Assembly: GCA_023512105.1 (NCBI GenBank)
Contig: JAIMAE010000012.1
Span: 1 to 36,990, forward strand
Reading direction: 5' to 3'
From: Bacillota bacterium
Lineage (GTDB): Bacteria; Bacillota; Sulfobacillia; Sulfobacillales; Sulfobacillaceae
Length of the DNA stretch: 36,990 nt
How positions within the stretch are numbered: position 1 is the stretch's first letter; each line of letters opens with the position of its first letter. Below are positions 1 to 36,990 of this stretch, piece after piece. The position numbers were made by a program, and so were the translations under genes. Under the pieces are notes generated by a model. The model did not search any database. It was not told the origin of the DNA and worked only from the letters and a program-made list of their open reading frames with translations.

Positions 1-45
1 CCGATGCAACGGCCAGGATAGTGTGAGGAGGATGTATACAGGGAT

Positions 46-336
46 ATGGTAAAGATACGTCTACGTCGCATGGGGGCCAAAAAGCGTCCGTTTTATCGCG
101 TAGTGGTGGCAGATGCCCGCTCTCCGCGCGATGGCCGGTTCATTGACGAGATCGGTTACTACGATCCCACCCGCGACCCGGCGGTGGTGAAGATCGACAC
201 CGAGAAGGCATTGCGCTGGCTGCAACACGGAGCCCAGCCTACCGACACCGCTCGTTCGCTCTTGCGGCAGGCCGGGGTCTTGCGCCAGCTCCACGAGCTG
301 CGCCGCGCCGCCGAGGGTCATGAAGGACAAGGATGA
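46..336 (+). CDS. rpsP: Small ribosomal subunit protein bS16
   Basis: Protein of the 30S subunit needed for assembly of its 5' domain. The 96-residue product opens with [20 protein letters not shown], the typical bS16 start, and carries the family's later IGYYDP element and a C-terminal tail. The start is the ATG at 46; GAGGAGG lies at 25-31, 14 bases upstream, which is slightly long. An ATG at 32 is in another frame and meets a stop after six codons. In Bacillus this gene is followed by a KH-domain gene (khpA/ylqC) and ylqD before rimM. Here rimM begins inside the end of rpsP, so both are absent from this site. The upstream part of the operon lies outside the window. Confidence 0.97.
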
Positions 337-847
337 GGGGATAGCCGTCGGGCAAATCGTGGCGGCTTGGGGGCTGGAAGGAGCCGTGCGGGTCTACCCG
401 ACCACCGACTTTCCGGAGCGGCTGTTGGCCTTGCGCCACGTCTGGCTTGGCTCCCTGAGTGGGCCCCGGCTGGAGGTGACGGAAAGCCGCTGGCAGGGAA
501 CGGTGGCGGTGATGCGCTTTGCCTCGGTGCACGACCGCACGGCAGCCGAGCGATTGCGGGGCCGCCAGTTGGTGGTGCCGCGGCAAGAGCTTCCCCCGTT
601 GCCGGAGGGCCAGTATTACTGGTTTCAGTTGGTCGGACTGGAGGTCTACACCGCCAATCCCCGTCGTCTTCTCGGTCGGGTGACGCGGATGGTGCGCACG
701 GGGGCCCATGACCTGTTTGAGGTCGACCGCGGCGCAGACCAACCGCCCCTGTTGATACCGGCCTTAAAGCAGGTGGTGCGCCAGGTGGACCTGGAGGGCG
801 GAAGCATGGAGGTTGAGCTGCCGGCGGGATTGGAAGAGGTGTTCTGA
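320..847 (+). CDS. rimM: Ribosome maturation factor RimM
   Basis: RimM binds uS19 in the 30S head and assists late 30S maturation; it acts in the cytoplasm. The 175-residue product has the N-terminal beta-barrel start [20 protein letters not shown] and the C-terminal PRC-barrel part with DLFEVD and [10 protein letters not shown]-type strands, at normal family length. It starts within rpsP, overlapping it by 17 bases, so translation is probably coupled. GAGG at 313-316 is only a few bases before the ATG, a weak site consistent with coupling. trmD follows after 10 bases. Confidence 0.96.
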
Positions 848-857
848 GGGCTTGCCG

Positions 858-1607
858 ATGTTGGTACAGGTGCTAACCTTGTTTCCAGAGATGTTCAGCG
901 GCGTGCTGGGAGCCAGCATCCTCAAACGGGCGCAGGCGCGCGGCCTTCTGACCGTTCGGGTGATCGACTTGCGGCAGTTTGGGATCGGCCGCCATCGGGT
1001 ATGTGACGACTATCCGTTTGGGGGCGGCCCCGGCATGGTGATGCGGGTCGACGTGGTGGTGCCGGCCGTGGAGTGGGCGATGGCCCAATCCGAGGAACCG
1101 GCTCGACTGCTCTGGATGTCTCCGCAAGGAAGGCTCTTGAATCAAGCCTGGTGCCGCGAGTTGGCTCAGTCCTCGCACCTGATTCTGGTGGCTGGCCACT
1201 ACGAAGGGATCGACCAGCGGGCGTTTGAGATTCTAGGGGGAGAAGAGGTCTCCATCGGCAACTACGTCCTGACCGGTGGGGAGATCCCGGCCATGGTGGT
1301 CCTCGACGCGGTCGCCCGCCTGATCCCCGGAGCGCTGGGCGATGCGGAGAGCGCCAGGCAGGACTCGTTCAGCGAAGACTGGCCGCTGCTAGAGGGTCCG
1401 CAGTATACCCGGCCGAGCGAATACCGTGGCCACCGCGTCCCTGAGGTCTTGCTCTCAGGGCATCACGCAAAGATTGCGGCCTGGCGGCGGGAGGCCGGGT
1501 GGCGTAAGACGGCGATGGTCCGACCCGACCTGTTGTCGTCAGAGACCTCGTCCAGTTCTCCAGATACCGGCGGCCACAGCGTCATACAAGGTGGCAACAA
1601 GGAGTGA
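858..1607 (+). CDS. trmD: tRNA (guanine-37-N1)-methyltransferase TrmD
   Basis: TrmD uses S-adenosylmethionine to methylate N1 of G37 next to the anticodon, preventing +1 frameshifting. The 249-residue product starts [20 protein letters not shown] and shows the SPOUT-family trefoil-knot segments: [17 protein letters not shown] and [10 protein letters not shown]. The ATG at 858 is chosen over an in-frame ATG at 813 because it matches the family start and has GAGGG at 846-850. The gene ends four bases into a GTG (GTGA) at 1604. rplS probably starts slightly further on. Confidence 0.97.
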
Positions 1608-1612
1608 CCAAA

Positions 1613-1954
1613 GTGGATTACATTCGACTGATTGAAGAAGAGCAGATGCGGCAGGACTTGCCGGCCTTTCGGCCAGGCGACACCGTGCGGGTGTCCTTAA
1701 AAGTCCGCGAAGGCAACCGCGAGCGCGTTCAGCAATTTGAAGGCGTGGTGATACGAATTCGCGGCGTTGGGTTGTCCAAGACCTTTACCGTGCGGCGGGT
1801 CAGTTACGGCGTAGGGGTGGAGCGTACCTTCCCGTTGCATTCGCCCCAGATTGAAAAGCTGGAGGTGCTGCGGCGGGGGAAGGTTCGTCGGGCTCGCCTC
1901 TACTATCTGCGCAACCTGCGAGGAAAGGCGGCGCGCATCAAGGAGCGGCGGTAG
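1613..1954 (+). CDS. rplS: Large ribosomal subunit protein bL19
   Basis: Protein at the 30S-50S interface. The product is clearly bL19: [13 protein letters not shown] near the start, [29 protein letters not shown], and the C-terminal [17 protein letters not shown] place the start at GTG 1613 (113 residues), with AAGGAG at 1599-1604 and an 8-base spacer. The in-frame GTG at 1604 would overlap its own ribosome binding site and add only three residues. It is the usual partner of trmD in this operon. Confidence 0.95.
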
Positions 1955-2002
1955 CTGGCGGCGAGGTCCGCCGTGCCCAGTACGCGATAAAGGGGGCCGC
2001 CG

Positions 2003-2533
2003 ATGGCGCGAGAAGGAGAGAAGGCTGCTCGCGGCGGAGTGGGGGAGGTGGTGCGGACCCTGGTTTTGGCCTTGGTCCTGGCCTTTCTGGTCCGCACCTT
2101 CGTGTTGGAATCGTTTGAGGTGGAGGGCACCTCGATGCTGCCCACCTTGCGCAGCGGAGACCGGGTGTTGGTCAACAAACTCGCCTTCCGACTGGGCCAG
2201 CCCAAGACCGGGGAGATCGTCGTCTTCCAGTCGCCGGTCATACCCAGCCAGGACTGGATCAAGCGGGTGATCGGGGTGCCGGGGGACACGGTGATGGTGC
2301 GCAACAACGTGGTCTACCTCAATGGAAAGCCTTTACCGGAGCCGTTTGTCCACTACCCCCAATCGGTGAATGTGGCCAAGACCTACGTCCCGCCCGGTTA
2401 CCTGTGGGTCGAAGGGGACAACCGGCCGAAGAGCTTTGACAGCCGCATGTTTGGCCTTTTGCCGATGAAAGATGTAAAAGGCGAGGCGTTTTTGGTCTGG
2501 TGGCCCCCCAGCGCCTGGCGGTGGCTGAGCTGA
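2003..2533 (+). CDS. lepB: Type I signal peptidase
   Basis: Membrane-bound serine/lysine protease that removes signal peptides from secreted proteins. The 176-residue product has one N-terminal membrane segment (about residues 16-35), then the catalytic Ser44 in the GTSMLPTL motif and the catalytic Lys87 in [12 protein letters not shown]. The downstream [11 protein letters not shown] box is also present. The single membrane segment and short length match the Bacillota Sip type rather than the larger enterobacterial LepB. Signal peptidase between rplS and rbgA is a common Bacillota arrangement. AAAGGGGGC lies just upstream of the ATG. The 48-base gap after rplS holds a small GGCGG/CCGCC hairpin. 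Confidence 0.95.
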
Positions 2534-2558
2534 GCGGGGCCGGAGGAGGAGGCGCGCC

Positions 2559-3335
2559 GTGAACTCCTGGTACCCAGGACATATGCTGCAGGCCCGCGAT
2601 GCCTTGCGCAGCGTGGCGCGCTACCTGACCGCGGTGGTGGAAGTGGTCGATGCCCGAGCGCCCCAGCTGACTCGACATGCGCCGCTGGCGCGTTGGGTGG
2701 GCAACACGCCGGTGGTCTTGGTCCTCAACAAAGCGGATCTGGCTGACCCCGCGACCACCGAGGCGTGGCTGCAGTGGTACCGGCAGCAGCCCTCGCTGCT
2801 GGCCGCGGTGGCGCTCAGCGCTCAGACTCCGGGCGCGCGCCAGCAGTTAAAGGCGATCCTGGTGGCCCGCCTCACCCCCCCGTTTCGCCTCTGCGTGGTG
2901 GGGATGCCCAATGTTGGCAAGTCCACCCTGCTCAATCGGATGGTGGGCGGACGGCGTGCGGCGGTGGGAGCCAAGCCGGGAATCACCCGTGGCCCGCAGT
3001 GGATTCGCCCCGAGCCGGGCTGGGAGTGGCTCGACCTCCCGGGAGTGGTGCTCCCGCGCAAGTCGCGGGATTGGCGGCTCAAGGCGCTGGGGATCTCTGC
3101 CTTGGGCGGGGACGAGGCGCTGTCGGTGGCGCAGGCGCTGCTGGAGCAATGGCCTGAACTCTTGGGCGACGTTGGGGGGGAGGATCCGGAGGTGGCGCTT
3201 ACCACCTGGGGCCGGGGCCGGGGGTTTTTGGGTCCCGGCGGGACGGTCGATTTGCAACGCACGGCTGTCAGTTTTTTGACCGCCTTTCAACGGGGCGCCC
3301 TGGGGCGCTTTAGCTTGGAGCGGCCTCCGGTCTGA
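2559..3335 (+). CDS. rbgA: Ribosome biogenesis GTPase RbgA (YlqF)
   Basis: RbgA is a GTPase needed for late 50S assembly in Bacillus. The 258-residue product has the circularly permuted GTPase order: G4 NKAD (57-60), a G5-like SAQ, then the P-loop GMPNVGKS (115-122) and the G3 motif DLPG (159-162). It begins [11 protein letters not shown], matching the family N-terminus. The C-terminal domain is somewhat shorter than in Bacillus subtilis (282 residues). The start is GTG 2559 with a strong GGAGGAGGAGG at 2542-2552. rnhB follows with a single base between them. Confidence 0.95.
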
Positions 3336-3336
3336 T

Positions 3337-3972
3337 ATGAAACGTCCACGCCTATGGGAGAGGCTCATCGGGTTCGAGCGGGAGTTTTGGTCCCGCGGAT
3401 GGCGGGTGGCGGGGTTGGACGAAGTCGGGCGGGGGCCGCTGGCCGGCCCGGTGGTGGCGGCGGCGGTGGTGTTAGACCCCGCGCGCCCAATCCCCGGGCT
3501 AGACGACTCCAAGCGCTTGACGCCGCGGCAACGACAGGAGGTGGCGGAGGCGATTTTAGCCCAGGCCGAGGCGGTGGGGGTGGGGATGGTGGGGCCGCGC
3601 GAGATTGAGCGGCGTAATATCCTGGAGGCGACGCGGGTCGCCATGCGCCTGGCCTTGGTGGACCTTGGGATGGTCCCCGAGGTGGTGGTGACCGATGCCG
3701 TGACCCTGGGAGGGCCTTGGCGGGAATGGTCCCTGATCGGGGGAGACGGCAGGTCGGCTTCCGTGGCCGCCGCCTCGGTGGTGGCCAAAGTGGTGCGAGA
3801 CCATTACATGTCGATGCTAGATCGGCAATACCCTGGATATGGCTTTGCCCAACATAAGGGCTACGGCACCTCCGAACACTTGGAGGCAGTGGCGCGGCTG
3901 GGGCCGAGTGAGGCCCACCGCCGCTCCTGGGGCCCAGTGGCCTCCGTCGAGCCCGATGACCATTTGTTATAA
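3337..3972 (+). CDS. rnhB: Ribonuclease HII
   Basis: RNase HII cuts the RNA strand of RNA-DNA hybrids and single ribonucleotides in DNA. The 211-residue product carries the DEVGRGPLAGPVV motif with catalytic Asp28 and Glu29, the third acidic residue Asp120 (VVVTDAV) and Asp155 (KVVRDHYM), plus the C-terminal GYGFAQHKGYGTSEH segment typical of the family. It is packed against rbgA. Its last codons overlap a good extended -10 promoter element for topA. Confidence 0.96.
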   Translation: MKRPRLWERLIGFEREFWSRGWRVAGLDEVGRGPLAGPVVAAAVVLDPARPIPGLDDSKRLTPRQRQEVAEAILAQAEAVGVGMVGPREIERRNILEATRVAMRLALVDLGMVPEVVVTDAVTLGGPWREWSLIGGDGRSASVAAASVVAKVVRDHYMSMLDRQYPGYGFAQHKGYGTSEHLEAVARLGPSEAHRRSWGPVASVEPDDHLL

Positions 3973-3973
3973 T
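3965..3973 (+). promoter_or_regulatory. Extended -10 promoter for topA
   Basis: The sequence TGTTATAAT is a perfect extended -10 (TGn plus TATAAT) at the end of rnhB, including the rnhB stop codon. No good -35 is seen 17-18 bases upstream, which is usual for extended -10 promoters. Transcription would start near 3980, about 26 bases before the topA GTG. Confidence 0.55.
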
Positions 3974-4005
3974 GGAGAAACTTCAGGCGGGGAGGAGGTA
4001 GTGCG

Positions 4006-6090
4006 GTGGCCTCAAAGCCTTTGATCATCGTGGAGTCGCCGGCCAAAGCGAAGACGATCAGCCGGTTTTTAGGGAATCGCTACCAGGTCAAGGCATCCCT
4101 AGGACACGTCCGCGACCTGCCCAAAAGCCAATTCGGGGTAGACATTGAACATGGTTTTCAGCCGCATTACATCACCATCCGCGGAAAAGGTCCCTTGCTC
4201 AAGGAGCTGAGAGAGGCAGCCAAAAAGACCGACAAGGTCTACTTGGCGACCGACCCTGACCGCGAAGGGGAGGCCATCTCCTGGCATCTGGCCGAACTGT
4301 TGGGGTTGGACCCTCAGAGCGCGCGGCGGATCGAGTTTCACGAGATTACTAAGGACGCGGTGACGGCGGCGATCAAGCACGCCCGTCCGATCAACATGCA
4401 CCTGGTCAACGCCCAGCAAGCGCGTCGGATCTTGGACCGGGTGGTGGGCTACCAACTCTCGCCGTTGCTCTGGCGCAAGGTGCGTCCAGGGTTATCCGCC
4501 GGCCGGGTGCAGTCGACCGCGTTGCGCCTGCTGGTGGAACGCGAAGATGCCATCGCCGCCTTTCGGCCAGAAGAGTACTTTACCATCCACCTCCTGCTGG
4601 ACCATCCGGAAGGGCAGTGGAAGGCGCAATACGTCGGGCCCCTGGGCGAAAAAGGACGTCTACGACCCGAGGACGTCGAGGTGATTCGGCGCGACATCGA
4701 GGGGAAGTCTGCGCAGGTGGTCAGCGTGCGCGAGCGCGAGCGGCGCCGGTATGCTCCCAAGCCGTTTACCACCTCGACGCTGCAGCAGGAAGCCGGGCGC
4801 AAGCTGGGATTTACCGTGCGACGCACCATGGCCCTGGCCCAGCAGCTCTACGAAGGGCTGGAGGTTCCGGGCGAGGGGATGGTGGGGCTGGTCACCTACA
4901 TCCGCACCGACTCGACTCGGGTGGCCGATTCCGCCCGAGCGGAAGCGCGGCAGTGGATTCTCCAACAGTTTGGGCCCGCCTTCGTCGGGGGAGCGACGCG
5001 CAAGGAAAAAGAGCGCCCAGGGGTTCAAAACGCCCACGAGGCGATTCGACCGACCTCTACTTTGAGGCGGCCAGAGATTTTTAAAGAGGCGCTGCAGCGC
5101 GACCAGCTTCGCTTGTATCGGCTGATTTGGGAACGCTTCGTGGCCAGTCAAATGGCCCCGGCGGTGTATCAGGTCTACACCGTGGAGCTGGAGGTAGGCG
5201 GCCATCGCTTTCGCGCCACCGCCTCCACGTTGGCCTTTCCTGGGTACCGCGAGGTGTATCAGGAAACCCCGGAGGAGGGTCAAGAGGAGGGCGGCGACAG
5301 CGGGCGGGTGCCGCGGCTGTCCGAAGGGGACTGGGTGAACGTGGCGGGAGTCCACGCCGAGCAGCATTTTACCGAGCCCCCTCCGCGCTTTACCGAGGCC
5401 AGCTTGGTCAAGACCCTGGAAGAACTGGGGATCGGGCGGCCTTCGACCTACGCGCCCACCATCGAAACGCTACTGGCCCGAGAGTACGTGGTCAGAGAGC
5501 AACGCCGGCTGGTGCCCACCGAATTGGGGCGGGTGGTGGTCGAGCTGCTCAGCCGCTACTTCCCCAAGATCGTCGACGTCCATTTTACCGCCGAGATCGA
5601 GTCCCAACTCGACCAAGTGGAAGCCGCCGAGCTGGAGTGGCAGGAGATTTTGCGCCGCTTCTACGAACCGTTTCAAGCCGAATTGGCCCAGGCCGAGGAG
5701 GACATCGGTCGGGTTGCGGTGCCCGACGAGACCACCGACGAGGTCTGCGAGCGCTGCGGGCGGCCGATGGTGGTCAAACATGGGCGGTTTGGCAAATTCC
5801 TGGCCTGCAGTGGATATCCGGACTGTACCTTCACCAAACCCTATCTGGAGAAGGCGGGTGGCTCGTGCCCGCGCTGCGGGGCGCCGCTGGTGGTGCGGCG
5901 CACCCGGCGGGGACGGCAGTTCTACGGCTGCAGCCGCTATCCCAGCTGCGACTTCGTCACCTGGTATCGCCCCAGCGAAGAGCGTTGCCCGCGCTGCCAA
6001 AGCAGCATGGCCTACAAGCGGCGAGGACAGCAGGAGAGCCTGGTCTGTCTGAGGGAGGGGTGTGGCTATGAGGAAGACCGCGCCTTGTGA
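4006..6090 (+). CDS. topA: DNA topoisomerase I (type IA)
   Basis: Relaxes negative supercoils by cutting one DNA strand through a tyrosine intermediate. The 694-residue product begins with the TOPRIM domain (PLIIVESPAKAKTI, with DPDREGEA as the metal-binding motif) and has the active-site Tyr298 in YIRTDSTR. Three C-terminal four-cysteine zinc ribbons follow: CERCG...CSGYPDC, CPRCG...CSRYPSC and CPRCQ...CLREGC. The start is GTG 4006 with GGAGGAGG at 3991-3998; GTG 4001 is out of frame. trmFO starts inside the last 23 bases. Confidence 0.98.
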   Translation: MASKPLIIVESPAKAKTISRFLGNRYQVKASLGHVRDLPKSQFGVDIEHGFQPHYITIRGKGPLLKELREAAKKTDKVYLATDPDREGEAISWHLAELLGLDPQSARRIEFHEITKDAVTAAIKHARPINMHLVNAQQARRILDRVVGYQLSPLLWRKVRPGLSAGRVQSTALRLLVEREDAIAAFRPEEYFTIHLLLDHPEGQWKAQYVGPLGEKGRLRPEDVEVIRRDIEGKSAQVVSVRERERRRYAPKPFTTSTLQQEAGRKLGFTVRRTMALAQQLYEGLEVPGEGMVGLVTYIRTDSTRVADSARAEARQWILQQFGPAFVGGATRKEKERPGVQNAHEAIRPTSTLRRPEIFKEALQRDQLRLYRLIWERFVASQMAPAVYQVYTVELEVGGHRFRATASTLAFPGYREVYQETPEEGQEEGGDSGRVPRLSEGDWVNVAGVHAEQHFTEPPPRFTEASLVKTLEELGIGRPSTYAPTIETLLAREYVVREQRRLVPTELGRVVVELLSRYFPKIVDVHFTAEIESQLDQVEAAELEWQEILRRFYEPFQAELAQAEEDIGRVAVPDETTDEVCERCGRPMVVKHGRFGKFLACSGYPDCTFTKPYLEKAGGSCPRCGAPLVVRRTRRGRQFYGCSRYPSCDFVTWYRPSEERCPRCQSSMAYKRRGQQESLVCLREGCGYEEDRAL

Positions 6091-7414
6091 GGCGGTGACG
6101 GTGGTAGGAGGCGGCCTGGCCGGCAGCGAGGCGGCCTGGCAAATCGCCCAGCGGGGGGTGCGGGTGCGCCTTTTCGAGATGCGCCCGCAGGTGATGACCC
6201 CGGCTCATGTCACCGATGCCTTGGCCGAGCTGGTTTGCTCGAACTCCCTGGGAGCGGACGGCGGGCTCAGCCCGGCCGCTCTGCTCAAGGCCGAATTGCG
6301 GCTGGCGGGGTCGCTGATCCTGCGCTGCGCCGAGGCCGCCCGGGTGGAGGCGGGGTCGGCGTTGGCGGTGGACCGCGAGGCCTTTGCCCAGGCGGTCACC
6401 CGAGCGTTAACCCAGCATCCGCGAATCGAGGTGGTCCGAGAGGTGGTGACCGAGATTCCCGAGGGACCCACCGTCATCGCCACCGGCCCCCTGACCCACG
6501 AGACCCTCAGCGCCAACCTGGCCGCCTTTCTCGGGGAGACCAACTTAGCCTTCTTCGATGCCGCTGCGCCGATCGTGTTGGCCGACTCGGTGGACATGAA
6601 CCACGCCTTTTGGGGCTCGCGGGAAGGCGAGGACCACCAAGACTACCTCAACTGTCCGCTCAGCCGGGAGGAGTACGAGCGGTTTTGGGAGGCCCTGGTG
6701 ACCGCCGAGCAGCATCCTCGGCACGACTTCGAGGCCGACGCCCAATTTTTCGAGGGCTGCCTGCCCATCGAGGAACTGGCGCGGCGGGGCAAGCGCACCC
6801 CCCTCTTCGGGCCGATGCGGCCGGTCGGGCTCAAGAACCCGCATGAAGGAGGGCGCCGCCCCTACGCGGTGGTCCAGCTGCGCAAGGACAACGCCGCCGG
6901 CTCGCTCCTCAACCTGGTCGGTTTCCAGACCAATCTGCGCTGGGGCGAACAAAAGCGCGTCTTTGGGATGATTCCCGCCCTGGCCCACGCCGAGTTTGTG
7001 CGCTACGGGGTGATGCACCGCAACACCTATCTCAAGTCGCCGCGGATCCTGGGGTCAGACCTGGCCACGTTGAAGCGTGCCGACCTGTGGTTGGCCGGGC
7101 AGATGACCGGGGTGGAGGGCTACGTCGAATCTTCCGCCATGGGCCTGTTGGCCGGCATCAACGCCGCTCGTCGCTGCCTGGGCCAAGGGCCGTGGACGCC
7201 TCCGCGCGAGAGCATGTGGGGAGCTTTGGTCTACTATATCACCCACGCCGACCCCGAGCATTTTCAGCCGATGAACGCCAATTATGGGCTATTGCCGTGG
7301 CCAGCGGAGTGGCCGGCGCCCAAAAGCAAGCAGGAGCGGCGGGAGCTGCTGTACCAGCGGGCCGTGGCCGCGCTCAGCCAGGCCCTGCAGGAGGAGATGG
7401 CCCATGTCGGATAA
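6068..7414 (+). CDS. trmFO: Folate/FAD-dependent tRNA (uracil-54) methyltransferase TrmFO
   Basis: Makes ribothymidine at tRNA position 54 using methylenetetrahydrofolate and FADH2. The 448-residue product has the N-terminal FAD-binding glycine motif VVGGGLAGSEAAW and the family segments CSNSLGADGG, GPLTHETL and NANYGLLP. I choose ATG 6068 because GGGAGGGG at 6053-6060 is well spaced for it; the in-frame GTG at 6062 would be too close. It overlaps topA by 23 bases and xerC by 11, so this is a tightly coupled operon as in Bacillus (gid between topA and codV). Confidence 0.97.
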   Translation: MRKTAPCEAVTVVGGGLAGSEAAWQIAQRGVRVRLFEMRPQVMTPAHVTDALAELVCSNSLGADGGLSPAALLKAELRLAGSLILRCAEAARVEAGSALAVDREAFAQAVTRALTQHPRIEVVREVVTEIPEGPTVIATGPLTHETLSANLAAFLGETNLAFFDAAAPIVLADSVDMNHAFWGSREGEDHQDYLNCPLSREEYERFWEALVTAEQHPRHDFEADAQFFEGCLPIEELARRGKRTPLFGPMRPVGLKNPHEGGRRPYAVVQLRKDNAAGSLLNLVGFQTNLRWGEQKRVFGMIPALAHAEFVRYGVMHRNTYLKSPRILGSDLATLKRADLWLAGQMTGVEGYVESSAMGLLAGINAARRCLGQGPWTPPRESMWGALVYYITHADPEHFQPMNANYGLLPWPAEWPAPKSKQERRELLYQRAVAALSQALQEEMAHVG

Positions 7415-8285
7415 CGCCCGGTGGGAGGAGGCGTTCTTAAAGACCTTGGGGCTCAACCCATCCCCGCACACGCTTAGGGCGTACGCCCAAGAGTTGTCTC
7501 AGCTGGACCAGGCAGGAGTGGACGTGCTGACGGTGGACGGTCCTGCCCTGCGCAAGGTGTTCTGGGAGCAGGCGCGACGCGGGCTGAAGGCCTCCAGCCT
7601 GGCTCGCAAGCTGGCGGTGTGGCGGGCCTTCTTTCGCTTCTTGCAGCGAAGTGGCGCGCGAGCCGACAACCCCACCCGCGATTTGGTCACCCCTCGCTAC
7701 CGCCGCCGGCTGCCCCGGGTGCTCACCACCGACCAGGCGTTTCGGCTGCTGGAGGCCGCCCAAGGCCGACGAGACCCGGTGGGACTGCGCAACTGGGCGC
7801 TGTTGGAGCTTTTATACGCCAGCGGGCTACGGGCCCAAGAGGTGGTCGCGCTCGACCTGGGAGATGTCGACCTCGAAGCGGGTTGGGTGCGGGTGCGCGC
7901 CGGGAAGGGCGGGCGCCCGCGCGAGGTCCCGATGGGACGGCCCGCCCAGACGGCATTGCGGCGCTACCTGCTGGAAGCCCGCGCTCACCTGGGAGCCCGG
8001 GATGGCGAGGCGGCCCTCTTCGTCAACCGACGGGGCGGGCGCCTTTCGGTGCGGGCGGTGGGACGGGCGGTCAAAGCCGCCTTGGAGGCGGCGGGGCTGT
8101 CGTCGCGGGTCAGTCCCCACTGGTTGCGCCATTCCTTCGCCACCCACTTGTTGATGAATGGGGCGGACCTGCGCTTGGTTCAGGAGCTGCTGGGCCATGC
8201 CCGCCTGTCCACCACCCAAAATTACACCCATTTGTCCCTCGCGGCATTGACCTCGACGTATCAGAAAGCGCATCCGCGAGCCTAA
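7404..8285 (+). CDS. xerC: Tyrosine recombinase XerC (CodV type)
   Basis: Site-specific recombinase, probably resolving chromosome dimers at dif. The 293-residue product has an N-terminal SAM-like DNA-binding domain and a C-terminal catalytic domain with Arg143 (ASGLRAQEV), His239 and Arg242 (HWLRHSFATHLL), His265 (LLGHARLSTTQNY) and the nucleophile Tyr274. An open frame extends upstream to 7284, but the start is ATG 7404 with GAGGAG at 7391-7396. Its position between trmFO and hslV matches Bacillus codV. Confidence 0.96.
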   Translation: MSDNARWEEAFLKTLGLNPSPHTLRAYAQELSQLDQAGVDVLTVDGPALRKVFWEQARRGLKASSLARKLAVWRAFFRFLQRSGARADNPTRDLVTPRYRRRLPRVLTTDQAFRLLEAAQGRRDPVGLRNWALLELLYASGLRAQEVVALDLGDVDLEAGWVRVRAGKGGRPREVPMGRPAQTALRRYLLEARAHLGARDGEAALFVNRRGGRLSVRAVGRAVKAALEAAGLSSRVSPHWLRHSFATHLLMNGADLRLVQELLGHARLSTTQNYTHLSLAALTSTYQKAHPRA

Positions 8286-8307
8286 GCTAGAAAAAGGGGG
8301 AAGAGCG

Positions 8308-8850
8308 GTGGACCACGGGTTTCACGGAACCACGGTGCTGGCGGTGGTGCGTTCTGGGGTAGCGGTGATGGGGGGCGACGGGCAGGTCACCTTTGCGCAA
8401 AACACGGTGTTGAAACACACCGCCAACAAGGTGCGCCGGTTGTACCAAGGTCAAGTCCTGGCCGGGTTCGCGGGGGCGGTGGGAGATGCCTTGACCTTGT
8501 TCGAACGGTTTGAGGCCAAGCTCGAGGAATTTCACGGAAACCTGACCCGAGCCGCGGTGGCCCTGAGTCGGGACTGGCGCACCGACCGGATGTTGGGGAA
8601 GTTGGAAGCGCTGCTGTTGGTCGCAGACCGCGAGCACCTGTTTCTGCTCTCCGGCAGCGGGGAAGTCATCGAACCCGACGATGGGGTGGCGGCGGTCGGT
8701 TCGGGGGCCGGTTACGCCTTGGCGGCGGCCCGGGCCTTTCTCTCGCTCAACGCCGGGATGGACCCGGGGGAGGTGGTCGAGCGCTCCTTGCACATCGCCG
8801 CCGATATTTGCGTCTACACCAATCATCACCTCAACATTGAACGCCTGTAG
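8308..8850 (+). CDS. hslV: ATP-dependent protease subunit HslV (ClpQ/CodW)
   Basis: Proteolytic core of the HslVU protease, a dodecameric N-terminal nucleophile hydrolase. The 180-residue product begins MDHGFHGTTVLAVV and continues with GGDGQVTF and GEVIEPDDG, all family hallmarks. The likely nucleophile is Thr8, so a seven-residue leader (MDHGFHG) would have to be removed. In E. coli only the first Met precedes the Thr. The Bacillus enzyme also has an extension but has Ser at position 2, while here position 2 is Asp. The start is GTG 8308 with AAAAAGGGGG just upstream. Confidence 0.96.
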   Translation: MDHGFHGTTVLAVVRSGVAVMGGDGQVTFAQNTVLKHTANKVRRLYQGQVLAGFAGAVGDALTLFERFEAKLEEFHGNLTRAAVALSRDWRTDRMLGKLEALLLVADREHLFLLSGSGEVIEPDDGVAAVGSGAGYALAAARAFLSLNAGMDPGEVVERSLHIAADICVYTNHHLNIERL

Positions 8851-8904
8851 ACCTTCCCTGCCGATTTGCCAGGTTGGCGCAGGGAGCAAAGGAGGGAGTC
8901 GCGG

Positions 8905-10332
8905 ATGAGTCAGGAGGAGGCAGAGGCCAGATTGACGCCTCGCCGGATCGTCGAAGAGCTCGACCGGTATATCGTAGGCCAGCGCGAGGCCAAACGGGCG
9001 GTGGCCATCGCCTTGCGCCACCGTTGGCAACGCAGCCGGTTGGACGCCGAACTGCAGGAGGAAATCACTCCCAAAAATATCTTGATGATTGGTCCCACCG
9101 GAGTCGGGAAGACCGAGATCGCCCGGCGGCTATCCAAGCTTCTGCGCGCGCCCTTTGTCAAGGTTGAGGCCACCAAATTTACCGAGGTGGGCTACGTGGG
9201 GCGGGACGTGGACTCCATGGTCCGCGACCTGGTGGAAGTGGCGGTGCGGATGGTCAAGGAGGAGAAGACCGAGGCGGTGCGGGACCGGGCGGAAAGTCTG
9301 GCCGAAGAGCGGCTGGTAGAGGCCTTGGTGCCGTGGCCGCGCACCGGCTCGACTCCCCGCAACCCTCTGGAGATGCTGTTTTCTGGGGCGTTGGGACGCG
9401 AGGCCCCCAACGAGCCCCATCTCGATCCCCAAGAGCGCGCTCGCATCGAGGAACGGCGGCAAAGAGTGCGCGAACAATTGCGGGCCCGCCAACTGGAGAA
9501 CGAGTGGGTGGAGGTCGAGGTGGAGGATGCCGGTCCGGCCTTTCCGGTGGTGGGTACCTTCCCCGGCAACGAAGAGATGCAAATGAACCTCGGGGAGATG
9601 TTTCAAGGGTTGCTGCCGAAGCGAACCAAGCGGCGCAAGATGACGGTGGCCCAGGCGCGTCGGGTGCTGGCTCAAGAGGAGGCACAGAAGCTGATCGATT
9701 TGGATACCGTCCACGCCGAGGCGGTCTGGCGGGCCGAACAGCACGGGATTATCTTCATCGACGAGTTCGACAAGATTGCCTCCACCGGCGAGGCGCGGGG
9801 ACACGGCCCCGACGTCTCTCGGGAAGGGGTACAGCGCGATATCCTCCCGATTGTCGAAGGATCAACCGTCAACACCAAGTACGGTCCGGTGCGGACCGAC
9901 CACATCTTGTTCATCGCCGCCGGCGCGTTTCACGTCTCCAAGCCCAGCGACCTGATTCCCGAACTTCAAGGGCGTTTCCCGATTCGGGTGGAACTGCAGG
10001 CCCTGACCGAGGACGACTTCTATCGGATCCTCACCGAGCCGCGCCATTCGTTGATCCGGCAGTACCAGGCCCTGCTGGAGGCCGAAGGAGTCACCGTCGA
10101 GTTTGATGACGAGGCCTTGCGCGCCATGGCCCGCTACGCCTACCAGGTCAACCGCGACACGGAGAACATCGGGGCCCGGCGCCTGCATACGATCATCGAG
10201 CGGGTACTGGAGGAGCTAAATTTCAGCGCTCCCGAGTTGCGCGGGCAAACCATTCGCATCACCGCCCCTTACGTCGAGGAGCGTTTAGCGGCAGTGGCCC
10301 AACGTGTTGATGTCAATCGATATATACTCTGA
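8905..10332 (+). CDS. hslU: HslU/ClpY unfoldase ATPase
   Basis: AAA+ ATPase that unfolds substrates and feeds them to HslV. The 475-residue product has Walker A GPTGVGKT (63-70), Walker [10 protein letters not shown] with Asp286-Glu287, the variable I domain between them, and the C-terminal RYIL tail that docks into HslV to activate it. The start is ATG 8905 with AAAGGAGGG at 8888-8896; the open frame begins at 8866 but without matching residues. It lies 54 bases after hslV, with no sign of a terminator between them. Confidence 0.97.
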
Positions 10333-10349
10333 ATTGTGTCCGGGATCTC

Positions 10350-10377
10350 TTGCACCCCTGTCGATTTGTGTTATACT
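10350..10377 (+). promoter_or_regulatory. Candidate codY promoter
   Basis: A -10 element TATACT (10372-10377) lies 16 bases after a poor -35 (TTGCAC, 10350-10355) in the short AT-richer gap between hslU and codY. Transcription would begin near 10384. I see no convincing CodY box here. Confidence 0.45.
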
Positions 10378-10445
10378 TAGGGCGTGATCGATTCGGAAGA
10401 TTCAGGCCCTGGCCTGCTTCTGGGCAGGCGGGAGGAGGATGAAAG

Positions 10446-11231
10446 GTGCAAGAGCTATTAGAGAAAACCCGGCGCATCAACCGGTTGCTTCAGCGGACGG
10501 CCGGGCATCCGGTCAACTTCGAAGAGATGGCCAAGATGCTCAGCGAGCTGATTCAGGCCAACGTCTACGTCGTCAGCCGTCGCGGGAAGGTTCTGGGCTA
10601 CGCCCTCATGGACTCGTTTGAGTGCGACATCATGATCCAGGAGGTCTTAGCCAAAGAACAGTTCCCTCAAAAGTATAACCAAGGTTTGCTCAAAGTGGAT
10701 GAGACGCGGCCCAACATTTCGCAGCAGGCTCGGCAGTGCGTCTTCTTCCCCGAGAAGCCCTGCATTTACGAAAACAAGGTCACCACGTTGGTTCCGGTCA
10801 ACGGGGGTGGGGACCGGTTGGGCACCTTGGTGATTTCCCGGTTCGGCCGCGACTTCAATGACGAGGACCTCCTGTTGGCGGAATACGGCGCCACCGTGGT
10901 GGCGATGGAGATCCTGCGCTCCAAGTCCGACGAGCTGGAGGAGGAGGCGCGCAAGAAGACCGCCGTCCAGGTGGCCATCGACACCCTGTCGTACTCCGAG
11001 CTAGAGGCCGTACAACACATCTTTGAAGAATTGGGCGGCGAAGAGGGGCTGTTGGTGGCCTCCAAGATCGCCGACCGGGTGGGCATCACCCGCTCGGTGA
11101 TCGTCAACGCCTTGCGCAAGTTTGAGTCGGCCGGGGTGATCGAGTCGCGTTCGCTGGGGATGAAAGGCACCCACATTCGGGTGTTGAATGACCGACTGTT
11201 GCCGGAACTCAAGAAGCTGGTGCGCAAGTAG
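10446..11231 (+). CDS. codY: GTP- and branched-chain amino acid-sensing pleiotropic repressor CodY
   Basis: Global regulator of Bacillota that binds DNA when GTP and isoleucine/leucine/valine are plentiful. The 261-residue product has the N-terminal GAF-type sensing domain (about 1-155), a linker helix, and a C-terminal winged helix with [20 protein letters not shown] beginning at residue 205, nearly identical to the Bacillus recognition helix region. The start is GTG 10446 with GGAGGAGG at 10431-10438. It ends the conserved block and is followed by a strong terminator. The next genes downstream are a branched-chain amino acid type transporter, a natural CodY target, but I do not see a consensus CodY box upstream of it. 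Confidence 0.98.
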
Positions 11232-11251
11232 GCCCTGCGCGCCGAGGGGCC

Positions 11252-11283
11252 AGGCCGCCTTTCAAGGGGAAGGCGGCCTTTCC
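11252..11283 (+). terminator. Intrinsic terminator after codY
   Basis: Perfect 10-bp stem AGGCCGCCTT / AAGGCGGCCT around an 8-base loop, followed by a short T run (TTTCCTC). It lies 20 bases past the codY stop and probably ends the rpsP-codY transcription block. Confidence 0.8.
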
Positions 11284-11353
11284 TCTGCGCGGGGGCTCGC
11301 CGGTGGCTGGAGACTTTCAGGGAATCTTTACGCCTTCTGGCGAGAGCGGTGGG

Positions 11354-11370
11354 AAAGTCCTATAGACTTT
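11354..11370 (+). repeat. Small inverted repeat in the codY-liv gap
   Basis: AAAGTC, five bases, GACTTT: a 6-bp AT-rich inverted repeat in otherwise G+C-rich sequence. The stretch 11284-11493 holds no credible coding frame and no other clear signal. The repeat could be an operator or chance. Confidence 0.25.
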
Positions 11371-11493
11371 TGTGATGAACATCCATTATGATCGCGGCGG
11401 CGCCTTGTCAGGGACCCTTAGGCAGAGCGAGCAGGAATTGTCGGGGATTTCCGTCGTTGGGAGCGGTCGGCCAGTGTCGCCAACCGCGCGCGC

Positions 11494-11523
11494 TTGACCC
11501 TGCCCGAAGGTCCTCGCTATAAT
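11494..11523 (+). promoter_or_regulatory. Sigma-A type promoter upstream of the liv operon
   Basis: TTGACC (11494-11499), an 18-base spacer, then a perfect TATAAT (11518-11523). This is one of the best promoter matches in the window. Transcription would start near 11530, leaving about 610 bases before the first liv start codon. Confidence 0.7.
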
Positions 11524-11529
11524 GACCGA

Positions 11530-12141
11530 AATTCGAATCTAAAAGGAGCTTTCTGGGGCATCGGACCGGCTTGTTCCCCGGCAACCGACAGCAACCGGAA
11601 GACAGCAACAGGGAGGAGCCAATCAGGTTGGAACTGGGCGGGAAGATGTCCATCGCCGAGCAGCGGACGGTCTTCAGCCCCGCGGCGAAGGGTAAAGTGA
11701 CCTCGACCGGCCCTTTTTCCGGGCGTAGCGTAGGCCTGCGGCCTCCTTGGGCCCGATGGCGGTGGCAGGGACCGACTCACCCAGGTGCACGCTCAGCGCA
11801 AGGTGCCTTAGGTTTCGGGCCGCGGCGGCCTCCCTGGTGACGGCGGCTTGACCGGCCCGCGGACGGTGCGGGCGGACTGATGGCGCGAGACTCCAACCCC
11901 GAACCGCCGGTGCTTGAGGCCGGTGGCGCAACGACCCGATGGGTTGGGGGGAGTGGAGGAAAGATCGCGCCACCTAGGGAGCGCGCGACGAATTCAAGGC
12001 TCCCATCACCGGATGGTGGTGTGGGGGTCGCGCCGTGTCCTGCGCTGGGAAGGCCGGAGGGTCGGTCCCGCGGCCGGCCCGGTTCTTGGTGAACCCGAGC
12101 CCGCCTGATGTGGCAGGCGGGGGAAAAAGGGGGATGAGACA
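11530..12141 (+). promoter_or_regulatory. Long structured leader or RNA upstream of livHM, unidentified
   Basis: About 600 bases with no convincing gene on either strand; the open frames here are low-complexity and lack starts with ribosome binding sites. It contains many potential stems: CCAACCC (about 11892) with GGGTTGG (about 11940), enclosing a CCGCCGG/CCGGTGG helix; CATCACC GGAT GGTGGTG near 12004-12021; and CCCGCCTG (12100-12107) with CAGGCGGG (12114-12121) just before the livHM ribosome binding site. A repeated GACAGCAAC occurs near 11587-11610. I checked for T-box, S-box, TPP, FMN, cobalamin, glycine and RNase P hallmarks and found no sufficient match. It may be a cis-regulatory leader, a separate small RNA, or a decayed region. 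Confidence 0.4.
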
Positions 12142-14070
12142 ATGTGGGAAGCCAGCAACATTGCCCTGACCGGGTTGGTCACCGGGGGGATTTACGCGCT
12201 GTTGGCGGTCGGCTTTACCCTGGTGTTTAGCGTCAGCGGCATCTTAAACCTGGCTCAGGGTTCGTTTGTGACCATGGGTGCCCTGGTCTTGTACACGTTG
12301 ACCGCGACCGCGCACTGGCCGTTGGTTCCGGCGATTGCGGCGTCCATGGCGATCTTGACGGCGTTTACCGCCTTGGTGGAGTGGATCGTGATCCGCCCCG
12401 CCTTGGGCCGCATATCCCACACCAACCTGTTGATGTTGATGGGCGGTTTCTTGACCCTGTATCAAGGGGCGGCCTTTCTGATTTGGGGAAGCAATCCCTA
12501 TTCGCTCCCGCCGTTTACCGGGGCGCAGCCGATTCAGCTGGGGGGCTTGTATATCCCCACCCAATCGTTCTGGGTGTTAGGCACGGTGTTGGTGTTGGTG
12601 GTTGGGCTCTGGTATCTCTTGACTCGCACCACCTTCGGCAAGGCGATGCGAGCCTGCTCGGAGAATCCGTTGGCGGCCAATTTGATGGGCATTCCGGTGC
12701 AGCGGATGGTCCTCATCTCGTTCACGCTCTCCTCCGCGCTGGGCGTGATCGCCGGAGCGGTGATTGTGCCCTTGACCTCCTTGGACTTCGGTTCGATGGC
12801 CAACTACACCAACCAAGGCTTGATCGCGGTCACCGTAGGAGGCATGGGGAACTTCTTCGGCTCGGTGGTCGGTGGGCTGACCCTAGGCGTGGTGGAGCAG
12901 TTTCTTACCGGCTACGTCTCCTCGTTGTTTTCCACGGCCTTGAGCTTGATCGTGCTGCTCTTAATTCTGGTCTTTCGTCCTGAAGGAATTTTGGGCAAGG
13001 CGCGTGGAGGTCGGGCGGACGTCGCCGAACGGGGCATCGGCCGGGGGTTCATGATGCCGCGGATTCATCCGCGCACCAGCCGGGTGGCCGCTCTGTTGGC
13101 GTTGATCGGGTTGGCCTTGGTGCCGCAGTGGCTGGCCGGCACCGGGCTGCTGCGGGCGGTGAACATCACCGGCATCTTCGCGCTGACTGTGATCGGGCTC
13201 GACCTGTTGACGGGAATTGCCGGACAGGTCAGTCTGGGCCAAGCCGGCTTTATGGCCATCGGGGGGTACACGGCGGCGATTTTGGCGATGAAGGCGCACA
13301 TGCCGCCGGTGTTAGGCATCCTGGTGGGCATCGCCTTGTCCCTGGCGGTGGCGTTGTTGTTGAGCCTGGCCAGCGTGCGGGTCCGGGGGATGTACTTGGC
13401 CATCTCGACCTTGGCCTTCGGCATTTTGATCGAGTCGCTGGGCAACGGTCTCAACATCACCGGCGGCCCTTCGGGGTTGATCGGGATTCCCAGCTTTTCG
13501 GTAGGAGGCTACGTCTTCGCCGACGACACCTCGATGTACTACCTGATTTGGGGCCTGGTGGTGGTGGCCCTCTTCCTGGTCTTGAACCTAATTCGGTCCA
13601 ATCGCGGCCGGGCCCTGCGCACGGTCCACATCGACCAGACCGGGGCCGAGGCCCTGGGGGTGAACACCACCAAGTACAAGATTCAGGCCTTCTTGCTCAG
13701 CGCGACCCTGGCCTCGATCGCGGGAAGCTTGTACGCCTTTTACTTCCGGTACCTTTCGCCCGATATGGTGGGGAGCCAGACCTCGCTCGACCTGATGACC
13801 ATGTTGGTGGTGGGCGGAGTCGGCACCGGAGTCGGGCCGCTCTTGGGGGTGGTCATCCTCACCTTCTTGCCGCAGGTCTCCCAGGCCTTGGCCAACTGGA
13901 AGCTCTTGGTGGAAGGGTTGTTGTTGGTGGTCTTCCTGCGTTACCTGCCCGGTGGGCTTTACGGAGGAATCCTGCAACTGTTTGCCGGGGCGGTGTCCAA
14001 GATTCGCAAGCCGCCGGCGCCCCCGGTGGCGGTGAGCAGTGAGCCGGTTCGAAAGGAGATGAGGGCATGA
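12142..14070 (+). CDS. Fused LivH-LivM permease of a branched-chain amino acid type ABC transporter
   Basis: Membrane part of a high-affinity importer of the branched-chain/hydrophobic amino acid family. The 642-residue product is two permeases in one chain. Residues 1 to about 290 are LivH-like (GGIYALLAVGFTLVFSVSGILNLAQGSF, AVTVGGMGNFFGSVVGG). After a basic linker, residues from about 310 are LivM-like (GLDLLTGIAGQVSLGQAGFMAIGGYTAA, VVGGVGTGVGPLLG). The coupling motifs facing the ATPases are present in both halves. It overlaps livG by four bases (ATGA). No binding protein gene is in the cluster, so the substrate is open: branched-chain amino acids are the default, but the family also imports amides and aromatic acids. 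Confidence 0.93.
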   Translation: MWEASNIALTGLVTGGIYALLAVGFTLVFSVSGILNLAQGSFVTMGALVLYTLTATAHWPLVPAIAASMAILTAFTALVEWIVIRPALGRISHTNLLMLMGGFLTLYQGAAFLIWGSNPYSLPPFTGAQPIQLGGLYIPTQSFWVLGTVLVLVVGLWYLLTRTTFGKAMRACSENPLAANLMGIPVQRMVLISFTLSSALGVIAGAVIVPLTSLDFGSMANYTNQGLIAVTVGGMGNFFGSVVGGLTLGVVEQFLTGYVSSLFSTALSLIVLLLILVFRPEGILGKARGGRADVAERGIGRGFMMPRIHPRTSRVAALLALIGLALVPQWLAGTGLLRAVNITGIFALTVIGLDLLTGIAGQVSLGQAGFMAIGGYTAAILAMKAHMPPVLGILVGIALSLAVALLLSLASVRVRGMYLAISTLAFGILIESLGNGLNITGGPSGLIGIPSFSVGGYVFADDTSMYYLIWGLVVVALFLVLNLIRSNRGRALRTVHIDQTGAEALGVNTTKYKIQAFLLSATLASIAGSLYAFYFRYLSPDMVGSQTSLDLMTMLVVGGVGTGVGPLLGVVILTFLPQVSQALANWKLLVEGLLLVVFLRYLPGGLYGGILQLFAGAVSKIRKPPAPPVAVSSEPVRKEMRA

Positions 14071-14840
14071 GTACCCCAATTCTTCGCATCGAAGGGCTGT
14101 CGAAGTCCTTTGGGGGCGTGCGTGCGGTGCGGGAAGTCTCCTTCTCGGTGGCCGAACATTCGATCTGCGCCGTGATCGGGCCAAACGGGGCCGGAAAGTC
14201 GACCTTGTTCAACCTGTTGACCAACCTCTACCGGCCGGACCAAGGAGAGGTGTATTTCCGCGGACAGCGGATCACCGGGATGGCCCCCAATCGCATCGCG
14301 CAGCTCGGGATCTTTCGGACCTTCCAAACCTCGCGGGTGTTTCCCAACATGACGGTGTTGGACAACGTGCTGGTGGGGGCTCACCGCTGGTCGCGGGCGG
14401 GGATCTTGGAGCAGATGCTGTGGTTCGGGCGGACCCATCGGGAAGAAGAGGTGATGCGCCAGCGGGCGCTGGATCTCCTGGAGGTCCTGGACTTAAAAGA
14501 TCGGGCCTACGACCCGGCCGACATCTTGCCCTTGGCCGGGCAGAAGTACCTGGAGTTGGCGCGAGCGCTGATGTCCGACCCGGAGGTGCTGTTGCTCGAC
14601 GAGCCGGCGGCGGGCATGAACGACGCCGAGACGGCCGGCTTGGCCGAATTCATCCGCGCCATTCAGGCCACCGGGCGCACGGTGGTGGTGGTGGAACACA
14701 ACATGTCGTTGGTGATGGGGATCGCCAACCAGGTGGTGGTCATGGACGCCGGCCGCCTGATCGCCGACGGGACGCCCGCCGAAGTGCAGCGCGATCCCAA
14801 CGTGATTTCGGCCTATTTCGGCAAGGCGGAGGTGGGTTAG
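14067..14840 (+). CDS. livG: ABC transporter ATPase, LivG type
   Basis: One of two ATPases driving the transporter. The 257-residue product has Walker A GPNGAGKST, the LivG-type segment GIFRTFQTSRVFPNMTVLDNV, Walker B VLLLDEPAAGMN and the switch histidine in VVVVEHNMSLV. The signature motif is unusual: where LivG proteins have LxYGQQ, this has LPLAGQK, so in an ungapped alignment the signature glycine is an alanine. Sequence on both sides aligns well (YLELARALMSDPEV), so this looks like a natural subfamily variant. Start ATG 14067 overlaps the permease gene. Confidence 0.95.
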   Translation: MSTPILRIEGLSKSFGGVRAVREVSFSVAEHSICAVIGPNGAGKSTLFNLLTNLYRPDQGEVYFRGQRITGMAPNRIAQLGIFRTFQTSRVFPNMTVLDNVLVGAHRWSRAGILEQMLWFGRTHREEEVMRQRALDLLEVLDLKDRAYDPADILPLAGQKYLELARALMSDPEVLLLDEPAAGMNDAETAGLAEFIRAIQATGRTVVVVEHNMSLVMGIANQVVVMDAGRLIADGTPAEVQRDPNVISAYFGKAEVG

Positions 14841-14842
14841 CG

Positions 14843-15625
14843 GTGCTGGAAGTCAAGAATCTTCGAGCCGGCTACGAGCTGGCCGAGGTGCTGGGAGGCA
14901 TCAGCCTGACCGTTGACAAGGGCCAAGTGGTCTCCATCGTCGGGGCCAACGGGGCCGGCAAATCCACGACGCTCAAGGTGTTGTCAGGCCTTCTGCGCCC
15001 GTGGCAGGGCAGCATCCTCCTGGATGGGACCGAGCTTTCGGGAAAGAGCCCGGCCGACATCGTCCGCGCCGGCCTGGCCCACGTGCCGGAGGGGCGGCAG
15101 GTCTTCGCCAACCTAACCGTGACTGACAACTTGTTGCTGGGAGCCTACAGCGAGCTGAAGGGGATGTCCCATCACGCCTTCGAGGAGCGGCTGGAGGAGA
15201 TTTTGACCATCTTTCCCGACCTGCGGCCTAAGCTCAAGGCGTATGCCGGTTCGCTCTCCGGGGGACAGCAGCAGATGCTGGCGATTGGGCGGGGGCTGAT
15301 GTCGCGGCCGCGCTACCTGTTGTTGGACGAACCGTCCCTGGGGTTAGCCCCCCAGGTCACCGAGACGATTTTCGCGGTGATCCAAAAGCTGCGCGACCAA
15401 GGGGTGGGCGTGTTGTTGGTGGAGCAAAACGGCCGGTTGGCGCTGGCCATCTCCGACTACGCCTACCTGCTGGAGAAAGGACGTATCACCCTGCAGGGGA
15501 CGGGGCAGGAGCTTTTGGCCAACCAGGAGGTCGTGGAGCGCTATCTTGGAGTGGGCGCCCAAATCGCCGACCAAGGCGGCCACGCCGAGCTGGCCGAGCG
15601 CTTAAAGCGCGTCTTGGCCCGCTGA
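14843..15625 (+). CDS. livF: ABC transporter ATPase, LivF type
   Basis: Second ATPase of the transporter. The 260-residue product has Walker A GANGAGKST, the LivF hallmark HVPEGRQVFANLTV, a canonical signature LSGGQQQMLAIGRGLM, Walker B LLLDEPSLGL and the switch histidine position as VEQN, as in other LivF proteins. The C-terminus is about 20 residues longer than usual. The start is GTG 14843 with GGAGG at 14828-14832; the open frame extends far upstream only as a shadow of livG. mobA follows after three bases, so the molybdenum cofactor genes may be on the same transcript. Confidence 0.95.
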   Translation: MLEVKNLRAGYELAEVLGGISLTVDKGQVVSIVGANGAGKSTTLKVLSGLLRPWQGSILLDGTELSGKSPADIVRAGLAHVPEGRQVFANLTVTDNLLLGAYSELKGMSHHAFEERLEEILTIFPDLRPKLKAYAGSLSGGQQQMLAIGRGLMSRPRYLLLDEPSLGLAPQVTETIFAVIQKLRDQGVGVLLVEQNGRLALAISDYAYLLEKGRITLQGTGQELLANQEVVERYLGVGAQIADQGGHAELAERLKRVLAR

Positions 15626-15628
15626 CCG

Positions 15629-16228
15629 ATGTTCCCCCTCGAGGACTGCGACGGAGTGGTCTTGGCGGGAGGGCGCTCGCGCCGCATGGGGGAAGATAAA
15701 TATCGGCTGGATTGGCCGAATGGACCCACCTTGGGAGAATATCAACGGCGACAGTTGGCCCAGTGCGTCCGCGGTCGGGTGTGGGTGGCCCGCGGGCGCT
15801 ACCCGCTGACTCGCCCCGAGGAGTTGCCCGACCCTCCATTGGGGGAAGGGCCGCTGGCTGGAATCCTGGCCGCGATGGAGGTCAGCGCCGCCCGTCGGCT
15901 GGCGGTCTTGCCGGTCGACGTGCCGGGAGCTGCCCCAGAGGCGTTTGTGTGGCTGGGGGAGGCGCCAGTGGCCCAAGAGGGTCTACGCCTGGTGGTCGCC
16001 CAAGCCGCCGACGGCAGGTTGCAACCCCTGGTGGGGATCTGGCCGGTCGCCTTGCGCGCCGGCCTTTGCGCCTATCTCGCCCAGGGAGGGCGGCGCGTTG
16101 TAGAATTTGTGGCGAAGCAGGACCCAATCGTGGTACGCCTGCCGCCATCGGTCCAACTGGCCAACCTGAACACGCCGGAGGAGCTGAAAGCCTACCTGGG
16201 GCGCATTCAGGAGCATCCCCCCGCCTAG
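15629..16228 (+). CDS. mobA: Molybdenum cofactor guanylyltransferase MobA
   Basis: Transfers GMP from GTP to molybdopterin to make the dinucleotide form of the cofactor. The 199-residue product has the nucleotide-binding LAGGRSRRMGEDK (12-24), a GPLAGILAAM segment, a metal-binding Asp97 in PVDVPG (usually CDMP) and the C-terminal NLNTPEEL. It starts three bases after livF. Its stop codon lies inside a 20-base palindrome that precedes mobB. MobA suggests a bis-MGD enzyme such as formate dehydrogenase or nitrate reductase elsewhere in the genome. Confidence 0.93.
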   Translation: MFPLEDCDGVVLAGGRSRRMGEDKYRLDWPNGPTLGEYQRRQLAQCVRGRVWVARGRYPLTRPEELPDPPLGEGPLAGILAAMEVSAARRLAVLPVDVPGAAPEAFVWLGEAPVAQEGLRLVVAQAADGRLQPLVGIWPVALRAGLCAYLAQGGRRVVEFVAKQDPIVVRLPPSVQLANLNTPEELKAYLGRIQEHPPA

Positions 16229-16236
16229 GCGGGGGG
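16217..16236. repeat. 20-base perfect palindrome across the mobA stop codon
   Basis: Six C, GCC, TA, GGC, six G: a fully self-complementary 20-base run centred on CCTAGG, with the mobA TAG at 16226-16228. No T run follows, so it is not a standard terminator. It could limit coupling between mobA and mobB. Confidence 0.6.
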
Positions 16237-16272
16237 GTTGGCCGCTTTCAGGAAGGAGCGAGACCGTCCAAG

Positions 16273-16788
16273 GTGGCGACGCGGTTTTTGCAGATCGTGG
16301 GATGGTCGGGGACCGGAAAGACTCGGCTGGTGACGGCACTGGGCCAGCTCCTGCCGGTGGCGGTCTACTTGAAGTGGACCCATCACGCCTTGCCTGCCGA
16401 GCGGGAGCAGTCGGACACCGGGCGCATGAGCTCCTTGGCTCGCCTGACCGCGCTGCTGGCCCCCGAGGGCGGGCTGGTGCGCGGGCCTTTGCACTGGCGC
16501 CACTGGTACCTGGCTGCGGCAGCCTGGGCGCCGCCTGACGGCCTTTGCCTGATCGAGGGAGGAAAGCGCCTGCCGGTGGCCAAGGTGGCGGTGGGGGAGG
16601 CCAGCGAGGTCAGTGGCTGGCCGGGGGTGCGGGCGGTCATCGGGCCGAGCCCGCCCCCGGAGGGGATGGCTTGGTGTGCGGCCCCGCTCCCGCTGGACGG
16701 GCAAGCCGCCGAGGCCGCCGCCCGATGGATCCTGGAGCATCTGGAGGTCGTGAGCTTTACCCTCGAGGCACTGACAGGCTTGCCGTAA
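16273..16788 (+). CDS. mobB: Molybdopterin-guanine dinucleotide biosynthesis adapter MobB
   Basis: GTP-binding partner of MobA that aids cofactor handling. The product of about 171 residues begins ATRFLQIVGWSGTGKTRLVT, with a P-loop at 10-17, followed by a YLKWTHHAL segment that fits the MobB Lys-His region and the late LIEGGKRLPVAKV element. The start is uncertain. GTG 16273 directly precedes the core and GGAAGGAG lies at 16251-16258, somewhat far upstream. The open frame extends into mobA as a shadow. Confidence 0.85.
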   Translation: MATRFLQIVGWSGTGKTRLVTALGQLLPVAVYLKWTHHALPAEREQSDTGRMSSLARLTALLAPEGGLVRGPLHWRHWYLAAAAWAPPDGLCLIEGGKRLPVAKVAVGEASEVSGWPGVRAVIGPSPPPEGMAWCAAPLPLDGQAAEAAARWILEHLEVVSFTLEALTGLP

Positions 16789-16818
16789 ACCGCGCCCAAT
16801 TCGGTAGCGAGGGGGAAC

Positions 16819-18075
16819 ATGGAAGCACCGTACCTTTCCGTGGCCGATGCCGTGGCCACCATCACCGCGCACCTGCAACCGATCGCCGAAGCGGTGTGGC
16901 GACCGCTCTCCCAACTGGCGGGCGCGACCTTGGCCCGCCCGGTGTCGGCGGTCCGCCCGCTCCCTCCCTTCGACCGCGCGGCCATGGATGGCTATGCCCT
17001 GCGCAGCCAAGACCTTCCCGGGCGGCTCAGGGTGGTGGGAACGGCAAGGGCTGGCGGCCGGGTTCCCTTTCGGGTGGGCGCTGGCGAGGCTGCCCGGATC
17101 CTGACCGGGGCCCCGTTGCCGCCAGGGGCGGACACGGTGGTGGAACAAGAAGCGGTGGCTCGGGAGTCGGAATGGGTGGTGCTGGATCGGGCGTACCCAC
17201 CGGGACGCAACATCATGGTCCGGGGAGGCGAGGCTGCCGCTGGCGCGGTGGTCTTGGAGGCCGGGCAACGGCTGACCCCGCTCGAGGTGGGGCTGTTGGC
17301 CGGGCTTGGGGTGAGCGGCGCTTGGGTGGTGCGTCCCCCGCGGGTGTTGTTGGCGGTGAGCGGCGACGAGGCGGTGATGCCAGGCCAGCCGCTCCGGCCG
17401 GGGCAGATTTGGGACAGCAACGGGCCGCTGCTCTGCGCTTGGCTTAAGGCGCTGGGGGCGGAAGTCGCGGGCCCGGTGCCCCTGCGGGACCAGCCGACGG
17501 CGGTGCGCAGGTTCTTTCGCCACAACGACCTTGGCCCGTTTGACCTGATTGTCACCACCGGCGGGGTCTCGGTGGGCGACCGCGACTACATCATTCAATT
17601 TTTGAAGGCTTCGGCCGAGCTTTGGTTTTGGCGCCTCGATATGCACCCGGGCAAGGCGATGGCAGCGGCCGGGGTGGCGGGGAAACCGGTGCTGGCACTC
17701 TCCGGCAACCCCGGGGCGGCCCTGATGGGTTGGCATCTGGTGGTGGTGCCGGTATTGGCCCACCTGATGGGAGGCACCTGGCAGCCCCGGCGGCTGGTCG
17801 GACAGTTGGCCCGCCCTTACCCGAAGCCCACCCGAGAGACTCGGTACCTGCGGGCGCAACTCACCTCCGACGCCGAGGGGCGGTTGTGGGTGGACTGGGA
17901 GCTGGACCAGGGCTCAGACGTGCTCAGCTCGTGGGCCCTGGCTGACGGGTTGGCGGTGATCCCCCGCCACTCCCCTCCACTGCCGCGGGAACACCCGGTC
18001 GAGGTCTGGCTCCTGCCACACCTTGGTCGGGCAAACTATGCCTGGTGGGGCAGGGGCTCTGGACAAAAATTTTGA
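16819..18075 (+). CDS. moeA: Molybdopterin molybdenumtransferase MoeA
   Basis: Inserts molybdate into adenylylated molybdopterin. The 418-residue product has the MoeA segments PFDRAAMDGYAL, RILTGAPLPPGADTVVEQE, the domain III motif TTGGVSVGDRDY and ALSGNPGAAL, at normal family length. GAGGGGGAA just precedes the ATG. It completes a mobA-mobB-moeA group; the pterin-building genes (moaA and others) are not in the window. The last codons overlap a candidate promoter for marR. Confidence 0.96.
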   Translation: MEAPYLSVADAVATITAHLQPIAEAVWRPLSQLAGATLARPVSAVRPLPPFDRAAMDGYALRSQDLPGRLRVVGTARAGGRVPFRVGAGEAARILTGAPLPPGADTVVEQEAVARESEWVVLDRAYPPGRNIMVRGGEAAAGAVVLEAGQRLTPLEVGLLAGLGVSGAWVVRPPRVLLAVSGDEAVMPGQPLRPGQIWDSNGPLLCAWLKALGAEVAGPVPLRDQPTAVRRFFRHNDLGPFDLIVTTGGVSVGDRDYIIQFLKASAELWFWRLDMHPGKAMAAAGVAGKPVLALSGNPGAALMGWHLVVVPVLAHLMGGTWQPRRLVGQLARPYPKPTRETRYLRAQLTSDAEGRLWVDWELDQGSDVLSSWALADGLAVIPRHSPPLPREHPVEVWLLPHLGRANYAWWGRGSGQKF

Positions 18076-18088
18076 CTTAAGATAGGAT
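18060..18088 (+). promoter_or_regulatory. Candidate promoter for the MarR gene
   Basis: TGGACA (18060-18065), a 17-base spacer, TAGGAT (18083-18088), in an unusually AT-rich patch at the end of moeA. It would give a leader of about 65 bases. No clear MarR-type palindrome is seen. Confidence 0.4.
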
Positions 18089-18157
18089 TGAGGGCGCAAG
18101 TATGGTCGCCCGGCGCAAGACGCGGCAGGAGAACCGCTCGGAGAGGAAAGGGGTCTC

Positions 18158-18625
18158 ATGGAGGAAGGAAAAGGCAAGATGGGCGAGGGGATGGGGACGT
18201 CCGACCGGCTGGCCGAAAACTTGTTGATGTTGTGGAAGGTCTTGCGGTCAGTCTCCCATCCGGTCAAGTTGGGAGAGATCACCCAGGAGCAGTACTGGCT
18301 GTTGCGCCAGCTCCGCGGCGGCTCCAAGACCGTCGGCGAGTTGGCCGAGGCGCTGGAGATCACCCAAAGTTCGGTGACCACGGCCTGCAAACGGATGGAA
18401 CAGAAGGGGCTTCTGACCCGCCAACGCGACCGCGACGACGAGCGGGTGGTCCAGGTCAGCCTCACCGCCTACGGAGCCCAGCAGATGGAGATATGGCAGC
18501 AACGCCGGATTGAGGCCCTGACCCAGTTGCTGTCACCCCTCTCGGCGGCAGAGCAAGAGACGTTAAACCACCTGATCGAGCGGATCTTGAGCGTGGAGCC
18601 GGCGCGGCCGCTACCCGTAGAGTGA
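18158..18625 (+). CDS. MarR family transcriptional regulator
   Basis: Dimeric winged-helix regulator. The 155-residue product has the central domain with the recognition helix in TVGELAEALEITQSSVTTACKRME, and the wing LLTRQRDRDDERVVQVSLTAYG containing the family's DxRxxxxxLT pattern. Helices on both sides form the dimer part. The start ATG 18158 has AAAGGGG six bases upstream. It is followed by a terminator and an MFS transporter gene, the usual pairing for a regulator of an exporter. The ligand is unknown. Confidence 0.92.
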   Translation: MEEGKGKMGEGMGTSDRLAENLLMLWKVLRSVSHPVKLGEITQEQYWLLRQLRGGSKTVGELAEALEITQSSVTTACKRMEQKGLLTRQRDRDDERVVQVSLTAYGAQQMEIWQQRRIEALTQLLSPLSAAEQETLNHLIERILSVEPARPLPVE

Positions 18626-18630
18626 CGGCC

Positions 18631-18661
18631 AAGGGCGCTCGGCGGACTCGGGGCGCCTTTT
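18631..18661 (+). terminator. Intrinsic terminator between marR and the MFS gene
   Basis: Ten-pair stem AAGGGCGCTC / GGGCGCCTTT (two G-T pairs) with a 10-base loop, ending in TTTT. Only about 30 bases remain before the MFS start codon, so there is little space for a separate promoter. Confidence 0.65.
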
Positions 18662-18691
18662 CGGCACATGGAGGTAAGGAGGGGGTCAGGG

Positions 18692-19942
18692 ATGGAGACC
18701 ATTCCCGGCGTCTCGACCGTGGTTGCCCATCCGGCGGGACAGCCGGCTGACGCGCGCCAGCGCCTGTGGCTGCTGACTGCCGCCCATGGGGTGACCCACA
18801 TGCGCGGCAGCATTCTTCCCTTAATCTACCCGCTCTTGATGCGCAGCATGGGGTTTGGATACGCCGAGCTCGGACTGATGCTGTCCATCACCCGCCTAAT
18901 CGGCGGCTTGTTGCAAGGTATTTGGGGGACGGTGGCCAAATACGTGCCGGGAAAGATCCTCATCGGCCTGGAAAACCTGGGGGTCAGCCTCGGCACCGGG
19001 CTGGTCGGGGTTTCGCACAACTTGCCGGAACTGACCGCCTCGGTGGCCATCGGCCAGATCGCGGCCAGTCCCCAACATCCGATCGCCAGTTCGATGATCA
19101 GCCGCTGGTTTGGCAAAGGGGGGCGAGGGCAGGCGCTGTCGGTCCACTTTGCCGGGGGAAACTTCGCCACCGTCTTAAGCCCCCTGGTGGCCACCTTTCT
19201 CTTGGTGCGGGTCGGCTGGCAGAACACCCTGTACCTTTTCATGATACCCGGCGTGGTGGTCGGCCTGTTGATCTTGTGGCGGCTTCCCCGAGAGATGGAG
19301 ACGGTGAAGGAAAAAGGGCGCAAGGCCACGGTGCGGTGGGGCGGCGACTTCCTTAGCCCGCTTCGGGACCGCAAGGTGCGCCGGCTGATTCTCACCGGCA
19401 CGGTGACCGCCGGCGGTAAAGGGCTAGGGATTTTGCAAACCTTTTTGCCCCTGCTGTTGATTCGGGGGATGCACCTTTCTACGGTGGAGAGCGGGATGCT
19501 CTTCTCCATCTTTACCGCCACCAGCGTGGTGGGACCGCTTCTGGCCGGAAGGCTGTCGGACGGCTACGACCGGCCCAAGTTCCTGAGCCTGTTGTTGACC
19601 TTGAGCTTTCTTTTCACGGCCGCTATCGCGCTGCTCTACCAACGCTCGGTTTGGCTGGTGATGGTGCTGGTGGTGCTGATGGGCTTGGCCGTCTACTCCT
19701 ACAGCCCGGTGGAGCAAGCCATCATGGGCGACCTGACCGAACACGCCCTGCACGACCAGGCCTACAGTCTGTTCTACGGGCTTACCTTCGGGGCCAGCGC
19801 CTTTTGGCCGGTGGCCTTTGGTCTCATCTTGAGCCACTTCGGGTTCCAGTGGCTGTTTCTCACCATCGCCCTGACCTACCTGGTGGGGGCCTTCATCTAC
19901 GGCACCCAGGATTGGTCGGTGGACCCCGGATCGGCCGCCTAA
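18692..19942 (+). CDS. MFS transporter
   Basis: Secondary transporter of the major facilitator superfamily. The 416-residue product has about 12 membrane segments in two halves with a basic central loop (around residues 205-225). It includes GRLSDGYDRPK, the family's loop motif in the second half. The N-terminal ILPLIYPLLMRSMGFGYAELGLMLS pattern recalls the fosmidomycin-resistance-like branch, but I cannot name the substrate. The start is ATG 18692 with AAGGAGGGGG at 18676-18685; an ATG at 18668 lacks a site. Pairing with marR suggests drug or metabolite efflux. Confidence 0.9.
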   Translation: METIPGVSTVVAHPAGQPADARQRLWLLTAAHGVTHMRGSILPLIYPLLMRSMGFGYAELGLMLSITRLIGGLLQGIWGTVAKYVPGKILIGLENLGVSLGTGLVGVSHNLPELTASVAIGQIAASPQHPIASSMISRWFGKGGRGQALSVHFAGGNFATVLSPLVATFLLVRVGWQNTLYLFMIPGVVVGLLILWRLPREMETVKEKGRKATVRWGGDFLSPLRDRKVRRLILTGTVTAGGKGLGILQTFLPLLLIRGMHLSTVESGMLFSIFTATSVVGPLLAGRLSDGYDRPKFLSLLLTLSFLFTAAIALLYQRSVWLVMVLVVLMGLAVYSYSPVEQAIMGDLTEHALHDQAYSLFYGLTFGASAFWPVAFGLILSHFGFQWLFLTIALTYLVGAFIYGTQDWSVDPGSAA

Positions 19943-19950
19943 ATTGGTCC

Positions 19951-19983
19951 AAGGCGACCCCGCGTGCGGCGGGGCCGCCTTTT
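19951..19983 (+). terminator. Intrinsic terminator after the MFS gene
   Basis: AAGGCG, one mismatch, CCCCGC, 5-base loop, GCGGGG, one mismatch, CGCCTT and a TTTT run. A strong hairpin eight bases after the MFS stop codon. The tetR start lies only 29 bases further on. Confidence 0.85.
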
Positions 19984-20011
19984 GCGATCCCCCGGAAGCG
20001 AGGCAGGTAAG

Positions 20012-20611
20012 GTGCCACGACCTAGCAACAAACCGCGGATTTTAGAAGCCGCCACCGACCTTTTCAGCCGGAAAGGCTTTCGGGCCACCACGGTCCGCGA
20101 CATCGCGGAGGCGGCCGGCATGGTCTCGGCGGGCCTGTACGCCCACATCGCCACCAAAGAGGACCTGTTGGTGGAGATCGTGCGGGAGGCGGCCGAGGAG
20201 TTCGAACAGGCCCTGGCCCCCCTGGTGGCGCTCCCGCTCGAGCCGCCGGAGAAGCTGCGACAGGCCGTTCGAGCCCACCTGGAGGTGGTCACCCAATCTC
20301 CTGCCCGCGCGCGGATCTTTTTGGACGAATGGCAGGCGCTCTCGCCCCCTCGCCGGGAGTCGGTGCAACGATGGCGGGAGCGGTACGAGGCCCACTGGGC
20401 GGCCATCTTGCAGGAGGGCGCGGAGCAAGGCGCCTTCTTGGTGGAAGATTTGGCCTTGGCCCGGGTCTTTGTGCTCTCCTGCCTCAACGCGGTCAACCGC
20501 TGGTATCGTCCCGACGGACGGCTGGGAGTGGAGGAGGTTGCGGACCGCTACGCCACGTGGCTCTTGCGGGTGTTGGCGGGGCCGGTTGACAAGACCAACC
20601 ACCCGCGGTAG
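20012..20611 (+). CDS. TetR family regulator, probably of the phenylacetate genes
   Basis: The 199-residue product has the TetR N-terminal helix-turn-helix (RILEAATDLFSRKGFRATTVRD then IAEAAGMVSAGLYAHIATKEDLL) and an all-helical ligand domain. The start is GTG 20012, because the family match begins right after it; the open frame from 19964 starts inside the terminator. It is immediately upstream of paaABC, the position held by the TetR-type PaaR repressors of Thermus and Bacillus, which respond to phenylacetyl-CoA. That role is inferred from context. An imperfect inverted repeat between tetR and paaA is a possible operator. Confidence 0.88.
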   Translation: MPRPSNKPRILEAATDLFSRKGFRATTVRDIAEAAGMVSAGLYAHIATKEDLLVEIVREAAEEFEQALAPLVALPLEPPEKLRQAVRAHLEVVTQSPARARIFLDEWQALSPPRRESVQRWRERYEAHWAAILQEGAEQGAFLVEDLALARVFVLSCLNAVNRWYRPDGRLGVEEVADRYATWLLRVLAGPVDKTNHPR

Positions 20612-20614
20612 GCT
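20585..20614 (+). promoter_or_regulatory. Candidate promoter for paaABC
   Basis: A perfect -35 TTGACA (20585-20590) inside the 3' end of tetR, an 18-base spacer and a weak -10 TAGGCT (20609-20614). Transcription would start near 20621, immediately before the inverted repeat. Confidence 0.4.
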
Positions 20615-20626
20615 GAGGGAAAGCAG

Positions 20627-20648
20627 TAACCTAGCATTTGCTCAGTTA
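20627..20648. promoter_or_regulatory. Imperfect inverted repeat, possible TetR operator before paaA
   Basis: TAACCTAGC, four bases, GCTCAGTTA: seven of nine positions are symmetric. It lies just downstream of the candidate promoter and upstream of the paaA ribosome binding site, where a repressor would block transcription. Confidence 0.4.
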
Positions 20649-20665
20649 AGGAGGGAGCGGGGAGG

Positions 20666-21604
20666 ATGGAGACCGAACGGGAAGACCCCGAGCGCGTCGA
20701 GGCGTTTTTGCAGCGCATCGACCGCGGAGAGCGGATCGAGGCCGACGACTGGATGCCGGCCGACTACCGCCGGCAGCTGATCCGCCTGATCGCCATGCAC
20801 GGGGTCAGCGAAATCATGGGCGCGCTTCCGGAAAAGGAGTGGGTGCCCAAGGCTCCCACGCTGTACCGCAAGTTGGCGATCATGGCCAAGGTGCAAGACG
20901 AAATCGGCCATGGCCAACTGTTGATTCGGGTCGCGGAGGACCTTTTGGCGCCGCTGGGGAAGACCCGCGAAGACTTATTGGACGACCTGTTCAGCGGCCG
21001 CCTGAAGTTTCACAACGTCTTTCACATGCCGGCCCCCACCTGGGCAGACGCCGGGATCATCGCCTGGCTGGTCGATGGGGCCGCCATCATCACCCAGGGG
21101 ATGTCGCTCTCCTCCTCCTACGCCCCCTACGTGCGCGCCTTGCAGCGGATCGTGGAGGAGGAAGGCTTTCACATTCAACACGGGGAGAGCATCTGCATGG
21201 CCCTGGCCGAGGGCAGCCCGAGCCAACGCAAGAGTCTACAGGAGGCGTTGGAACGTTGGTGGCCGGCTCTCATGATGTTCTTCGGACCGCGCGAGACCGA
21301 TCAGGCCACCAGTCATCAACAGGCCAACCTGCGCTACCGGATCCGCACCAAGACCAACGAGGAATTACGGCAGCGGTTTTTGACCAAGTACGTACCCCGG
21401 ATTCGCTCGCTGGGTCTGGTCCCTCCCGACCCCACCTTGCACTTCGACGCCGAAAAAGGCGAGTGGGTCTACCAGCAGCCGGATTGGAACTGGTTTCGAC
21501 AGATCATCAACAACCAAGGTCCGCGGTCGCAGGCTCGGTTGACCCTCAAGCACTTGACCTACGAAGAAGGCCGCTGGGCGCGGGCGGTACTGGCCCAGGC
21601 CTGA
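20666..21604 (+). CDS. paaA: 1,2-phenylacetyl-CoA epoxidase, catalytic subunit A
   Basis: Di-iron oxygenase subunit that epoxidises the ring of phenylacetyl-CoA, the first committed step of aerobic phenylacetate breakdown. The 312-residue product has the carboxylate-bridged iron ligands in DEIGHGQ (Asp78-Glu79-x-x-His82) and EEEGFHIQHG (Glu165, His169). Long family segments such as KFHNVFHMPAPTWADAG and FFGPRETDQATSH are also present. Start ATG 20666 has AAGGAGGGAG at 20648-20657. paaB and paaC follow in the same direction. The usual paaD and the reductase paaE are not in this cluster. Confidence 0.96.
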   Translation: METEREDPERVEAFLQRIDRGERIEADDWMPADYRRQLIRLIAMHGVSEIMGALPEKEWVPKAPTLYRKLAIMAKVQDEIGHGQLLIRVAEDLLAPLGKTREDLLDDLFSGRLKFHNVFHMPAPTWADAGIIAWLVDGAAIITQGMSLSSSYAPYVRALQRIVEEEGFHIQHGESICMALAEGSPSQRKSLQEALERWWPALMMFFGPRETDQATSHQQANLRYRIRTKTNEELRQRFLTKYVPRIRSLGLVPPDPTLHFDAEKGEWVYQQPDWNWFRQIINNQGPRSQARLTLKHLTYEEGRWARAVLAQA

Positions 21605-21646
21605 GCCAAGCGGCAAGTCTGGCAGCTGACGAAGGAGGGTGCGAGC

Positions 21647-21964
21647 GTGGACCGCTTGACCTTTGACATCTACGAGGTGTTTGCCCAAACCGACCCCCTG
21701 GCGCCTCACCAACATCAATTCAGCCTTTTGGCTTCCTCCCCGGAGATGGCCTTGGCTTTGGCCCAGGAAAACTTCCTGCGCCGACGCGAGATCTACAGCA
21801 TCTGGGTGGTGCGCCGCGACGCCATCACCCAAAGTGGGCCGGCCGAACGCGCCCGCTTCTACCGCCGCAAGAAGGGCTACCGCACGACCGAGGATTACCG
21901 CTACCTGGTGGAGAAATGGCGGCGGTACAAGCAACAGCCGATGACCCCGGAGACCATGGTCTGA
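21647..21964 (+). CDS. paaB: 1,2-phenylacetyl-CoA epoxidase subunit B
   Basis: Small subunit of the epoxidase complex, without iron, thought to help oligomerisation. The 105-residue product has the family pattern: FDIYEVFAQTDPLAPHQHQFSLLASSPEMALALAQENFLRR and WVVRRDAI. The start is GTG 21647 with AAGGAGGG at 21632-21639. It lies 42 bases after paaA and 14 before paaC. Confidence 0.95.
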   Translation: MDRLTFDIYEVFAQTDPLAPHQHQFSLLASSPEMALALAQENFLRRREIYSIWVVRRDAITQSGPAERARFYRRKKGYRTTEDYRYLVEKWRRYKQQPMTPETMV

Positions 21965-21978
21965 AAGGAGGGGCCAAG

Positions 21979-22797
21979 ATGGCAGCAAGCGTACGCGACC
22001 CGGAGGAGGCCAAGGCCACGCCCGATTTTCCTGCGCTTTCGGAGCTTTTGTGGCAGCTGGCCGACGATGACCTGTTGATCGGGTTTCGGGCCAGCGAATG
22101 GCTGGGGCTGGGAGTTCACATCGAAGAGGACATCGCCTTTGCCTCCATCGCCCAAGACGAGATGGGCCACGCCATGACCTATTTCCAACTGCTCGAGGCC
22201 CTGGGGATGGGGCGGGCCGACGACCTGGCCCAGCTCAGGCCGGTCTCAGAACGGCGTAACAGCATCCTGGTGGAGTGGCCGAACGGGGAGGGCGACTATG
22301 CAGAGACCCCGCATTTTGACTGGGCCTTTACCCTGGTCCGCCACTTTTTGTACGATCAGTTTGAGATCATTCGCCTCGAAGGCTTGTGCCAAAGCCGCTA
22401 CGCGCCGCTGGCGGAGGCGGCGGCCGCCATTCTGGGGGAAAAGGCGTACCACCGCGATCACCAGCAACTGTGGCTGGACCGGCTGTTGACCCACGGGGCG
22501 GAGAGCAGGGCTCGGGTGGAGCGGGCCGTGGCCCAGGCCGCGCAGCTGGCGGGCGATTTGACCGACCTTGGACCTTGGGGGAACCAGGTGGCCGAGGCCG
22601 GGTGGTGGCCAGGGGCGGACCAGGCCGGGGCGCGGTGGCAACAGGCGGTAGAAAGCTTCCTGGGGCGCTATCAATTGGCGCCTCCCACCTGGTCTTGCCC
22701 CGGGAATGGGCGCCGGGGGGACCACAGCCCCCATTTGGATGCCGCCCTGGCGGTGCTCTCGGAAGTCTACCGACAGGATCCGCTGGCCCAGTGGTAG
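21979..22797 (+). CDS. paaC: 1,2-phenylacetyl-CoA epoxidase subunit C
   Basis: Structural partner of PaaA with the same ferritin-like fold; PaaA and PaaC form the core of the complex. The 272-residue product has LLWQLADDDLLIGFRASEWLG, the EEDIAFASIAQDEMGHAM segment and HFDWAFTLVRHFLYDQFE, all typical. The start is ATG 21979 with AAAGGAGGGG just upstream. No paaD or paaE follows; the next gene is an unrelated peptidase after 91 bases, so electron-transfer and iron-sulfur functions must come from elsewhere. Confidence 0.94.
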   Translation: MAASVRDPEEAKATPDFPALSELLWQLADDDLLIGFRASEWLGLGVHIEEDIAFASIAQDEMGHAMTYFQLLEALGMGRADDLAQLRPVSERRNSILVEWPNGEGDYAETPHFDWAFTLVRHFLYDQFEIIRLEGLCQSRYAPLAEAAAAILGEKAYHRDHQQLWLDRLLTHGAESRARVERAVAQAAQLAGDLTDLGPWGNQVAEAGWWPGADQAGARWQQAVESFLGRYQLAPPTWSCPGNGRRGDHSPHLDAALAVLSEVYRQDPLAQW

Positions 22798-22888
22798 CCT
22801 CGGCAACCTCGGGGCGTAGAATGTAACCGCGCGAGCGCGCGCTGGGGAAGAGGGGTGAGCCCGGGGCCGGGGACGGCGGCTCGGGTGC

Positions 22889-24724
22889 GTGGTGCAGCAG
22901 GCATGGCAGCGATATTTTGCGCATCGCCGCTACCAGGGAAACCTGGTGGCCAGCGAAGGCTGGTTGTATTTTATCTGCGACCTCAACGGGCGGTACAACG
23001 CCTGGAAGCTGCCCTGCGACGGCGGTTGGCCACGGCAGCTGACCGACTTCGGCGACCAGGCGGCGCGACTGGTGGTCAAAGGGCCTTCCACCGCGCCACC
23101 CAACCGGCGCCTTTTGGTACTGGCCGACCCATCGGGGAGCGAGGCCTTTGGGTTGCACGCGGTGCTGGGCGAGCTCGGGGGGACCGAACCACTTTGGACC
23201 TGCGCCGGACGGCGCATCCTGTTAAGTCCCGAATCGGTCAGTCCCGACGGGCGTTGGATTCTGGCCTCGGCCAACGACCGCACCCCTGGCGACTTTGACT
23301 TGGTGGTCCTGGCCTTGGCCGACGGCCAGCCGGTGCGGCGACTGACCGAGGCCGGCTATTGGCAGCCGGCCTTGTGGGCGCGCGAGGGCCGGGCCGCGGT
23401 GGGGGCGGTGGCGCACTCCAATGCCCACAACGACCTGTATTGGTTTTCCCTCGAGGGCGCCCCGACCCGTCATCTCACCCCGCATGAGGGCGAGGCCATC
23501 TTCAATCCGCTGCAATGGCTGCCAGATGGGCGCCGGTTGTTGCTCCTTTCCAATCGCGGTCGCGAGTTCATCGGCCTTGGGGTACTGGACGTCGAGGACC
23601 CCCAGGCCTGGCAGTGGGTGGTCCAAGTCGACGGCGACCTGGAGTGGGCCTCCTACGACCCCTTGCGCCGGCGCCTCACCTGGATCGTCAACCAAGCGGG
23701 AGCCAGCCGGTTGTGGACGGCCGAGTGGGATGGGGAACGGCTGGGGGAAGCCTGGCCGGCCGCGGGCTGGCCCCTGGGCGTGGTCACCGCGGTGGACGCC
23801 GAAGGGGAGCAGGTCTTCGCGGTGATCAGCCGGCCCACCCATCCCCCCGAGATCTGGCGCTACGACCTGGCCAACCAGACCGGCGGCCCCTTGACCGAGG
23901 GGCGGTTCGGCGGGATCGGGGAGTCCGCCATGTCCTCGCCGCGGTTGATCCATTGGCAGAGCAACGACGGTTTGGCGTTCTCAGGCTGGGACTATCCGCC
24001 GCCTACTGAGGCGTCCCCTGCCTCCCCGGGCCGAGCTCCCGCCGTGTTGGTCATCCACGGTGGGCCGGAGGCCCAGGAGCGCCCGTGGTACAGCGGGTTT
24101 TACCAGTACCTGGTGCACCGGGGAATTCGAGTGGTCGCGCCCAACGTGCGCGGCAGCACCGGATTTGGCCGGCGGTTTCAGAAGTTGATCTACCACGACT
24201 GGGGAGGGCGCGAGGTCGAGGACCTGATGGCGGTGGTGGACTGGCTGGCCCGCCAACCGGGAGTCGACCCCCAGCGGATCGCCGTCTTCGGCGCCAGTTA
24301 TGGCGGCTACGCCTCGCTGCTGTTGGCCGGACGATTTCCGGACCGCTTTGCCGCCGCCGTCGACCTGATGGGGCCGACCGACCTGGTCACCTTTGTGCAG
24401 CGGGTCCCGCCCAGTTGGCGGCGGTTCATGGCGGCGCTGATCGGCGATCCAGGCACGGAGGCGGAGTTTTTACGCAGCCGCTCCCCCATCGCCTACGTCG
24501 ACGCCATCCGCTGCCCGCTGCTGGTGATCGCGGGCGGGCAAGACCCCCGGGTGCCGCCCGAGGAATCGGAGCAGCTGGTCGAGCGGCTGCGCGCCGCTGG
24601 CAAACCCGTAGAATATCATCGCTTTGAGGATGAGGGCCACGGCTTTGTGCGCCGCGAGAATCAGATGCAAGCCTGGCTCTTGGTGGCCGACTTTCTCGAA
24701 CGGGTGCTCAAACCGGGCGAATGA
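22889..24724 (+). CDS. S9 family serine peptidase (acylaminoacyl-peptidase/prolyl oligopeptidase type)
   Basis: Peptidase with an N-terminal beta-propeller (about residues 1-350, with WSPDG-like blades such as SVSPDGRWIL and WLPDGRRLLLL) and a C-terminal alpha/beta hydrolase domain. The catalytic triad is Ser470 (GASYGGY), Asp552 (GGQDPRVP) and His584 (DEGHGF), in the expected order. At 611 residues it is normal for the acylaminoacyl-peptidase group. No signal peptide is seen, so it is probably cytosolic and degrades short or N-blocked peptides. The start is GTG 22889, or GTG 22892, with no good ribosome binding site close by. PEP carboxylase follows after 10 bases. Confidence 0.9.
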   Translation: MVQQAWQRYFAHRRYQGNLVASEGWLYFICDLNGRYNAWKLPCDGGWPRQLTDFGDQAARLVVKGPSTAPPNRRLLVLADPSGSEAFGLHAVLGELGGTEPLWTCAGRRILLSPESVSPDGRWILASANDRTPGDFDLVVLALADGQPVRRLTEAGYWQPALWAREGRAAVGAVAHSNAHNDLYWFSLEGAPTRHLTPHEGEAIFNPLQWLPDGRRLLLLSNRGREFIGLGVLDVEDPQAWQWVVQVDGDLEWASYDPLRRRLTWIVNQAGASRLWTAEWDGERLGEAWPAAGWPLGVVTAVDAEGEQVFAVISRPTHPPEIWRYDLANQTGGPLTEGRFGGIGESAMSSPRLIHWQSNDGLAFSGWDYPPPTEASPASPGRAPAVLVIHGGPEAQERPWYSGFYQYLVHRGIRVVAPNVRGSTGFGRRFQKLIYHDWGGREVEDLMAVVDWLARQPGVDPQRIAVFGASYGGYASLLLAGRFPDRFAAAVDLMGPTDLVTFVQRVPPSWRRFMAALIGDPGTEAEFLRSRSPIAYVDAIRCPLLVIAGGQDPRVPPEESEQLVERLRAAGKPVEYHRFEDEGHGFVRRENQMQAWLLVADFLERVLKPGE

Positions 24725-24734
24725 GGCGACAAGG

Positions 24735-27179
24735 ATGGGGGTGGAGACGATTTCCTTCGACTATCACCAGTATCTAACCAGCCTGCTCAACGAGGTGGTG
24801 CGCGAGGAGACCTCCGAGGCGGTGGTGGCGGAGGCGCAGCGAGCGTTTGCCCATGCCCAGGTGCGCCGCCTGGTTCGCGACCCCAAGGCGGCCTCGGGCG
24901 GCGGCTGGCCGACCCCGACGGTCCCCCTGATGCATTACTTCTTGCTCAACCTGCAGCTGATCAACCTGGCCGAAGACCTGACCCGCCGGGAGCGATGGTT
25001 GGCCCATCGACGGGAGCCTCTGCCGGCCCGCGGCTCGCTGGAGTTGCTGGCCCAGGAGGAAAGCCTGCTGCCCCCCTCGGCCATGCACGAGCCTCCGGGC
25101 TGTCGCCTGGTCTTCACCGCCCATCCCACCGAGAGCACCCGCCCGGAAGTCTTGCGGCTGTTGCGCCACCTCGGGGAGCGCATGACCGAGGCGCCCCTTG
25201 CCCTCTACATGCCGCGCCGGGAGTTGTTGCGCCAGGAAGTGAAAGAGGTGATTCGCCAACTGTGGCGCTCGGGGGTGCGCTACCCCGAGCGCCCCTCGGT
25301 GCTGGAGGAAGTGCAGCAAGGGCTTTTCTTCTGGGGCGAGACCATCTGGTCGGTGCTGCCGGAGTTGCTGTGGGACTTCGCCACCTTGGCCCGGGTGCGG
25401 GGGGAGCGGGTGAGTTGGCGATGGTGGGCCGACCTCTTGGGAGTCGACTCCTGGATCGGCGGGGACCGCGATGGCCATCCCGAGGTCACCGCCGAGGTGA
25501 CCGAGCAGACCTTGGCCTGGCATCGAGAGACCGTCTTGCGTCGGTACCAAGCCATGGTGGAAACCTTGCGGGCGGTCATCAACGGCGCCGCTCCCGCCGG
25601 GCGGACGACGGTGGGCGAGCGGTTGGGAGAGATCGCCAGGCGGTTGGAGGCCACCCGGAGCGGAAACTCGGACGGCTACGCCGCCCCCGAGGCCTTGCTG
25701 GCCGACCTGGAGGCGGTGGCAGAGGCGGTGGCGGGGCCTTCCGGGGAGATCCCTCGCGAATTGCAGCTGGCCTTGATTCGGGTCCGAGCTTTTGGCTTTC
25801 ACGCCATGAGCCTCGACCTGAGGGAACATTCCGGGCGTTTGGCCGATGCCGTGGCCATGTACGAGGCCAACCCGGAGGAGACGGTGGCCGAGCACCCGGT
25901 CTGGCGGACCTTTCGGATGCTCTCTCGCTACCAGCGGCAGTGGGGCGTGGAGGGGTGTCACCGCTACCTGGTCAGCATGGCCCACGGACCGGCCGACTTA
26001 AAACGCCCGCTGTGGATCGCCCGCCAGGTCGACCCCGACCTGGTGCTCGACGTGGTCCCGGTGTTCGAGACCTTGGACGACCTCGAGCGCGCCCCGGCGA
26101 TCATGGACGCCTTGTTGGCCGACCAAGAGTACCGGCGCCACCTCGACCGACGCGGGCGCCGGCAGGAGGTGATGCTGGGTTATTCCGACAGTACCAAGGA
26201 CGGCGGTTATCTGGCGGCCACCTGGGCGCTCTATCGGGCGGCCAGCCGACTGTCCCAGTGGGCTCGCCAGCGGGGCGTCGCGCTGGGGCTGTTCCACGGG
26301 CGGGGCGGGGCGCTTGGCCGCGGCGGCGGGCCCACCTCGTACGCGATCTTGGCCCAACCGCCGGAAACCCGGGGTCAGCCGCTTCGCATCACCCACCAGG
26401 GCGAGGTGCTGTCCCAGAAGTTTTTGCTCCCCGACATCGGCTATCGTTCGTTGGAGTTGATTTTGACCGCGCTCTTGGCCCACCTGAAGACCCCGGGGCA
26501 AGAGCCGGAAGACGCCGGGCGCCTCGAGGAGGCCGCCGCAGCGGCGCATCGCCACTATCGCCAGCTGATCGACGCCCCCGACTTCTGGCAATACTTCACC
26601 GAAGTGACGCCGATCCGAGAGATGGCCTGGCTCAACTGGGGTTCTCGCCCGACCTGGCGCGAGACCTTCTCCTGGCAGGACCTCCGGGCCATTCCCTGGG
26701 TGTTCGCCTGGACCCAGAACCGGATGTTGCTGCCAGGCTGGTACGGCGCCGGCACCGGGCTGACCGCGGTGCTGCGCGGCGCCGGAGACCTCGCTCGCCT
26801 GCGCTATTGGTACGCCCATTGGCCGTTCTTCCGGACGCTCATCCACAACTTGGAGTTGGCGCTGGCCAAGGCCGACCTGGGGGTGGCTCGCCGCTACCAA
26901 CGGCTGGCCGCCGCCCCAGAGGCCTTTTGGACGGCGGTGGAAGCCGAATTTGGGTTGTGCACCGAGGTGGTTTTGGCCATCACCGGCCACCGGGCGCTTC
27001 TGGACGGCCATCCCACGCTGCAATCGGCGATTCGCTGGCGCAATCCGCAGATCGACCCCTTACATCGCGCCCAGATTTGGCTGCTCTCCCACTACCGCCG
27101 CACCGAGGAGCCGCAATACATGGAGCCCTTGGCCTTGACCATGCACGGCATCGCCGCCGGCTTGCGCAACGTGGGATGA
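24735..27179 (+). CDS. ppc: Phosphoenolpyruvate carboxylase
   Basis: Adds bicarbonate to PEP to form oxaloacetate, refilling the citric acid cycle. The 814-residue product has the catalytic His130 in FTAHPTEST, GGDRDGHP (242-249), the substrate-binding GYSDSTKDGGYLAATW, and the mobile loop FHGRGGALGRGGGP starting at residue 520. It is shorter than the E. coli enzyme (883 residues). The C-terminus reads IAAGLRNVG, where the common ending is RNTG; the final glycine is kept. The start is ATG 24735, ten bases after the peptidase gene. The open frame reaches back to 24624 only as overlap. The 215 bases after it hold no evident gene or terminator. Confidence 0.97.
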   Translation: MGVETISFDYHQYLTSLLNEVVREETSEAVVAEAQRAFAHAQVRRLVRDPKAASGGGWPTPTVPLMHYFLLNLQLINLAEDLTRRERWLAHRREPLPARGSLELLAQEESLLPPSAMHEPPGCRLVFTAHPTESTRPEVLRLLRHLGERMTEAPLALYMPRRELLRQEVKEVIRQLWRSGVRYPERPSVLEEVQQGLFFWGETIWSVLPELLWDFATLARVRGERVSWRWWADLLGVDSWIGGDRDGHPEVTAEVTEQTLAWHRETVLRRYQAMVETLRAVINGAAPAGRTTVGERLGEIARRLEATRSGNSDGYAAPEALLADLEAVAEAVAGPSGEIPRELQLALIRVRAFGFHAMSLDLREHSGRLADAVAMYEANPEETVAEHPVWRTFRMLSRYQRQWGVEGCHRYLVSMAHGPADLKRPLWIARQVDPDLVLDVVPVFETLDDLERAPAIMDALLADQEYRRHLDRRGRRQEVMLGYSDSTKDGGYLAATWALYRAASRLSQWARQRGVALGLFHGRGGALGRGGGPTSYAILAQPPETRGQPLRITHQGEVLSQKFLLPDIGYRSLELILTALLAHLKTPGQEPEDAGRLEEAAAAAHRHYRQLIDAPDFWQYFTEVTPIREMAWLNWGSRPTWRETFSWQDLRAIPWVFAWTQNRMLLPGWYGAGTGLTAVLRGAGDLARLRYWYAHWPFFRTLIHNLELALAKADLGVARRYQRLAAAPEAFWTAVEAEFGLCTEVVLAITGHRALLDGHPTLQSAIRWRNPQIDPLHRAQIWLLSHYRRTEEPQYMEPLALTMHGIAAGLRNVG

Positions 27180-27394
27180 GGCCTAGGTCTGCCTTCAGGC
27201 TTCCTCGCATCGCGCCGACGGCGGTAAGCTCCGGGCAGCCGGAAACCATCTTGGGCGAGCTCTCCTGCAAGCCGGGTCGCTCAGGCATACCCGATCGTCT
27301 CGCTCCCGTTGGCTTTCCCCACGGCTGGTTTTTCCCCGGGGCGGCCGGGTAGTCGCCTGGCGGCTTGGCCATACTAGGCCCGAGGTGATTTCCG

Positions 27395-28408
27395 GTGGTC
27401 GGAGGATGGCGAAGATGGTGGTGGGGGTTGGCCGCCATCGCTTGGATGGCGGCCGGCTGTGGGCTGGCCGGCTCCTCCCGACATGGGCAGGTCAAAGCCG
27501 CTCCCGCCGGGCGACTGAAGGTGTTGGCCTTCTATGCCACCGGGGACCACGAGGACCTGTCGTCGGTCTACAAGTATCCCCAGGCGGTGGGGACGTTCGT
27601 CCCCTTTTGGTATTCGGTGCAAGCCGATGGCACCTTGAAATCCCACCTTGACCCGACGGTATTGGACCGGATTCGCGCCAGCGGGATTCCCATCACCCCG
27701 CTGATCAACGACGGCACCGGACGCCAGACCTTTTTGGAGTCGGCGACCACCCGGATTGAAGCCGCCCGCAACATTGCCGACGTGGTCGGATCGGAGCATT
27801 TTCAAGGCGTCAACATCGATTTTGAGCCCCCGGTCGCCCACTTGAGCCGGCAACTGGTCTCCTTTATGACCGATTTGCGGGACATGTTGCCGCGTCAGGA
27901 CATCATCACCCTGTCGATCGTTCCCACCACCGGCGGCGAGTATAACTTCCCCAAGTTGCGGCCCGAGGTCAACCAGTTTGTCCTCATGAGTTACGACCTG
28001 CACGATGATGGCAGTTTACCTGGGCCGGTGGCCCCTGTCCCCTGGGTGCAAAACATTTTGCAGCGGCTGTTGCGCGCGGTCCCGGCCAGCCAAGTCTACT
28101 TGGGCATCCCGCTTTATGGCTACATCTGGCCGCAAGGGTCGACCCACGCCACCACCTTGCCCTACTCCGCGCTCACCCCGCTGTTAAACGCTCGAGCGGA
28201 GTGGAACGGGCGCTACGATGAGACCTACGCCAAGTTCACCCAGGGCGGGCAGTCGTACATCGCCTGGTGGGAGAGTTTGCAGGGGGTCAACGAAAAGATT
28301 CAACTGGCCAAGCGTTATCACTTGGCCGGGGTGGCGCTGTGGCGCTTGGGGTATCAGACCGACGCGGTGATGCAGCTTCTGCTGCACCAAATCGGCTCTC
28401 AGCGGTGA
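27395..28408 (+). CDS. GH18-family lipoprotein, SleL/YaaH-like
   Basis: Probable glycoside hydrolase family 18 protein on the outer face of the membrane. The 337-residue product begins with a signal sequence (RRWWWGLAAIAWMAAGC) with a weak lipobox ending at Cys22. The TIM-barrel core has GVNIDFEP with Asp142 and the presumed acid Glu144, followed by LMSYDLHDDGSLPGPVAPVPWV and VYLGIPLYGY, close to the spore-cortex hydrolases SleL/YaaH of Bacillus. No LysM repeats are present. The first two acidic positions of the classical DxxDxDxE motif are Gln and Asn here. It may act on peptidoglycan or cell-surface glycans. The start is GTG 27395. Confidence 0.85.
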   Translation: MVGGWRRWWWGLAAIAWMAAGCGLAGSSRHGQVKAAPAGRLKVLAFYATGDHEDLSSVYKYPQAVGTFVPFWYSVQADGTLKSHLDPTVLDRIRASGIPITPLINDGTGRQTFLESATTRIEAARNIADVVGSEHFQGVNIDFEPPVAHLSRQLVSFMTDLRDMLPRQDIITLSIVPTTGGEYNFPKLRPEVNQFVLMSYDLHDDGSLPGPVAPVPWVQNILQRLLRAVPASQVYLGIPLYGYIWPQGSTHATTLPYSALTPLLNARAEWNGRYDETYAKFTQGGQSYIAWWESLQGVNEKIQLAKRYHLAGVALWRLGYQTDAVMQLLLHQIGSQR

Positions 28409-28463
28409 ACTCGGCGAAGGCCGGAGAAATTTTCTCTCCACGCCGCAGTCCGGTAGGATTTTT

Positions 28464-28588
28464 GGGCCTGGCGTCGAATAGATCTTACGATGCCAGGCAA
28501 TCTGGCGTAATGGGAATGAACCACCAGTTATTAAGACATATTTCTTTCCGTACCATCCAGGCCGGTTTGGCCTGGATGCCTTGTTTTT
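28464..28588 (+). terminator. Terminator with a possible antiterminator, upstream of the flippase gene
   Basis: Strong intrinsic terminator: CATCCAGGCC (28554-28563), loop GGTTT, GGCCTGGATG (28569-28578), then CCTTGTTTTT. An earlier hairpin pairs GCCTGGCGTCG (28466-28476) with CGATGCCAGGC (28488-28498). The earlier GGCCTGG (28465-28471) is also perfectly complementary to CCAGGCC in the terminator's 5' arm (28557-28563), and CCAGGC (28493-28498) to its 3' arm, so the two folds exclude each other. The gene start is 64 bases beyond. This could be an attenuator, or simply the end of the GH18 transcript. Confidence 0.65.
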
Positions 28589-28652
28589 CGCGCATGCCGA
28601 ATCGGACCGCGTCGCAAGCTTTATGCAGGCAGGCAACCGAGGAGGCAGACGG

Positions 28653-29852
28653 GTGGGGGAGTTTTGGCAGGATAACGCCATTTACGGCTTGGCCTCATTT
28701 TTGGCCGGGGTATTCAACTATTTGTACCACGTGGTCTTGGCCCACGTGCTCGGTCCGGCCCAATACGGGGAGCTGGCCACCTTGCTCAACGTCACCTGGC
28801 TGTGGCTACTGCCTGCCCCGGTGGTGACCCTGGTCTACACCCGGGTAGGGCGCCCCCCCAAAGCCCAACGCCGGTGGCATGCCGTGGCGCTGTGGGGCGG
28901 GGGCTTAATGCTCTGGGGCCTGGTCTGGGCGGTAGGCGAGCCGCTCTTTCACCTCTTTCGCATTCCCGCCGGGCTTTTCTTGTTGTTTACGCTGGAGGTG
29001 ATCCCCAGCCTGGCCTTGGCGGCCAACCAAGGGATTTTACAGCGCGCACGCTCCTTCGTCTGGGTCGGGGTGATCATCGTGCTCAACAACGGGTTCCGGG
29101 TCTTGGCGGCCGCGGGGGCGGCATGGGTGGGCCTGAGGCTTCCGGGGCTTGGGGTTTTGGAAGGGGTGGCGGCCGGCGCGGCCTGGTTGTTGAGCGCCTG
29201 GGCGGTTCGGGAGCTGGACCATCCCGGCGAATCCTCCCGGACCACCACCGTACTGGGCACTGCGGTGGTGGGCACGATTACCGCCCTGTGGTCTTTAGGC
29301 GATGGACTTCTGGCCAAGCATGCGCTCACCCCGCACGCCGCCGGCCTGTACAACGGGCTGGCCACGCTTGGCCACGCGGTCCAGTTTGTGGCCGGCAGCC
29401 TGGGGGTGGTGATGATGACCAACATTTTGGCTCATCCGGAGGCCAGGCGTCGCCTGTTTCTGACCACCCTGGCCCTGTACGCGGCGGTGGCGGCCTGTTT
29501 TCAAGCCGCTTGGGGCTACGCCGGTGCCAGCTTGGTGCGGCTCATCCTCGGCGGGCGCTTTCTCGCCATCGTGCCCGTCCTGCTGTATTATGGGTGGGGG
29601 ATGGTGGCACTCGGCCTGTTAAATTTGCTCTTGTTGTACGCGGTAGCGGTCAAGCGCTGGGAAGGGCTAGTGCCGGCGGGCGTGGGTATGGGGTGCTGGG
29701 TCTGGGGGCTTTGGCACGCTCCTCGACTCGGCGATTTTGTGTTTTGGACGACGGCGGTCAGTGTGGGGACCTTGCTGGCCACCGTGGCGGTGATGGCGAT
29801 CTGGCCGTGGGCGCGGCAGTTGGGTCGGCGCGCGGCGGTGCCGCAACCATAA
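28653..29852 (+). CDS. Polysaccharide flippase-like membrane protein (MOP superfamily)
   Basis: The 399-residue product has about 12 membrane segments and the N-terminal pattern of O-antigen/teichoic-type flippases: FWQDNAIYGLASFLAGVFNYLYHVVLAHVLGPAQYGELATLL. This suggests export of a lipid-linked glycan or a related surface polymer. I place the start at GTG 28653, with GAGGAGG at 28639-28645. Upstream in-frame candidates (ATG 28623, TTG 28581) lack such a site, and TTG 28581 lies in the terminator T run. No glycosyltransferases are nearby, so the substrate is unknown. Confidence 0.82.
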   Translation: MGEFWQDNAIYGLASFLAGVFNYLYHVVLAHVLGPAQYGELATLLNVTWLWLLPAPVVTLVYTRVGRPPKAQRRWHAVALWGGGLMLWGLVWAVGEPLFHLFRIPAGLFLLFTLEVIPSLALAANQGILQRARSFVWVGVIIVLNNGFRVLAAAGAAWVGLRLPGLGVLEGVAAGAAWLLSAWAVRELDHPGESSRTTTVLGTAVVGTITALWSLGDGLLAKHALTPHAAGLYNGLATLGHAVQFVAGSLGVVMMTNILAHPEARRRLFLTTLALYAAVAACFQAAWGYAGASLVRLILGGRFLAIVPVLLYYGWGMVALGLLNLLLLYAVAVKRWEGLVPAGVGMGCWVWGLWHAPRLGDFVFWTTAVSVGTLLATVAVMAIWPWARQLGRRAAVPQP

Positions 29853-29878
29853 CCGTGCCAGAGCAGGAAGGAGTCGAC

Positions 29879-31396
29879 ATGCTGACCTTGGGCGATGCGT
29901 TGGAGTCGGCGGCCCGGCGCCGACCCGACAAGGTGGCGCTGGTTTTTGGCGACCAACGGCTCACCTACGGAGAGTTCTGGGAGCGCACCGGGCGCTGGGC
30001 GGCCGCGCTGCAACAGCTGGGGGTTGCCCCAAAAGAACGGGTGGCGCTGTTGCTCCCCAATGGCTTGGAGATGGCCCAGGCCTACTTTGGGTTGGCCCGG
30101 GCGGGAGTGGTCGGGATCCCGATCAACTTGCGCTGGGCCCCGCAAGAGGTCGCCTACGTGCTAGACCACGCGGAGGTCTCCGCGGTCATTGCCGACGGCG
30201 CCCTTTCCGGGCTGCTACAAGGCGTGCCCCCGCACATCCGGCGGTATTTCACCGGAGGGGCGGAGCCGAGTTGGGAGGCCGAGTTGGCGCGGGCGCCGGC
30301 GCTCCCCCAACCGGTGGCGGTGGCCCCGGAGGATCCGTCGGTGGTGGTGTACACCTCGGGCACCACCGGCAAGCCAAAAGGGGCCATCCGCTCGCACTTC
30401 AGCAACTTGGTGATTGCCCTCACCCTGGCCACCGAACTCGGCATCGGCCACGACGACATCGGCTTGGCCTTGCTTCCGATGTTTCACGTCAACTCGATGT
30501 GGTTTGTCACCCTCTCGCTGGTCATCGGAGCCACCACCGTGATCTATGCCCAGCGCAACCTGACCCCGGTGGCAGTGGTAGAGGCGATTAACCGGCATGG
30601 CATCACCTACAGCATGTTCGTCCCCAGCCTCTTGACCTTCCTGGCCGACGCGGCCGAGCGGGGACAAGTTCGGCCCGATTCCTTGCGGGTGATGATGACC
30701 GCCTCCGCCCCCCTCGGGCCTAGCCTGAGCGAGCGCCTGCTCCGCGCCTTTCCCCGGGCGGAGCTGGTCGACATTTATGGGGCCACCGAATACGGAGCGG
30801 TCACCCTGATGTTTCACGAACCGGGGCAAGCGGTCTGGGGTTCGGTGGGCTTTCCTGCTTTAGGGCAGACGGTGCGGATTTTGGATGAGGCCGGCAATCC
30901 GGTGCCTGCCGGGGTAGTCGGAGAGGTCTGGGTCAAGGGGCCGAGCCTGATGGACGGCTATTTCAAAGACCCCGAACGCAATCGCCGGCAGTTTCGCCCC
31001 GATGGCTTTTTGTTCATCGGCGACCTGGGCTATCTCGACCAGGCCGGGCGCCTGTACCTGGTAGACCGCAAAGAGGACATGATCATCGTGGCCGGGGAGA
31101 ACGTCTTTCCGGCGGAAGTGGAAGAGGTGCTGCAAAGCCATCCCGCGGTGGCTTTGGCGGCCGTGTTCGGGGTGCCCGACCCGGTGCGCGGGGAACGGGT
31201 GGTGGCCCAAGTGGTTCCACGCCCCGGACAGACGGTGGAGGTCGAGGCGGTCAAGGCCTGGGTGGCCGCGCGCCTGGCCGACTACAAACGGCCTTGGCGG
31301 ATCGAGGTGGTCCCCGAGTTGCCGCTGGGTCCTTCCGGAAAGGTCCTGCGTCGGGTGGCGCGCGAGCGCTACCGCGATGCCAGCGCGCCGGCCTGA
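29879..31396 (+). CDS. AMP-forming acyl-CoA synthetase
   Basis: Activates a carboxylic acid to its CoA thioester through an acyl-adenylate. The 505-residue product has the P-loop-like YTSGTTGKPKG from residue 158, DIYGATEYG, the hinge region GDLGYLDQAGRLYLVDRKED, and the catalytic lysine in GPSGKVLRR near the C-terminus. The overall pattern is that of medium/long-chain fatty acid or aromatic acid ligases; it does not look like the phenylacetate-specific PaaK. The start is ATG 29879 with AAGGAG at 29868-29873. The open frame from 28802 is a shadow of the flippase gene. Confidence 0.93.
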   Translation: MLTLGDALESAARRRPDKVALVFGDQRLTYGEFWERTGRWAAALQQLGVAPKERVALLLPNGLEMAQAYFGLARAGVVGIPINLRWAPQEVAYVLDHAEVSAVIADGALSGLLQGVPPHIRRYFTGGAEPSWEAELARAPALPQPVAVAPEDPSVVVYTSGTTGKPKGAIRSHFSNLVIALTLATELGIGHDDIGLALLPMFHVNSMWFVTLSLVIGATTVIYAQRNLTPVAVVEAINRHGITYSMFVPSLLTFLADAAERGQVRPDSLRVMMTASAPLGPSLSERLLRAFPRAELVDIYGATEYGAVTLMFHEPGQAVWGSVGFPALGQTVRILDEAGNPVPAGVVGEVWVKGPSLMDGYFKDPERNRRQFRPDGFLFIGDLGYLDQAGRLYLVDRKEDMIIVAGENVFPAEVEEVLQSHPAVALAAVFGVPDPVRGERVVAQVVPRPGQTVEVEAVKAWVAARLADYKRPWRIEVVPELPLGPSGKVLRRVARERYRDASAPA

Positions 31397-31430
31397 GCCA
31401 GGACGCCCTCAGGCGAGGACAAGGCTCCCG

Positions 31431-31459
31431 TAGACAGCCGGGCGGCCCTGCCGTAGAAT
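31431..31459 (+). promoter_or_regulatory. Promoter for the ArsC/Spx-like selenoprotein gene
   Basis: TAGACA (31431-31436), a 17-base spacer, TAGAAT (31454-31459): each hexamer matches five of six consensus positions. Transcription would start near 31466, giving a leader of about 173 bases. Confidence 0.55.
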
Positions 31460-31465
31460 CGTGGC

Positions 31466-31527
31466 AAAGCCGCCTCTTGGGGGCCCGGGGCGGGTGATCC
31501 GGGGCCGGAAAAGCGGCCTCTTGGGGG
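31466..31527 (+). repeat. Two direct repeats in the leader of the selenoprotein gene
   Basis: AAAGCCGCCTCTTGGGGG (31466-31483) and AAAGCGGCCTCTTGGGGG (31510-31527) differ at one of 18 positions and are 44 bases apart. The first copy begins at the predicted transcription start. The rest of the leader is very G+C-rich, with further stems such as GGCCCC (31531-31536) with GGGGCC (31552-31557). Confidence 0.6.
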
Positions 31528-31638
31528 AAGGGCCCCGCGTCCCGGGATGGTGGGGCCTCCCGCGGGCCGCCGTTGGGCGGGTGGCCTGCTCCGGGGGTAA
31601 GCCAATGGCGTCAATGGTTTGATAAGGAGGAAAAGACG

Positions 31639-32004
31639 ATGGCTTGGACGTTTTACCACAAGCATGGCTGAGGGGCCTGCGAGAGCGTGAAAGCGTGGCT
31701 TTCACAACACGAGGTGGCCTACATCGACCGCGATATCCTCACCGAGCCTCCTTCCGTAGAACAGATTTTGCAGTTAGGGCGCCTTTTGCCGCAAGGTGTG
31801 GCGGGATTGGCGCATCCCCGGAAATACCTCGATGGGCAGCCGGCCAACCAAGTGATGGCCCAGTGGGCCCCCGAAGTAGCCGCCGCGCGGCTTCACCAGG
31901 AACCCGACCTCTTCTTGAAGCCGGTGTTGACCGACGGTCAACAGCTGGTCGTCGGACCTGACATGACCCGGTTGGAGGCGTTGCTTCCGGCGCTGAAGGC
32001 CTGA
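31639..32004 (+). CDS. ArsC/Spx-like thioredoxin-fold protein with in-frame TGA (probable selenoprotein)
   Basis: Reading from ATG 31639, with AAGGAGG at 31624-31630 and an 8-base spacer, gives MAWTFYHKHG, a TGA at codon 11 (31669-31671), then GACESVKAWLSQHEVAYIDRD and onward to a stop at 32002-32004. The product is 121 residues if the TGA is read. The TGA falls exactly where ArsC/Spx-type proteins have the first cysteine of CxxC, giving U11-G-A-C14. The rest fits the family: a helix after the motif, a beta strand (VAYIDRDI), a helical insertion, then LFLKPVLTDGQQLVVGPD with the expected cis-proline. A SECIS-like hairpin follows the TGA. TGA is an ordinary stop in many genes here, so local recoding is needed. 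Likely role: thiol/selenol redox enzyme or arsenate reductase-like protein. Alternative: a nonsense mutation or sequencing error. Confidence 0.85.
31669..31720 (+). promoter_or_regulatory. SECIS-like element directly after the in-frame TGA
   Basis: GTGAAAGC (31687-31694) and GCTTTCAC (31698-31705) form a perfect 8-bp stem with loop GTG. The loop begins 23 bases after the TGA and its first base is G, as in bacterial SECIS elements bound by SelB. A lower helix can form between GGGCC (31673-31677) and GGCCT (31716-31720). The hairpin lies within the coding sequence, as expected for bacteria. Confidence 0.75.
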
Positions 32005-32039
32005 GCGGCCGAGGAGGCCTGGCGGTGCGGAGGCTGGCG

Positions 32040-32426
32040 TCACCCCAGCAGGAGGCGTTCCAAGCCTTCCCGCACCGCGGCTTCGCGCACCGCCACCTCG
32101 CGCAGGCGGTGGGCTAATTCTTCCAGCCACCGTTCCGCTGCCAGCACCTCGGCCCGAATCCGCACCCCCCGCACCCATCGTTCCCGGGTGGCTTGAAGGC
32201 CCGTCGGTCCGCGGGCGATCACGTAGAGCCACTCCTCCAGCCGAATGCTCAGGCGCTCGACTGGGCCGCCGCGGCGCAGCCAGCCACCGCCGCGCTCGAC
32301 GGCCACCAGCTCCGGCAGGGCAGTTTGCAGGCGGCCGGCTAAAATGTCGAGATACTGCGCCGCGTCATGGCGGTCTTGGCGCAAGGCGGCGATCAGGAGG
32401 TCGATTGACAACGGGTCTTGGTCCAT
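32040..32426 (-). CDS. Conserved hypothetical protein
   Basis: Not recognised as a named family. The 128-residue product starts MDQDPLSIDLLIAALRQDRHD and ends AVREGLERLLLG. It is rich in charged residues and leucine, predicted mostly helical at both ends, with a likely beta-rich middle (ELVAVERGGGWLRRGGPVERLSIRLEEWLYVIARG). From memory, small uncharacterised proteins with this layout occur in Actinobacteria; I cannot name them. Start ATG 32426 has GGGAGGAGAG just upstream on this strand. The open frame extends further to 32594, but without a site and across a divergent promoter. Third codon positions show the genome's usual G+C bias, so it is probably real. It converges with the selenoprotein gene, 35 bases apart. 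Confidence 0.75.
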   Translation of the reverse strand: MDQDPLSIDLLIAALRQDRHDAAQYLDILAGRLQTALPELVAVERGGGWLRRGGPVERLSIRLEEWLYVIARGPTGLQATRERWVRGVRIRAEVLAAERWLEELAHRLREVAVREAAVREGLERLLLG

Positions 32427-32533
32427 GCTCTCCTCCCTGAACAGAAACGCTATCGCAGCGTCAGCGCGGCCGGGGTTTAGGACGGTTCGGAAGCAATCGC
32501 GCTGAGGGCACCCTTTGGTCAGCCACTCCGGTT

Positions 32534-32562
32534 TTGACAACCGCCAGGGTTGGGGATATATA
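32534..32562 (+). promoter_or_regulatory. Strong promoter for the BI-1 family gene
   Basis: Perfect -35 TTGACA (32534-32539), a 17-base spacer and -10 TATATA (32557-32562). The start would be near 32569, about 70 bases before the gene. It lies in the divergent gap between the hypothetical gene and the BI-1 gene. Confidence 0.7.
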
Positions 32563-32638
32563 TGAGGTGTACCAAAGTTTTGCCGCAGTCGCAAGGACGG
32601 TGCTCAGACCGGATTGCCAGGCGAAGAAGGTGAGAGGC

Positions 32639-33298
32639 ATGTACAATTGGCCGTACGGTGGCGCCACGCGGGCCGTCACCGGCAGCATCATGGGGCAGAC
32701 CTTGGGCTATCTGGCCCTGTTTTTGGGCATCTTTTCGGTCGCCAGCATCCTCGGGGTGGGGCTGGGCAGGGCGGGACTTTGGATCGGCCTGATCGCCATC
32801 TTCGGGGGCACTTTGATGGTCAATCGGGCGGTGGCCCGGGCGACCGCCGCGTTGCCGTGGGGGATTGTGGTCAGCGCCGGGATGGGAATTCTGGTCGGTC
32901 CCGTAATTTGGCTGACCGCCGTCTCCGACCCGCACCTGGTCCTCTCGGCCCTGCTTTCCTTGGTCTTGGCGGTGGCCTTGGCCGGAGCGGCGGTGGCGTG
33001 GATTCCCTGGGACTTTAGCCGTTTGGCCCCCTTGTTGATGGTGGGGTTGTTGCTGTTGGTGTTCACAGGGCTTTTGTCCTGGCTGATCCCGGGGTTGACG
33101 GGCTTTGCGATGTCTCCGGTCTACAACCTCATCGGGGTGGGGATCTTTACCGGCTACCTGTTGGTGGACTTCTCCCTGCTCAAGTATCGGGGGATGATGT
33201 TTGCCGGCAACGGGGCCGCGGTCTTAATGGCCACTGCCATCTTGGTCGACATCGTCAACCTGTTTTTATTCCTCTTGATGCTGGGTCGCCGGCGTTAA
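32639..33298 (+). CDS. BI-1/YetJ family membrane protein
   Basis: Member of the Bax inhibitor-1 family; Bacillus YetJ is a pH-sensitive calcium leak channel. The 219-residue product begins YNWPYGGATRAVTGSIMGQTLGYLALFLG and has about seven membrane segments. It ends VDIVNLFLFLLMLGRRR, which matches the family's last helix and basic tail. ATG 32639 has GAAGAAGGTGAGAG upstream. The open frame begins at 32534 inside the promoter, so that longer version is excluded. A strong terminator follows 25 bases after the stop. Confidence 0.9.
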   Translation: MYNWPYGGATRAVTGSIMGQTLGYLALFLGIFSVASILGVGLGRAGLWIGLIAIFGGTLMVNRAVARATAALPWGIVVSAGMGILVGPVIWLTAVSDPHLVLSALLSLVLAVALAGAAVAWIPWDFSRLAPLLMVGLLLLVFTGLLSWLIPGLTGFAMSPVYNLIGVGIFTGYLLVDFSLLKYRGMMFAGNGAAVLMATAILVDIVNLFLFLLMLGRRR

Positions 33299-33322
33299 CG
33301 CGGGCCGTTGCATCGTAAGTAG

Positions 33323-33356
33323 ACAAGACGCTCCCCCAACGGGAGCGTCTTGTTTT
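33323..33356 (+). terminator. Intrinsic terminator after the BI-1 gene
   Basis: Perfect 13-bp stem ACAAGACGCTCCC / GGGAGCGTCTTGT with a 5-base loop, running into TTTT. On the minus strand the hairpin also follows the stop codon of the convergent small gene, but no T run follows on that side. Confidence 0.88.
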
Positions 33357-33630
33357 ACGACTGTAAGATCCGCACCAAGGCGGCGGCGCCCATCCGGTAC
33401 AGGTGGTGTAAGAACGCCATGGCGGCGCTGCGCGGCCCTTCCGCCCAGGTCAAGGCCTCGCGCAAGAGGTGAAGGCCACTGACCACCCACGGCAACTGCC
33501 AGAGCACCAAGAGCATCACCGCCGCTATCCACAGCCCGCGGCGAAGCCGCCGCCTCCCTCCCCGAGCGCGCTGGGCGCGAGGCAGGACCTCCGAGGCAGA
33601 GGACTCTTGGGTCAAATGTGAGGTAGACAC
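33355..33630 (-). CDS. Small hypothetical membrane protein
   Basis: Not recognised. From GTG 33630 the product has 91 residues: a polar, basic N-terminus (RARGGRRRLRRG), one membrane segment (LWIAAVMLLVLWQLPWVVSGLHLL), and an amphipathic C-terminal half ending VRILQS. I choose GTG 33630 because GAGGGG lies seven bases upstream on this strand; the longer option (GTG 33687) has no site. It follows murJ on the same strand after a 93-base gap and its stop codon touches the terminator of the BI-1 gene. By the positive-inside rule the N-terminus would be cytoplasmic. Confidence 0.55.
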   Translation of the reverse strand: MSTSHLTQESSASEVLPRAQRARGGRRRLRRGLWIAAVMLLVLWQLPWVVSGLHLLREALTWAEGPRSAAMAFLHHLYRMGAAALVRILQS

Positions 33631-33723
33631 GCTATAGCCCCTCGCTTCCATCCCAGGTGAGTGCGAAATGCCCACATCAGGCTCCACTACATGTATATGT
33701 TTGGATGTCCTGGAAAATGCTGG

Positions 33724-35298
33724 TTAGGAGGAGGTGCGCAACAGCAGGCGGCGCCATCCTTCTTGGACTTCCGGAAAGCGAAACCAGGTGAGGAAGAAGA
33801 GATAGGGAAGCAAGGAGAGCATCGCGGTCAGACCGAGGGCCAAGGTGAGGGGAATGATGCCGGCCAAGCGATCCAGGCCCAGCCACCGCGACAGCTGCCA
33901 AGTGGCGCCGGCCATGGCGCCACCGGCCAACAGCAGGGAAAGGAGCGTGCGGCGCCAGCGGACGCTTCCGCGGATTCGCCCCCGGCCGACCGCCCGGTAG
34001 GTTAACAGCCCGGCGTTGACCCAGCTGGCGCCGCCGGTGGCCAAGGCCAGTCCATTGGCTTGCATCGGATGGATGAGGATCAGGTCGCCGAGGATGTTGA
34101 CCAAGATGGTGACGATGCTGAACCGAGCCGGGGTTTTGGTATCTTGCCGGGAGAAAAACAGGCGTTGCAGGTAGAACGAGAGCGCAAAACCGGGAAGGCC
34201 TAAGGCGAAGTAGAACAGCGTACCCTGAGTCAGGGCCGTCGACTGGCTGGAAAAGGCGCCGTGCTGGTAGAGCAGGCGCAGCAGGGGCACCCGCAGAACC
34301 AAGAACCAGACGGTGATGGGCACGATGATCAGCACCACCAGGCGAAAGCCCCGCATCGCCAAGCGGTGAAACGTCTCTCCGTCGTCCAGGCTGTGATGTT
34401 GGGCCAGGCGGGTGTACACCGGGGTGGCCAGCGAAGAGACCACCAGCCCAATCGGCACCTGGACCAAGACGTAGGAGTAATTCAAGGCCGCAATCGAGCC
34501 GGTGACCAAAAAGCTGGCCAAGATGCGGTCGACGATCACCCCCAGGGTTCCCACCGAGGTCGACACGAAGAAGGGGATGGCCATCTCCACGGTTCGGCGC
34601 AACAGGGGATGGGTCCAACGCCAGCGAAAGCGCAGGCGGTAGCCGGTGCGCGCGAGCGCGGGAATGACCAAGACCAGTTGGCTTATCACCGCCAGGGTAA
34701 AGCCGATGGCGACGCCGACGATCCCCCATAGCTGTCCGAACACGATGATGGTCAGGATGCGCACCACGTTGACCATGGCCGGGGTCAAGGCCGGGGCCAG
34801 GTAGTGCTCGCGGGTTTGCAACACGCCGCTGATCAGCCCGGCGAGGCTCCAAAAGAGGACGGTGGGGATCATCCAGCGGGTCATCACCAAGGCCAGCTGC
34901 CATTCCTGATCAGAATGGAAGCCGGGAGCGATCAGATGCATCAGCCAGGGGGCAAACCCTTCCCCCAATCCGATCAGCAAGGCCGACAGCAGAACGATAA
35001 TGGTGAAAAGCTCCTCCACGAACCGCTGGACGGAGCGGCGGGGATAGCTGACCTCGGCTTCGGTCATGACCGGGACCACGGTGGTGGTGATCGACCCGTT
35101 GAGCGAGCTGAACAGGAGATTGGGGAGCACCGAGGCCATCAGCCAGGCGTCGGTCAGGCTGGAGGTACCAAAGTAGATGGCCATCACGACTTCCCGGAAG
35201 AATCCGGTCAGCCGGCTGATCAAGGTGGCGGCGAAGATGACGCCGGCCGACCACCCGAGACTGGCCCCCTTGCGTGCTTGCGTCGCTGCCGGTTTCAG
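33724..35298 (-). CDS. murJ: Lipid II flippase MurJ, probable CTG start
   Basis: Moves the peptidoglycan precursor lipid II across the membrane. The product has about 14 membrane segments and the family motifs LISRLTGFFREVVMAIYFG, GSITTTVVPV and LQRLFFSRQDTKTPARFS. The only ATG/GTG/TTG upstream of the conserved N-terminus is ATG 35412, which adds 38 residues unlike MurJ, with poor third-position bias and a nearly leaderless position. A CTG at 35298 lies seven bases after GGGAGG (35311-35306) and begins the family-like KPAATQARKGASLGWSAG, giving 524 residues, a normal length. I therefore favour CTG, but ATG 35412 remains possible. Confidence 0.85.
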   Translation of the reverse strand: MKPAATQARKGASLGWSAGVIFAATLISRLTGFFREVVMAIYFGTSSLTDAWLMASVLPNLLFSSLNGSITTTVVPVMTEAEVSYPRRSVQRFVEELFTIIVLLSALLIGLGEGFAPWLMHLIAPGFHSDQEWQLALVMTRWMIPTVLFWSLAGLISGVLQTREHYLAPALTPAMVNVVRILTIIVFGQLWGIVGVAIGFTLAVISQLVLVIPALARTGYRLRFRWRWTHPLLRRTVEMAIPFFVSTSVGTLGVIVDRILASFLVTGSIAALNYSYVLVQVPIGLVVSSLATPVYTRLAQHHSLDDGETFHRLAMRGFRLVVLIIVPITVWFLVLRVPLLRLLYQHGAFSSQSTALTQGTLFYFALGLPGFALSFYLQRLFFSRQDTKTPARFSIVTILVNILGDLILIHPMQANGLALATGGASWVNAGLLTYRAVGRGRIRGSVRWRRTLLSLLLAGGAMAGATWQLSRWLGLDRLAGIIPLTLALGLTAMLSLLPYLFFLTWFRFPEVQEGWRRLLLRTSS

Positions 35299-35418
35299 AG
35301 CGGTACCTCCCTCTCGCCGACCGTCGCCCCCAGTTCCGGCGCGGTCCCAGACAACCTTCTCTGCTTCGATTGTACTCGACTTGCAAAGCCCGCGTACGGT
35401 TTTGAGCGCCATTCCTGC

Positions 35419-35435
35419 TTACCGATTATCGGTAA
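35419..35435. promoter_or_regulatory. Perfect 17-base palindrome between murJ and the AI-2E permease
   Basis: TTACCGAT, T, ATCGGTAA. On the minus strand its centre forms a GATAAT -10 hexamer, and TAGAAT on the plus strand lies 16 bases away. A dimeric repressor here could affect both divergent genes. Confidence 0.5.
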
Positions 35436-35453
35436 CCCTGCTTAAAGTGTGTA
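35425..35453 (-). promoter_or_regulatory. Candidate murJ promoter
   Basis: Read on the minus strand: TACACA (35453-35448), a 17-base spacer, GATAAT (35430-35425). Transcription would begin near 35418, about 120 bases before the CTG start of murJ but only about six before ATG 35412. The -10 lies within the palindrome. Confidence 0.4.
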
Positions 35454-35528
35454 GAATGAAGACAGGGTCTACACCCAAGGGCACCGGACGACAGTGGTAG
35501 GCCAATTCGCCAGTCAGAGGGAGGGCAT

Positions 35529-36701
35529 ATGGCCGCGCGTTGGACCCCCTTAGATTGGCCGGGGCGCATCCGCCTCATCCGCGACGTGGTCTTGATTCTC
35601 ATCGGCGCGGGCGTGATCTTGGGCGCTGTCGGCTGGGCGTTGTCCCGAGTGGGCAACGTGGTCTTGATCCTGTCCTTGGCGTTGGTGTTTGAGATCGTAC
35701 TGGGCCCGGCGGTGGACCGCCTGGCCGGCTATTGGGGCCGCACCCTGGCCACCCTGGCGGTGGTAGCGGGGGCGCTGTTGGTGGTGGTAGTGGGCGGCGC
35801 GTTGCTCACCGGCCTTTTGACCGCCCAGATGGCCGGACTGGCCGGCCACCTGTTTCAAGACATCAACCAGCTTTCGACCCGCACTCCCGGGATTTTACAA
35901 TGGCTCCAGAACTACGGGGTGACGATTCGCCTCTCCGACCTGGAGACCCGACTGCTCAACAGCATGGGCCAGGTCTCGAGCCTGATCGTCAGCCAGACCG
36001 TCAACATTCTGACCCATCTGGTCAACACCCTGGTGGACGGCGCGCTCACCGTCTTCGTGACCATCTACCTCTTGATCGACGCCGAGCGAATCCACCGGGC
36101 GGTGGTCCGCCTGATTCCCCAGGGCCAACGCGAAGGGCTGTTGGCGCTAGAGCACACCCTGGGTCGGGTGGTGGGAGGCTACGTGCGGGGACAGATCCTG
36201 CTCTCGGCGATGGTCGGACTCGCCTTTGGGATTGGGGCCGAGTTGATCGGCATGCCCTACGCCACCGTGATCGGGGTGGTGGCGGCCTTCATGGAACTTA
36301 TCCCCTTGCTGGGGCCGATGCTGGGGGCGGTGCTGCCGGTCACCATGGCCCTGCTCGGCAATCAACCCTGGACCCAGGTCCCCGAGGTATTGGCCCTCTT
36401 AGGTTTGGTCCACCTCTTGGAGTCGCAGGTCTTAGCTCCCCGCATCATCCGCTCCCAGGTCGGGCTGCATCCGGTGTTGTCGGCGGTGGCCTTGATGGTC
36501 GGCGCCGACCTCAAGGGGGTGCTAGGGGCCTTGTTTGCCGTGCCCGCCGCCGGCATTCTGGTCGCGGCCTGGGTGGCCGGGGTGCGGGTGTGGCGAGAGC
36601 GCGTGGTCTTGCCCAAGGAGCCGCAGGAAGAGGTCCCTGCCGGCGGCAAGAAACCGCGCGGGGAGGCCCGCTCCTCCGGCCGCGCCCCGCCCCGGGCCTG
36701 A
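35529..36701 (+). CDS. AI-2E family transporter (PerM/TqsA type)
   Basis: The 390-residue product belongs to the AI-2E/UPF0118 family of membrane proteins, some of which export autoinducer-2 or act as sodium-proton antiporters. It has the N-terminal hairpin of membrane segments, a soluble helical middle with LSTRTPGILQWLQNYG, and the conserved C-terminal FMELIPLLGPMLGAVLPV and APRIIRSQVGLHPVLSAVALMVGADLKGVLGALFAVP. The tail (about 30 residues) is basic, Pro- and Gly-rich, and probably cytoplasmic. ATG 35529 has GAGGGAGGG just upstream. The actual substrate cannot be told. Confidence 0.92.
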   Translation: MAARWTPLDWPGRIRLIRDVVLILIGAGVILGAVGWALSRVGNVVLILSLALVFEIVLGPAVDRLAGYWGRTLATLAVVAGALLVVVVGGALLTGLLTAQMAGLAGHLFQDINQLSTRTPGILQWLQNYGVTIRLSDLETRLLNSMGQVSSLIVSQTVNILTHLVNTLVDGALTVFVTIYLLIDAERIHRAVVRLIPQGQREGLLALEHTLGRVVGGYVRGQILLSAMVGLAFGIGAELIGMPYATVIGVVAAFMELIPLLGPMLGAVLPVTMALLGNQPWTQVPEVLALLGLVHLLESQVLAPRIIRSQVGLHPVLSAVALMVGADLKGVLGALFAVPAAGILVAAWVAGVRVWRERVVLPKEPQEEVPAGGKKPRGEARSSGRAPPRA

Positions 36702-36754
36702 GGGCGCCGCGCCTGGGAGGCTTTGAACCACAATCGCTGAGGAGGGGTTTTGCC

Positions 36755-36937
36755 ATGCGTTGTCCGCAGTGCGGTCAAGGCGAGTTGGAAGCCGTCAGTC
36801 ACCCGCTGGCGGCCGAGCAGACCTGGATTCGGTGCACCGCCTATCCGACCTGTCGCTTCGAGGCCTCCTCGTGGGAAGCGGTAGGAGAGGCCGCGGCCCG
36901 GTTTCACCACCGGATTTTGCCCGGCCATCACCACTAG
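36755..36937 (+). CDS. Small topoisomerase-type zinc-ribbon protein
   Basis: The 60-residue product MRCPQCGQGELEAV... has Cys3, Cys6, Cys27 and Cys33, spaced like the C4 zinc ribbons at the end of bacterial topoisomerase I (compare TAYPTCRF here with SGYPDCTF in TopA of this window). It is a single free-standing ribbon, followed by a short helical, His-rich tail (FHHRILPGHHH). GAGGAGGGG at 36739-36747 and a 7-base spacer support the start. It may bind nucleic acid; its function is unknown. Confidence 0.8.
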   Translation: MRCPQCGQGELEAVSHPLAAEQTWIRCTAYPTCRFEASSWEAVGEAAARFHHRILPGHHH

Positions 36938-36940
36938 GCC

Positions 36941-36990
36941 GTGCGGATTGGGATCAGCGGAGCCAGCGGCGGCATCGGCCGCGCGCTGGT
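36941..36990 (+). CDS. Start of a Rossmann-fold (SDR/epimerase-like) protein, cut by the window end
   Basis: From GTG 36941 the frame reads RIGISGASGGIGRALV, with the GxxGxxG dinucleotide-binding motif of NAD(P)-dependent epimerases or short-chain dehydrogenases. Only about 16 codons are visible and no ribosome binding site is clear, so the family assignment is tentative. Confidence 0.5.
   Translation, partial: MRIGISGASGGIGRAL

Follow-up and report, generated by a model that had tools for sequence, protein, structure and literature searches.

The window analysed here, a stretch of 36,990 nucleotides, contains a reading frame with a TGA close to its start. The question is whether this TGA ends the protein or is read as selenocysteine (Sec), and what the product would then do. 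The frame opens at an ATG at position 31639, codon 11 is TGA, and codon 14 is TGC. After codon 11, the frame runs for 110 sense codons to a terminal TGA at 32002-32004, so the sequence bears out the preliminary description of an ATG with a good ribosome-binding site, a TGA at codon 11, and 110 further codons to a stop. When the TGA is translated as Sec, the product has 121 residues, begins with MAWTFYHKHGUGACESVKAWLSQHEVAYIDRDILTEPP..., and carries Sec11-Gly-Ala-Cys14 (UGAC) as its putative active-site motif. An open frame of such length at 65% GC would prove little by itself. The frame is lifted beyond chance by an orthologue that matches on both sides of the TGA, by the position of the TGA on a Cys of Spx, and by a stem-loop that is unique in the window. 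These comparisons make it almost certain that the gene encodes a true selenoprotein, and the computational support makes Sec decoding at codon 11 highly probable. The features are listed in Table 1.

Table 1 Features of the predicted selenoprotein gene, in window coordinates
Feature	Position	Strand	Evidence
Predicted selenoprotein coding sequence, 121 residues, stop included	31639..32004	+	Translation; full-length orthologue with 53% identity; codon-position pattern; dN/dS
Ribosome-binding site AAGGAGG, 8 nt 5' of the ATG	31624..31630	+	Sequence
In-frame TGA, predicted Sec codon (Sec11 = Spx Cys10)	31669..31671	+	Alignment to Spx and to Sec/Cys homologues
TGC, predicted resolving Cys14 (= Spx Cys13)	31678..31680	+	Alignments
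SECIS-like hairpin	31687..31705	+	Pairing in Sec versus Cys homologues; covariation; covariance-model search of its own genome

The closest match among 201 genomes, comprising its own genome and relatives, is G019:C9:592-954 (L022), which aligns over all 121 residues with 53% identity (E 2.4e-40). It is the only close orthologue in this set, has no internal stop, and carries TGC at codon 11. In the contig collection, this orthologue corresponds to PXYV01000106, from a Sulfobacillus acidophilus MAG (isolate AMDSBA3) the draft genome of which was described from Richmond Mine biofilms (PMC4378227). The two genes differ by 40, 29, and 71 changes at codon positions 1, 2, and 3, respectively, and the NG86 estimates are 0.36 for dN and 2.3 (saturated) for dS, indicating that the frame is maintained as protein. 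More distant full-length homologues, with about 22-36% identity, mostly have TGA at the same codon. The preliminary description had proposed to look for Cys or TGA at codon 11 in homologues, and both occur: the closest orthologue has TGC, and the others vary between TGA and Cys.

A search of the contig collection with the two-row alignment returns only the S. acidophilus MAG and, as a match that is short and partial, an Acidobacteria MAG; the same collection searched with the single window protein gives no match. Plasmid records contain ordinary Spx only, at 23-28% identity. No related locus is found in viral contigs, and a phage origin was rejected for this reason. The window branch is found in two genomes only, and the TGA is seen once in this branch, since its sole close orthologue has Cys.

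A SECIS-like hairpin starts 15 nt 3' of codon 11. Its stem consists of GTGAAAG (31687-31693) and CTTTCAC (31699-31705), which form 7 pairs around the loop CGTGG. The window contains 817 TGA trinucleotides, both strands counted, and codon 11 is the only one with a fully paired stem and a CGTGG loop at this fixed distance; the terminal TGA of the gene has no such stem-loop. At the position of the hairpin, mean pairing is 6.2/7 in 27 Sec homologues versus 3.1/7 in 7 Cys homologues (a contrast independent of L028, a Cys homologue anchored on the wrong Cys in this count), and helices slid out of register reach at most 4.6 pairs. When 20 Sec genes are aligned without gaps, 95.7% of the cells in the stem are paired, compared with 82.5% in shuffles, and none of 500 shuffles is as high. 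Four stem pairs are changed on both sides, in 16 cells in total, and RNAalifold recovers the same helix unprompted. The stem overlaps the K-A-W-L-S codons, and conservation of the hairpin is partly protein-driven through this overlap. The compensatory changes shared by the Sec homologues, and the loss of the stem in Cys relatives that retain W-L, are not protein-driven; the Cys orthologue itself retains W-L and forms 3/7 pairs.

A covariance model of the hairpin, searched against its own genome, finds three places at 51.9, 49.9, and 49.7 bits, followed by the next at 16.1 bits. The three places are the window gene and genes on contigs C8 and C120, and all are in-frame TGA codons of thioredoxin-fold genes; the training set included all three loci, which leaves the score gap below them as the informative part. 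The single-sequence fold energy of the hairpin region is mildly better than that of shuffles (z -1.7). Therefore, the case for a SECIS rests on comparison rather than energy. Rfam reports nothing above threshold in the window.

The genome of origin (3.48 Mb, 404 contigs, 96.8% complete) contains a tRNA-Sec with anticodon UCA, and SelB and SelD above their cut-offs. SelD has an in-frame TGA of its own, followed by a predicted hairpin. SelA has no match in this assembly of 404 contigs. Of 61 genomes searched for SelA, 47 have a match above cut-off, and the congener G001 and G019 are among them. The DNA to the left of selA in G001 maps to contig C16 of the genome of origin, to its last base (5548/5548), and the DNA to the right maps to contig C34, to base 5244 of 5247. 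Since the flanks of selA lie at contig ends, we infer that selA is located in an assembly gap between C16 and C34. The machinery that the preliminary description had named as a check is accordingly present as tRNA-Sec, SelB, and SelD, while SelA is missing from the MAG and its neighbours lie at contig ends.

At least five genes in this genome have an in-frame TGA at a known Sec position or with the hairpin. A formate dehydrogenase homologue (FdhA; C107:45382-47259, minus strand, L099) has its TGA within SCNRTUHAPS and scores 630 bits, slightly under the TIGR01591 cut-off of 666. This fits a published report of Sec formate dehydrogenases in all Sulfobacillus genomes (PMC4378227), and a Sec-containing formate dehydrogenase had been guessed in the preliminary description. 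A second ArsC/Spx-like gene (C8:2834-3157, minus strand, L052) encodes UTTS, without a resolving Cys, and a glutaredoxin-like gene (C120:22576-22731, minus strand, L053) encodes UGPC; both have the same hairpin. The congener G001 has one TGA copy and one Cys copy of the C120-type gene.

The predicted structure places the protein in the ArsC/Spx fold. The AlphaFold2 model, with Cys modelled instead of Sec, has a pLDDT of 97.3. Spx structures rank at the top in Foldseek (E 1.4e-7, TM 0.80). In a second structure comparison, the matches are an ArsC-family protein (Z 16.4, rmsd 2.0 over 115 residues), Spx 3ihq (Z 15.6, rmsd 2.0 over 112 residues), E. coli ArsC (Z 11.3, rmsd 2.9 over 116 residues), and several small glutaredoxin-like proteins (Z 8 to 10). 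By sequence, the PDB match is Spx (E 3.2e-12), and the TGA falls on the first Cys of the Spx CxxC, the position that it had been assigned beforehand. In an alignment of 23 sequences, position 11 (Sec/Cys) and Pro95 are invariant, and Cys14 is nearly invariant.

Family models place the protein less narrowly. The Spx models of NCBIfam match at E 4.5e-11 and 4.2e-8, far below their cut-offs; TIGR01617 (Spx/MgsR) gives 33.5 bits against a cut-off of 75.05. NF041106 (ArsC_rel_Se_1) shares the ArsC-type fold and UxxC (PMC13188914), but the window protein scores 14.9 bits against its cut-off of 85, which none of 10 relatives tested reaches. Residues 4-47 match PF00462 (Glutaredoxin) with 29.6 bits, above the gathering score of 22.9, and over its full length the protein has the larger ArsC/Spx architecture.

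Compared with B. subtilis Spx (PDB 1z3e, 3gfk, 6gho, 7f75), the window protein shares the fold and the position of the redox pair (Spx residues 10 and 13), with Sec replacing Cys10. It is shorter, with 121 residues against about 131 in Spx, and the fold comparison puts the identity of the two at 24%. Both the window protein and its orthologue retain the residues that align with Spx G52 and R47, and Spx G52 is needed to bind the RNA polymerase alpha C-terminal domain (PMC2801614). At the position of Spx R60, the window protein has R and its orthologue has L; at K62, both have Y, and at R91-R92 they have L-K and L-R, respectively. K62 and Arg91 are not retained in the window protein. Spx R60 and K62 act in activation (PMC2801614), and the window branch does not retain these activating residues.

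Sec decoding, the fold, and the position of the active site are each supported by computation in the present analysis. We consider it reasonably probable that the reading holds as a whole, namely an ArsC/Spx-fold Sec protein with hairpin-directed decoding that likely acts as a selenol-thiol oxidoreductase. In such a scheme, SelB carrying Sec-tRNA(UCA) would recognise the hairpin, and Sec would be inserted at UGA codon 11 in place of termination. Sec11-Gly-Ala-Cys14 would then lie where the first helix of the thioredoxin-like fold begins, with the conserved Pro95. Sec11 would attack a disulfide or another oxidised substrate, Cys14 would resolve the adduct by forming a selenenylsulfide, and the selenoprotein would be regenerated by a thiol system of the cell. 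UxxC thioredoxin-fold proteins are the basis for Sec attack, Cys resolution, and thiol recycling, and the presumed substrate and reductant are modelled on them likewise. By this analogy, the protein is most likely a glutaredoxin/thioredoxin-like UxxC selenol-thiol oxidoreductase. The homologues, the hairpin, the Sec machinery, and the fold all support the preliminary description as far as it named a Sec-containing ArsC/Spx-like UxxC protein; its word 'reductase' goes further, to a presumed activity. The gene context gives no clue to the substrate. The neighbours encode an AMP-binding acyl-CoA synthetase and a Bax1-I membrane protein, and the selenoprotein gene is the only ORF of the window that is matched on the contig of the Cys orthologue.

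The protein could instead be a Spx that contains Sec, a regulator that binds RNA polymerase and uses a Sec-Cys selenenylsulfide as its redox switch. The best PDB matches are Spx, the Sec-Cys pair occupies the positions of Spx C10 and C13, and the G52- and R47-aligned residues are in place. In addition, the sole TIGR01617 match in its own genome is the TGA copy, and no Cys-type Spx was found there, which makes the question of a selenium-based regulator testable. Against this stand the score of less than half the Spx/MgsR cut-off, the residues at the R60 and K62 positions (R/L and Y/Y in the window protein and orthologue), which in Spx have a role in activation, and the fact that most bacterial Sec residues are catalytic. 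Weighing these points, we hold this alternative to be improbable, and an oxidoreductase to be the more probable of the two by analogy. A more specific version, in which the Sec-Cys switch of a Spx-kind regulator would sense both the redox state and, through Sec insertion, the selenium supply at RNA polymerase, is distinctly unlikely; if it were true, the Sec ArsC/Spx proteins of most class genomes with the family would constitute a seleno-Spx regulatory family.

Arsenate reduction, with Sec11 as the nucleophile, is a slightly weaker candidate than a Sec-containing Spx and is unlikely. The ArsC fold is compatible with it, Sec-containing arsenate-reductase-like proteins have been listed in surveys, and no arsC was identified in Sulfobacillus thermotolerans (PMC7409299). 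However, the window protein has no match to the arsenate reductase equivalog TIGR00014 (cut-off 106 bits) up to E = 1, the orthologue has L in place of the arginine that aligns with Spx R60, and none of the four flanking ORFs scanned contains an arsenic-related Pfam domain.

That the TGA is an ordinary stop, in a pseudogene or through a sequencing error for TGC, with a Cys protein or none as product, is very unlikely and was rejected: the sole close orthologue does carry TGC and the TGA gene is known from one MAG, but the hairpin is paired 7/7 at the correct distance whereas the Cys orthologue keeps less than half of it, it includes a U-A pair of its own at a position that is C-G in most relatives, most distant homologues have TGA at the same codon, the genome has Sec machinery, and the rest of the frame is intact with changes mainly at third codon positions.

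A tree of 28 rows groups the window protein with its orthologue in a single clade (100/100), the stem of which measures 1.62 changes per column. Rows with Cys are dispersed among those with Sec, which takes at least 5 changes of state. In 154 genomes of the class, TIGR01617 has 82 matches, of which 66 have one TGA, 15 have none, and one has a TAG, as tallied by hand from the match table. TGA copies are present in most of the class genomes that have the family. Several of them exceed the curated cut-off, indicating that the NCBI-named Spx/MgsR family includes likely selenoproteins. The TIGR01617 Sec copy of the source genome (C8:2834-3157) is homologous to the window protein and shares the TGA codon and the hairpin, but has about 30% identity to it and lacks the resolving Cys, and the window protein lies in the separate long-stem clade. 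As a separate observation, the Cys member L028 (G086:C26:2115-2453) has an in-frame TAG 32 codons after the Cys, and its genome carries a TGA copy on a different contig.

ArsC-like selenoproteins appear in a 2006 listing (PMC1794560). The Global Ocean Sampling survey of 2008 reported one arsenate reductase with UxxS (pfam03960) and another with UxxC assigned to cd03032 (PMC2398784), which is ArsC_Spx (PMC8755942). A 2026 inventory contains NF041106 with UxxC and TIGR00014 with UxxS, and its table names no Spx family (PMC13188914). Among the open-licence papers searched, we found no study of a Sec-containing Spx. The UxxC type of the ocean survey (Arsenate reductase 2, PMC2398784) shares with the window protein the subfamily label, UxxC, and Sec at the first redox position; it consists of metagenome reads counted in a survey and likened by domain label, whereas the window branch is divergent and has UGAC. 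From these listings, UxxC ArsC_Spx selenoproteins were already known as a kind, and the window gene is a new, rare, and divergent second branch. The caution in the preliminary description that the family may not be new was justified.

Gene callers that treat TGA as a stop end this gene at codon 10 or start it past the active site. In Sulfobacillus-like genomes, this gene and its relatives are therefore easy to overlook or to truncate. Within the bacterial family, 29 of 34 genomes have a TGA copy of TIGR01617 by the same hand tally, which suggests, at the level of sequence, that the Sec ArsC/Spx-like protein is a core selenoprotein of this bacterial family and is common across the class. Together with its orthologue, the window gene forms a Sec/Cys pair within one bacterial family, with selA still in the host genome, and such a pair is useful for studying why Sec is retained or lost.

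Several minor observations concern the genome and the window. A second tRNA (L002 1501-1592, minus strand; C290:8079-8170) has anticodon GCA and U73-CCA and scores 57 bits as tRNA-Sec. It resembles the selC* tRNA-Cys type described in Firmicutes (PMC7609411) and adjoins glmM/glmS-like ORFs, named by eye. The G+C-rich stretch 5' of the selenoprotein gene (31397-31620) contains two copies of the CCTCTTGGGGG motif and matches no Rfam family above threshold. A promoter-like site at 31431-31459 (10/12 match) was given no weight. ORFs resembling mobA, mobB, and moeA, judged by eye, lie near 15629-18075. Consecutive ORFs at 20666-22797 resemble the phenylacetyl-CoA epoxidase subunits paaA, paaB, and paaC, as judged by eye from the ORF list.

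Follow-up and report, generated by a model that had tools for sequence, protein, structure and literature searches.

The window analysed here, the whole stretch of 36,990 nucleotides, contains a reading frame that starts with an ATG at 31639, is interrupted after 10 codons by a TGA (31669-31671) and then stays open up to a second TGA at 32002-32004. A hairpin follows the first TGA. The locus thus raises the question whether this hairpin is a bacterial SECIS (bSECIS) element that allows the first UGA to be read as selenocysteine (Sec), and if so, what kind of protein is made. The features considered below, all on the + strand, are:

31624..31630, +, Shine-Dalgarno sequence AAGGAGG (taaggaggaaaagacgATG), with the ATG 8 nt further on
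31639..32004, +, predicted selenoprotein gene, 121 residues when the TGA is read through in translation
31669..31671, +, in-frame UGA, predicted selenocysteine codon (U11), aligned with Cys TGC or TGA in relatives
31673..31720, +, possible lower helix (31673-31677/31716-31720), which folds here but is non-conserved and probably incidental
31687..31705, +, predicted upper stem-loop of the bSECIS, 8 bp GUGAAAGC/GCUUUCAC, with GUG apical loop 31695-31697
32002..32004, +, true stop, likewise UGA; comparable hairpin absent, best stem 5 bp

The read-through product is MAWTFYHKHG-U-GACESVKAWLSQHEVAYIDRDILTEPPSVEQ...VGPDMTRLEALLPALKA (121 residues). In its N-terminal part, MAWTFYHKHG-U-GAC..., U11 and C14 form a UxxC motif.

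A bSECIS-like hairpin downstream of the in-frame UGA

The original prediction described a perfect 8-bp stem with a GTG loop beginning 23 bases after the TGA. Direct reading of the sequence bears this out: the arms GTGAAAGC (31687-31694) and GCTTTCAC (31698-31705) form eight pairs, all of them Watson-Crick, and the UGA is separated from the loop by 23 nt (31672-31694). The published bSECIS model comprises an upper stem of 4-16 bp, a loop of 3-9 nt, a spacing of 16-37 nt and a minimum free energy of no more than -7.5 kcal/mol, with a G within the first two loop positions, usually as G[G/U]; the element lies immediately downstream of the UGA, inside the coding sequence (PMC13188914, PMC1088965). 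When the segment was checked against this model, all rules were satisfied (8 bp, 3-nt GUG loop, 23 nt, -11.7 kcal/mol for 31672-31711), including the usual-range spacing and the G at the first loop position that had been put forward as the main features of the element. There is no difference in kind from the bSECIS consensus; what marks this protein family is a minimal 3-nt GUG loop and a spacing fixed at 23 nt, family-wide in the class. As had also been claimed, the true stop lacks a comparable hairpin, the best stem in the allowed range after TGA 32002-32004 being 5 bp.

A lower helix was part of the same proposal. It can indeed form (five pairs, one of them G-U) and is present in centroid folds of the window sequence, but of the 69 Sec homologues just one, the window itself, has all its pairs, and for this reason the helix is probably incidental.

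How often such a hairpin arises by chance was estimated in two ways. Under the same rules, an all-Watson-Crick 8-bp hairpin accompanies 3 of the 817 TGA triplets on both strands of the window (0.4%), and 37 of them (4.5%) meet the 8-bp rule with G-U pairs allowed. Among 20,000 synonymous recodings, which kept the same protein segment and took codon usage from the window genes, an all-Watson-Crick 8-bp stem appeared at the site in 1, while 246 formed 8 bp or more at some position in range, G-U allowed. The folding energy of the window hairpin is unexceptional (z -0.58); single-sequence folding was non-significant and was dropped as evidence. Taken singly, the sequence is suggestive of a SECIS but not conclusive, and because folding energy alone is unremarkable, comparison has to decide; it is the comparison that makes the SECIS firm.

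Conservation and covariation of the stem in homologues

The unexceptional energy of the lone sequence would also suit a quite different reading, namely that the locus is a pseudogene, or that a TGC/TGT codon was misread in sequencing, and that the hairpin is a by-product of the conserved codons for Ala-Trp-Leu. Against it, the frame is preceded by a strong Shine-Dalgarno sequence and is otherwise open over 121 codons. The remaining evidence on this reading comes from homologues.

The own genome and relatives were searched with the protein, and a profile of eight homologues was then run against 154 genomes of the class. Matches were obtained in 79 of the 154, mostly carrying one TGA. Sorting the loci by their codon at the U position gave 69 distinct sequences with TGA and a further 20 with Cys; across the homologue alignment, the U11 codon is TGA in most class members. 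A TGA shared at the same site by most homologues of 79 genomes argues against a pseudogene or error, and a frameshift or sequencing error was ruled out on this ground. A related-locus search with the window protein as query returned no related loci; with a Sec relative as query it matched Sulfobacillus benefaciens and two unclassified Bacillota MAGs, and on these named relatives the genome is assigned to the class Sulfobacillia. No match was present in a plasmid search.

Absence of the stem from homologues with TGA had been named as the result that would speak against the original prediction. The outcome favors the prediction: at unchanged spacing, 37 of the 69 distinct TGA homologues have the complete stem of eight pairs, and 0 of the 20 Cys homologues do. 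Synonymous recoding is expected to yield a mean of 0.21 and a maximum of 2 full stems, compared to the 37 observed, a disparity that the by-product reading does not account for. For the TGA sequences, the share of stem cells that pair is 85% in the original register and 32-49% after a slide of 1-3 nt; for the Cys sequences it is 46%. The loop is G[G/T]N at all 76 TGA homologue loci.

Compensatory changes, the other check proposed for homologous genes, were sought in 31 distinct Sec sequences drawn from 48, with shifted AGTT-loop sequences and some near-duplicates omitted. Two-sided changes were found at 4 of the 8 pairs, in 29 cells. The covariation score was 0.366, compared to 0.166 +/- 0.019, and was reached in 0 of 500 shuffles, a test that kinship among the sequences can inflate, so that greater weight goes to the register-slide control and to the contrast between Sec and Cys homologues. 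Such covariation of the stem likewise stands against a pseudogene or error. In the window itself the second pair is U-A, compared to C-G in most sequences, and both codons are altered (GTG for GCG; TCA for TCG).

A covariance model, R1, was discarded as circular, the window sequence being among its input. Its replacement, R2, was built from 27 sequences, none from the own genome. In the window, R2 scored 42.8 bits (E 2.9e-8) at precisely 31669-31708; it gave 50.2 and 35.0 bits on two other Sec genes of the own genome and reached 19.2 bits at most on Cys homologue loci.

Part of the conservation is at the protein level, as GCG-TGG-CTN doubles as code for conserved Ala-Trp-Leu. The two innermost pairs are invariant in the 31-sequence set and, because their codons encode these residues, say nothing about conservation of the stem. 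That GCGTGGCT codes for a conserved peptide and also persists in some Cys glutaredoxins is a point in favor of the by-product reading. The alignments support a SECIS through the middle and outer pairs and through two clades. In one, Glu replaces Trp and the stem is retained with loop GGA. In the other, which lacks the Trp, the stem is shifted, GCCAAGC-AGTT-GCTTGGC, and the element is retained though the peptide changes. Taking these results together, we consider a pseudogene or error with a by-product hairpin very improbable.

Two minor observations concern the coding side of the element. Six loci (L091, L092, L100, L106, L107 and L125) have AKQLL/ARQLL instead of AxAWL, with the hairpin shifted by one position. 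The residues at +7 and +11 after U, opposed across the RNA stem, appear coupled (Lys with Ser, Arg with Ala/Gly/Ser); by inspection this is stronger in Sec proteins than in those with Cys, as though the protein sequence were constrained by the SECIS.

Selenocysteine machinery of the genome

A tRNA-Sec with UCA anticodon was found in the genome (73.5 bits, cut-off 47), with the 3' end G-CCA (G73). SelB is present above the family cut-off. SelD is present at 356 bits and is interrupted by one in-frame TGA; selD (contig C320, L034 about 3258-3291) is itself a selenoprotein gene, with the motif SKSG-U-GCK and an 8-bp GGA-capped hairpin. In Sulfobacillus, Sec is known to be used in formate dehydrogenase (PMC4378227) and in PrxU (PMC7409299).

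The 404 contigs of the own draft genome yielded no SelA, which is what a pseudogene or error might lead one to expect. SelA scores above cut-off in 34 of the 42 genomes searched, the own genome being one of the 42 and a same-genus genome one of the 34. All 6 relatives examined have hemB as the immediate upstream neighbor of selA. The sole hemB fragment of the own genome (about 55 residues) breaks off at the end of contig C16. Because a contig ends within the upstream neighbor of selA, the missing gene is best read as an assembly gap, and SelA is probably present.

The genome also carries a second tRNA of tRNA-Sec-like architecture (contig C290:8079-8170; L009 / L132:2080-2169 (-)), with a GCA (Cys) anticodon, U73, an encoded CCA and a long variable arm. 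Its score of 57 exceeds the Rfam gathering threshold for tRNA-Sec, 47. An ordinary tRNA-Cys(GCA) is present on contig C60. The C290 tRNA resembles the selC* tRNA-Cys described in PMC7609411, a type that in other bacteria occurs with a UCA anticodon (PMC7609411), so one may ask whether a suppressor tRNA of this kind reads the UGA as cysteine or another residue. Here, however, the selC*-like tRNA-Cys has the anticodon GCA, which decodes UGC/UGU and rules out suppression by it, and a UCA-anticodon tRNA-Sec with G73, SelB and SelD are all present. Suppression is therefore scarcely credible as an explanation.

We conclude that the window hairpin is almost certainly a bacterial SECIS and that UGA 31669-31671 is very probably read as Sec in a protein of the ArsC/Spx family. 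The observed basis is the conserved, covarying hairpin, the Sec/Cys exchange described below, tRNA-Sec, SelB and SelD. As we picture it, SelB with Sec-tRNA(Sec, UCA) would bind the GUG-capped stem and bring selenocysteine to the UGA that precedes the loop by 23 nt; at the UGA of the gene end, translation would stop as usual. The product would be a 121-residue ArsC/Spx-family protein with Sec in place of the first Cys of a CxxC redox pair, and it would probably serve as a selenol-thiol redox protein or sensor.

The protein encoded by the window gene

The window protein is an ArsC/Spx-family UxxC protein of thioredoxin fold, with Sec for the first Cys of CxxC. It matches Pfam Glutaredoxin PF00462 at 29.6 bits, above the cut-off of 22.9; ArsC matches weakly. 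The best NCBIfam match is Spx, at 42.9 bits and far under the cut-off of 123. The protein is likewise under cut-off for TIGR01617 (Spx/MgsR; 33.5 bits, cut-off 75.05), NF041106 (14.9, cut-off 85) and NF041212 UXX-star (24.2, cut-off 66), and is unlisted for TIGR00014 at E <= 1. Two Sec relatives, L018 and L028, pass TIGR01617 with 79.5 and 85.9 bits.

A search of solved structures returned Spx (1z3e/6ghb), at E 3e-12 with the single sequence as query and at 2e-28 with the family profile. An AlphaFold2 model of the window protein has a pLDDT of 96.6, and its best Foldseek match is Spx (TM 0.80 to 1z3e), followed by proteins of the ArsC family and arsenate reductases. Spx (1z3e, 6ghb, 3gfk, 7f75) is thus the best match in both sequence and fold; in contrast to Spx, the window protein, which is about a quarter identical to it, has Sec for the first Cys. 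In the alignment, U11 and C14 correspond to Cys10 and Cys13 of Spx, and R48, G53 and R61 to R47, G52 and R60. The chemistry is most likely that of a selenenylsulfide/selenol-thiol couple between U11 and C14, which might serve either a reductase or a regulator.

In Spx itself, residues R47 and G52 are important for contacting RNA polymerase. The alignment of R48 and G53 with these residues may hint at binding to the alpha C-terminal domain, and is suggestive only. The relation to Spx is an interesting but putative one. Sec relatives that pass the Spx/MgsR model raise the question whether there are transcription regulators with a selenocysteine redox switch. That the Sec proteins are Spx-like RNA-polymerase-binding regulators, with Sec replacing the sensing Cys10 and a Se-S switch tying transcription to selenium supply, is a tentative idea that we think rather unlikely to hold.

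Among known selenoproteins, NF041106 (UxxC) and the TIGR00014 Sec arsenate reductase (UxxS) share with the window protein the thioredoxin fold of the ArsC superfamily and an N-terminal redox Sec. UXX-star glutaredoxin-like selenoproteins (NF041212 and relatives) likewise carry Sec in a glutaredoxin-like N-terminal half; unlike them, the window protein has 121 residues with a C-terminal half of ArsC/Spx type. The recent prokaryotic selenoprotein list in PMC13188914 includes arsenate reductase (UxxS), the arsenate reductase-like NF041106 (UxxC), Grx and UXX-star, and a search of the paper turned up no mention of Spx. A search of the literature outside subscription journals found no paper naming a Spx selenoprotein. 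While bSECIS elements and Sec-containing ArsC/Grx-like proteins are already known, the window selenoprotein gene is new, because its product falls below the cut-offs of the listed selenoprotein models; it adds an ArsC/Spx-type UxxC selenoprotein out of reach of current NCBIfam models. When UGA recoding is disregarded, an annotation pipeline would split or omit the window gene, and, judging by the homologue set, dozens of genomes of the class would suffer the same mis-annotation.

Sec/Cys exchange and other Sec genes

G019, a genome from the same family, encodes a full-length relative (locus L017) that is 53% identical to the window protein, has TGC at the UGA position and lacks the full stem. 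A comparable exchange is seen for a glutaredoxin-like Sec gene of the own genome on contig C120, which has a Cys counterpart (L027) in a same-genus genome. This gene (L037:4678-4717 (-)) encodes a UGPC motif and has the same SECIS type. A further gene with this type of SECIS, on contig C8 (L036:3094-3133 (-)), encodes an ArsC/Spx-like selenoprotein with the motif UTTS.
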